64,000 bases of DNA from assembly GCA_037974665.1 (NCBI GenBank), contig CM075772.1, forward strand, positions 41,196,552 to 41,260,551, given 5' to 3'. This DNA is from Ehretia macrophylla (taxonomy: Eukaryota > Streptophyta > Magnoliopsida > Boraginales > Ehretiaceae). Below the pieces are notes generated by a model, which had not been told where the DNA came from, searched no databases, and was given only the letters and a program-made list of their open reading frames with translations. Of the stretch, positions 1 through 64,000 are shown one piece after another (position 1 is the first letter of the stretch; every line of letters starts with the position of its first letter). The translations under genes and the position numbers were made by a program.

Positions 1-333
1 TTCCGAGTTTCAAATGAGCTTGGCTTAAGGCATCCAAGAGCCACCAAGTATTATGTTTATGTCACGGTCTTTCAAGCTCTAGTGGCTTTTATATTAATTT
101 GGGTAGCTATTACATTTTTGGTCTCCCTCTTGGATTTGTTCTTGGCTATTCAGCTAACCTGGGAGTGATGGTAAATAACTTTTCTTTTTCTCTATCCTTC
201 GAATTCAACCATACCAAGTGTGTGCATACATTAGATCCGGTAGGAACTCAGAGTTGTTTTCTTGGTCAAATGTATATGTTATGCCCAGAGGCTGGTGTTG
301 TAGATTTAAGCAATAACTACTTAGACTTTTTTT
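1..333. other. Left flank, no gene recognised
   Basis: This is AT-rich sequence before the first Copia-type LTR. Short open frames exist on both strands, but none shows a recognisable domain or splice context. It is the insertion target of the Copia-type element: its last five bases form a TTTTT run that is repeated after the far LTR. Confidence 0.4.
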
Positions 334-749
334 CGTTGACATTTTTAGTTGGGGACTTCCACTGATTGAATATTTTGTTGTTTTCGGAAAACGGGTTGAG
401 GTTGACTGATAAGCCCAAAATATAATTTTATAGTGATCCACTTCAGTTGGGCCTAGGTTCATCTCATAGATATTATTTTCAGTGGTGTGATATGTAAGGT
501 GTAGAGCCTGTTTAATTTATAGGGCAGCTTGCACCAAACAAAAGTTGGAGAGGGAGAGGGAGCCCTTAGCTTAAGCATGCCTACCATAACATGCCGCTAA
601 AGATTTTCTCACAAGGATTATCAAAAGGTTTCTTCATTGTAGCAAATTAAGAATTATAGCTTGGAGTTCAAGTAAGTTTTCTAATCTTGAATTCAACGTG
701 TTCATAATAGTGTTCTATTTTATGATATTAGATCCTGTAAAATCTAACA
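334..749 (+). repeat. Copia-type 5' LTR
   Basis: It matches 19788-20307 over most of its length, including the GA-rich GGAGAGGGAGAGGGAG stretch, the phrase ACCATAACATGCCGCTAAAG and the shared 3' end GATATTAGATCCTGTAAAATC. It is shorter than its partner by a block that in the right copy carries a TATA-like CTATAAAAGG. Confidence 0.7.
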
Positions 750-751
750 AG

Positions 752-763
752 TAATATCAGAGC
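752..763 (+). other. Primer-binding site of the Copia-type element
   Basis: TAATATCAGAGC lies two bases after the 5' LTR and resembles the plant initiator-Met tRNA primer site TGGTATCAGAGC. Confidence 0.6.
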
Positions 764-2152
764 CACTAATATCAAAAATAGAACCCGTCTAAAGAAATCT
801 TCTTATATGGTTAATGGATTGTTTTCACGTGATTCTTGTGTTGCCGAATTATTGATGGCTAAGCTTTTAAGAATCCTGATAATGAATTTTGTGTGACATT
901 AGTTGTGCCTCAAACATAAAAACTAGAGGTTGTTGCTCAAGTTTAGACCTATAAAAGATTATGATGACAAAGATTTTTGTTGTCCCATAAACGGGTGAAT
1001 CAAAATAGTTTGAGAAAGTTTTTTAGACGATTCAATTTTATAATCAGAAGCGGTAAGCATAAATCAATCAATTGAGGTAGCTAACTTGGTCATATTACAG
1101 TTCGCTATTTGTATTCTTTGTTGCTGTTCATATATTTATGAAGTTTAATTTGGTCTAGTCTGTGAAGAATAAACCATATATATTTGTGTTCGAATCGTTC
1201 ACATACTCAAGAACTTAACAATCAGGTACTGTTTAGACATATATTATAATGCCATTTATTATTCAAGTCATACAGATAAGTCTAGTTATCCCATCTTTTT
1301 CAATCAAGCTCCATACCTTTTGAAACCATGTCAATCCATTATATGGTCATAGATCACTTACTAGTTGCTATTAAGTATTACCTGATGATTGAAGGAGTGA
1401 TACGTGCGGCATGCATGTATACATAATTATAGTGCATAAAACTTTAGACTATGAAACAAGAATCTTGTTCACCTGATTTAGAAAGAATTTATGGAGTTTC
1501 AATATGGATGTCCAGTCCAGATGCAAAAGTTGCTTTTCTTTTCATTTATTCTCATGTCTTTCTGCAAAGTAAATTCCTTGGTTGTTCTGGTATGAAATTC
1601 TCTACAATTTTTTTCTATTAATCGAAACTTCACTCCATTATCTGACCAAGGACTTTTAGAACACAAATATTCAAGGTATAAAATTTTCAATGCGGTACGT
1701 TTCTTGTTCGATAAATGAAAACTCAGATGCTTAAGTTAATTTTTAAAGAGAGACATAAGAAATCAGAGTATTTTATTTTATTTTACAATTTCTCTTATAA
1801 AGACTTCCATTATCTAGTTAAGCCTAGAAGTAGAGTAATTGATATTGCTAGAGCAATGCATAGCCATGCCTTGATACTGGACGATCAGTATAAGTAGCAA
1901 TTCACAAGTTACTCACTTATTTTTGGTTGGTTTGCACTGATGTACTGTTAGCCATTGTTTATATTCTATGAGATCAATTAAAATTTTTCGAGCTCCAAGG
2001 GATATAATTGCTTTTGTCAAATATTATTGATGGCTAACACAAGGTTGCTCCAAAACGTGTCGTCTCTCATGAAAAGTCAATAAAATAATAAGTTAAATCA
2101 AAGATGATCCATAAGTTAAATTTATTTAATTTCCTTATCTATGTATACATAT

Positions 2153-4589
2153 TGTGACGCTCGAGAATTTCATCATAATTTCTTAATAACTGTTGCATAC
2201 TTACTCGAACATTTTTACGTGTATCACTTTTGTTGCTTAATATATATAAAAATATGATTTAATATTTTTCTTAGGTCATATGACACATAATAGGAATCGA
2301 GAACTTGCCATTTTAGACTTTTGAGCTCGGAAGCATATAATTAGAAAATGTTTTCCGCGATATTTGAATAGTGTTACGTACGTAACAACCTTGGTTTTGG
2401 TTTGGTTAGCATTTGATTAGGGTTTAGCTTAGTTTGACTAGGATTTTAATGACATTTGTCCACAACTAATTGCATATACTCATACATATATATCTTATAT
2501 ACCACACACACGCAATTACTCAACAAAAATAAAGCAAAAAAAACCCATATATCCCCCCAAACCTGTGACCCCTAAAGGAGGAAAAGGAGAAAAATTCTCC
2601 AACAATTCTTCGTAGCTTGGCTTCTAGGCTTGGTCTTGAGGAAATCTTGGAGGGCCTAGGACATCTACAACTTGGTTTAATCTTCCAAATTGTGAGGGAG
2701 TTGCATTTTCATGAATTTTAAAGTTGATGCATATATATTGAATTTCTTGTATTGTTGAATTTAGTTATTTTTCTTGTTATAAATACTTGTTATATGATCT
2801 TTGGAGCCTATAGAACTCTTTTGCATAGCTTGTTATCATATTATATGGTTGATTGTTGAGATTGATTGAAGAAGGTGATGAATAGTGCTCGGAATTAGGG
2901 TTTTTAGAAAACTTGTTAATTAGATTGATTTGAGGTTTTAATTAGGTACTTTAGACATTAGTAGAACTAGTCATAGGCTCACGTGGATTTGAATTGCTCA
3001 GAAATGTGGTAAAATGCAAATTTGGTAATCTTTAAAAAGGGGATTTTTCCTGAAATGCAATCCAGGTACGTTTGGGCTTTGGTTTAGGTATCTTTGGGAT
3101 ATGGAAGCACTTTTGGTGCTTTCGTTACACGAAATCAGGGTTTGAATAGAGTAGTTGTAGTTAAAGCCCGCTCGGGGCCTTCCCGAGCTTTTGCTTCCAA
3201 AATGGGTTTTTATGATCTCAATAGGTGTCTTTCAGCTTAACTAGGAATGTAGTACGATTAGGATATGGTTTGGTAACCTTGAGATGCACTTAGGAGAAGA
3301 AAAACTTGGTTAAAGAAAGGGAAAAAGTAGCATTTGACTATTTTTGACGCATATAGAGCTTGTTATTGTGTTGTCATGTATTATATTGATTGTCTGAGGT
3401 TTAATTGAGCTATTTGAGTAGATTGTAGGAAAAAAGTTATGTTGAATGCTTCTTTTAAGACTTTAGAGCTATTTCGTGCATATGTTGGCTTATACTGTGT
3501 TTATATGTGAGGGTGGCCTACTTTGTCGACCCTCATGCGTGTTATTTGTTATCTTGATTCTTGTGGACTTGTCTTGGGGTTGCGCAACCTTTTCAGACAT
3601 GGCAGCGTCGAGAAACATGGGCGGCATCGGGCTTGCCTTGCTCCCTCGAATACCATAGTGCCTATTCCCTTTCTCGCTGAGTATACTCCACTACCCCAGA
3701 GGTGTGGTTCACCTGCTGGGCATATGGAGCTACCTCAGGAGAAAAGGTTGTAGGATCGGGATACATCCGGAGTATCCCAACTTGATGGTGTAAGGGTTTG
3801 TCGGCACTTGCGTGAAGTTTGTGGCTCATGGTTCGAGATTGACAACTTGAAGTGGAACCGTATCTTTTTTAATGTAGTTAATTACTTGCTATTTAATTTT
3901 GTTGTTTATATTATACATATATGATTTCTTGTGTTTGCATATCATATTGCACGTCCGGTATGTTGCATCACCTCCCTCACTGAGCAACATTGTTGCTCAC
4001 TCCTCATTTAAACATGTTTCAGGAGAAGCTGAGGTGAATCCCTAGCTGATAGCAGTAGAGGAAGAAGAAGAAGTACACGTAGATCAGAATCCTTGATTCT
4101 TGTGTGATAAGGTTGATCATATGTGCAGTTTGCTTGAAGTTGTTGGTTGTTGTGCTTTTGAGACCTTGTGGTCTTATGTATAGTTGGTGAATGTAATAAC
4201 TTGTAATCCTATGTGATGGATAATGAAGTTAGATGGCATATAATAATGAATTCTAGTTTACTTTTCTTATTGCATGCTTGGGTGTTTGTTAACTTGATAG
4301 AAAACCTTGGTTATAGTTATATCCAACTACTTATAGATAAAAATTAATATTGTCTTGCATGCTTGTGTGCTATAACTAGATTTTGTTGTTCCAAGGCTCG
4401 GATGGCCTTGTGATTTTGGGTTGACTATGAATATCTTGGAAGATAGATTGTATGTGTTGTTGAATGTGATTTAAGGATTATAGGTGGTTAATTACAGGTA
4501 ATAGTTTAGTCCACAATACAGAGGAGACTCTGTCCAAGTGACGGGTCCAGACTTGACTTATAGCGTGGGGTTGGGTTCGGGGCGTTACA
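2153..4589 (+). repeat. Tekay-like 5' LTR
   Basis: It is about 2.44 kb and matches 13118-15595 throughout. It contains the palindrome GTTACGTACGTAAC at 2373-2386 and a GC-richer island near 3500-3790 with the palindrome GGTTGCGCAACC at 3578-3589. Both are shared with other LTRs in this window. The right LTR has an extra ~40-bp stretch near its start. Confidence 0.92.
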
Positions 4590-4595
4590 TTTAGG

Positions 4596-4607
4596 TAGTA
4601 TCAGAGC
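4596..4607 (+). other. Primer-binding site of the Tekay-like element
   Basis: TAGTATCAGAGC, a few bases after the 5' LTR, is one mismatch from the initiator-Met primer site TGGTATCAGAGC. Confidence 0.8.
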
Positions 4608-4889
4608 TACTTGAATGCATGAAGCCGGGTTAACTTCCTCGGCATGTGGGTAGAGGTCTATATGTGAAAGTTGAATTATGTGAATATGTGATTGCTTAAT
4701 TGTCTAAGTACTTGGGTAAGAGACATGCTAGCATAAAAAAGGGAATGGTAAAGCATAATATGATATGAATATGAAAAGCTTAGTGTTTAATGCTGTTAAG
4801 TGTTTTATATGTTATCTTATGTGAGTAAAGTGTTTTGAAAACAATGTGCATATTATCTTTGCATTATCTATTTGCCTATTATAATATTA

Positions 4890-6120
4890 TACTTTTCTAG
4901 CATTGAGATAAGGAGACGGGGTAGACCAAGGAGAGAGCCGGAGGAAGCTCCTAAACAAGATGTACCTAAGCAAGGTGCAGGGGCAGCAGGAAATGTACCG
5001 CAAGGTCAGGAACCGAGTAATACACGGATTTTGGCCACAATGACCACCGCCATGAATACTATAGCTCAGTTTGTGGTTCAGCAGGGTACGACAGGTGTTG
5101 GCAGAGGCAATCAGGCTACTAGAGCATAGGGTAGTGGTACTGCTGGAAGTAACTTGTATGATAAATTCCTGTACCACGGGGCATACAGTTTCTATGGTGA
5201 GCCAGATGACATGAAAGCTGAGATGTGGTTGAACAAGTTTGAGAAAGTCTCTGCGATACTCAAGTGCAATGATGAGAGAAATATTACTTATGCTGCATTC
5301 TTAATGGAGGGTGACGCCGAGGAGTGGTGACGCACTGTTAGAGAGAAATGGGATGCTGAGAGGGTCCAGCATGTGTGGGCTGACTTTGTTTGTGAGTTTC
5401 GAGATAAAAATGTATCGGTGGTAGCTCGCGAGTGACATCAGGAGAAATTCATAGCTTTGAGGCAGGGAAATATAGCTATAGATCAGTATGAGGCTACTTT
5501 CACTAGACATTCTGATACGTGCTAGCTTTAGTTCAGCCAGAGGACATGAAGATTCAAAGGTTTATCACAGGGTTGAGGAGTGATATTATGCTTAATCTAT
5601 CTTTGCAGGATTATCCGAGCTATGCTACAGTAGTCAAGGCCGCATCGAGGTACGAGAAACGTAAGGCATATATGTTGGCTTAGTCTAGTCAGTCAAGTAA
5701 ATGACAGTATCAGTCCTAGAGTCAGGGCTACCAGAGGCAATATCAGCAGCCTGTACAGACGCAGCAGCCTAGGCAGACCCAGAGCTATCCAGGACCAGTT
5801 CAGGCACAATCACAGCCAAGACCAGCACAGAGCCAGCCACAGGGACAGTCACAGACCCGACCAATGACTGCTAGATCTCAGCAGGGTAGTTCTGCTACAT
5901 CTACTTACAGGACTCCTCCAGGAGGTGTTGCTGCCAAGAAGAACCTACAGTGCACTCATTGCAATCGCAAGGGCCACACGGAGGTAGAGTGTTGGAGGAA
6001 ATTGGGTCGATGCGTGGGTTGTGGCAGTGATCAACATAGAGCTAGAGATTACCCCAAGTTTAAATAGGGTCAAGGGCAGACTTTTGGCCAGGGTGCTCAG
6101 ACTAGAGCTTCAAGAGCAGC
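4890..6120 (+). pseudogene. Tekay-like gag region (fossil)
   Basis: The opening part has a retrotransposon gag look, with a proline/glutamine-rich stretch before the nucleic-acid-binding end. That end has CCHC knuckles: CTHCNRKGHTEVEC followed by a second cysteine-rich motif CVGCGSDQHRA. The coding sequence is not intact. In the family this protein forms the virus-like particle core. Confidence 0.8.
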
Positions 6121-6139
6121 TTCTGTACCGCGAGGCCAG

Positions 6140-8040
6140 GCATGGGTGTTTGCTCTCGATCAGGAGGAGCTTCCAGACACGACGATGGTGGTAGAAGGTA
6201 CTTTTCTTATTAATAGTCAGCCGGTAATAGTTTTGATTGACACCGGGGCTACACATTTATTCATTACTCTTGCATGTGCACAATCTACTACTTTAAAAGT
6301 TGATAAACTGTCATATGTGATTGAAGTAGGTAATCCTATAGGTATTAAATGTGTTACGGAGTCTGTGTGTAGAAATTGTGATATTTGTGTTGAGGGTCGC
6401 ATGTATCCTATTGATTTGATTATTATGCCATTTCGGGACTTTGAAGTTATCTTGGGGATGGATTGGTTGGGACGATATTATGCATGTTTGGATTGTAGAA
6501 GGAAAGTTTTAACTTTAGATGTACCTGATCAACCTGTTATTAAAGTCATTGGGAGTCGAAAATCTATTGGGACCCGTATCATATATTCTATTAAAGCTAC
6601 TAAAATGTTGGGTAAAGGTTGTGATGCATATTTAGCTTATCTAATTAATCATCCTGGAGATAAATTGAAAATGAACGAGGTACCTGTTATAAAAGATTTT
6701 CCGGGGGTTTTTCCTGAGGAGTTGTCGGGGTTACTACATGACCGAGAGATAGAGTTTGTGATTGATTTATTGCCAGGGACTAATTCTATTTCTAGAACCC
6801 CATATAGAATGGCTCCCCCTGAGTTGCAGGAATTGAAAATTCAGCTACGGGGCCTACTTGAAAAGGGATTTATTCAGCCTAGTTCGTCACCTTAGGGTGC
6901 TCCTGTGTTATTTGTAAAGAAGAAAGACGGGATGCTGCGATTGTGTATTGATTATTGAGGTCTTAATCAGGTGATGGTGAAAACTAAATATCATTTGCCC
7001 TTAATTGAGGAGTTGTTTGATCAGCTGTAGGGTGTTGTTGTATTTTCTAAGTTTGATTTGAGGCAGGGTTATTATCAGTTACGGATTCGTAGAGAAGATG
7101 TACCCAAGACTGTATTCAGAACCAGGTACGACCACTATGAGTTTGTTGTATTACCCTTTGGATTGACAAATGCTCCAGTCGCCTTTATGGATTTGATGCA
7201 GAGAGTATTTAGACCTTATCTTGATCAGTTTGTTGTGATTTTCATTGATGATATACTGGTCTATTCTAAGTCTGAGGCAGAGCATGAAGAACACTTGAGA
7301 ATTGTGCTTCGAACCCGGCAAGAACATAAATTGTTTGCCAAATTTAGCAAATGCGAATTCTGGTTGAAACAGGTTACCTTTTTAGGCCATATCATTTCAC
7401 ATGAGGGAATATCTATTGATTTTGCAAAAATTGAGGTGGTGATGACTTGGAAAAGACCCGAGATTATCAAGGAAGTTCGTAGTTTCTTGGGTTTGGCGGG
7501 CTATTATAGGCGGTTTGTTAAAGACTTCTAAAAAATTGCAGGGTCATTAGCTTCCTTAACCCAAAAGAAAACTGTATTTAACTGGGATGATAAGTGTGAA
7601 GCCAATTTTCAATAATTGAAGAAGAGACTTATCACTGCTCCTATTCTTGCATTGCCTGAGGGAACTGATAATTTGGTGATATACAGTGATGGTTCGAAAG
7701 AAGGTTTGGGTTGCGTTCTTATGTAATATGGTAAGGTGATAGCTTATGCCTCTAGAAAATTGAAACCATATGAACTCAATTATCCTACACACGATCTTGA
7801 GCTTGCTGTTGTTGTCTTTGCTTTAAAGAAATGGCATCATTACTTGTGGGGTAATCAATTTGAGATATTTACTAATCATAAAAGTCTAAAATTTCTGTTT
7901 TCTCAAAAGGATTTGAATATGAGGCAAAGGCGTTGGTTAAAGTTGTTGAATGATTATAATTGCACTATTAGGTACTTGCCAGGAAAAGCTAATACTGTTG
8001 CAGATGCATTGAGCCAAAAAGCTGCTGTAGCTAGTTTGAT
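6140..8040 (+). pseudogene. Tekay-like protease, reverse transcriptase and RNase H region (fossil)
   Basis: The protease is marked by LIDTGATH near 6230 and ILGMDWLGRY near 6455. Reverse transcriptase shows LPFGLTNAP, the active-site FIDDILVYS and [10 protein letters not shown], between about 6750 and 7540. RNase H follows with [10 protein letters not shown] and RQRRWLKLL up to about 8030. This is the normal order for Ty3/Gypsy pol. The region is broken several times and is then separated from its integrase part by the nested solo LTR. Confidence 0.9.
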
Positions 8041-8133
8041 AATCAAGGACTGGGAGTTTGTGGATGAGATGTACTTGTGGAAACCGAAGGCTTCTAGATC
8101 AGGTATCCAATTTGCTAGCTTACAAATCCAGTC

Positions 8134-11100
8134 TGTGATGCCCGAGAACTTCACCGTACATTTATTTACTGTTGCATCTATTATTTGCGCATTTCACTAT
8201 GCATTGCTTGTTGCTTATGTGGTTACTATTTATCACGCTTTTCAACCACTTAATTAATTCGAATTAGCATTTTTCTTAAATCATATTAATTGTTTTAGGA
8301 ATGAGAAAAATATGCATTTGAGCTAAAAACGATAGGAGCATCCGTTTAGTTTATGATTTGTTAAAACTAATTAATAGTGTTACGTAACAAAACTATGTGT
8401 TTTGATTAGCCATCAATTGAATTGCACTTAGGACTCACTTTAAGCTAGCTTAATTCATATTTTGACCAACATACTCACACTAAAATAAAACATATAGACT
8501 TATATATGCTCAACACCTCACACTAAGTTCATAAGTTAGCAAAACACAAAAGAAAAGAGGAAAAGCTGAAAACACTGTAGCAAATCCGAAAATTAGCATA
8601 GGAGGAGAATGAGAGATTTTTTCTCAACAAATCTTCAATCCAAGCCAAGCCAAGCTAGGTGCAAGTGGTTTATGGTGTTTACTAGCCTCCTAGGAGCTCC
8701 TACACCCAATAGGTGAGGGATTTGCATGCTATTTTTGCATTTTTGAAATGTGACAACTTTCTTGAATTTCTTGTTTTGCTCTTAAATGCTATTGCAATAC
8801 TCAAATATGCTTATGTATGTTATATATAAGTAGTAGAGACCTAATTTATGCTATTGTTTCATAGTTTAATCGGTTGAAATTGCTCGTTGAATATTTGGCA
8901 TGAATAATGATGGGAATGCTAGGGTTTTGTGAAATTGGACTTTATAGCTTGAATCAATTATCCTAATAGGTGTTTTAGATGTTAATGAAAGTAGTGTAAA
9001 GGCTCCATAACATTTAATTGCTCATAACCTAGCAAAAGAATGAAATAGCCAACTTTTAGAAAGGGGTTTCGGGGTTATCACGAATTCGGGTAAAATTGGC
9101 CTTCATTTTTGGTGTTCCTAGGCTAAGTAGACCCTAAATAAGCTTTGCTAGCTCCCATTTGAGTCCCGGTTGAGGTACGTGTAGTACAAAGTCAAAAGAG
9201 AGAATTTGGGGCTTTGGGCTAGATGCGGGTAATTGCGTGACTTTGAGGTACTAAGTGGTGTCATTAAGTGTCATTAGGAACGTAGTATAGCTTGGTTGCG
9301 TACCTTGAACTTCGTATTACGTTTGTAAGCTAATTAGCCTTGAATTGCAATGGGGATGTTTTGACCAAGTGTGGAATTTGCTCGGTTTGAGTGTTGACAT
9401 TGTCTTAGGAGGTCATAGAAGCACTTTTGGTATGGTTATGGCATTAGTTGGGTAATTGGTTAACTTAGTTGTAGTATAAATCAACTAAGGGGACGAATGG
9501 AGTTTTGTGATTGTTATAGTTTAAACGGGTTTTTTTTTGCATTTAAATGGATCATAATATGGATAGGTTTGCGTGGTGAAAACGGATTTCTATTGTCATA
9601 GCTTGTTGGGATGTGATAGCTTGAGAAAGTTAGAGAAAATAATAGTATTCTATTGAGTTTTTGTGACTTTTGCTCAATTGATGGTTTTAGTGTTTCTATT
9701 AGGTACCATTAATGCTAGATGGCTTAAATGTTTGCTTAAACCCATTAAAAGATGGCTAGAAGTTGGTTAGAATGACTAGAACATAAAGAGGGATATTTAG
9801 GGCAATTGGTTTGTTCTAGTATTTTAGGTGTTGGTAGAACTTCCTTGTGGTTGGTTAGTGACCGTTGAATGCTTGGAATGCTCGTAGTGTCCTCCTGTTG
9901 CTTAGAAGATAGATTTTTAGTTGGGTTTACGAAAGGGGCTTTCGGAATAAAGTTGGGTTATTTGCTAAGTTTTGATTGGACTTGATGTGTTAGGTGGTTA
10001 TGGATAATTATCTAAGATATGGCATTATCCAGAGAATGTTTCATGAACTAAATTGCATAATTGTTTTTCTCCAATTGAAGATTCTAAGTGAATTCTTGTT
10101 TATAGTAATTGTATTGTCATAGTTCTAAGTGTTTTCCTTGAGTTTTATATTGAGTTAATTGTAAAGAGAATAAGTATGGATTAATGACTTTATAAATTGA
10201 TAGTACTATTATGGAATTAAATATGGTTATCTATGCTTAAAATGCTCTTTAAAATTATTGTAGAAATGCTTATATCACGATTTTATTGTTGTTAGTTATA
10301 TTGTTGGTATATTAGATTACTTGAATGATTACTTGGTTGTATGTTAATTAAGTAAACTATAAGTTAGCTAACCTAGTTGGATAATTAATGAATGTTGTAG
10401 TTAAAGAGTAATTGAAACAATGTTTAACTTTATGTTCAAGGTGATTGAGAGTGATTTGAAGCTAATCTTGCATTGTGGAGCTTGATAGAGGTGATGGAGA
10501 CTTCATCCTTATGTGCATAATAGTTTATTTACTTGTACTTAGATTATGTGCACTTATTGTCTATATATTGTGTGTGAGGGCAACCTACTTCGTTGTCCCT
10601 CAATTATGTGTTTATTGATGTATTCTAATGTTATCATTTTGAGTGCATTACATCGTGGTTGCGCAACCATTTGGGCATGGTAGTGTCGTAGAAATCGGGT
10701 GGCATCGGGCTTGCCGGTATACCTCGGCTACCATGGTTACCCAGTCACTCTCTTGCTTGGGATGCCGCCCAGGGAGAGTTGGGTCGTAGGATTTCGGGGT
10801 ACATCCGGAGTACACCCATTTTGGAGTTATAAGGGGATGCCAGCTTATCGATAACAATGTCATTATTACATCGGGATTTCAGTTCGTGACTCGTGGTTCG
10901 TGATTGAAGAACAAGTGAATCGTATCATTTTTAATGTGTGGTAACTTGTTGTTTCAATTGTTCTTTGTTTGTAAAATGCTTTATTTGTACTAACTGCTGC
11001 ATTGTACGTCCCCGGTAGACCTTATCTCTCACTGGGCAATTGTGATTGCTCATACCTCGCTAACATATTTCAGGAGGTACAATTGGAGGAGGAGTTGCCT

Positions 11101-11660
11101 TAGTTGCTGTGTTATACTTGCGTGAGGTGGATTTATGGTTCTTGCTGTTATGTGGAGATCTTGTTTGCTCTACTTTATGATCTATTTTGTAGCCTAAGTA
11201 CTTATGTACATGTTTGAGTGATTGTAAGCTAAATGCCAGTTGATTGTAGTAGGAGATATGAACTATGGCATGTGATAACTTATATTTATGCTCTTAGCTT
11301 CTTTGCATGCTGGGGAGTGAATGACAGATTGTTTTCAATTTCTAAGAATGCTTAAAGGCTATCATGGAGTGGCATGATAAGCGGTTTTGTAAAGAAGTTA
11401 AATTATGAGTGCATGCTTGTGTGTATCTAAACTGTTTCGATGTCTTAAGGCTCGGATGACCTTAAAGTTGAGATCTTTATTTTGGAAATGGCTTTATTGT
11501 TGTTCTATAGCTTATTGAATGCTTACAGGATTTCAAAATATCCACGTTATAGGGGAGACTCTGTCTGTTTTTTCCTAAAATTTTGAGACCGGGTTAGAAT
11601 TGGGTTGAGAATAGCTTGGTTATTAGAGCCTCCGGTCTCGTGAGGGATCGAGGTATTACG
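8134..11660 (+). mobile_element. Solo LTR (~3.5 kb), related Tekay-like family, nested in the Gypsy pol
   Basis: CAGTC flanks the segment on both sides (8129-8133 and 11661-11665), a perfect five-base target duplication. It begins TGTGATGCCCGAGAAC, the same as the reverse complement of the right end of the solo LTR at 27509-30654, and ends with GTGAGGGATCGAGGTATTACG. There is no internal region, primer site or second LTR, so this is the product of LTR-LTR recombination. It carries the GTTACGTAAC palindrome (8379-8388) and the GC-richer island near 10560-10830 with GGTTGCGCAACC (10657-10668). It splits the host element between RNase H and integrase and is therefore younger than it. Confidence 0.93.
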
Positions 11661-11669
11661 CAGTCTCTA

Positions 11670-12640
11670 TTGCTATCTAGGATCAGAGAAGCGCAACAGT
11701 CAGATCCTCAGTTATTGAAGCTTCTAAAGAAGTCCAAAGGGGAAGAGTCCAACTTCAAGTTGCATGATAATGGATTACTCAGGTACATGAATAGAATCTG
11801 CATTCCTAGTGATTCAACTGTGAAAGATGATATTCTTGCTAAGGCTCATGGTTCTAAATACACAATTCATCCCGGTAGCACTAAGATGTACATGGATTTA
11901 AAGCTAAGTTTCTGGTGGAACAACATGAAGAGGGAGATAGCTGATTATGTGGCTAAGTGTTTGACTTGTCAGAAAGTTAAGGCGGAGCATTAGAGACCAG
12001 CAGGTTTGTTGCAACCATTAGAGATTCCGGTATGGAAATGGGATCAGGTTACTATGGATCTTGTGTCTGATTTGCCGAGATCACCTCGGGCAATGATTTT
12101 GTGTGGGTAGTGGTAGATAGATTGACGAAGACTTCTCATTTTATTGCTGCAAAGAAGACAGATTCCCTTGATAAATTAGCCGAGCTTTATGTTGAAAACA
12201 TCATGAGATTGCATGGAGTTTCATCTCAGATAGTGTCGCACAGGGATCCTAGGTTTACATCACAGTTCTGGCAGAAACTACAAAAGGCTTTGGGGACTAA
12301 TCTGAGTTTCAGTACTGTATATCACCCGCAGACGGATGGTTAGTCAGAGAGGACTATCAGGATACTGGAAGATATGTTGTGAGCTTGCGTTCTGGATTTC
12401 GGTAAGAGTTGTGAGAAGTATCTACCTCCAGCGGAGTTTGCTTATAATAACAGTTATCAGACTACCATTGGTATGGCACCCTACGAGGCACTTTATGGGC
12501 GGAAATTTAGGTCTCCGTTATATTGGGATGAGGTAGGTGAAATGAAAACTGTTAATCCAGCTATTCTACCCGAAATGATCAAGATGGTGGATAATGTGAA
12601 GTTTATAAAGAAAAGGATGCTTACAGCACAGAGTCGATAG
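11670..12640 (+). pseudogene. Tekay-like integrase region (fossil)
   Basis: The zinc-binding HHCC segment is visible (H and H around [12 protein letters not shown], then CLTCQKV), followed by core pieces such as VVDRLTKTSHFIA, HRDPRFTSQFW and YHPQTDG. This is a standard Ty3/Gypsy integrase. It is broken in more than one place. Confidence 0.88.
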
Positions 12641-12659
12641 AAGAATTATGTTGATAGAC

Positions 12660-13080
12660 GCCGACGAGACTTGGTATTTTCAGTAGGTAATCGTGTATTC
12701 TTGAAAGTCTCTTGGCGCAAGGGTTTGATTCGATACAGAAATGAAGGTAAACTCAATCCTAGATACGTGGGGCCATTTGAAATCATTGAGAAGGTTGGTG
12801 ATTTGGCTTATAGATTGGCATTACCTCCGAGTTTAGGTAGGATTCATGATGTTTTCCATGTGTCGCTGTTAAGGAAGTATAATCCTGATCCTTCGCATGT
12901 AATTGAGCCAGAACCGTTAGAAATTGATGAGTCTTTGGTATATGTTGAGAAACCTCTTTGAGTGGTTGACATAAAGATTCAGGAACTTCGAACCAAGAGT
13001 ATTCCTATGGTAAAAGTTCTTTGGGAGCGAGAAGATCAGATAAGAGAAAAATATCAGGAATTGTTTACCGAATCATGTAA
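12660..13080 (+). pseudogene. Tekay-like integrase C-terminus and chromodomain (fossil)
   Basis: The end of integrase shows NPRYVGPFEIIEKVG and DVFHVSLLRKY. A chromodomain-like tail then has aromatic and acidic residues and the pattern LRTKSIPMVKVLW before EKYQELF. In chromoviruses this module directs insertion into chromatin, and its presence places the element in that group. Confidence 0.82.
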
Positions 13081-13099
13081 GAATTGTGAGGACGCAATT

Positions 13100-13117
13100 A
13101 GTTTAAGGGGGAGAGGG
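13100..13117 (+). other. Polypurine tract of the Tekay-like element
   Basis: The purine run AAGGGGGAGAGGG sits directly before the 3' LTR. Just upstream, GAGGACGCAAT (about 13089-13099) is shared with the non-coding element at 36132-44581. Confidence 0.75.
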
Positions 13118-15595
13118 TGTGAGGCTAGAGAATTTCATCATAATTTCTTAATAACTGTTGCATACTTACTTGAGCATACTTACGTGCATCACTTTTCTTG
13201 CTTAATTGTTTTATTTTGAGACTACTATTCATAAGATTTTTGACCATCTTAAAAATACGATTTAATATTTTTCTTAGGTCATATGACACATAATAGGAAT
13301 CGGGAACTTGTCATTTTAGACTTTTGAGCTCAGGAGCATACAATTAGAAAATGTTTTATGCGACATTTGAATAGTATTACGTACGTAACAACCTTCGTTT
13401 AGGTTTGGTTAGCATTTCATTAGGGTTTAGCTTAGTTTGACTAGGATGTTAATGGCGTTTAAACACAACTAATTGCATATACTCATACATATATATCTTA
13501 TATACTACACACAAGCCATTACTCAACAAAAACAAAGCAAAAAATTACCCATATATCCCTTCCAAACCCGTGACCCCTAAAGGAGGAAAAGAAGAAAAAT
13601 TATCCAACAATTCTTGCTAGCTTAGCTTCTAGGCTTGGTCTTGAGGAAATCTTGGAGTCCCTAGGACATCTACAACTTGGTTTCATCTTCCAAATTGTGA
13701 GGGAATTGCATTTTCATGATTTTTAAAGTTGATGCATATATATTGAATTTCTTGTATTGTTGAATTTAGTTATTTTGCTTGTTATAAATGCTTGTTATAT
13801 GATCTTTGGAGCCTATAGAGCTCTTTTGAATAGCTTGTTATCATATTCTATGGTTGATTGTTGAGATTGATTGAAGAATGTGATGAATAGTGCTCGAAAT
13901 TAGGGTTTTGAGAAAACTTGTTAATTGGATTGATTTGAGGCTTCAATTAGGTATTTTAGACATTAGTGTAATTAGTCATAGGCTCACGTGGAATTGAATT
14001 GCTCGGAAATGTGGTAAAATGCAAATTTGGTAATCTTTAAAAAGGGGATTTTTCCCGAAATGCAATCCGGGCATGTTTGGGCTTTGGTTTAGGTATCCTT
14101 GTGGTATGGAAGCACTTTTGGTGCTTTCGTTACACGAAATTGGGGTTCAAAGATAGTAGTTGTAGTTAAAGCCCGCTCGGGGCCTTTCCGAGCTTTTGCT
14201 TCCAAAATGGGTTTTTATGATCTCAATAGGTGTCTTTCAGCTTAACTAGGAATGTAGTATGATTAGGATATGGTTTGGTAACCTTGAGATGCACTTAGGA
14301 GAAGAAAAACTGGGTTAAAGAAAGGGAAAACGTAGTATTTGGCTATTTTTGACGCATCTAGAGCTTGTTTTTGTGTTGTCATGTATTATATTGAATGTTT
14401 AAGGTTTAATTGAGCTACTTGAGTAGATTGTGGGGAAAAAGTTATGTTGAATGCTTCTTTTAAGACTTTAGAGCTATTTCGCGCATATGTTGGCTTATAC
14501 TATGTTTATACGTGAGGGCGGCCTACTTTGTTGACCCTCTTGCGTGTTATTTGATATCTTGATTCTTGTGGACTTGTCTTGGGGTTGCACAACCTTTTCG
14601 GACATGGTATCATCGAGAAACACGGGCAGCATCGGGTTTGCCTTGCTCCCTCGACTACCATGATGCCTATTCCTTTTCTCGCTGAGTTTACTCCACTACC
14701 CCAGAGGTGTGGTTCACCTGCTGGGCATATGAAGCTACCTCAGGAGAAAGGGTCGTAGGATCGTGATACATCCGGAGTATCCCAATTTGATGGTGTAAGG
14801 GTTTGCCGGCACTTGCGTAAAGTTCGTGGCTCATGGTTCGAGATTGAAGACTTGAAGTGAAACCATATCCTTCTTAATGTGGTTAATTACTTGCTATTTA
14901 ATCTTGTTGTTTATATTATACATATATGATTTCTTGTGTTTGCATATCATATTGCACGCCCAGGTATGTTGCATCACCTCCCTCGCTGGGCAACATTGTT
15001 GTTCACTCCTCATTTAAACATGTTTCAAGAGAATCTGAGGTGAATCCCCAGCTGATAGTAGTAGAGGAAGAAGAAGAAGTACACGTATATCAGAATCCTT
15101 GATTCCTGTGTAATAAGGTTGATCATATGTGCAGTTTGCTTGAAGTTGTTGGTTGTTGTGCTTTTGAGAACTTGTGGTCTTATGTATAGTTGGTGAATGT
15201 AATAACTTCTAATCTTATGTGATGGATAACGAAGTTAGATGGCATGTAATAATGAATTCTAGTTTACTTTTCTTATTGCATGCTTGGGTGTTTGTTAACT
15301 TGATAGAAAACCTTGGTTATAGTTATATCCAACTACTTATATATAAAAATTAATCTTGTCTTGCATGCTTGTGTGCTCTAAGTAGATTTTGTTGTTCCAA
15401 GGCTCGGATGGCCTTGTGATTTTGGGTTGACTATGAATACCTTGGAAGATAGATTGTATGTGTTGTTAAATGTGATTTAAGGATTGTAGGTGGTTAATTA
15501 CAAGTAACAGTTTAGTCCACGGTATAGAGAAAACTATGTCCGAGTGAGGGGTCCGGACTTGACCTATAGCGTGGGGTTGGGTTCGGGGCGTTACA
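13118..15595 (+). repeat. Tekay-like 3' LTR
   Basis: It is about 2.48 kb and pairs with 2153-4589. It contains TTACGTACGTAA at 13377-13388 and the GC-richer island at about 14500-14800. It ends GGGGCGTTACA and is followed by CGTAT. Confidence 0.92.
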
Positions 15596-18500
15596 CGTAT
15601 TCTCACAAATGAATATTTTATTTTAATTTTATAAAATAGTTATCACATTCAGAAGTGTCAAACTCAAGTTTTATTTCATAATATGTTCGTGAACATGGTA
15701 TCCATATGTTTTTAGCTGCCTATACATGACGTTAAAGATCTAATCAAGGCACTAATAAGGTGAAATATAATCTTGTCATCAACATAAAGGTGATTTTGTC
15801 CCAGTTAAATAATCTTGTGATTGATGTAGACGGTTGTGCTGAAGCGGACCTCTATACTAATTAACAAATTATTTGATAAGGATCCTGGGATGGTTACTTC
15901 TCTAAATTAGTATATGCAGTTGCCTGCCCGAAGGGGATAGTTGTGTGTATTAGTTTGGAGAAGTGGGAGTGGCAGTAAGGGTTATTCTTTTGACTTTAAA
16001 AGGATTTGTTTGCCCAAAGGGGATAGATCTCTTTAGAGTTGTCTCACTGTTTCACTTGAGTGGGAGTTCATGTTGTATCTTGCGTGTTCTGCCTGAAGGT
16101 GAATATGCAGTGATATACTTGGGCTCTCATGAGGATGTTGCTATTGCAGATTATCACTTTTTAGATACGTTTTCACATTTCTATTGCAATTAACAACATT
16201 CTTATGAATGGTTTTTTTTGTTTAACCAATTTTGATTGGCAATATTTATTATCTATGATTATATCACATGGGTGGTACCAATTTCCTTTTTTATTGTAAG
16301 GTCTCTATTAAGTAAAGCTAACTTAGACATCCTCCAAGTCGTAAAGTCTTGAAGATTATAAAGCTATTCAATGTTAAGTATTGTTTTATTCAATCTAAAA
16401 GTGACATTGACTTTTCCTCAAACATGCATCAAAATCTATATGGTGGAATCATAAAGTATTTTTGTCTTATGTGGATATAAAATTTATTTAGTCTATTTAA
16501 GGCATGGATGTATGGCCTATAGTAGTCGAATTCCTTAAATCAAGTATGTTAACTATTCTTAAGAAAGAAGGAAAGAAATTAGCTTATATGGGCCCTTGAC
16601 TCTTTGGTGGAATAATGATGAGTTGTTATAGCAAATATGTTTTTCCTATGTTTAATTGTTACTTTTCAGCACATATACACTTATTATGCTTAAAATTACT
16701 GGATAAATTTTCAGTTATCAAATTGTTTGACGAATGTATTATAATTGGTTTATCGCAAGTATGGGATATCAATGTCACCATGATATTATACTTGCTTGGA
16801 GACATTGCTCAAGGTTTGACTTTTATAGTAATTAAGTAAAGCTTAATCGAACAAGTATTATTCTCTTATATTGATTGTATATGATTGGCTTTATGCATTT
16901 TTATCCTATTTAAAGTTTGTTATTGTTCACGTCAATCATAATTTTTAAAGCTATTTTGGGGATAGCTCATTATCTATTTGTCTCTGATATGAGTTTGTCA
17001 AATGTATATGATGTCAATTATAAGATTGACATATTTAAAATAACATTTTTGAGCAAATTAAAGCTAATGTATGCATGACTCTATTCAAGCTAGTTGGAGG
17101 CTATACATGAACAATACTTATATGTGTGATGAAACTTGTCCAATAATGTAAAGATTATCTTTTTGTCCTAGTTGGTATCTTCATAAGACTCTAAAATGGC
17201 ATTATTGCATCAGATTATTTATTAAGATTTAGAAGATTTCCAATAAGGATTCTAGAACATCTTATTTGTCCTAGTTGGACGTTTTTCTAAGTTAAGTTGG
17301 GTGATTTAGCTGAAGTAGGTCATCCAATGTAATTTATGAGATATCAAATAAGGACTCTAGGATGATGTATTTCTTGGAGTTATAGTTCATAATTGCATAT
17401 CCGAAGGTGGTAATTGCGAGTATTAACTTTTGAGGAGTATAAGTGAATAGTAAATGGGTAAAATAAATTTAATCTTATATAACCTTTTTTGCCTGAAGAT
17501 ATTAGGCAGCTATGACTATTCACTTATGGAGACTCTAGGATATTATGTAACTTGGCTTGAAGGTGTCTGTACGACATGTCAGAGTCTCCAAATGGGACAA
17601 GTTTTTGACTAGAATGTTCAAGTTGCAAGTTCATATTACGTGCATCATTCTGTGCTTAATCGTAAAGTTATTGTTTATATTAAAAGTTACTATTATAGCA
17701 TATCTTACTTGCACTTCAAGTGGTCATGGAAGGTTTATTGCACATAATCATGATTGTCTCCTTCTATGCTTCTATTTTCCACATGTATGTGTAATTGTTC
17801 TAAGGTGAATAGATTTTTCATGGAACTTTACTTCTTGATAAATTATTTTTTTAATATAATGACAGTTATATGGAATCAAAGTATTAAGTATATTGCTTTT
17901 ATGCAATATCTTAAAATGAAGGATTCAGAATGTGGAAATTATTTTGGAAGCATATATGTCAATGCATCCTAGCTTAAGGCTATCAAGTTTTGTAAAGTCA
18001 AGTACTTGTCTTATACATATTTCAAGTGTAGGCTTCTATTGTTTGTGAAAGAAAATAAGGCTTGACATTATAGTCCTTAAATTGTCTATTCAAGAGTACA
18101 CCTGCTACTATCTTTAAGATTTAGTGGATCAATAGTGTTTGGCCTGCATTATGTTATTTTGGTTTTCCATGATAATGGTATTATATGTTAATAAAGCTTC
18201 CTAGTAGTATATAGTTTTGCAAGTGTAAACATTACATAAAAGTTTCATTGATGTTTTCATCATAAAAGAACATGTTTCATGTTAGAAGGTTTCACTTGCA
18301 ATATACAAGTTTAAAGTCATAAAAATATAAAGTTTTAAAGTGACAAGTGAACTTTAAGGTCAGTGGGAGTAACATATTCATAAGGCCATGCTTCAATGTA
18401 TAGATGTACATGTTTATTGTTAAGGAAGCTCTAAAGTATCATGCCTAAAAGGTAGTTCATGTATACTACAGTTTTAATATGAGCATGACGTATATATCTC

Positions 18501-19787
18501 ATTTAAGAATTAGAGATAAACCAGTGATATATATAGAGGCCATTGCGTTCTACAGAAAAGTCAAGGTTGGAGGTTGATAAAGTCACTTATATGTTTTAAA
18601 GGCAATTTTTCGATGCAATTTGTTAAATATTGACATGCTCATATTCTTGAAGTGTCTCTTTATTTAGAGATGAAGTTTATAGAGTTTCTCTTTCATGAGA
18701 GCTAAAAGTTCAACACTTTTAAAGTTTAAAGATTACAATCATAATATATTTTCAAAATTGTAATGTCATTAACCAAAGTAGTTGTCATTAAGGGCATGGG
18801 TGTTCATTGATTTTGAAATATTTTGTTAGTGGGAGCATGGTTTGCTTTTATTAAAGTGTTGATACGTGATTATTACTCTCATATTCAGTTATTAAAATAT
18901 TTACAGCTATTTATTTGAGCTAATAGTGATGATTGTGATTCAATCATATTATCATTACCTGCTTAATTATTTATACAACTTGGATATGTTGGTGGGTTAT
19001 AAAGGCATAAGCTATGGAACTTAATTGCCAACAAGTGTTTAAGGTATAGTTGTGTGCTTGGTATGCTTATGCAAGTGCAAGCAGGTTATACGCTCAGATT
19101 ATAGTGCATTGAATATTGTAACGCATGCATTTTGGGAACTCATGTTAAAGCTCTGTTAATGCTTCAATTCAAAGGCTTCAGGTTAGAAGCGTAAAGTGTA
19201 AGGGTACAGTTTATTTTGAATAATTAATTACAGTATCTTAAAGTTTTGTTCCCATTTTATTTAGTTAGTGATCATTATTTTATGTGTACACAGATAAAGT
19301 CGTTGTAAGCTCACACAGGTCTAAAGCTTCATATCTCAAGATATACAGTTAAAGGCTTCATTATTGAAGTGGCTTTGGTTTAGAAGCATTAAAGGGGGTT
19401 TGTATACCCCAATAAAGATTAAAGGCTTCTTATGAGGCAAAAGGGGATCTAATCCCATAAAGGGTCTTACAAGACCATAAAGTGGCCAATTATGGTTTGG
19501 CATGCTCATCATTATAGTTGGATCATATTTGCCAAAAACCATACTACACTTTACCACACCATGGAATCCATGTCGACAGGGCGTTAGTATTTGTGATCAT
19601 AGGAGTCCTATGCCGAAAGATGGTGTAACGACTGTTATGGTTTGATATTGATGACTTGTTGGACTGGATTCTGGATTGAGATGTTTATATTTGTGGCCAC
19701 TAAAGTTGTTTTCAGCCCGAGAGTCATTTTTATAAAATAAAATATTTTCAAAGTGTAAAACCAATTAGTGTTACCCAAGTGGGAGAC
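15596..19787 (+). other. Right half of the Copia-type interior, no coding domain recognised
   Basis: About 4.2 kb of AT-rich sequence lies between the Gypsy element and the Copia 3' LTR. No gag or pol motif can be read in any frame. It contains loosely repeated phrases: variants of CCGAAGGGGATAG near 15929, 16015, 16092, 17400 and 17491, and variants of AAGGACTCTAGGATG near 15880, 17235, 17345 and 17525. The small open frames look like chance. Confidence 0.5.
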
Positions 19788-20307
19788 TATTTGAATTTTT
19801 AGTTGTGGGCTTCTACTGATTAAATATTTTGTTGTTTTTGGAAAACGGGTTGAGGTTGACCGGTAAAGCCCAAAACATAATTTTATAGTGATCCACTCCA
19901 GTTGGATCTAGGTCCGTCTCATGTATATTATTTTTAGTGGTGTGGTATGTAAGGTGTAGAGTCTATTTAATTTATAGGCAGCTTGATGGGGGGTCCGATA
20001 AAGATTTTAGGCTAGGCCCTCTTTTCCAGCCAGAATACTTATAGTCTATAAAAGGCTATTAGGGTTGGTTTGTCCATTGATAGCCACTATACAGAAGTTG
20101 GAGAGGGAGAGGGAGAGGGAGCTCCAAGCTTAGGCATGTCTACCATAACATGCCGCTAAAGATTTTCTTGCAGGATTATCAAAAGGTTTTTTCATTATAG
20201 TAAATTAAGAATTATGGCTTGGAGTTCAAGTAAGTTTTCTAATATTGAATTCAACATGTTCATAATGGTGTTCCATTTTCTGATATTAGATCCTGTAAAA
20301 TCAAACA
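19788..20307 (+). repeat. Copia-type 3' LTR
   Basis: It is about 520 bp, follows a GTGGGAGA purine tract and matches 334-749. It includes a TATA-like CTATAAAAGG near 20045, followed by the GA-rich tract, as expected for an LTR promoter region. Confidence 0.7.
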
Positions 20308-22159
20308 TTTTTATCATTTCCATCATTGGCTCTAAATTTTGAAATGGCAAGGACACTGGGGCGGAATGATAGTTGGATTAGCTTTGCAGACATTTGCTAT
20401 TATTAGTAGTACTTTGCAAAACCAACTGGAACAATTAGGTTATGTCAATACTGACAGGCTTAATTCAGCAAATTATGTGTATTTTAGTTGAATTTGCAAT
20501 GTCCTACATGCATATATTTTTCATTCTGAGTAACAAATGGTAGGTTGCTGTAAATTGTGAGATGCTTCTAGGGCTTTCACATTAGAAAAATGCTAGCATC
20601 CGATTGTATGCTAAAAGGAGGGGTGGGTCCTACAAACATGTGAATCCCACCCATTGTGTCTTAGTCATTGCATTGGACAACCGGATGATAGACTTTTCCT
20701 TCACATTAATCCCATGCAAAGAGTTGAACTATTATTTCATCGCAATTGGCATTATGTATTACTAATCATAGAAATTATGTTGATTTTTTATTGTGAAAAT
20801 AGATTTGCATGTTGAGCAAATGACACACAGCGCATGCGAAAATGGGGAGGACAGGATATAAAAACCGAGAAATTAGCTATACATCAACTCTCATTTAAAA
20901 ACAGAGAGCCTTAATTTTTTTTAATTTTTAATTTTTTAATTTTTTGTCAAGAGAGCCTTAAATTTAGATTTTTGCAATGTTGTAAAAATTCTCACCACTA
21001 TTACCCTTCATCATAGTATCCTTTTCATTTGTGCCTTTTTATCTTGTATTTCATTTTCTTTTTTCTCAAGAAAAGTAATAAAGTAATTCATCTTTTTAAC
21101 ATTTATCACATTGTTATATTTGAATATAAAATGTTTCTATAAATTATTTACTGGCACACTCTTCAAATTTTCAACGTTTCTTTTTCTTGAAAGGACTGAA
21201 GAGGTTGGTGGAAAAGAAAGAGAAATGGTAAAACTTTCGTGAACCAAACGTACCCCTCTAAGAACATTCTTACATAATCTGGGACAAGCCTATGTATGCA
21301 TTTTCTTTTAGATTTGGTTGTTTGATTACATATTAATTGGTTAATAAATATTCTTCTCAATTAAATTGGATATTTAATGGACATTCTCATCATATATTTC
21401 AACTTTTGTTTGTAATTTCTCTTAAATCTTTAGATATTGTAGCATCAGCAACTTTCATAATAGGAATATTTTTATAACAAAGGGAGATGTTGATAAATCT
21501 ATAGTCAAGAATAATACATTTTTAATAATAAAAATGCTTCAAAGAAATAGAGATGTACTTCGATCCAAAAGAGAAAAAGAAAAGAAAATCCCCACAAGGG
21601 TAGGCCAACAATAAACAAACTATGTTATTTCAAATTTTCTTTTTTACCCATTTTCGCGTCGGGGTAGGGGTTTCAGTTTAGGAAAATTCTACTAACCGTC
21701 AGTGGCAATTCTGCCATTCATGATGGGATAGGTAACGTCACAACATTTAGACACGTGGACATGTCAAGCTGCAGTGATGAACAATAGAAATATGCAAAAT
21801 GTCAAATATATCATCTTCGATAGGAAGAAATGTCCAATATACCATCATGTTTATTTTATAAAATAATACTCACTAAAGACAAAATATAGTGTAAATGACC
21901 AAAAAGGGCGACAGGACTGTGCTGAGAAAAAACCATATTGGGCTCAAGCATAAAGACAAGAGAAATGCAAATTACGAAAATGGACATATTACATTTGGGC
22001 CTGGGCTTGATAGTTAGTAGAATTAATGGTTTTGATTGGGCTTTGGGTTGGTTGGTTCGTTTGCTCATAAGAAGAAATGTCCATCAAATCTATTACAGAC
22101 TTATTAAAATTACTCATTAAGATTACAATAGAAACATTATCAAACGCTACTTATCTAAC
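20308..22159. other. Intergenic, no gene seen
   Basis: AT-rich sequence. A stretch at about 20575-20700 (AAAAATGCTAGCATCCG through GGATGATAGAC) has a MITE-like or intergenic-repeat look, but no clear inverted ends were found. Short frames near 21163-21360 and 21856-22120 have no recognisable motif. Confidence 0.4.
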
Positions 22160-23002
22160 TCAAACTGGAAATAATATATAAATCTCTCTGTCACAGAAAC
22201 AAGCATCACAACTTATGTCTTCGTTCTCTTCGTCTATGATCTTAAGCCAATTCGATTTGCTGATCACATGTTGTTTGGTGCAACAAGTCGGTCTTTGTCC
22301 CTTAAAATATGGATATTCTAGCCATAGCCTATTCAAAATTGATTTCAATTCCATGCGATGCTCTGGTACTGCTCTCCTTATTTCGCTAAGCATCAACATC
22401 CATCTTTCCTTGGCTGCATTATCTTGAATGATTATGATGATAGAAAGCACATAATATGCCCCAACGTGTCCAGATTCAGCGGTTTTCGTTAGACATTCAA
22501 GTGCAACATCTTGTCTCCTTCCATAAAAATACTCAACCTGCGATCCATTCATACATGGGATATTAAATTTATTCAAACTATATGAAAATATAGACATGTG
22601 AAGTGGGCGCTAATTATTTAAAAAAAAAATTAATACTAATATTTTTGTAATGCTTGCCACCTCCTTTTCTATAAAAAGCTTCTAGATTTCCACTATCATA
22701 GCAGCTCTCTACGAATGAAACCATTGAATGGCGTGGACTGTTAAACGGGCCCCACGGGATGATTGGAATCTCTTTCATTGTGGCATGTTTGTATACGTTG
22801 CTCTCGTCACCAATGTTATTTAACAATTTACAACTATGTAAAAAATTGTTAGGTTAGTAAAGGAGAAAAATAAAGTTCATTCCAACAAAATTGTATTATA
22901 CCTTGCTTTGGCACGAATAAGATCCATAGCAGAACGTGAACCAACACGGGGGAGAATTTCACTGATTAAGTGATTAGGAATGGTATCAAAGTATAAAGCC
23001 AT
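22160..23002 (-). CDS. F-box protein, At1g67623/At2g35280-like
   Basis: The minus strand opens with an F-box: IPNHLISEILPRVGSRSAMD from a good ATG at 23002. A canonical intron follows (exon 1 ends 22902, GT donor; exon 2 starts 22833) and joins in phase to CKLLNNIGDESNVYKH. Further on come FVESCYDSGNLEAFYRKG and then VEYFYGRRQDVALECL and ESGHVGAYYVLS, a SEL1-like helical repeat, and a Cys-rich tail. F-box proteins of this family act as substrate adaptors of SCF ubiquitin ligases. The size, about 250 residues, fits this plant family. The second junction is untidy: the likely acceptor is at 22537, but the nearest GT donor (22660) does not give a clean phase. Either the boundary differs or this copy is slightly damaged. 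There is no linkage with its neighbours. Confidence 0.65.
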
Positions 23003-23265
23003 TTTTTTTATGTTTTAAAAATAATGGCCCTTTAAAAATAACTTGGTGAGTTTTCCTATTTATAAATGTTGGAAAAACACAATTGAAAGGGTGTGTCCAT
23101 TCATATTCTTCATTTTTGTCTTTAATGAATAAACATAATCATTCATGAAATGGTGCTATTTCCTAATACCAATTGAAATGTAACTGCCTTTTTTACTGCA
23201 GGCGTCGCATCATTTGATAAAACGATAATGGTAGTTTGATGAAAGTAGAACCGCTAAATTATGTT

Positions 23266-24546
23266 TGGAAAAAATGGATGAAACTCGTAATGTAAACCAT
23301 GCCTCCAGTAATCTAAGCATGAAATGCTGTAATATCGATGAAAATGGTTAAATAGTTGATGAAAGAAAAGTAAGACTTAATTCTATTAAATCTTAAGAAT
23401 TAAAGTTAATTTGAATCATACAACTTTAAAATATAAATTAAAGTTATAGTAATGATAAATAAACATATAGGTCTTTAATAAACTTTAAATATTAATTATA
23501 CATTCAAGTCTATTGCTTGCCGTTAAATATTAAAAATAATATTATGGTAATAACTCTAAAGTATTTAAAATAAATTATGACATAACCATTATGTATGAGA
23601 ACTAGAATTGAAAAAGAACTTTTCCTTGTGTTAGTGAGTTTGTAATTATTATTATAATTTTTTTTAGCACATGTCACATACAATAATAGTTGTAAATCTT
23701 TAAAATTTATCCTTAATTATGTTATCTGAAATTTTTTGAAGTATAATTAAAATAACTAACAAATCTCTTAAATCCACTATAATCAATAGTAAAATTGAAG
23801 TATTTATGCCAAATAATTATAAATCTCAAGTTACGGCATGCAATGGTCTTAAGAATGTAAATTTTAAATAATCTAATTTTTCTTATCTATTTTTATAATA
23901 GTTTGTTTAATGTAATTTTTTCATATTTTTATATTTATAATTTGAAAATTCCAATACATATATAAATCTAAAATAATAAAAATAACTATTTTTGTAGGAA
24001 ATGGAAAAAAACGATGAAAGTCGTAATTTAAATCCTTCTTGCAGTAATTTAGGCATGAATTGTTGTAGATGGAAACAATTAAGTAGTTGATAAAAAATGG
24101 TCGTGACAATACTACTTCTCGAAAATCGTATATTGGTCTAGTGGTAATATTAATCGCTAAGCATGCTAGAGGTTGTGAGTTCGCTCCCATTAATCCCCAA
24201 TTTAAAGTATCTTAGGAAATGGAAAAAATGATGAACTCGTAATTTAAATCCTTATTGCAGTAATTTAGGCATGAACCACAGTAATAGCGATGAAAATGGT
24301 TAAGTAGTTGATGAAAACGGGACCTCAATGGTCATCCTAGTTGGTTCGTGGGGTTGTTGTCTAACCAGGCAATCTGGTTTCAACTCTCCATAGTTGATGA
24401 GACTTTGCACCTGAGAGGTTGTGTGTAAAAAACGAATAGTGGAAAAAATGGAAATGAAAAAAAAAATAGCAATCATAATTGAAATCGTACTTCTAATTGG
24501 CATGACCTTTTTTAATAGTGATAAAAATAATTAAATAGTTGATGAA
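23266..24546. repeat. Dispersed and tandem degenerate repeat, four copies
   Basis: Four stretches share the order GGAAAAAATGATGAA, CTCGTAATTTAAATCC, GCAGTAATTTAGGCATGAA, GATGAAAATGGTTAAGTAGTTGATGAA. They lie at about 23266-23372, 24000-24101, 24216-24316 and 24441-24546. The last three are spaced about 220 bp apart, with a different tRNA-like piece in each gap. Confidence 0.55.
24130..24200 (+). repeat. tRNA/SINE-like fragment
   Basis: TGGTCTAGTGGTAA resembles a Pol III A box, and GTGAGTTCGCTCCC lies about 40 bases later, resembling a B box. This suggests the head of a tRNA-derived SINE. It lacks the folding of a true tRNA. A similar but different piece lies at about 24331-24430 (A-like CCTAGTTGGTTCGTGGG, B-like GGTTTCAACTC). 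Confidence 0.35.
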
Positions 24547-24979
24547 TGCAATAACTACATCTCTCAAAAATCGTATCTAAAAGAAAAAAATTGAAGGAAT
24601 GTCATGTCTTTGCCAGATTCGAATTTCCTACGTTGTTATATCCGAATGCAATATGTCAAATCCATTCACATGAATTTACCCTGCTCACTAACCCCAAACA
24701 CAACTACCACAATGCAAAGAAGGGTAATGAATGAAGGATTATATTAATGGGAATTAATGAGGAAGATTTATCCTAGCTGTATAAATTTAATGTGTGTATA
24801 GTTGAAATTTGTGTATAAAAGAAAGGGGATGTAGTAGATCGGATGAGTTGAGAGGGAAAAAGAAAAAAGGATTTCGATATATCAGGTTAGTGCTTACGTT
24901 GTGTATGCCCATTTTATTTGTTGAAGTACGTTTGAATATCACAACATTTTCCTTGTATCGCTTGGTTAGTGCACTAAGT

Positions 24980-25245
24980 ATATCTTACTGTAATTTACTC
25001 ATCGTAATACGTAGCTAATCTTCGGACAACCATAGTATTATATGAATGTATATTTTGCATAGAGTGGCTTTACTATTTTGCATGGATCATGTTTTACGTA
25101 AAATATTCGCTGCATGTACAGTCCTTCACATTTATAATCGATTATTAGCATAAACTTTTTATAGTAAATAAACAGCAGTATAATTTGTTGTAACTTACGC
25201 ATCATAACAGGTAGCTAATCTTTCGAAAGCCGTAGTATTATAAAG
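24980..25245. repeat. ~200-bp duplicated block upstream of the FAR1-like gene
   Basis: GTAGCTAATCTTCGGACAAC (about 25010) and GTAGCTAATCTTTCGAAAGC (about 25210) are each preceded by a similar TTACTCATCGTAAT/TTACGCATCATAAC and followed by GTAGTATTATA. The spacing is about 198 bp. This could be part of the subterminal region of a Mutator-like element. Confidence 0.45.
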
Positions 25246-25260
25246 ATAGATAGTGCTTCG

Positions 25261-28200
25261 ATGGATTCCTCTTCTTTTGATGTCAGTTCGTTAAGGAAAT
25301 AAGATATATTGAACATGACATTCGCATTAGAGGATGAAGCATTTCAATTTTACAACAGTTATGCACGTGCAACTGGTTTTAGCATTAGAAAAGACACAGT
25401 GCATAAAGATGAAATAACTAGTCAAACAGTGAATAGGTTATATGTTTGTTATAGAGAGGGTGTCCGAAGAGAAAAATACTTGAAAAGGGAAAATCGACAG
25501 AGAGAACATCGAGACTTAACTAGATGTGAGTGTAAGGCCAAGCTTCGCATCAAGATTAACAGAGCAACCGGGCGTTATATGGTCATATTATTTCAGAAGG
25601 AGCATACACACGAGTTGGTACCCACATATGCGGTGTCACACCTCTGTTCTCACCGAAAAGTAGATGATGGACATGGAGTTGGAGCCCAGTCAATGACTAG
25701 AGCTAGAATACGACCGTGTAGGGTTATGGATCATTATAACTATTTGATTGGCGGGTATCATTCTGTAGGATTCACGAGAAAAGATTTATACAATTACTTG
25801 GACCGTGAACGAAGTGAGAAAATTGTTGAAGGGGATGTTAAGGTTGCTATAGGCTATTTGTTGGGGAAATTAGAGGGTGACCCGACGTTCTTTTTTGAGT
25901 ACACGGTGGATGAGAATAAGCGGTTGGACAAGCTGTTCTGGACAGATAGGCGGTCAAGAGATGAATTTGCGGTATTCGGTGACATATTGATTTTTGATGC
26001 CACATACAAAACCAATGCATATCGATTTCCTCTTGTTCTCCTAGCGATGTCCAACAACCACCGAAACATGTGTATTTTCGGGGCTGCACTCATACAAACT
26101 GAGACGACGGAGTCTTACATATGGGTGTTGAACACATTTCTCACTGCGATGGATAATAAGATGCCTATATCCATTGTAACTGATGGAGATAGGGCAATGA
26201 TAGCAGTGATCTCAACCGTTCCCACATGTCTCTCATCGACTGTGCAAGTGGCATCTGCTACGAAATGTAGCCCAGAACGTGAGCCTACAAGATTTCAAAA
26301 CGATTTTCAATAGATTAATGTCCCTCAGGTGCTCCGTTAATGATTTTGAGGTTGAGTGGAACAAAATGGTCATTGAACATGGTCCAGAGGATAACATTTG
26401 GGTAGCATGTGCGTATGATAGGAGGCGTATGTGGGCAGAAGCGTATTTGCGGGGTCATTTATTTGCGGGCGTAAGAAGTACGCAGCATTACAAAGGTATG
26501 AATGCGTTTTTTAATAGTTTTCTTGGTCTAAACTGAAGGTTGATTGATTTTGTGAGAGACTACCATAGGGGGTTGGAAAGGTTGCAAGTTAATGTTATCA
26601 ATAGAGAAGTTCAAACAAATTATACTAGACCAGTGTTAACGACATCCCTAGTGGATTTTGAACGGCATGTTTCCAAAGTTTACATCAGGGAAGTCTTTAA
26701 GAAGGTTAGAAAGCATATTTTACAGCAGGCAAATCTATGGAACGAGGAGATTGTTCCCCACACAGCCGATTATCGAACTTACGTGATTGCAGATTACGAT
26801 AAGAAAAACATGTTGTGCCGCGTTCAATTTAATGGTGCTATCATGGAGGTCCTTTGTGAAGGCAAGAGGATTGAGTCAACGGGAATGCTTTGTAAGCACG
26901 TGATATATGTTTTCAAATGCGAAGGTTTAAAAGAGATTCTGGCGTTTTGCATTCACTCCCATTGGACACCAGATATCAGTAAGGATTTCAGGCACAAGAA
27001 CTTATCGACTGCGGCGCCTGAGGAAGTGGAAATAACCCGTCACAGGTACATCGTCTCAAAATGTTTGGAGTTGGCTTTATATGCAAAGAAATCAAGCCGT
27101 GGATATATGGAAATTATAAATAGCATTGGACACCTAATTGCTCGTGCCAAAGAAATCTGGGTGGAAGATATGATTTCATCAGGGCAAGAGTTTGGTCTGT
27201 CAGAATCAATTCAAATTGATGTTTTGGATCCGAAGCGAGCGAAGACAAAAGGTTCGAAGGGTAAAGCTCCAGAGCGAAAAAAAAGCAGTTAGGTGATGTC
27301 GAAAATGCCGGTTAGTCCATTAATAAATAATAGTTAGCTCCTTTAAATTATTGTTCACAATTTGATAATTTTTTAATAAATTTCTTTTGGTTTGCAGGCT
27401 TCCAGGACATCAAGCCAACACATGCCCTAAACAACGAAACGATGGGTCTGATGATGAAAGTGAGGTGCCACAAATTGGATTGGATGATATGTCTAGCCAA
27501 GTAGATTTTGTAACTCTCGGGGACTCCTATTTATCATGCTATTCTTACCCAATTCCAAACCCCGGGCACGAAATTTAGGAAAAAACGGACGGAGTTTTCC
27601 CTATATATAGGACTATATGAAAACCTGCAAACAACAACATATAACCACTAGACTATAATCCACAACTTCAATCTGTTTCATCCCTATCAGCATGCAAGTC
27701 AACTAAACCGAAGAGTAAACAATTGAAGTTATTACAAACCACTAGCACCTAACTATCACCCAAGACTAAAACTTTAATATTACATTTCTTAATATAACAC
27801 AAATACATATATGACCATAAGGTCTCAAATAGTATACAGGAATATAATGTACACATTCTTCCTTGTTCTACACACTGATAGAGTAGGCAGGCCACACAGG
27901 AGGCAATTTCATTTCCAGCTTATAGCACTGATCCTAAAAGGTGTTAGAAACGAGGGTGAGTATACAACATGTATACTCAGTGAGGGAGGTGATGCAGCAT
28001 ACCGAGGCGTGCAATATGATATGCAATCATAAGAAGTCATATATATATAACATAAAACAACAAGATCAAATAGCCAAGTAATTAACCACAATAAAAAGTA
28101 TACGGTTCCACTTCAAGTCTTCAATCTTGAACCACGGGCCACAAACTTCACACAAGTGTCGGCAAACCCTTACTCTACCAAGTTGGGATACTTCGCATGT

Positions 28201-30879
28201 ATCCCGATCCTACGACCCTTTCTCCTGAGGTAGCTTCATATGCCCAGCAGGTGAACCACGCCTCTGGGGTAGTGGAGTATACTCAGCGAGAAAGGGAATA
28301 GGCACCATGGTAGTCAAGGGAGCACGGCAAGCTCGATGCCACCTGTGTTTCTCGACGCTACCATGTCCGAAAAATTTACGCAACCCCGAGTCAAGATCAC
28401 AAGAGCCAAGTAATATATACATGATAATTTACAAGCAATATAAGCAAGATAACAATATAAACTAAATAACTAACACTTATAGCATAGCATTATCCAACAT
28501 AATTTATATACAACAGAGAAATGCAAATAAGATACAACTCCCTCACCTTGGGTCTGGCTAAATACGCAAGAAGATAGCTCCGATTTACTCCAAACTTCCA
28601 CAAATTAGCTCGAATATGCAACCCTAGGGTGTTCATATAAGTTTAGCAATTAACTATATCAATTCCAACTCAACTCTTACTTAACTCAACCCTACAACAT
28701 TAGAAGCTAGATTTATAATCACTTATTCACACAAGTTCATAACCCACACACAATTAAGCTACAATGTTCACCTTACCATATCATTAGACAACATAAGATA
28801 TATTAGAAGCATCAAATACCATTAAGTTAAGATCATAAGTTATAAATTCCGATTACTTTTAATTACAATAATCAATAATCATATAACTAGATGAGTTATC
28901 CTTATAGTCCTACTCACTTAGCATACAATGTTTATTAGAGTTTGATCTTAACAAAGTACAAGTAATATAAACATTATAACAAGATATAATCATTAAATAT
29001 GAAAATAACTATACCAACACAAAGGGGTCAATGACCGATGATCACGAAACTTCACGAAATGCTCAAAAATGCCATATAATAACATGTAAAGGCAAGATAT
29101 ACAAGCACCAAAGCTAATTCAAAGGCTAAGCATGAAAACCCCGAGTTTCCCTTTTGTTATCCTAAGTCATTTAACTCCAAACCAAAGGCTAAAGCTCAAG
29201 ATTCACCAATTAACTATTCTAATCTTCTAGTTACACATTATGACATACTTAGAACCCTTGAAATCATTCATTAACCCGAATTAGCCACAAAAGCCCTGAT
29301 TACCCCTTTGTGCGTTTGTACTACAAGTATCTTAACCAAAGCTCAACTAAGAGTTAGAAAAGCACATTTAGTCCCTACTTACCCTAAGAACACCAAATAT
29401 ATCAACTTAATTCACCCGGATTTACGTTTGACCCAAAACCTCTTTGTAACACAAGCCATTTTTCTTCCAAACACAAGTTAATGTTCTAGTTAAGCGAGTG
29501 GGCTATTCTATACTTTTAATTATCCCTTATGGCACCCCTAGGACCCTAGAAACTACCCAATTACATGCGTTTAGCACAAAAGTCCCAATTTTCCCCTTGT
29601 GAGTTTGTACTACAAGTACCCTAACCGGGACTCAACCGAGGTTTAGCAAAGCATATATAGCACCCATATAGCCTAAGAACACTAGATGTAATGGCCAAAT
29701 TAACCCGGATTTGCATTAACCCCGAAATCCCTTTTTAAAAGTCGCCTATTTCATGTGTTAGCCAATTTTTGAGCAATTCAACGTCATGTGGCTATTAAAC
29801 TATCTTTATTAATATCTAAGGCACCTACTAGAAGCAATGAATCAAGCCATAACGCACAATTCCATAAAACCCTATAAAAACGTCACTATTCATGCTATAC
29901 GATTAACGAATGAATTCAACCATTTAAACTACAAAACAATAGCATAAATAAGGTCTCTACTACTTATATACAACATACATAAGCATCTTTAAGCATTACA
30001 TAAACATTTGATAGCAAATCCATGAATTCAAGAAAAGAGAAACATTTTTCAAACGCAAAAATAGATATGAAATCCCTCACCTATTGCGCGTAGGAGCTTT
30101 TAGGAGGCTACTAAACACCCTAAACCACTTGCACCTAGCTTGGCTTGGCTTGGAATGAGGATTTGTTGAGCAAAAATCTCTCCTCCTCCTCCTATACTGA
30201 TTTTCGGCCCTGCTATAGTGTTTTCAACTTTTGCACTCTTTTTTTTTGTGTTTTTTGAATTATAAAGTGTTATGTGAGTATATATTAAGTTGGGGTTATG
30301 TTTGGGTGCATAAGTTGACTACCAAGATGAGTTTAGCTAGCTAGAACCAAGTCCTAATGTGTCATTTAATGATAGCTAATTGAAACACATAGTTTTGTTA
30401 CGTAATACTATTCCTTAGTTTTAACAAATCATTTCCTAAACGAAGGCACCTAATGCATTTAGCTCAAATGCACATTTTTCTCATTCCTAAAACAATTAAT
30501 ATGATTTATAAAAAATGCTAATTCAAGGTAATTAAGTAGTTGAAAAATAGAATGAATAGTAACCAAAGAAGACAACAAGTAAAGCACAGAAGAAATGCGC
30601 AAATAGTGGATGTAACAGTTAATAAGGTGTACGGTGATGTTCTCAGGCGTCACAGATTTGCCAATGGATAATAATGGAAATATGAGTTTTGGAAGTCCAA
30701 TTCCTGGCTATGAACATGGTGAGTCAAGTGTTGTGGGAAATTTGATTAGAAATACATCGCATAGATTTAGAAATGCGAGCTACATTCTCATACAACAAAT
30801 ATTGGGCGGATCACAACTAGAAAACTCGTCATCAAATTCACTATTTCAACCCCCTTCAAAAAAATTTCAAGCATACTAA
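25261..30879 (+). pseudogene. FAR1/FRS-type (MULE transposase-related) gene, disrupted
   Basis: The N-terminus has a FAR1 DNA-binding domain (FYNSYARATGFSIRK, RCECKAKLRI, HTHELV). A MULE transposase core follows (FDATYKTNAYRFPLVLL, IVTDGDRAM, HRLCKWHLLRN), then a SWIM-like zinc finger near 26850-26920. The SWIM finger reads CEGK where the family has CxCK, so one ligand appears lost. An intron (27311-27397) interrupts a CCHC knuckle whose halves join as CRKCRLPGHQANTC. Damage seen: TAA at 25300 just after the likely first ATG (25261), although ATG 25315 could serve; a one-base shift near 26225; a stop at 26537; and a shift plus stop around the A8 run near 27280-27296. The last exon is split by a solo LTR at 27509. 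Its continuation resumes in the same frame at 30660 (PMDNNGNMSFG) and ends at 30879. It could be a dead MULE or a domesticated FRS gene that decayed. Confidence 0.8.
27509..30654 (-). mobile_element. Solo LTR (~3.1 kb), Tekay-like family, minus orientation, inside the FRS gene
   Basis: GATTT flanks it on both sides (27504-27508 and 30655-30659), a perfect target duplication. Read on the minus strand it starts TGTGACGCCTGAGAACATC, like the LTR at 8134, and its far end matches the LTR ends of the element at 36132-44581. It contains TTACGTAA at 30398-30405 and the conserved island at about 28130-28400. No internal region or second LTR is present. Confidence 0.92.
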
Positions 30880-31207
30880 GAAAAGGTAATCATACACGTG
30901 ACAATTGGTACTGTTTCACTATTAATTGTAAGTAATTTTTTTTTTTTGTGTCACTTTGATTGCAAGAAGTTAAAAACAAAATAAAAAACGAAACTTGAAC
31001 CACATTGGTCCCACAACTTTGCACAAGTACACATTGTTTCTTTTTAACTCCCTTCCTGTACCTTTATCCCTCTCACTTCTCGCCTTTACCCAAATGCAAT
31101 TTCCTCATTTATGCCTCCTACTTCTACTACTTGTTGTTCTAGTAACTTTAATTTTCTATATTATTTTTGTAACTTTACTTTTATTTTCTTGGTCCATTTT
31201 TTTAAGC

Positions 31208-31606
31208 ATGTCAACCCCAACAACGAGCTGCAGCAGCAGAACTTCAAAATATGTGAAGCTTGAGTTGCGTTTATCCAACCTTCAATGCCATTGCACCCAG
31301 TGGTGCGATGTTAGGGTTGTGTTCACTAATAAGCCGTCCAAGGGTTTCTTGTACTATAAGTGTCGCAGTTGTGGTTTATTTCAAGGATGGTGTCACCCAT
31401 ATGATGCTTGCTGGATTCCAAGCGGACAACAACTGAATCCGCCTGCAGAGTTTGAGGACGAAGACGATGATGGTAAGGAAGTAACTTTTCCTCTTCCAGT
31501 GGATCATAATGGTCAGACGGAGAGGTTGAAGAATATGTTGTGTGGAAGTATTGCCTTCTCTTTGGTAATGGTTGGGGTTGCTTTGTTTATTTTTTTTATT
31601 AAGTGA
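31208..31606 (+). CDS. Small GRF-like zinc-finger protein with C-terminal membrane anchor
   Basis: The 132-residue frame from ATG 31208 has a cysteine cluster (CHCTQWC, then GFLYYKCRSCGLFQGW) resembling a GRF-type zinc finger. An acidic linker (FEDEDDDGK) follows, then one hydrophobic helix (FSLVMVGVALFIFFI) at the very C-terminus. Plant genes of this build (At4g04775-like) are common, mostly uncharacterised and often found near transposons. The upstream in-frame leucine-rich stretch from about 30995 is probably leader sequence rather than protein, because the 31208 start gives the usual family layout. The frame is open and looks usable. The zinc-ligand spacing is somewhat irregular, so the domain name is tentative and the role unknown. 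Confidence 0.55.
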   Translation: MSTPTTSCSSRTSKYVKLELRLSNLQCHCTQWCDVRVVFTNKPSKGFLYYKCRSCGLFQGWCHPYDACWIPSGQQLNPPAEFEDEDDDGKEVTFPLPVDHNGQTERLKNMLCGSIAFSLVMVGVALFIFFIK

Positions 31607-32546
31607 AAATGGGTATGCAAGCGTGAAGGTTATAGATCTCTTTAGGAATCTTTAAGTTTGTTTGTGTTAACTTTTGTGTTTAATGTATGTATGTGTTTAT
31701 CTAAGTAAGTTGCATTTATGCTAAGGAACCGTTCTTCGTTAATTTATTTGATAATTTTATTGATCTTTCAGGCGAAAGAAAACTACTTCAGTAAATTAAT
31801 TAATTAAACAAAACACAAGCACTCACATAAGAGATAAACAATAGATATTTAAATATTATTTTATTATATGACATATTATAATATATAAACCTTACAATAT
31901 TTTATTTTATTTCATATATGACATATATAACATATATCATATATTATATTAAATTATAATAATTCAAAAACATTTCATCTTTAAAATATGATAGGACAAT
32001 ATAGTGCCCTCAAACAGTCATCGGCACAGTGTTGCCAATCACGTCATTCCTTCCTCTACATTAATGCATACCTGCACATCATTAATGATTTCGTATGTGT
32101 TAGCACAACCGCAAAAAATAGGTGCCAATAATAATAATACCAAGAAAGATAAGTTCAATATACCAGAAAATCCACCACCAAACGATGGAATCATGGCATC
32201 AACCTCGTCCTAGGCCTCCATTCCAACTTCATTTGGTGTTTGGTTTTCTGTTATGCGTTCACCATTGAACAAAAATGTCACAGCATGCCTATCTACATCT
32301 TACTTCCAATAGTATTTCTCTATTATTTTGTGCAGCTTAGCCGTACGCCTAATCCTAAACCAAACTCTCTCCCGCCCTATAACGCTCACAATAATGTGAG
32401 TCATGAAAAAAGTTTGAACCTCCTCCAAAATAGCCTCACCGGCGGCAGCAACAGAGTTTGCAGACATTATAGATTTAATAGATTATAAGAAATTAATTTT
32501 TATATTACTCTAACTATTAAAAGATAATGAACATATAATTGTGTTT

Positions 32547-32632
<86 letters not shown>

Positions 32633-33107
32633 GATGGTGACTCTTCATATTTTTCCATTAATCATATATTTTCCCATGCAGACGAACAAGATTTTGCCAC
32701 ATCATCAACAAATGCATGTAATTATGCCACGTCATCTGAGCATATAATGTTATTTAATTTTTTTTCGATAATACCTTTTCGTATTCGATGCCAATTAATG
32801 TTCACCTTTCATATTTTATTGAAATAGTGTAATTTGTGGACAAAAGAAAAAAAAATTAATTTTTGTTTTTTGTTTTTCGCGTGAATAGAATTACGCACAT
32901 CATTAGGTCATGCAAGGGGTTTTGGCAATGTCATCAACTCATGCATGTCTTTTTTTGGATATATAAATAATAAAATATATAATTTTATTTAATTTCATAC
33001 AACAGATATTCACGTGTAAGACAAGTAATGGTAATTTTTAAATTTAATACGCAAATGAAAATTTTAAAAAAAATTGAAATAGATGCATAACTGAATTTGA
33101 TAGGTCA
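31607..33107. other. Intergenic, AT-rich, with a TA microsatellite
   Basis: No convincing gene. Short frames at about 32004-32488 carry no recognisable domain. A long TA run sits at 32550-32627. This segment and 45455 onward were contiguous before the solo LTR inserted at TTAAC. Confidence 0.45.
32550..32627. repeat. (TA)n microsatellite
   Basis: Nearly perfect alternation of T and A for about 78 bases. Confidence 0.95.
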
Positions 33108-33130
33108 TTAACTGTGATACCCCAGACCTA

Positions 33131-33365
33131 TGAGACGGAGCGTGCGCAGCAGATGCCCTGTCCGGTTCCCAACCCCAGAGGTTAGGGCTGAGATATGTCT
33201 TTCCACAGAGTCGGCAAGTATAAGTATCGAAACACAAGGTCCAGAGCAGCTGAAATAACTGAAACCAAATGATATATCCGTTAGAACCTGTTCCGTGCGA
33301 CTCGTGGGACTTGGCTCCCGGCACAGTACCCAAGAGGGAGACCCCAAAACTCTGAGCACGTGACA
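33131..33365. mobile_element. Short GC-rich insert, possible small solo LTR (TRIM-like)
   Basis: The related LTR at 39470 (minus strand) reads CCCAGACCTAGCATATAG. Here the same phrase is split, CCCAGACCTA at 33130 and CCTAGCATATAG at 33366, with 235 bp between. The insert begins TG, ends ACA and is flanked by CCTA on both sides. It is much more GC-rich than its surroundings. Its source is not recognised. Confidence 0.5.
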
Positions 33366-33444
33366 CCTAGCATATAGTGAATAGTATCTATTTACATATA
33401 TTTATGTGTTAATTTAATTGATTGGTTGAATTTAAGTGTTTATT

Positions 33445-33449
<5 letters not shown>

Positions 33450-33515
<66 letters not shown>
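33450..33515. repeat. (AT)n microsatellite
   Basis: Alternating AT with one interruption, within the left arm of the split solo LTR. Confidence 0.95.
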
Positions 33516-36131
33516 TTTTTTTTAGTAACTTTACTTTTAATATTTCTTTAAGTATGTAATTAGCACTTAATTAAATCATATAAAATATTTAATTTCTTAT
33601 TTTGTTATTTGTAAAATGTGATATTATTTTCTTATGTCTAATAAATTAGTTTTCATCATTTTAAAATGAGCCGCGAGTCCGAGGTGATTTTTGAAGTACG
33701 TTATTTTTTTAAATTTTAAATTTTATTTTCACTATATGTTTATTTTCATGCATACGTTCATAATTTTTATATGCATGGTGTTTCGGGAAGATTGGTAGGA
33801 AATTGATTAGTATAACAAATGAATTGTGTTCGGGGTGTAAAATTTGACTATTTTATTTTTCAAAATTTATATTTTTTCTTTATTACTTGCCTTATTATAC
33901 GTATTTTTTCCATTGGAACTATGTGCATAACATGTCGAGAATGTGAGATATAAAAATATTAGTGTCCTGAATGAATAGTATTACGAAAGAATAGTAACTT
34001 TTTGTAGAATTTTTATTTGGGCTTCTAGTGAATTAGCTAGACTTTGGACTTTTATTAGACCCTTAAATATGTTTAATTAGACCCAATTTACTAACCCAAC
34101 CAATTATTTCCTTAGTCTATTATCTATATAACATAATAAGAGTCAAAACAAAACAAAACAAAAAAAGAGTGCAAAAGCTGAAAATACTGTAGCAAATCCG
34201 AACAGCTTTGTGCAGTCAAGGAGGAGAGTTTTAACTCATCAAATCTTCATTCCAAGCCAAGCCAAGCTAGGTTCAAGTAGTTTAGGGTGTCTACTAACCT
34301 TTGCCGAGCTCCTACGCGCTTTAGGTAAGGGATTTCATGTATGTTTGTGCATTTTAAAAATGTTGTTCTTTTCTTGAATTCATGGATTTACTATCAAATG
34401 TTTATGTAATGCTTAAATATGCTTATGTATGTTGTATATAAGTAGTAGAGACCTTATTTATACTATTGTTTCGTAGTTTAAACGGTTGAATTCGTTCGTT
34501 GATCGTATGGCATGAATAGTGACATTTTTCTAGGGTTTTATGGAATTGTGCGATATGGCTTGATTCATTGCTTCTAGTAGGTGCCTTAGATGTTAATAAA
34601 TATAGTTTAATAGCCACATGATGTTGAATTGCTCAAAAATTGGCTAACACATGAAATAGGAAATTTTTAAAAAGGGGTTTTGGGGTTAATGCAAATTCGG
34701 GTTAATTTGGCCATTACATCTAGTGTTCTTAGGCTATATAGGTGCTATATATGCTTTGCTAAACCTCGGTTGAGTCCCGGTTAGGGTACTTGTAGTACAA
34801 ACTCACAAAGAAAAAATTGGGACTTTTGTGCTAAACGCAGGTAATTGGGTAGTTTCTAGGGTCCTAAGGGTGCCATAAGGGATAATTAAAAGTATGGAAT
34901 AGCCCGCTCGCTTAACTAGAACATTAACTTGTGTTTGGAAGAAAAATGGCTTGTGCTACAAAGGGGTTTTGGGTCAAACGTAAATCCGGGTGAATTTGGT
35001 TGATATATTTGGTGTTCTTAGGGTAAGTAGAGACTAAATGTGCTTTTCTAACTCTTAGTTGAACTTTGGTTAAGATAATTGTAGTACAAACGCACAAACG
35101 GGTAATTGAGGCTTTTGTGGCTAATTCAGGTTAATGAATGATTTCAAGGGTTCTAAGTGTGCCATAATGTGTAACTAGAAGATTAGAATAGTTAGTTGGT
35201 GAATCTTAAGCCTTAGCCTTCGGTTTGAAGTTAAATGACGTAGGATAACAAAAGGGAAACTCGAGGTTTTCATGGTTAGCATTTGAATTAGCTTTGGGGC
35301 TTGTATATCTTGCCTTTACATGTTATTATATGGCATTTGTGAGCATTTCGTGAAGTTTCGTGATCATCGGTCATTGACCCCTTTGTGTTGGTATAGTTAT
35401 TTTCATATTTAATGCTTATATCCTGTTATAATGTTTATATTACTTGTACTTTGTTAAGATTAAACTCTAATAAACATTGTATGCTAAGTGAGTAGAACTA
35501 TAAAGATAACTCATCTAGTTATATGATTATTGATTATTGTAATTAAAAGTAATTGTAATTTATAACTTATGATCTTAACTTAATGGTATTTGATGCTTCT
35601 AATATATCTTATGTTGTCTAATGATATGGTAAGGTGAACATTGTAGCTTAATTGTGTGTGGGTTATGAACTTGTGTGAATAAGTGATTATAAATCTAGCT
35701 TATAATTTTGTAGGGTTGAGTTAAGTAAGAGTTGAGTTGGAATTGATATAGTTAATTGCTAAACTTATATAAACACCCTAGGGTTGCATACTTGAGCTAA
35801 TTCGGGGAGTTGAAGTAAATCTGAGCTATTCTTTTAGCGTGCTTGGCTTAATTCCAGGTGAGGGAGACTTCAACCTTATATGCATAATAGTTTATTTACT
35901 TGTACTTAGATTATGTGCACTTATTGTCCATATATTGGGTGTGAAGGCTACCTACTTTGTTGTCCCTCAATCATTTGTTTATTGATTTATTCTATTGTTA
36001 TCATTTTGAATGCATTGTACCGTGGTTGCGCAACCATTTGGGCATGGTAGTGTCATGAAGCCGGGTGGCATCGGGCTTGCCCGTCTACCTCGGCTACCAT
36101 GGTTGCCTAGTCCCTCTCTCGCTTGGGATGC

Positions 36132-39100
36132 TGTAACGCCCCGATCCCTCACGAGACCGGGACTCCTATTTATCATGCTATTCTCACCCAATTCCAAACC
36201 CCGGGCATGAAATTTTTGGAAAAACGGACGGAGTTTCCCTTATATATAGGACTATCTAGAAACCTGCCAACAATCACATACAAGTCTTGGACCACAATCA
36301 ATCATTCATACAACCTAGTTTACAAGATTCATAAAGCCAACTAGCTCCTTAAGACCATCCGAGCCTTGAAACCCAACAACATATCACACAAGCATACAAA
36401 ATTAAACCCATTGAAATTCTATCTTTTTAATCCACTTATCATACCACTCTATATTAACAAATAAGCTTTCTTATAATTTGTGTCCAACCAACTAATTAGT
36501 TTTCATCGTCCACACAAGCATGCATTCAAAGCGGTAAAGCCTAACTTCAAATATTACATTCCAACTACAAATAACACAAGCTTAAACTTTAAATTACAAC
36601 ACAAACTCCTTTAAGCCTAACAAATACATACAAGACCAAGCTTCAAAGTAGATCATATAACAACAACTTCACACAATTCACATGTAGGCATCCAACCTCA
36701 GCGCGATAGGCAACCCGCAACACGACACTCAAGGTAGTTATTCTAACTGCCCCTGTAACATATTAAAATGAGGAATGAGTAACCTAAGTTACTCAGTGAG
36801 GGAGGTGCTGCAGCATACCGGGGCGTGCAATATGATATGCAATCACAGGAAGTCATATATAACATAAAACAATAAGATCAATAGTCAAGTAATTAACCAC
36901 ATTAAAAAGGATACGGTTCCACTTCAAGTCTTCGATCTCGAACCACGAGCCACGAACTTTATGCAAGTGCCGGCAAACCCATACACCAACAAGTTGGGAT
37001 ACTCCGGATGTATCCCGATCCTACGACCATTTCTCATGAGGTAGATCCATGCCCAGTAGGTGAACCACGCCTCTGGGGTAGTGGAGTATGCCTCAGCGAG
37101 AAGGGAATAGGCACCATGGTAGTCGAGGGAGCACGGCAAGCCCGATGCCGCCCGTGTTTCTCGACACTACCATATCCGATAAGGTTGCTCAATCCCGAGA
37201 CAAGTCACAAGCATTCAAGATATCAAATAACACATAAGAGGGTCGACAAAGTAGGCCGCCCTCACATATATGCACAATATAGGTTCATAATAGCACGAAT
37301 TGGCTTTAGAGAATTAAAAGTAGCAATCAACCAAATCTTTCCTCACAATCAACTCAATTAACTTCATTATACTTTGGATAGTCAATACAATACAAATCAA
37401 CTCAACAACAAGTTCTCAATGCAACAAGAATGGCTAAAAGCTACTTTTCCCCTTTCTTTAACCAAGATTTATTTCTCCTGTGCACGTTCCAAAGTTTCCA
37501 AACCACATCCTAATCATACTATATTCTTAATTAAGCCCAAAGACACCTATTAAGATCATAAAAACCCATTTTAGAAGTTAAAGCTCAGGAAGGCCCCGAG
37601 CGGGTTTGAACTACAACTATACTAACCGAACCCTATTTTCACGTAACGAAAGCACCAAAAGTGCTTCCTTACCCCAAGGATACCCAAACTATAGCCCAAA
37701 CGCACCCGGATTGCACAACGAGAAAAGTCCCCTTTTTAAAGTTAACAAATTTTGCATTTTAACTCATTTTCGGGTAATTCAACCCCACGTGAGTCTTTGT
37801 CTAGTTTCACTAATGTCTAAAGCACCTAAAGGAAGCCTCAATTCAATCTAATTAACAAATTATATTTAAAAAAAATCCTAAATTTTCGGATTTCACTATT
37901 CACTACACTATTCATCATCTCTTTCAATCAATCTATGCATTCTACCATAAAATTTGCTAACAAGTTTTAAAAGTCTACTCTATAGGCTCTAATAAACACA
38001 TATTAAGCATTTATAACAAGTATTATAGCAATAATCAACAAATCAAAATTTTCAATATATGAACATAAACTTTGATAATTATAAAAATGCAACTCCCTCA
38101 CCTTGGTAAAGCTAGGAGAAAAAGGAAAATAGCTAGAACCACCTTTGATCTTGGCTAAAATAGAAGGAAAATGAAGAAAATCAATTCTTGCTCAAAAAGA
38201 AAAACCATCACGGGTCTGCTTCGTGGTTTGCCATTTCTTTTCTTTTACTTTTGCAATTGTTTGACTTTTGTTTATGTTATAATATCTAAGTACATGTACA
38301 TATATAATATATATATATATATAAAACAAATGGCCTAGCTTGTTTTCATATTTTTCTCTATGCTGCTGCTAATCTGATTTCTTTTTCTTTCTTGTGCTAA
38401 GTTGGCTTGTTTTGTTTATTAGTAATATATGTCAAAGTATATAAGTTAAGTAAATAAAAAGCTAACATAAAAATTGGCTCATTAAAATGCTATTAGCGTA
38501 TATTTTAGGTAGAAGATCAATTAGAATATTAAAGGTCCAAAAAAAAAATAATAATAATAATAACCTATCACTATTCACTCAAGGATACTAAAAATATTTA
38601 TTTTTTTCATGCTCGGGACATGAAATGCACATTCTAGCAATGAAGGAATATATTAAATACAATATTATTCAGGGGAAAAAATATCAAATTTGAAAAAAAA
38701 TAAAACAGTTTAAAATTTTACCCGGGCTCAAGTTAAACCTAAAATTAAAACACATAAAAGCAAATAAGACCAAACAAAGACAATTAAGTCAAATACGCAC
38801 ATAAAATAATTAAATATAATAAATTAAAAGTCTCTCTAGGCTCGAGCAGTTTGCATCAATTAAATATAAATAAATAATAAACATAAGATAATCATTTATA
38901 ACAAGTCTTTTCAATCCAATTTAAATAATTATAATTAACATTGAAAATAATCCAACTTGTTCGGGTCCGGGAAACATAAATAAATATAATTATTAAAATA
39001 ATAAACTAGCTCATTCAGATCCTAGCTCGGGCTTCCCGTTCGAACAGTAAGATAAATTAATTTAAAGACATGTAAAACAATTTTAAGTAATTAAAATAAT

Positions 39101-39470
39101 AGAATAAGTGTCCCGGCAAATCATCTAAATATAACTTAAATAAATACAAATAATGAAAGTAATAAATTAATGACTTTATGTAAATTAATTAAATATAATT
39201 TAAATAAATACAAATGGTGATAATAATAAAAATAATTATTCCCGGGTTCGAGGCTTCACATTCAATTAGTGAAATTAAATCATTTTAAATTGTTAGTAAA
39301 ATAAATTTTAATAAATAAAATAATAAAATAATTATTTCGGGAAAGCCACTTAAATATAATTTAAGTGAATGCAACAATTATCGTGGCACGTTTTTTAAGA
39401 ATAGTGCAATTTAATAAAATAAATATATGCAAATTAATAAAATATCTATATGCTAGGTCTGGGTCTCACA
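36132..39470 (-). repeat. 3' LTR of the LARD-like element
   Basis: On the minus strand it starts TGTGAGACCCAGACC and ends GATCGGGGCGTTACA. It carries the conserved island at about 36960-37270, seen in the Tekay LTRs, and an AT-rich half at about 38280-39450. Confidence 0.93.
38547..38563. repeat. ATA-type microsatellite in the LARD 3' LTR
   Basis: Short AAT/ATA run. The partner LTR carries a longer version at about 43646-43671, one of the few length differences between the two LTRs. Confidence 0.7.
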
Positions 39471-41242
39471 TTCTCTCCTCCTAACAAAAATTGCGTCCTC
39501 GCAATTTCTTAGACTTAAAAGAACCTCTCGATGACTGCAGCAATTCTCGTCGAACTTGAAGTTAAGAAGTGTAACATCCAAGAAGTCTAACAAGAATATA
39601 CACCATACTACCACCAAGAAATCCAGCTAGAATATTAGTGATCCCCACAGTTGAAATCCTAGCAAGGTAGCCAGATAAAGGCTCCTATGAAAATATCATA
39701 TAGAAGCCCAAATAGAAATATCATACGAGAAGATCTTTTAGTAATACCGAGAGAATACCATAAGGAATTCCATATTTAAATACCAAAGACGGAGTTGAAT
39801 AGAAATCCCAATAGTAATTCTTGTTTACAGAAAAGATAATACCAAGAAATACCCAGATAATACTGAGAAATGCCCAATAATAATACCGATGTGATGCCAT
39901 ATGTGAAATCCCAAATAAGGACCCAAATAAGAATCCATGTCAGGGATGCTGTCTAATACCTTTGAATATAAACTTTCTTAGATAGAAATACCCGATAAGA
40001 AGTTCATATATGATACCAAATAAAGATTCCATCCGAGATTCCCAAGCAATACTATTGATGGAAATGCCACTAAAATCCACTGTCAACAGTTAACCTCCAA
40101 CAAGAATATTGCCAAAGTGAATACCTCTCAAGAAGTCCAACTGTATAGTATATAAGATCTCTCTCTGATGTCTGACTAACTGCCCCCTCTTCTGATTAGT
40201 TTACATCTCTAGTAGGTTTGCTACCGGCCATCGTGCAATAGAGGGGAGAGACCACTTACCAGTTCAAAGGGTAATATGTATGCATGCAGTCAAAATCATA
40301 TAAAATATACATGTATTAACGCATGCTCAACTTATTGAATTTAATGCTCACGTAACAGGTATTTATCACATAGGCATAGTTAGCTTCTGAAACAATTATG
40401 TATCTATTAGTTAGACTAAGATGTATTGTCACCTACCTTTACCTAACAAGTTATCTGAACACAAACGATAGTTTTTTTTTCATGAAATTAAATCACACAT
40501 GTTACTATTAATAAACAAGATAAATATTTCTCTGAGAATCAGCTAAATGCACACATAATCTCATATTGGCTTATATCACCCCTTTCTTTTTCACGTACTG
40601 TACTATTAAATCACATAGATGTACACATAGCCACATAACTACATATAGTGCACATCTTTCACATTTCATACAAGTTTGACACATAAGTACACATTTTCAT
40701 TCAAAACCTACCAGTCCCACATTCATGCACATACATTCAAGATTAACTATTCTAGCATGTAAATCTAATTTGAATGTTATACTTCATTCACTATCGTACT
40801 AGTAGAAGTAGTGATATAATATAAGTAATCATATAACACATATAGACAAAACATTTACACTCAAATTATATTACTCACATAATCACATATGATGTACTAA
40901 GCTTACAAGACAATTTAGACATGTCATAAACACACATATTCATGTAATAGACCTTTCGCATTTTGCTTCCATGCTAGCATGTTATTCACTTAGACAAGCA
41001 TGATCATATAATCACACAAGGTCACTTAAACTACAACCTGGACACAAGTACATAAATTAATTATTAATATACGGCTTCTCACATTCTGAGCATACAAGAC
41101 ATTCATATACCTAGCACACAAATCACATATATTAAATCTCTATCCACGTAACATGCTTTACAAGCATACAATTCGAGGGCACTACCCAAAAGGCCGAAGA
41201 CCCTTTCCCGGCTGAGAGCTATCTAAGCTCTAATACCACCTT
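39471..41242 (-). other. Interior of the LARD-like element
   Basis: 1.77 kb without recognisable protein. On the minus strand its last bases read GCGAGGACGCAATTTTTG then AGGAGGAGAGAA before the LTR, which parallels GTGAGGACGCAATT before the Tekay 3' LTR. The stretch 39600-40130 is built of loose variants of AATACCAAGAAATGCCC/AATCCCAAATAAGAA, a degenerate short repeat. Confidence 0.75.
41227..41238 (-). other. Primer-binding site of the LARD-like element
   Basis: The reverse complement is TGGTATTAGAGC, one mismatch from the initiator-Met primer site, four bases from the 5' LTR. Confidence 0.85.
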
Positions 41243-44200
41243 TGTAATGCCCCGATCCCTCACGAGACCGGGACTCCTATTTATCATGCTATTCTCACCC
41301 AATTTCAAACCCCGGACACGAAATTTTAGGAAAAACGGACGGAGTTTTTCCTATATATAGGACTATCTAGAAACTTGCCAACAATCACATACAAGTCTTG
41401 GACCACAATCAACCATTCATACAACCTAGTTTACAAGATTCATAAAGCCAACTAGCTCCTCAAGACCATTCGAGCCTTGAAACCCAACAACATATCACAC
41501 AAGCATACAAAATTAAACCCATTGAAATTCTATCTTTTTAATCCACTTATCATACCACTCTATATTAATAAATAAGCTTTCTTATAATTTGTGTCCAACC
41601 AACTAATTAGTTTTCATCGTCCACACAAGCATGCATTCAAAGCGGTAAAGCCTAACTTCAAATATTACATCCCAACTACAAATAACACGAGCTTAAACTT
41701 TAAATTACAACACAAACTCCTTCAAGCCTAACAAATACATACAAGGCCAAGCTTCAAAGTAGATCATATAATAGAAACTTCATACAATTCACATGTAGGC
41801 ATCCAACCTCAGCATGATAGGCAACCCGTAACACGGCACTCAAGGTAGTTATTCTAACTGCCCCTGTAACATATTAAAATGAGGAATGAGTAACCTAAGT
41901 TACTCAGTGAGGGAGGTGATGCAGCATACCGGGGCGTGCAATATGATATGCAATCACAGGAAGTCATATATAACATAAAACAATAAGATCAATAGTCAAG
42001 TAATTAACCACATTAAAAAGGATACGGTTCCACTTCAAGTCTTCGATCTCGAACCACGAGCCACAAACTTTACGCAAGTGCCGGCAATCCCATACACCAA
42101 CAAGTTGAGATACTCCGGATGTATCCCGATCCTACGACCCTTTCTTCTGAGGTAGGTCTATGCCCAGCAGGTGAACCACGCCTCTGGGGTAGTGGAGTAT
42201 ACCTCGGCGAGAAGGGAATAGGCACCATGGTAGTCGAGGGAGCACGGCAAGCCCGATGCCACCCGTGTTTCTTGACGCTACTATGTCCGATAAGGTTGCA
42301 CAACCCCGAGACAAGTCACAAGCATTCAAGATATCAAATAACACATAAGAAGGTCGACAAAGTAGGCCGCCCTCATATATATACACAATATAGGTTCACA
42401 ATAGCACGAATTGGCTTTAGAGAATTAAAAGTAGCAATCAACCAAATCTTTCCTCACAATCAACTCAATTAACTTCATTATACTTTGGATAGTCAATACA
42501 ATACAAATCAACTCAACAACAAGTTCTCAATGCAACAAGAATGGCTAAAAACTACTTTTTCCCTTTCTTTAACCAAGATTTCTTTCTCCTATGCACGTTC
42601 CAAAGTTTCCAAACCACATCCTAATCATACTATATTCTTAATTAAGCCCAAAGACACTTATTAAGATCATAAAAATCAATTTTAGAAGTTAAAGCTTGGG
42701 AAGGCCCCGAGCGGGTTTGAACTACAACTATACTAACTGAACCCCATTTTCACGTAATGAAAGCACCAAAAGTGCTTCCTTACCCCAAGGATACCCAAAC
42801 CATAGCCCAAACGCACCTGGATTCCACAACGAGAAAAGTCCCCTTTTTAAAGTTAACAAATTTTGCATTTTAACTCATTTTCGGGTAATTCAACCCCACG
42901 TGAGTCTTTGTCTAGTTTCACTAATGTCTAAAGCACCTAAAGGAAGCCTCAAGTCAATCTAATTAACAAATTATATAAAAAAAAATCCTAAATTTTTGGA
43001 TTTCACTATTCACTGCACTATTCATCATCCCTTTCAATCAATCTATGCATTCTACCATAAAATTTGCTAACAAGCTTTAAAAATCTACTCTATAGGCTCT
43101 ACTAAACACATATTAAGCATTTATAACAAGTATTATAGCAATAATCAACAAATCAAAATTTTCAATATATGAACATAAACTTTGATAATTATAAAAATGC
43201 AACTCCCTCACCTTGGTAAAGCTAGGAGAAAAAGGAAAATAGCTAGAACCACCTTTGATCTTGGCTAAAATAGAAGGAAAATGAAGAAAATCAATTCTTG
43301 CTCAAAAAGAAAAACCCTCAGGGGTCTGTATCCTGGTTTGCCATTTCTTTTCTTTTACTTTTGCAATTGTTTGACTTTTGTTTATGTTATAATATCTAAG
43401 TACATGTACATATGTAATATATATATATATAACAAATGGCCTAGCTTTTTTCACGTTTTTCTCTATGCTGCTGCTAATCTGATTTCTTTTTCTTTCTTTT
43501 GCTAAGTTGGCTTGTTTTGTTTATTAGTAATATATGTCTAAGTATATAAGTTAAGTAAATAAATAGCTAACATAAAAATTGGCTCATTAAAATGCTATTA
43601 GCTTATATTTTAGGTAGAAGATCAATTAGAATATTAAAGGTCCAAAAATAATAATAATAATAATAATAATAACCTATCACTATTCACTCGGGGACACTAA
43701 AAATATTTATTTTTCTCACGCTCGGGACATGAAATGCACATTCTAGCAATGAACGAATATATTAAATACAATATTATTCAGGGGAAAAAAATATCAAATT
43801 TGAAAAAAAATAAAACAGTTTAAAATTTTACCCGGGCTCAAGTTAAACCTAAAATTAAAACACATAAAAGCAAATAAGACCAAACAAAGACAATTAAGTC
43901 AAATACGCACACAGAATAATTAAATATAATAAATTAAAAGTCTCTTTAGGCTCAAGCAGTTTGCATCAATTAAATATAAATAAATAATAAACATAAGATA
44001 ATCATTTATAACAAGTCTTTTCAATCCAATTTAAATAATTATAATAAATATTGAAAATAATCCAACTTGTTCGGGTCTGGGAAACATAAATAAATATAAT
44101 TATTAACATAATAAACTAGCTCATTCAGATCCGAGCTCAGGCTTCCCGTTCGAACAGTAAGATAAATTAATTTAAAGACGTGTAAAATAATTTTAAGTAA

Positions 44201-44581
44201 TTAAAATAATAGAATAAGTGTCCCGGCAAATCATTTAAATATAACTTAAATAAATACAAATAATAAAAGTAATAAATTAATGACTTTATGTAAATCAATT
44301 AAATATAATTTAAATAAATACAAATGGTGATAATAATAAAAATAATTATTCCCGGGTTCGAGGCTTCACATTCAAATAGTGAAATTAAATCATTTTAAAT
44401 TGTTAGTAAAATAAATTTTAATAAATAAAATAATAAAATAATTATTTCGGGAAAGCCACTTAAATATAATTTAAGTGAATGCAACAGTTATCGTGGCACG
44501 TTTTTCAAGAATAGTGCAATTTAATAAAATAAATATATGCAAATTAATAAAATGTCTATATGCTAGGTCTGAGTCGTTACA
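41243..44581 (-). repeat. 5' LTR of the LARD-like element
   Basis: It is the same length as 36132-39470 and highly similar along its whole length. On the minus strand it starts TGTAACGACTCAGACC. Confidence 0.93.
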
Positions 44582-45454
44582 GATGCCGCCCATGGAGAGT
44601 TGGGTCGTAGGATTTCGGGGTACATCCGGAGTACACCCACTGGAGTGATTAGGGCCGGCATATTGATCGTGGTTCGTGATTGAAGAACAAAGTGAATCGT
44701 ATCTTTTTTAATGTGTGGTAACTTGTTGTTTCAATTGTTCTTTCATTGTAAAATGCTTTATTTGTATTAGCTACTGCATTGCATGCCCCGGTAGACTTTA
44801 TCCCCCATAGAGCAGTTGTGATTGATCATACCTCGCTAAACATGTTTCAAGTGGCGCAGTTGGAGGAATGACCTTGGTTGCTTTGTGCTATTGTTTGAGA
44901 TTGGAGTGTTTGCCTGCTAAATTGTGGAAGATTTTGTTTGTATTATGTCTTGTTCTATTTTGTGCCTATAGGTTTGTATATATTTGGAGTTGTTGAAGAA
45001 TTGTAATAGCTAGGTTAATGTATGGCTTGAATGGTGGATTGTAATAATTTATCCTTACTTTTCTTTATGTTGCTTGCTTGTGTATTAATGAAAGTTAACA
45101 GTTGTTTGGCTTTAGTTCATAAGAAAGTCTAATGGTTAATATAGAGTGGTATAATAAGCGGATTAAAAGAGACAAGTTTTTAAGGATTGTTAAATGCATG
45201 CTTGGGTGTGTTTTCTATGTCTTGCTTAAGGCCCGATCGACCTTGAAGTTGGGATAGTTAAAGCTGGAGTTGTTGGAGTTAGAGTTTAGTTGTATTGTGG
45301 CTTATATTATGTTTATAGGTTTCCAAAATGTCCACGGTACAGGGGAGACTTTGTCCGTTTTTCTTAAAATCTGTGTCCGAGTTTGGGATCGGATTGAGAT
45401 TAGAAAGATCGATAGAAGTCTCGGTCCCGTGCGGGATCGAGGTGCTACATTAAC

Positions 45455-46398
45455 TCTGTTGGAATCCAAACGCATACCCAGTATCCCAATGGAAAGGGTC
45501 ATAATGTCCAAATTGAACCTTTTTATTTTGAGCGTGTACCAAGATGCAAAAAGTACAAAATCTCAGACAAAAAGTACACCTAATTCCTTCGAGATAGCTG
45601 CAATTGTCAACACTATGATGTCTGACGAACCAACGGAATTGCGCCACGTCATATGCGTATTCAATTGTTTCCAGTAATCGAAAAAGTAAATATTTTCACA
45701 ATCCACAGCCGTCACATCATCTATGACACCTTTTGCAACCTACACACGCTTCCATTTTTTTTTTGCTAGCTTGGCTACACACGCTTCTATAAATCCCGCC
45801 CAAAAATTTACTCTCTCTCTCTCTCTCCTTTTCACTTCCATTAATCCCGCCTAAAATTGAATGCACTAGAAAATATCCAATTTAGTCCTTCCTTTGCTAT
45901 ACCATTAGCATTTTTTTTAATGGCAAATGTTTGACCTTAATAAAACATATAATTCAACTTTAATAGTGTCACGCACGAACTCAAAATTCCATACACGCAA
46001 GTACTTACGTACAAAGTGTAACAAAATTTTCAACTTGAAACTCTAAAATTCCCAAAGTGTTTGGGGAAATACTTACTATACATATTTTTGTGATCTTTAA
46101 ATAAAATCCGTACTTTTAGGTAAAAAATAAAAAGGAAAAAGAAGATTATTTAAAACTGGTGAAACTTGTATTTTTTTCTAGATGAGAAGTGAATATTTTC
46201 CATAAACTCCAGAAGAAAATAATATTTTGTGCAAAGTTCAGGGACTAGTTTGACTTTTTTCCTTTTATCTAACTTCGAATATGGGAACCCCTTCGAATAT
46301 TCAAGTATTCTCACCTCTTTCACCCTTCTCTTATTCTCTGTTCCCTCTAACCCTCATACATCGAAGAACACAACACAGATCGAGCTCAAGTGGAGAGA
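45455..46398. other. Upstream region of the plus-strand Ulp1-like gene
   Basis: Intergenic sequence with a CT run near 45811-45826. TCTATAAATCCCGCC near 45786 and the pyrimidine-rich CACCTCTTTCACCCTTCTC near 46310 look like promoter and 5' leader elements, but this is inference. The HMG-box and plant-mobile-domain exons found in the paralog are not visible here. Confidence 0.4.
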
Positions 46399-48460
46399 AT
46401 GAGGCAAATTGAGAAAATGTGATTATTTAATATTTAATTTTCTTTTAATTTAACTCATATAGCTATAGCATTTTTTTAACCTTGTAATTGTGTGCATATT
46501 TCGTTGCTTCGTTTGTGTAACTTACCAGTTAGCTCATTTGTTTCATTTACCTGTGATCGTAGTATATGATTTATTTGTGACAATTTCCCATTTTAGGATG
46601 AACTACCGCCAGTGGAGGGTAAGAGTTGCATCCAACTTTGACAATACACCATATTCACGAGGCAAGGTATGATTTAGATATGGTTTTATAATTGATTTCT
46701 GGCTATATAAAGGTATTAGTAACATTTTTTTTCATTCTGAAGTGCATAGAGAAAGAAATGGCTCGGATGAAAGCAGATATTGAGTACTTGAAAGCAAAAA
46801 TGCTCCAACTGAAATCAGAAATGCATACTGGACAAACAACTTGGAATGATATGTCAACGATGTTGAAACAATTGGTGGGCCGTGAAAACTCCCACATGAA
46901 TGTCAATCCGCATAATGAAACGGGAGGAACAAAAGGTCATTTTGGGGTGGGAGATGTTGGTGCGGAAATAGAGATTGAGGACGATGTTGGTGAAGATGTA
47001 TGCCGTGATTTACATCGCAAAGAGATTGATACCGTGCATTTGGAGGGTAGTGCATCCATAAACTCTCCAGAATTCAAGAACCAACATTGTGTACGCCTGA
47101 CTGTACCATCATGTTCAAAGATACTATTTGCATCTCACAAGCTAGGCTGCAACACATCTAAGCTGAAAGAGTCGAGCGTAGTAGTGTTGAGTAGCGACAC
47201 CATTAACACTTTCCCATCACACCGAACACCGACTATAGATTGCAACATGCTCGTAGACAATGAATTACTCGAAGATTTTTTGTTTTCAACTGAAAGGGAC
47301 TCTAGGTTTCTCTGTTGTTTGTATTTCTATATGTTGTTTAAAGTTTCAATATACTTTATAATATTAATCTTAGTAGCATGTATGCTGTAGGGAAATGATT
47401 GTTCACATGGGGGATTACTACATAAGACGAGAAAATATGCGTTGCCTCATGCCGGACACTGAAATACGCTCTTGCATGAGTCTTTAAGAATGTAACATAA
47501 TGTATATTTTGAAAGAGATACGTGTTATGATTCTTTGCTTCCATCAACAAATTATAGACTGCTTTGCAGCGAAGATGACCTGGGATGCACAGATCAATGA
47601 CATTGCGATGCCGAATTGGTATCTTCCTGCAAAATTTTTGGTAAGTTTTGAAAGATGGAGCTGACAATTTGTAATACTACGGTAACATTTGGAACCTAAA
47701 AGATAGTTGAATTGCCAACACATTATTTCTTCTGTATTGCAGCAGCATATCTTGGTTGGAAATAATGGAAAGTCGATGAGGGTTGCACAATGTATCCGAC
47801 GCTATTGGGGTATATCTGGCTTCACGGGCGCATTGGGGGATTGCAAAAAAGTAATTAACCATCTAATTGTTTGTTTTTTTATAAAAAATTCTGAAGTGCA
47901 TTGCAGATATTAATGAGCATTATTTTGATAGTTAAAGGTTTGGTTAATTGGGAACTAACTCTCTAAATATTATGCAGATGTTTTTACCCATTAGTATCAT
48001 GAATGAACACTGGTACTTGTGTGTAATCGACTTCACCACTAGTGAGATATTGTTGTACGACACTGCTATGATTGGTGGTCATGGGGTTGTGATTCACCAA
48101 CTGAACACACTGGTAATCAACTCGTTATCGAATTTATACGGGTCACTTTAAATGTCCTAATTTTAATTTTACTTGCCTGGTATTTGTTTGTAGGTTAAAT
48201 ACCTGGACAACTTATTTGAGGCCGCTGATTCCGCTACATACAGTGGCATGAGGAAGATTACCATTTTTTCAGTGCGCAGACCTGATTGGGTTCCAACTCA
48301 AGCAGGTATATACGATGGTGGCCTATACGTATGCCTAATGATGGAAAACCCTAGCAATGTGGACTCATTCTTGCTGACGGAGTCGGTGGATAAACGTAAA
48401 CAGTTTGCATTCGATATGTGGAGACATTGGTCAAACTTGATCAACCAGTACCCAACATGA
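46399..48460 (+). CDS. Ulp1-like (C48) protein, catalytic Cys replaced by Gly
   Basis: Eight exons can be read with consistent GT-AG sites and phases: 46399-46418, 46597-46666, 46743-47305, 47391-47479, 47558-47640, 47743-47850, 47978-48112 and 48194-48460. Together they give 444 codons and a stop. The N-terminal half has a coiled-coil-like stretch (MARMKADIEYLKAKMLQLK). The C-terminal half is a Ulp1/SUMO-protease fold with EHWYLCVIDF (His) and LLYDTAM (Asp). At the nucleophile position the sequence is YDGGLYVCLMME, where active family members have DCGVYVC. The Cys is therefore Gly, predicting loss of peptidase activity. It aligns exon by exon with the minus-strand gene at 49365-52311 but lacks that gene's HMG-like and plant-mobile-domain-like N-terminus. 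The open frame across eight exons argues against simple decay; a non-catalytic SUMO-binding role is possible. Many plant Ulp1-like genes ride on Mutator-like elements. Confidence 0.75.
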
Positions 48461-49364
48461 AATTGCCCCTATGATGCTGATTAGTTGTGTGGTGTTCTTG
48501 ATGTAGGGCGTGTTATGCTTCATGAACTATGATTTCTTTTTGTTTGTTCTTTTGATTTTTTGTTGAACTTCATGATGCAATATGTATGTTTTTGGCTAAA
48601 TGTTATTTCTTTCCCGTTGATACGTATTAAGTATGGCACGATACTATAATCTAATATAATATATGAAATTTACTGTTTTTTTTACTTCTTCATTTCAAAT
48701 ATAAAATTATGGCTCTACTTGAAACAATATGAAGTTAGGACTTATTTGTTAAAATAAATTGTTATTTTGGTCACAATTCACTACTGTGTTTTAAACTAAT
48801 TTGATTTAACAATCATATTTCCAAAAAATAAAATTTCTTTATGGTGCACCAATAATGAATCAACAGGAATTCTGGACTTCTTTCAATTATATACTTATAT
48901 GAAGTTATAAAACAATATCATTTTTTCTATATAATGGTGATTATATAGGTGTCCATAAATGTAATAAAGATACTTGAATTGCTCACTTGATATCAATTTT
49001 TTATTTTTATGGTTTTTAAAAGATGGTCATTGGAGTATTTTCAAGAATTTATTTTTAAACCCATAACTAATGCTAATTGTAGAAGATATTATTAGTGTAA
49101 CCTTCATTAGCTTCTTTCTTAACAACCAGAATTCCATTTGTCACAATTATGCAACCAACTTAACAAACAGGAATTTAATCACATCACAAAATTACAAAGA
49201 AAAGAAACCTTCATTAGCTTATTTCTTAAATCATATCACATTTTCATGTTTTATATATCTTCACCCTCTCCCCAAATATTTCCTTCTCATTTACCTAAAC
49301 TCTTTTGTAACCATATAAATTGCCACTGAGATAAGAGATAATACGACTTCAAATTTGAACAACC
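48461..49364. other. Spacer between the convergent Ulp1-like genes
   Basis: About 0.9 kb of AT-rich sequence with no domain in any frame. It probably contains the 3' ends of both transcripts. Confidence 0.5.
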
Positions 49365-52311
49365 CTAGCCATTAAGAGGATTTCGAGTGTTGGATGCATG
49401 ACGCCATAATTTGAATGCCAATTGTTTGTGCTGCTCGACTGATCCCTCATCATTGAACCCACGGTCGTAACCCGGAGTCTCCATCATCAAACATACATAC
49501 ACACCACAATCAAAACCGTTATTTTGTGTCGGCACCCATGTAGGATAGGTTGCTTTGAAATCATTCAAACTCTTCATCTTTCTATATGTTGCGCCTTCTA
49601 TGTCCTTCAACAACCCATCCATGTAACGAAGCTGTCATTGAGAGAAAGTCAATTAACAAAATGATAAACTATATAAAATAGGATTTTTGGACAATAAGAA
49701 GCTAAAGAATGGCATGTACTAGCTCTTTCACTCGATTGCTTACTTTTCTCCTTGACTTGGCTATGTTATGAGTGTTGCATATTTTCACTGAATAGCTATC
49801 AAAGTCAATAAGGCACAACAGCCAGTGTTCTTCCTCATGATTACGAGGAATAAATACCTACAATATCACATAAAGAACTTCAATGTTCACATGAACAATG
49901 ACTATAACGAAACAAAGAAGGTACATACTTACCTCCTTACATTCTGCCAATTTTCCAGTAAATCTTTTAGGACCCCAATAATTGTTTTCATATGATTTCT
50001 TGCTTAACTTACGTTTATCAAGTATCTGTTGCTGCAGATGCAAATTTTACTTAACATAGAGATTTACCTAATACATTTATATGTGTATTGTATGTACCAA
50101 ATATGCCAAGCTTACCGAAAGGAGAGTAGGAGTATACCATCTGCTCATTTTCAGATCCCTTGCTCTCCAAGTCTTAGTCACTTGCCATGCGAATGTGTCA
50201 ATTACCTGAATTAACAAAAATAATATACAATCTTCAAATGAAAAGTATACGGCTTAAAACAGCTACAATTTTGCACTTACGGCTCCTGAAATGTTACAAC
50301 ATGGCAGCAGCTCCCGTATATCATGCCTCCTAAGAGAATACAACTCATTGGCCACTACTATTTCCCTGCAACACAGCTTACAAAATTAGAGTAAAGAATC
50401 TCATTCCAACTTTGTGCAATAAATGCGTAGAAGAAACTCAACAACCTAACTTACTCTGCATATCTTTTTGCAGAAAATAAATAATCACACAACACTTTTT
50501 TAGATATCACCATTGCTTTCGCTTGTTCTCTGGTAATCATTACCCCTACATCCGAAGCCATATCCGCATCATTGCCGCTAGACATATCATCAACAATTAC
50601 GCGTGCAGATTTCTTCTGCCTCTTATTGCCCTTTTTCTTGGCTATCTTCTTTACCCGCTTGTTAACAACACTCTCTTCATTGCAAGACTCAACAATTTCT
50701 TCATTAATCCTTTCTTGTTCATGTCCAGACGCTACATTGCTATGAGTTCTATGTCCTCCATCTCCCCAAACTACAATTTCTATACCCTTGGCGGTATCTC
50801 TACGTCTCCCTTCACTTCTATTTTCTTCTTGTACCCCTTTTATCTCTACCCTGTCTATTTCTCTCTGTATTACTTTGCCCTAATATCTCTAGGAGCTGCT
50901 TGAACAGTGATTTTAATTCATTGATACTGCATGAATTTTCCTTGACTTCAGCACTCATCTCTTCATATTTCCTTTCTAGGTTATTCAGAGTGCGTTTAAT
51001 ATCATCAACGTCTCTCCCAATATTGGCAACCTCAGTCGGTGTCTCTTCACTAGGTTGCTTTCTACTCTCGAAAACAATGCAACCATTCGGGTCGGTGTAT
51101 CCTCCACTTACCTGGTTCCGTTGCATTCTCTCACTGACAAGCTCGTCAGTCCAATACTTGATGCAAGGCCTTAAATCATGAGCAGGGTGTAACTGTTCTC
51201 GAGGGTTGACGTGCTTTAAAAATAAGATCTGCACAAGTAGCTGAACATTACTCAAGACAATCTTAAATGATATGTGAACAATAAACTTTGCGAAGAACAA
51301 ATTTGGCTTACCATCAAAAAGAACAAACAACCATTCACGTACTTTTTCTTTTTTTCTCGCCAATGATGGACACTATTTGCCAAAGAATTGAGCAAAAATT
51401 GCCCCCAATTATAGCCTCCGATTGCTCCAGTATTCTTCACGGCATTTAACAGTTCTACTTTAACCGAATGACTTACTGTAAGACACAATAAGTATCCTAT
51501 AACGTAGATACAGTAAAAGGCCTTGAACTCACGCCCAGAACTCTTGCAATTATGGATTTGAGCAGATAATTCTTTTAAAGGAATCACAAACTCTTCCACA
51601 TTGAACAACATCGCAATATCTACTATACTATTATTACCGTCTGTCGGCACTTGCATTCCTCTATTAGGCAGGCCGAGTATGCGTTCCACAGCGGCTGTTG
51701 TCACATTTATCACATTTCCATGAACATTTAATGTCATTTTCACAAGATCAAATTTATCAACAATCCAGCGACAAAATTGGTGTTTCATGAATGTACACTT
51801 AAGGTGAAGAAGTTTGCCAAATCCAATGCTCTTTACTGCTTCTTTTTGTTCTTGGGTGAGATTTTCATTCAACTCCACTATCTTAGACAAAGATAGTCGG
51901 GTCTACATGCTATCATTCTGCAATGAAGTCTTTTCCCGGTGCATCCTTTCAAGCCTCTTCTTTTTCCTGTGGTAAGCATCATAGCTTTTCATTCCCTTCA
52001 CTTTAAACACTTCCTTTTCCTTATCTGGGAGAGCCTTCCATTCTTTGATAATATGTGTCGTTACTTTCGAGGTCACGGTAGTTGTTGGGTCGGATGCCAA
52101 TATTTGCTCAATTCTCGAATTCCTGTAATTATATATTCTAAGTAAGACAAGTACATAAATACTACAAGCAAAACACCGCGTAATACACTTACTTAAAATA
52201 TATATATGCGGGTGTAGACCCCTTCAATTTTTCTTCAGTTGATGCTGCTCTTTTCCTTTTATTGCTACTCTTTCCAGTTCCCTTATCTTCACCTAAATCT
52301 TTCCCTTTCAT
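49365..52311 (-). pseudogene. HMG-like + plant-mobile-domain-like + Ulp1 (C48) gene, lightly damaged
   Basis: Minus-strand exons: 52311-52193, 52122-51312, 51228-50455, 50365-50281, 50205-50116, 50031-49933, 49857-49744 and 49631-49365. The start is MKGKDLGEDKGTGKSSNKRK. An HMG-box-like segment spans the first intron (STPAYIYFK, then NSRIEQILASDP, IIKEWKALPDKEKEVF and SYDAYHRKKKR). A plant-mobile/aminotransferase-like domain follows (EAVKSIGFGKLLHLK, ERILGLPNRGM), then a coiled coil and a basic linker (KRVKKIAKKKGNKRQKK). The Ulp1 core has EEHWLLCLIDF (His) and GFDCGVYVCLMME (Cys), but KICNTHN places Asn where the Asp belongs. One amber codon lies in frame at 51903-51905, and one extra base shifts the frame near 50880 in exon 3. 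Otherwise every junction phase fits. About 785 residues would be expected. The damage is recent or slight. Confidence 0.78.
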
Positions 52312-54003
52312 CGTGTGTGGGAAGAATCTTACAGTACATTGCATTCCGAATTAAGAGAAACAGTTTGTGTTCGCACATTAATAAACACAAACAGATCATA
52401 TGCATGCGCATATACATTGCAAGATACTGGCAATACACATTAATACTCCATACCATACAAACTCAACAATGCAAAACCACATACACAGCAACACCAAGAG
52501 GGAAATGCATAACTACAATGAAGCAACATATACACACAAAAAAAATTTACTAAATGTTAAAGGAAATAATCAAGAGTTTAACTAACCAACAACACATGTA
52601 TACTATGTTATAAAGTGCAAATAAAATAACAATATTAACATACCCAATAACAGAGCATAAAAAGATAAATAAAACGAGGAAAACATAGCAAATTATAAAA
52701 ATAAACCAGAAAAACATACCAAAATAAGATAAATAAAAAGAAAGAATCTTAGCAAAATAAGAAAAGTAAATAAAAAATTGCATATTTAAAAATGTGTCAC
52801 CGTCGACGAGGATCTGAAATATGTTGCTGAAGAAGTTGACTAACTGTAAAGAAGAAGCCACGTCTTCACAGGAGAAAAATCGCCGTCGGAGCAAAGTTAA
52901 GTTAGAAGGGAATGAACAGTGGCCGGAGAGCAAAATGATGGCAATGTGTTAGAGAAATTTTGAATAAAGGTTACAATAGTGATTTTATGCATATAATTGA
53001 TGTTAATGTTAAGGGTATAATAGTCATTCTAAACACCAAGAGGTGAAAATATACATTTTACATTGATCCGCAATACATATAATATTTTGGTTTGTCATGT
53101 GGGGCCCGCATCTATTTGAAGGGTATCTTGGTCATTACAGCATATAGGAAGCCTTTTTTTAAAAAATTAAAGCTATTATCAACAGCTTAGAATCTTCATC
53201 ACTAATCAATGGACCACATTCATTAGGCAATTCTACCAAATGATGGACCAAAGACTGACTCGCTGGTAATGGATATGATGATGGTACCCCTCTAGAAACA
53301 TTCCAGGCTAGAGTTTATGAAGGGATAACGAAAACAGAGGTGCATTTATGCCGACCTAAACCTATCAAGCCACAAAATTAATCATAGGAATAATATCTTT
53401 AGTTACTTTGCTTGTTGTTGCAAGTTGCTTTAAAATCTCTGCTTGCTTTTTGTTTCTCATTGTAACTGATTGATAATTGTTACTTTGTTATGATGGATGG
53501 AATGATGATGGTGTTTATATGGGTAGTTATGTGTTGTGTAACTCAACTAGAAAAATAGAATTTTCGAAGATAATTTGGTAGTCAAATCAACAATGGCACA
53601 CAGTTTTCCTGTTTGATTAAGTTTGTTTCCATTAGCACAAACGAGCTGGGGATTACTTGAAATATTTTCTTAATTAGTGAAGTGTTTGCCTATTTGAAGA
53701 CTCTAATGATGTTATGTGTTAGATTAGTTGCTTTTATGAAGCAATTCCTGTGTTGAATGTGTAAGAGTTCAGTTATGCCAACACTTGTTAAAATTCCTAC
53801 AAGTTCTTCATTTTCGTTTATCTGAATAAATCTATATGCAGCAAGCCCAAGTCCTCAATTTTCCCATTATGTCTGCAAACATAGATTAACACACGTGAAA
53901 GATTGAAGATGTGTGGAACATGACACATGCAAAAGATTGAACACAAGTGGACCTAATTTGAGATGGGTCACACACGGATGATTAAAATTGGACCAAGGGC
54001 CCA
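52312..54003. other. Upstream of the minus-strand Ulp1-like gene; otherwise no gene seen
   Basis: The first ~650 bp (to about 52960) probably include its 5' leader and promoter. A hydrophobic 127-codon minus frame at 52550-52933 has no recognisable domain and is likely chance. The remainder is AT-rich intergenic DNA. Part of 53860-54003 is probably the interior of the TRIM relic that follows. Confidence 0.4.
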
Positions 54004-54124
54004 ACTCTGATATCATGTTAAGTATTTTAAAACCAATTGGTGTCAAATAAAGTAGCCCATGATCTTATAAGTTGATCTAAGAATTTCTGATTTTTCAATA
54101 TGGGACAAGTGTTATATTCTAACA
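54004..54124 (-). mobile_element. TRIM-like relic: 109-bp LTR with primer site
   Basis: On the minus strand, 54124-54016 runs from TGTTAGAATATAACAC to CCAATTGGTTTTAAAATACTTAACA, followed directly by TGATATCAGAGT (54015-54004), a primer-site match. The tiny LTR and adjacent primer site are hallmarks of terminal-repeat retrotransposons in miniature. The second LTR was not found. Confidence 0.6.
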
Positions 54125-55099
54125 AAGAATATAATTCAATACGAAAACCTCAAATCTAGTCTAATAAGGTAACAAAATAATAATGTATAAGTTTAGACTA
54201 TTGCCTAAACTAGTGTCATTAAATAAGGAATAATGTTAAAACCTATTATATTTCAAAAGCCCCCTTCAAACTTAAGTATGGTGAATCTGAACCAACTTAA
54301 GTTTGATAACTGATAATTGTTGAAACATTGATCAAAGTAGCCAAAAGAACATCTGTTTGGAGTTAGAATCAAACCAAAACGGAATCAAAGGACCATGGTT
54401 GAAGGCATACAATGACGACGACAATCGAACACTCGATAGACTGAGACAAGAGAAGATTGAGGAAGAAGATAACGTCTTCTCACAACATTAGGAGAAAGAA
54501 GGTACGATCAGGACCATGACTGAAGGCATACAATAACAACTACAATCGGACGCTCCAACCCTTAGAAGGGATGATTGAGGAAGAAGAGAACATCTTCTTA
54601 CCACATAAAGAGAGCAAATGTACGATCAAAGGACCACAACTAAAGGCACACATGACGATGACTACCGGATACTCGGATGCCTAGACAATCGACAGTGGCA
54701 ACGATGGTGGTGGGAATAATGAGATAACAATGTCACATGCTACGAGGATGGTAGCTCTGATACCATGTTGAAATAAAAAGAAAATAGAAAATATGGATAA
54801 AATATATATTGATTGAAGACAATAGAAGTCACCACCAATGGTGGCTCTAGAACAGAGAGATATAATGACTACATGTTGAATTCTTTATGTTTTTAAAATA
54901 CAATATGAGAGTGCCTCTTTATAGGTCTCATAATTTGGTGACCAAAATTAATAACTAGACTAATTAAGAATATAATTCAATATGAAAACCTGAAATATAG
55001 TCTAATAAGCAAAGATAATAATAATGTCTAAATCTAAACTATTGCCTAAACTAGTATCATTAAATAAGGAATAATATTAAAACCTATTATATTTCAACA
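54125..55099 (-). mobile_element. Small Copia/TRIM-like element relic
   Basis: The right LTR, 54766-55099 (334 bp), reads on the minus strand TGTTGAAATATAATAGG to TTTATTTCAACA and is followed by the exact primer site TGGTATCAGAGC (54765-54754). A partial left LTR (54125-54256) repeats its first part. The interior of about 0.5 kb has three ~120-bp units starting near 54391, 54512 and 54632 (GGACCATGGTTGAAGGC-like). No protein is encoded. The left end abuts the 109-bp TRIM LTR. Confidence 0.65.
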
Positions 55100-56230
55100 A
55101 AAGTGGACACCTTCACTCTTTAGATAACTTGAAATCCCACATTAACAATCTAAAAACTTTTATCTTCCTCAAAAACACTCTGAATTTCACTAAATGCAAT
55201 AAAGTGGAGTTTATTCATCAGCTATAAATGCTACACAGGCTTATCTGGAGTTTATTCTTTAGCTATAACAGTATTTTTACCATATGAACGAGAAGATACA
55301 TGAATCATTATCATACAAAGAAAGAATAAACGGGTAACATAAAACATCACTGAACGAGATGTATATTGAAATTATCTTTCCATGAAAACATTTTACATTC
55401 ATTGATGTACATAATCGACATACTTATTTCATTCTACTTAGACACATTGAAGAATGATCCCATTAACTATTTTGTAACCTGTAATGGGAGTAGTTTTAGA
55501 CATTTCTTTGCTGCAATTTCAAATATATCTCAGTATAAACAAAGTAGTTTACAATTGAAATTAAAGTGGGGTGTAGAGTACGTTTAAGAAACTGCATTTT
55601 CCTTGAAAAGTAACAAGAAATTGAGAGTCAGAGTTAAAAATTCCAGGAAGAGGTGGAAAATATTTCATGAAACTTGGAAAAAATAGAAAAACAAGCTCTT
55701 AAAGGAAGCTGAGAAGAATATATGTACCTTAAGACTTAAGACGGTAATATAAAAGCCAGCCTTTTGTCACGGGCTGAGTGCAGATAGTCCGTGTGACACC
55801 CAATCCCCAAAGACGGACAAAGTCAACCAACAACAATGGGTTAATGAGCCAAAATAAGCTAATATATTTAGTTTAGGATGGGTCAATAACAGTACTTATC
55901 TCTATGATGGATATTACATATTAGTAGACAATAGGTATAAATGCATTTTATGTGACTTGAGGAGCTCAATCTCGAGTATGGAGAAACTGCGTTCTGTGAC
56001 ATTTTGGTTCAAGTTTAGGAAACAATGTGTATGAAATTACTGTATAGTCCAAGTCATTTCACCATGCATTGCAATTCTAGAACTACTCGGGCATTCCTAA
56101 CTTAGTTACATTACACGGATATTGCCTACTTCTATTATTAGCAACAGAAGACACCACCATTTTTTTACAACCCCGATCACAATTGTGTCTGAATTTTTTT
56201 GTCGTAAACGCATAGAGTGTACATATGGAA
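55100..56230. other. Intergenic, upstream of the P450 array
   Basis: The segment starting near 55105 (CACTCTTTAGATAACTTGAA) resembles 59900-59990 beyond gene A. An imperfect inverted repeat lies at 55765-55798 (TGTCACGG, CCGTGTGACA). No gene is seen. Confidence 0.4.
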
Positions 56231-57055
56231 TTTACTTCAATAACGTCGTGCCCTTTGTAACTGCAGCAGCTAGTAGTAGCCCGCAGCAGCAGCAGTTGTA
56301 GCCCACGGTAGTAGTAGTTGTAGTAGCAGCTAGTAATAGTAGTAGCCCACAGAAGCAGTAATAGTAGTATAGTATTCAATTGCAGAAAAGTAGTGCAGAA
56401 AATTAATAAGAATCTTGCCTGTTATTTAATTCGTGACACATGGCGAGATACCTCTACCACTCTATAAATATAGGTTCGATAACTATTTATCAAATTCAAT
56501 TAGTAGTAGTAGCCCACAACAGCAATAATAGTAGTATAGTATTTAATTGCAAAAAAGTAGTGCGGAAAACTAATAAGAATCTTGCCTGCCATCTAATTAG
56601 TGACACATAGAGAGATACCTCTATCACTCTATAAATATAGGTTCGATAACTATTTATCAAATTCAATTAGTAGTAGTAGCCCACAACAGCAGTAATAGTA
56701 GTATAGTATTCAACTGCAGAAAAGTAGTGCGAAAAACTAATAAGAATCTTGTCTGCCATCTAATTCGTGACACATGGTGAGATACTTCTACCACTCTATA
56801 AATATAGGTTCGATAACTATTTATCAAATTCAATTCAACAAATTTGAGTAATAACACGTATGGCTAGGGTTGCTATAAATAGGCTTTCTACAATTGTTGA
56901 TGAAATGGGGCAACTGAAAAATAAAATGATATCTATCTCCCATAGTAGCCCTTTAGTAGTAGTATATATATATCTCCCATAGAAGTAGGAGATCACAAGC
57001 CATTTACTAAGAAATCACCTAACAGATCACAAGCCATTTACAAAGAAATCACCTA
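56231..57055 (+). promoter_or_regulatory. Upstream region of P450 gene A with three ~167-bp TATA-bearing repeats
   Basis: The region starts TTTACTTCAATAACGTC and then has a GTAGTAGTAGTTG-rich stretch. Three tandem units begin at about 56341, 56508 and 56675, ending near 56836. Each runs from AGTAGCCCACA to ACTATTTATCAAATTCAAT and each contains CTCTATAAATATAGG or a close variant (TATA at about 56463, 56630 and 56797). A further TATA-like AGTATATATATATC lies near 56961. The leader has a 34-bp direct repeat (GATCACAAGCCATTTAC at 56991 and 57025) just before the ATG. Homologous to 61646-62466. Confidence 0.7.
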
Positions 57056-59340
57056 ATGCATATTGAGGTTTCATCTTTGACAATCCTTCTTATAATTGTA
57101 ATCCCATTATTGCTTCTGAAACTAGCAAGTAGATCAAGCACAAACCAGAAGACAAGTTCCAAACTTCCTCCAGGCCCATGGAGGCTTCCATTCATAGGAA
57201 ACATGCACCAGCTTGCTCTTGGTTTGCCCCACCAAGTGCTAAGAGACTTGGCCAAGAAATATGGACCCCTTATGCATCTAAAACTAGGTGAAGTTTATGC
57301 TGTTGTGGTTTCCTCTCCTGAAACAGCAAAAGAAGTGATTTGCACCCATGACATCACTTTTGCTTCCAGGCCACCAATAATTGCAACAAAAATTCTTTCT
57401 TATGATTGCACAAACATTGCCTTTGCTCCATATGGTGAATAGTAGAGATAGGTGCGGAAAATTTGTGTACTTGAGCTTCTAAGCACAAAACGAGTTCAGT
57501 CGTTCCACGCCATAAAAGAAGTAGAAATCTCAAATCTTGTCAGATGGATAACTTGTAATGCAGGATCTTCGATCAATCTGACAGAAATGATAATCTCTAC
57601 TACGTTTAATATCATCTCAAGAGCAGCCTTTGGCAAGAAAAGCGAGGAGCGTGAAACATTCATATCAATAATCAAGGAAGTTGTTAAATTGGCAGAAGGT
57701 TTCAATATTGTTGATGTCTATCCTTCAATTAAGTTTCTTCATTTTATCGGTGGCGTAAATCCCAAACTGGAGAGGCTCAAACTACAAGTAGATAGAATAT
57801 TGGAAAACATCATCGAGGAACATAGAAGAAGAAATACTTCCAGTACTATTAGTGAACAAGAAACATATGAAGATCTAGTAGATGTTCTTCTGAAATTTCA
57901 GGGGAAAGAAGCCGAATTTTCCTTAACCACAAATAATATCAAAGTACTACTTCTGGTTAGTATTTCTGCTTTTCCATATTCTTGCTTATTAGGCTTTTCC
58001 ACTCTTTCTTTCTGTTGGAGACACCATTTGTGTCAACTCCTAATGACTTTAATACATAGATGCGATCTCATGTCTTTTCTCATTTTTGTTCTTTTAACAT
58101 TTGTTTTATGTGAATCCAGCAACCGAAAAAATTCTACCGTTTTCTCCCAGGTATATAAGTTCTGTTAGTTGAATCTATATTTAAGGAAGACTACATAACA
58201 AAAGTAAACAAACTACATAGCATCAACAGGTCTGACCTTTCACTACAAAAACATTTTTAAATAATTGGTTTTCAAATTTTGATTCGTCTTGTTATGATAT
58301 ACACTCTTGTTTCACATAAATAAATAATAAAAAAAAAATTCTTAAATTACCATGTAAGATATTAGGCTAGTACTCTTAATAGTACCACTTTATTTTAGTT
58401 TGGAACCCATGCATGATTTTTAGCATGATATTAGAATTGAGTTTTGATCCGCTCTTATATATCCATTTACATATGACTATTCTCTAACTCACTAACCCAC
58501 CCACCCACCTACCCACCTCAATATCTGGTCTTGTGCTTTGACTTACCCTTTCAATGTTAACTTTTGTATTCAAAAGATGCTTCCCTTGTCCCACGTAGAA
58601 AGATAATAAATTTCTCACAAAATGAGTTACACCGAGAAAGAGCAATTTCATTCTCCTTTTTCTGCCCGTTAATGACATGCATTGTCTCTAATTTCGTGAT
58701 CATAAGATAATTGCAATTTCTGTATCAGGACATGTACAGTGCTGGAGGTGAGACATCTTCAGTAATTGTAGATTGGGCAATGTGTGAAATGCTCAAGAAC
58801 CCAAGTGTACTGAAGAAGGCTCAAGCCGAAGTGAGACAACTTTTCAATAATAAAGGATATGTTGATGAAGCAAATCTTCATGAATTAATATTCCTCAAAG
58901 CAGTAATCAAAGAGACTCTTAGGCTACATCCTCCAACTGCTTTATTACTTCCAAGAGAATGCAGAGAAGCATGTGAGATCAATGGATATGAGATCCCGGC
59001 CAAGACCAAGGTTATTGTGAATGCATGGGCCATTCGAAGAGATCCTAAATACTGGCAAGATCCTGAACGCTTTAAACCAGAGAGATTTCTTGATAGTTCA
59101 ATTGATTTTAAAGGGACTAATTTTGAATACATACCATTTGGTGCTGGAAGGAGGATATGCCCTGGTATCTCATTTGGTTTGGCAAACATTGAACTCCCAC
59201 TTGCAAAGTTTCTGTATCATTTTGATTGGAATCTGCCCAATGGAATGAAAAATGAGGAACTAGATATGACAGAGACTTTTAGAGTGACTACCAGAAGGAA
59301 GGATGATCTATATGTAATTCCCGTTGTCTATAAACTTTAG
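57056..59340 (+). pseudogene. Cytochrome P450, CYP71D-like, gene A (three clustered stops)
   Basis: Exon 1 is 57056-57955 and exon 2 is 58729-59340, with one GT-AG intron, as in CYP71 genes. Together they give about 503 residues, the usual length. There is an N-terminal membrane anchor, a proline hinge ([18 protein letters not shown]), the I-helix AGGETSS, KETLRLHPP (ExxR), PERFKPERF and the heme loop PFGAGRRICPG. The Cys is present. These are microsomal monooxygenases; CYP71D members often oxidise terpenoids, alkaloids or flavonoids, and the substrate cannot be read here. Where genes B and C encode YWRQ, gene A reads TAG TAG AGA TAG (57440-57451): three substitutions within eight bases, each making an amber codon in the conserved C-helix. 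Everything else is open and nearly identical to gene C. Translation should stop at about 128 residues. Confidence 0.9.
58494..58518. repeat. CCCA-type microsatellite in the P450 intron
   Basis: ACCCACCCACCCACCTACCC in gene A's intron has a counterpart at about 63906-63926 in gene C with a different repeat number. It is a convenient marker to tell the two copies apart. Confidence 0.7.
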
Positions 59341-59528
59341 ACAAAATAATTAATAAAAGAATGGATCTTTTTCCGTTTGCTTCAAATATCCATTCCACTT
59401 TGATGGTCTAGACTTATGATCTATATGTAATTCCCGCTGTCTATAAACTTTAGACAAAATAATTAATAAAAGAATGGATCTTTTTCCATTTGCTTCAAAT
59501 ATCCATTCCACTTTGATTTTCTAGACTT
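59303..59528 (+). repeat. 113-bp tandem duplication of the gene A 3' end
   Basis: The last codons and 3' UTR (ATGATCTATATGTAATTCCC to about 59415) are repeated almost exactly at 59416-59528. The second copy includes a relic of the final codons and the TAG. It duplicates the AATAATTAATAAAAGAATGG polyadenylation-like stretch. Confidence 0.85.
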
Positions 59529-61135
59529 ACGTTTCATATGCAGCATGCTTAACCTTTATTCAGAGTTAATTATTCTGATCAATGTGAGAAATCCGACGTG
59601 CTTTACACTAGTTGTTAACTGCTTAATGCAACCCTTCTTCTTTATATGAGCTTGGAATCAGCAATGTCAGAGAGAGAGAGAGTTAATTACTGGACATTCT
59701 TAAAAAAATAGATGTAGGACATTTAACCTCGACCAATAAAGGAAAGAAATGCATCCCCAATCAAAGGGTAACTTTTCATCATGAAAAGATGCATGTTGTA
59801 AAGTCAACATTCTCGGGAAAGCCATGCAGGAAAAATGACTCTCTATCAGATGGGAAAATCTACTATCTCAAATGAGCTTATGAAATGCCTTATATAAGGC
59901 AGACACCCCTCACTCTTTGGTAACTTGAAATTCCACATTAACAATCAAGATTCAATCCTCTTATTTGCCTTAAAATCTCTTTGAATTTTACCAAATTAAT
60001 TTAAGCATTGGAGTGTCCATTTGGGCTTATAGCACGGGTGCCACTTATCTATTCTCTTTTAGAAGAAACTGTATATAGTAGATTCAAGAGTAATTTAGTG
60101 ATGGATTACTCCCTTAACAGTTGAAAGACCAGTGTTCTAATCTCATGAGAAGTAGAGGGCAAGTAGGGTAGGGGATAAAATCAAAAAAACAAAAAATAAA
60201 AACATTGCATATAGATCTTTTCCGCATCTGAGATTCTAATTGTAGATACCACCATTTGGTTTTTGCTGAAGGTTGTCGAAAATTAGTTGGATACTTCCAT
60301 AAGAACATTGATTGTCTCCTATATACCACTTTTGACTGAATCTGTTTGTCTTCTCTTGTTGAGTACATTATGCAAATAAGAAATGGTATTTTGGAAGATG
60401 TAAGAGGGCTACTATTGGTTCAAGTTCAACAAATAAAATCCACATAGGCTCCACTTGTACCGTTTTGATTGGCCTTTGTTAAAATATATTCAATAATTTC
60501 AATATATTTCCATATGTCATGCCACTAGTTTAGGCAATATTCAAATTGTTTCTTTATTAGATTAGTTTTCAACTTTCCTTATTTGGTTCTGTTACTAATT
60601 AGTCTAGTTCATCATGTAGTCAATATCTTTTCCTCTCTTCTAGAGCCACCGTTGGTGGTGGCTCCTCCTATTATTTTTAATATACATATATTTCCCCCCC
60701 ATATTTTCTCTTTTATTTTTTCTTTCAACAGCCTTATGAGCTCTCTTACGCACTACTCTTCCACAAACTTTGTAAGTTTCCGAGAAAAAACATACAGATG
60801 AATACTCAAGGCATACATGGTAGGATTTTCTTAATTCAATTAATTCTTCTATTTTCACTCTTTTTGTTTTTTTGTTCAACGTACATATTACAAACCACTG
60901 AAACATATTAAAATGAGTTCTCAATTATTGAAACACATATAAATATAATCCAGCACATGGCCTTGATGAACTCGCATACACAGCCAAATGTCCTCTTTAT
61001 ACGATGGAAAGGAATCGACCCAGAGCATCTTTTTTTTTTTTTTTTTGGATTTTCTCTATTGGTATATGCAAATTGCCCAGTATAAATCTCCCATAAAAGT
61101 CATAGATAACAAGCCATTTACAAAGAAATCGCCTG
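59529..61135. other. Spacer between P450 genes A and B
   Basis: No gene seen. It contains a GA run at about 59671-59681, a block near 59900-59990 resembling 55105-55200, the LTR relic at 60480-60730, and a T18-like run near 61029-61046. The last ~90 bp (CCCAGTATAAATCTCCC at 61077, CAAGCCATTTACAAAGAAATC) is the proximal promoter and leader of gene B. Confidence 0.5.
60480..60730 (+). mobile_element. LTR relic related to 54766-55099, opposite orientation
   Basis: It shares CTAGTTTAGGCAATA, AATTAGTCTAGTT, ATGTAGTCA and CTAGAGCCACCRTTGGTGGTG with the minus strand of 54766-55099. It is degraded, and no primer site or partner LTR was found. Confidence 0.5.
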
Positions 61136-61645
61136 ATGGATATTGAGGTTTCATCTTTCACGATCCTTCTTATTCTTATAATCCCATTAGTACTGCTTCT
61201 GAAACTAAGAAGCAGATCGATCACAAACAAGAAAACAAATTCCAAACTTCCTCCAGGTCCATGGAAGCTCCCTTTCATAGGAAACATGCACCAGCTTGCT
61301 TTTGGTTTGCCACAAGCGGTGCTCAGAGACTTGGGCATGAAATATGGACCTCTTATGCACCTAAAACTAGGTGAAGTTTCTGCTGTTGTGGTTTCCTCTC
61401 CTGAAACAGCACAAGAAGTGATGAAAACCCATGACATCGCTTTTGCTTCCAGGCCACCAATAATTGTAACAAAGATTCTTTCTTATGATTGCACAAGCAT
61501 TGCTTTTGCTCCATATGGTGAATATTGGAGACAGCTCCGGAAAATTTGCATACTAGAGCTTCTCAGCCCGAAACGAGTTCAGTCTTTCCACGCATTGAGG
61601 GAAGAAGAAATCTCAAATCTTGTCAGATGGATAACTTGCACTGCT
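61136..61645 (+). pseudogene. Cytochrome P450, CYP71D-like, gene B (5' part only)
   Basis: From ATG 61136 the frame gives the membrane anchor, the hinge [18 protein letters not shown] and the C-helix [14 protein letters not shown], up to [10 protein letters not shown] at about residue 169. P450 homology then stops abruptly, and the sequence becomes the upstream repeat region of gene C (TTTACTTCAATAACGTC at 61646). It is the most divergent of the three genes ([12 protein letters not shown] instead of [12 protein letters not shown]). The cut coincides with the junction of a tandem duplication, so the truncation is structural. The anchor and substrate-recognition start are present but there is no heme-binding half, so no enzyme activity is expected. 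Confidence 0.88.
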
Positions 61646-62466
61646 TTTACTTCAATAACGTCATGCCCTTTGTAACTGCAGCAGCCAGTAGTAGCCCGCA
61701 GCAGCAGCAGTTGTAGCCCACAGTAGTAGTAGTTGTAGTAGTAGCTATTAGTAGTAGTAGCCCACAGCAGCAGTAATAGTAGTATAGTATTCAACTGCAG
61801 AAAATAGTGCGAAAAACTAATAAGAATTTTGTCTGCCATCTGATTCGTGACACATGACGAGATACCTCTACCATTCTATAAATATAGGTTCGATAACTAT
61901 TAATCAAATTCAATTAGTAGTAGTAGCCCACTGCAACAGTAATAGTAGTATAGTATTCAACTACAGAAAAATAGTGCGAAAAAACTAATAAGAATCTCGC
62001 TTGCCATCTAATTTGTGACGCATGGTGAGATACCTCTACCACTCTATAAATATATGTCCGATAACTATTTATCAAATTCAATTAGTAGTAGTAGCCCACA
62101 ACAGCAATAATAGTAGTATAGTATTCAACTGTAGAAAAGTAGTGCGGAAAACTAATAAAAATCTTGCCTGCCAACTAATTCGTGACGCATGACGAGATAC
62201 CTCTACCACTTTATAAATATAGGTTCGATAACTATTTATCAAATTCAATTCAACGAATTTGAGTAATAACACGTATGACTAGGGTTGCTATAAATAAGTT
62301 TTCTGCAATTGTTGACGAAATGGGGCAACTGAAAAATAAAACGATATCTCCCATATTACCCCTTTAGTAGTAGTATATATAAATCTCCCATAGAAGTAGG
62401 AGATCACAAGGCATTTACTAAGAAATCACCTAACAGATCACAAGCCATTTACAAAGAAATCACCTG
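61646..62466 (+). promoter_or_regulatory. Upstream region of P450 gene C, second copy of the TATA-bearing repeats
   Basis: It is homologous to 56231-57055 over its full length. Three units start near 61756, 61922 and 62090 (spacing 166 and 168). Each has CTATAAATATA or a near match; in the first, second and third units the ACTCTATAAATATAGGTTCG string varies slightly. The 34-bp leader repeat is present before ATG 62467. Confidence 0.7.
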
Positions 62467-64000
62467 ATGGATATTGAGGTTTCATCTTTGACATTAATCC
62501 TTCTTATAATTATAATCCCATTATTGCTTCTGAAACTAGCAAGTAGATCAAGCACAAACCAGAAGACAAGTTCCAAACTTCCTCCAGGCCCATGGAGGCT
62601 TCCACTCATAGGAAACATGCACCAGCTTGCTCTTGGTTTGCCCCACCAAGTGCTAAGAGACTTGGCCAAGAAATACGGACCCCTTATGCACCTAAAACTA
62701 GGTGAAGTTTCTGCTGTTGTGGTTTCCTCTCCTGAAACGGCAAAAGAAGTGATTTACACCCATGACATCACTTTTGCTTCCAGGCCACCAATAATTGCAA
62801 CAAAAATTCTTTCTTATGATTGCACAAACATTGCCTTTGCTCCATATGGTGAATATTGGAGACAGGTGCGGAAAATTTGTGTACTTGAGCTTCTAAGCAC
62901 AAAACGAGTTCAGTCGTTCCACGCCTTAAGAGAAGAAGAAATCTCAAATCTTGTCAGATGGATAACTTGTAATGCAGGATCTTCGATCAATCTGACAGAA
63001 ATGATAATCTCCACTACGTTTAATATCATCTCAAGAGCAGCCTTTGGCAAGAAAAGCGAGGAGCGTGAAACATTCATATCAATAATCAAGGAAGTTGTTA
63101 AATTGGCAGAAGGTTTCAATATTGCTGATATCTATCCTTCAATTAAGTTTCTTCATTTTATCAGTGGCGTAAAGCCCAAACTGGAGAGGCTCAAACTACA
63201 AGTAGATAGAATATTGGAAAACATCATCGAGGAACACAAAAGAAGAAATACTTCCAGTACTATTAGTGAACAAGAAACATATGAAGATCTAGTAGATGTT
63301 CTTCTGAAATTTCAGGGGAAAGAAGCCGAATTTTCCTTAACCACAGATAATATCAAAGCAGTACTTCTGGTTAGTATTTCTGCTTTTCCATATTCTTGCT
63401 TATTAGGCTTTTCCACTGTTTCTTTCTGCTAGAGACAGCATTTGTGTCAACTCCTAATGACTTTAATACATAGATGCGATCTCATGTCTTTTCTCATTTT
63501 TGTTCTTTTAACATTTGTTTTATGTGAATCCAGCAACCGAAAAAATTCTACCGTTTTCTCCCAGGTATATAAGTTCTGTTAGTTGAATCTATATTTAAGG
63601 AAGACTACATAACAAAAGTAAACAAACTACATAGCATCAACAGGTCTGACCTTTCACTACAAAAACATTTTTAAATAATTGGTTTTCATATTTTAATTCG
63701 TCTTGTTATGATATACACTCTTGTTTCACATAAATTAAAAAAAAAAAAAAATTCTTAAATTACCATGTAAGATATTAGGCTAGTACTCTTAATAGTACCA
63801 CTTTATTTTAGTTTGGAACCCATGCATGATTTTTAGCATGATATTAGAATTAAGTTTTGATTCGCTCTTATATATCCATTTACATATGACTATTCTCTAA
63901 CTCACTAACCCACCCACCCACCCACCTCAATATCTGGTCTTGTGCTTTGACTTACCCTTTCAATGTTAACTTTTGTATTCAGAAGATGCTTCGCTTGCTC
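62467..64000 (+). CDS. Cytochrome P450, CYP71D-like, gene C (partial, runs off window)
   Basis: Exon 1, 62467-63369, is fully open (301 residues) with the anchor, hinge [18 protein letters not shown], intact C-helix YWRQVRKICVLELL and AAFGKKSEERETF. The intron starts at GTTAGT (63370) and continues past the window end; it matches gene A's intron almost base for base. By comparison with gene A, exon 2 with the I-helix, ExxR and heme loop should begin about 140 bp beyond the window. Exon 1 is nearly identical to gene A apart from the three amber codons there, so this looks like the working member of the pair. It is likely a microsomal monooxygenase of specialised metabolism; the substrate is unknown. 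Confidence 0.9.

Follow-up and report, generated by a model that had tools for sequence, protein, structure and literature searches.

Three adjacent amber codons in a tandem P450 pseudogene of Ehretia macrophylla: a candidate short inverted template switch

Inverted template switching is a known source of multinucleotide mutations. In yeast coding genes, template switching has been described between imperfect inverted repeats with arms of 7-16 bp, searched up to a spacer of 70 bp (Abraham and Hazkani-Covo 2021, PMC8604942). Short-range template switches in great apes were treated under a four-point model (Walker et al. 2021, PMC7954356). There, the median length copied was 12 bases and the median number of differences per cluster was 10; length was kept in only 5.5% of the best-supported events. 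Mutation clusters are also mentioned in a ginseng tissue-culture paper (PMC8747682). Among the matches listed in our literature search, which was not a full review, no inverted template switching in a plant gene appeared in the titles or the starts of the abstracts. Here, we describe a cluster of private changes in a P450 gene of E. macrophylla (gene A) for which no donor copy was found and which has an exact 10-bp inverted match nearby.

Gene A and its relatives

The window, i.e., the whole stretch of 64,000 nucleotides that was analysed, is C9:41196552-41260551 of a 1.58-Gb assembly of 20 contigs, and genome searches covered this assembly. Gene A lies on the forward strand. Exon 1 (57056..57955; 300 codons, starting with the ATG at 57056) is followed by a GT...AG intron with intact splice sites (57956..58728) and by an open exon 2 (58729..59340) that ends with a terminal TAG at 59338-59340. 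The Pfam profile PF00067 (p450) matched the piece of gene A before the stops, the piece after the stops and exon 2, and exon 2 contains PFGAGRRICPG, which we take to be the P450 haem-binding motif; profile match and motif together place gene A in the P450 family. The putative subfamily label CYP71D was carried over from the preliminary description and is presumed here. Among solved plant P450s, exon 2 was best matched by ferruginol synthase and sugiol synthase.

In the frame set by the ATG, positions 57440-57451 of gene A read TAG TAG AGA TAG (codons 129-132, with stops at codons 129, 130 and 132), where gene B (near 61520) and gene C (near 62850) have TAT TGG AGA CAG at the matching codons. 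The ambers result from three substitutions, 57442 T>G, 57444 G>A and 57449 C>T, in the tract TAGTAGAGAT (57440..57449, forward strand). All three are private to A, and the other aligned copies carry T, G and C at these sites in 29/29 cases. Outside the triple amber, the remainder of exon 1 and exon 2 are open and the splice sites are GT and AG; with the three ambers counted as codons, the frame has 503 codons before the terminator. Identity between genes A and C is 97.3% over exon 1, 97.5% over the intron and 98.5% over exon 2. The preliminary description had reported three TAGs in place of the codons of B and C, an otherwise open gene and near identity to C, and all of this was borne out. Since three stop codons stand side by side, gene A is dead; it is an ordinary pseudogene, an inactivated tandem P450 copy with an instructive scar.

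A genome search with exon 1 gave at least 48 matches, counting A itself and several split matches (40 of 67 candidates were scored), and among the matches listed all were on C9, near 23.0-23.7 Mb and 41.25-41.35 Mb. Gene C (L010 in our numbering) belongs to these copies, as does L014 (C9:23271894), which is 96.4% identical to A in exon 1 and, judged by spacing and common upstream sequence, has A's relative position in the other array. L014 is also a pseudogene, with its own, different stop near codon 32. Exon 1 stops or frameshifts were found in 7 of the 28 copies L010-L037 and, given also the early stop of L014, broken copies are therefore common in the arrays.

Several other features of the window were recorded. 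Gene B (61136-61690) matches exon 1 over only about 506 bases and then passes into TAG-rich repeat sequence. A repeat of about 168 bp with TAG and CAG triplets is present in three copies upstream of A (56334-56835), and matching copies also lie between B and C. The last codons and the 3' flank of A (59303-59540) are apparently tandem-duplicated, about 113 bp apart, and the doubled end motif was also seen in sister copies. Two similar open frames about 5.1 kb apart (36906-37361 and 42017-42472) may mark a duplicated segment, and open frames at 6068-8257 resemble, by eye, retrotransposon protease, reverse transcriptase and RNase H.

The inverted match at 57593-57602

The mutated tract TAGTAGAGAT recurs 143 bp downstream, at 57593-57602, as an exact reverse complement. 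The proposed template arm is on the reverse strand and reads ATCTCTACTA on the forward strand. In the parent state, the two arms, TATTGGAGAC and ATCTCCACTA, are complementary at 8/10 positions. The changes at 57442 and 57449 remove both mismatches and copy the template arm's ancestral state, and 57444 G>A has its partner in 57598 C>T, a synonymous change in the template arm that is also private to A, so that the two sites form a covarying pair. Thus, the two arms hold four private changes and are now perfect. As is expected of a template-switch (quasi-palindrome) mutation, the cluster of private changes is matched by a nearby reverse complement, here the exact 10-mer.

Within 200 bp, only the observed combination of bases at the three sites, out of 27, yields an inverted match that long. 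With the template at 57593-57602 picked out after the fact, random triples of the same spacing equalled the observed one within 200 bp in 0.40% of 1500 cases and, in a repeat of the test, in 0.3% of 1000 draws; when the range was widened to 2 kb, 1.4% had as long a match, and over 4.2 kb on both strands a 10-mer was found by 80 of 3000 (2.7%). The observed combination was the best of the 27 over 4.2 kb and no longer so over 10 kb or the whole 64-kb window. Up to 2 kb away, no match spanning the three sites was found in the reversed, complemented or direct orientation. The TAG-rich repeats upstream of A were considered by eye as a template and rejected; in the direct orientation, no exact match spans the three sites within 2 kb in either direction.

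The pattern in both arms was also compared with random scatter of changes. Of 4000 scatters, 0 placed at least four changes in the arms of one perfect 10-bp repeat; when A's positions were kept and only the bases were redrawn, the arm pattern had a P of 0.058 (0.057 by another count). For a newly made repeat at lengths of 8, 9 and 10, P was 0.035, 0.0074 and 0.013 for the whole pattern and 0.0032, 0.0012 and 0.0006 when any covarying pair counted (5000 scatters). The two changes that remove mismatches gave, by themselves, 0.59, 0.17 and 0.19. A looser union statistic (at least 9/10 paired), simulated at the 9/10 threshold only with the observed value taken at 8, 9 and 10, gave no signal, the observed 2 being reached in 480 of 1500 simulations. 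Among 29 copies scanned after the poorly aligned L038, L040, L041, L042, L043 and L049 had been dropped, A was the only one with two or more private changes within a perfect 10-bp repeat (four changes; at most one in the other 28), and at 8 bp L023 also has two. In sum, the tests of a template against chance gave P values of 0.003-0.06 by most nulls, 0.17-0.59 for the mismatch-removing changes alone and nothing in the looser statistic, and the statistical support for an inverted template is moderate.

The predicted single-strand fold did not pair the two arms with each other. In this fold, the template arm is joined to 57520-57528, a pairing that takes in the private sites 57522 and 57598, and the fold as a whole was no more stable than shuffles (z -0.82). 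Closeness (70 bp or less, as in yeast) or folding of the arms is helpful and not strictly required for a switch; here, the spacer is 143 bp. Because only TA (2 bp) precedes the first change in the tract and nothing of it extends beyond the last, there is little priming homology.

The triple amber is most likely the product of one multinucleotide event, and the reading that we prefer, with a probability of roughly 0.5, is one short inverted template switch from 57593-57602. During DNA synthesis or repair, a strand would briefly have taken the imperfect inverted repeat 143 bp downstream as its template; about ten bases would have been copied, turning TATTGGAGAC into TAGTAGAGAT and leaving the arms perfectly complementary. 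The silent 57598 C>T would then have preceded the three ambers, and the inverted match would have caused these changes, all in one event. Clustered mutation had been one of the options in the preliminary description, and the local inverted template found here speaks for it.

The arm at 57593-57602 is partly complementary not just to 57440-57449 but also to 57520-57528, which belongs to a second private cluster of A (57510..57528, forward strand), with amino-acid-changing substitutions at 57512, 57516 and 57522. It is conceivable, although quite improbable, that this arm acted in a three-arm cascade as a local mutator of both private clusters, with spacers of 64 and 143 bp. Successive inverted copying would in that case have produced 57522 and 57598 first and the three ambers afterwards.

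Alternative origins of the three ambers

The main rival to a templated switch, possible if rather unlikely, is one untemplated multinucleotide mutation, for example a short patch of error-prone synthesis, with the inverted match a coincidence. The substitutions of A are mildly clustered overall, with 9 pairs within 12 bp where 3.8 were expected (p 0.02). Other clusters in A also speak for an event of this kind: within 200 bp, no template was found for 57749-57760 and none covered 57512-57516-57522 as a whole. However, under an untemplated event the exact 10-bp inverted match would be a coincidence, of 0.3-6% probability by most nulls, although some looser tests found no excess over chance.

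Further observations were made on clustering. The changes at 57516 and 57522 fall within a match to a direct 9-mer at 57328 (p 0.007, in one of 18 tests of a cluster in a given orientation). The pair at 57945-57947 had looked by eye like a quasi-palindrome correction and was rejected as such, since p was 0.32 when the derived sequence served as template. In the other copies, close pairs were about as many as expected (summed by eye, without L038, L040, L043 and L049), with the exception of L014, in which private changes cluster as well (7 pairs within 12 bp versus 1.7 expected).

Independent decay after inactivation, in which three separate substitutions happened to make stops, is quite unlikely. 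Compared with the majority sequence of four close copies, A differs at 22 sites of exon 1: 14 of the changes alter an amino acid, 5 are silent and 3 make stops. This spectrum appears to be about that of an unconstrained copy, as would suit decay. The seven broken exon 1 copies among L010-L037 point the same way, and in the parent exon 1 no four consecutive codons other than 129-132 (YWRQ) include three that a single substitution turns into TAG. Positional clustering by itself is not striking either, with p 0.03 for two triples within 12 bp; a single set of three changes spanning no more than 8 bp is just mildly unusual (p 0.07), and the rarity therefore lies in all three changes being stops. 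When 22 random exon 1 changes were drawn 200,000 times with A's transition share, at least one stop arose in 48% of the draws, at least three in 2.3%, and at least three within 12 bp in 1 of 200,000, a rough rate of about 5e-6. Even multiplied by tens of copies, this rate per copy is small, although the site was chosen post hoc. The argument of the preliminary description that random decay would scatter changes suits the triple, but there are 19 other exon 1 differences between A and its sisters.

A short gene conversion tract from a pseudogene that has been lost or is absent from the assembly is less probable still. The divergence of A is uneven, which would suit conversion: A-specific changes are concentrated in exon 1 (20/902 sites versus 8/1477 in the intron, exon 2 and the 3' flank; p 0.0005, or 0.0017 with the amber cluster counted once). 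The 3' part of A may have been homogenised with sister copies; L014 has no such exon 1 excess of private changes (p 0.23). Interlocus conversion calls for a donor copy with the same variant, but with the patterns tried the variant was found in the assembly only in A. In a second alignment, the stretch was TATTGGAGAC in 32 of 34 other copies, the remaining two (L038 and L040) differed from it at positions other than A's three, and none of A's three bases was found in any of the 34. The amber variant was also absent from nine further fragments (L044-L046 and six shorter ones), five of which have the parent sequence and four of which lose similarity just after TATTGGAG, before the third site; L044-L046, in which a stretch of exon 1 is missing, were kept out of later alignments. 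Genome-wide (1.58 Gb), a 21-mer around the ambers (up to 1 mismatch), a 17-mer around the ambers and a 26-mer of the neighbouring private cluster (up to 2 mismatches) were each found only in A. Since the 21-mer is unique to A in the assembly, no donor copy is visible there, and the conversion tract from another pseudogene that had been proposed earlier finds no source with any of the three patterns. Two close intron changes in A (58015-58017) create TTGGAGAC, identical over these eight bases to the C-helix site of the sisters, probably by chance.

The chance of an assembly or consensus error, an artefact of the kind listed in the preliminary description, is slim. The locus is known here from assembled sequence alone, and the array is repetitive. 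A copy-mixing artefact is disfavoured because A's three bases are private and not common to neighbouring copies, and the concentration of A-specific changes in exon 1, rather than a spread along the gene, also argues against an error. Finally, that TAG is read as an amino acid in A is very unlikely, and the preliminary description had also thought recoding unlikely: the stops are without exception TAG and nothing else interrupts the frame, but A and its four closest sisters (L010, L011, L013 and L014) terminate in TAG, and one codon would have to stand for different residues, the other copies having Y, W and, in nearly all, Q.

Comparison with known systems

The triple amber of gene A is a case of a known kind of mutation, not of a new genetic code. 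If the template switch is true, a single slip in local copying is enough to inactivate a gene by several stops together, and adjacent stops should therefore not be taken as independent decay when pseudogenes are dated. Tandem plant P450 arrays, with dozens of similar copies, would be a good place to measure such events. Like other plant tandem P450 pseudogenes, gene A is a P450 of two exons and stands in a tandem array in which several copies are broken; unlike the other copies examined here, it alone has three adjacent ambers.

The great ape events (PMC7954356) differ from gene A, which has three substitutions and no length change; as in great apes, copying of a reverse complement, close in length to their median of 12 bases, would account for the cluster. 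The yeast cases (PMC8604942) were searched up to a spacer of 70 bp, whereas the spacer in gene A is 143 bp, and gene A is, unlike them, a plant pseudogene with three stops in which the template arm also has a private change. Like the yeast cases (Abraham and Hazkani-Covo 2021, PMC8604942), gene A has a private multinucleotide change that perfects short inverted arms, here of 10 bp, in a coding exon.
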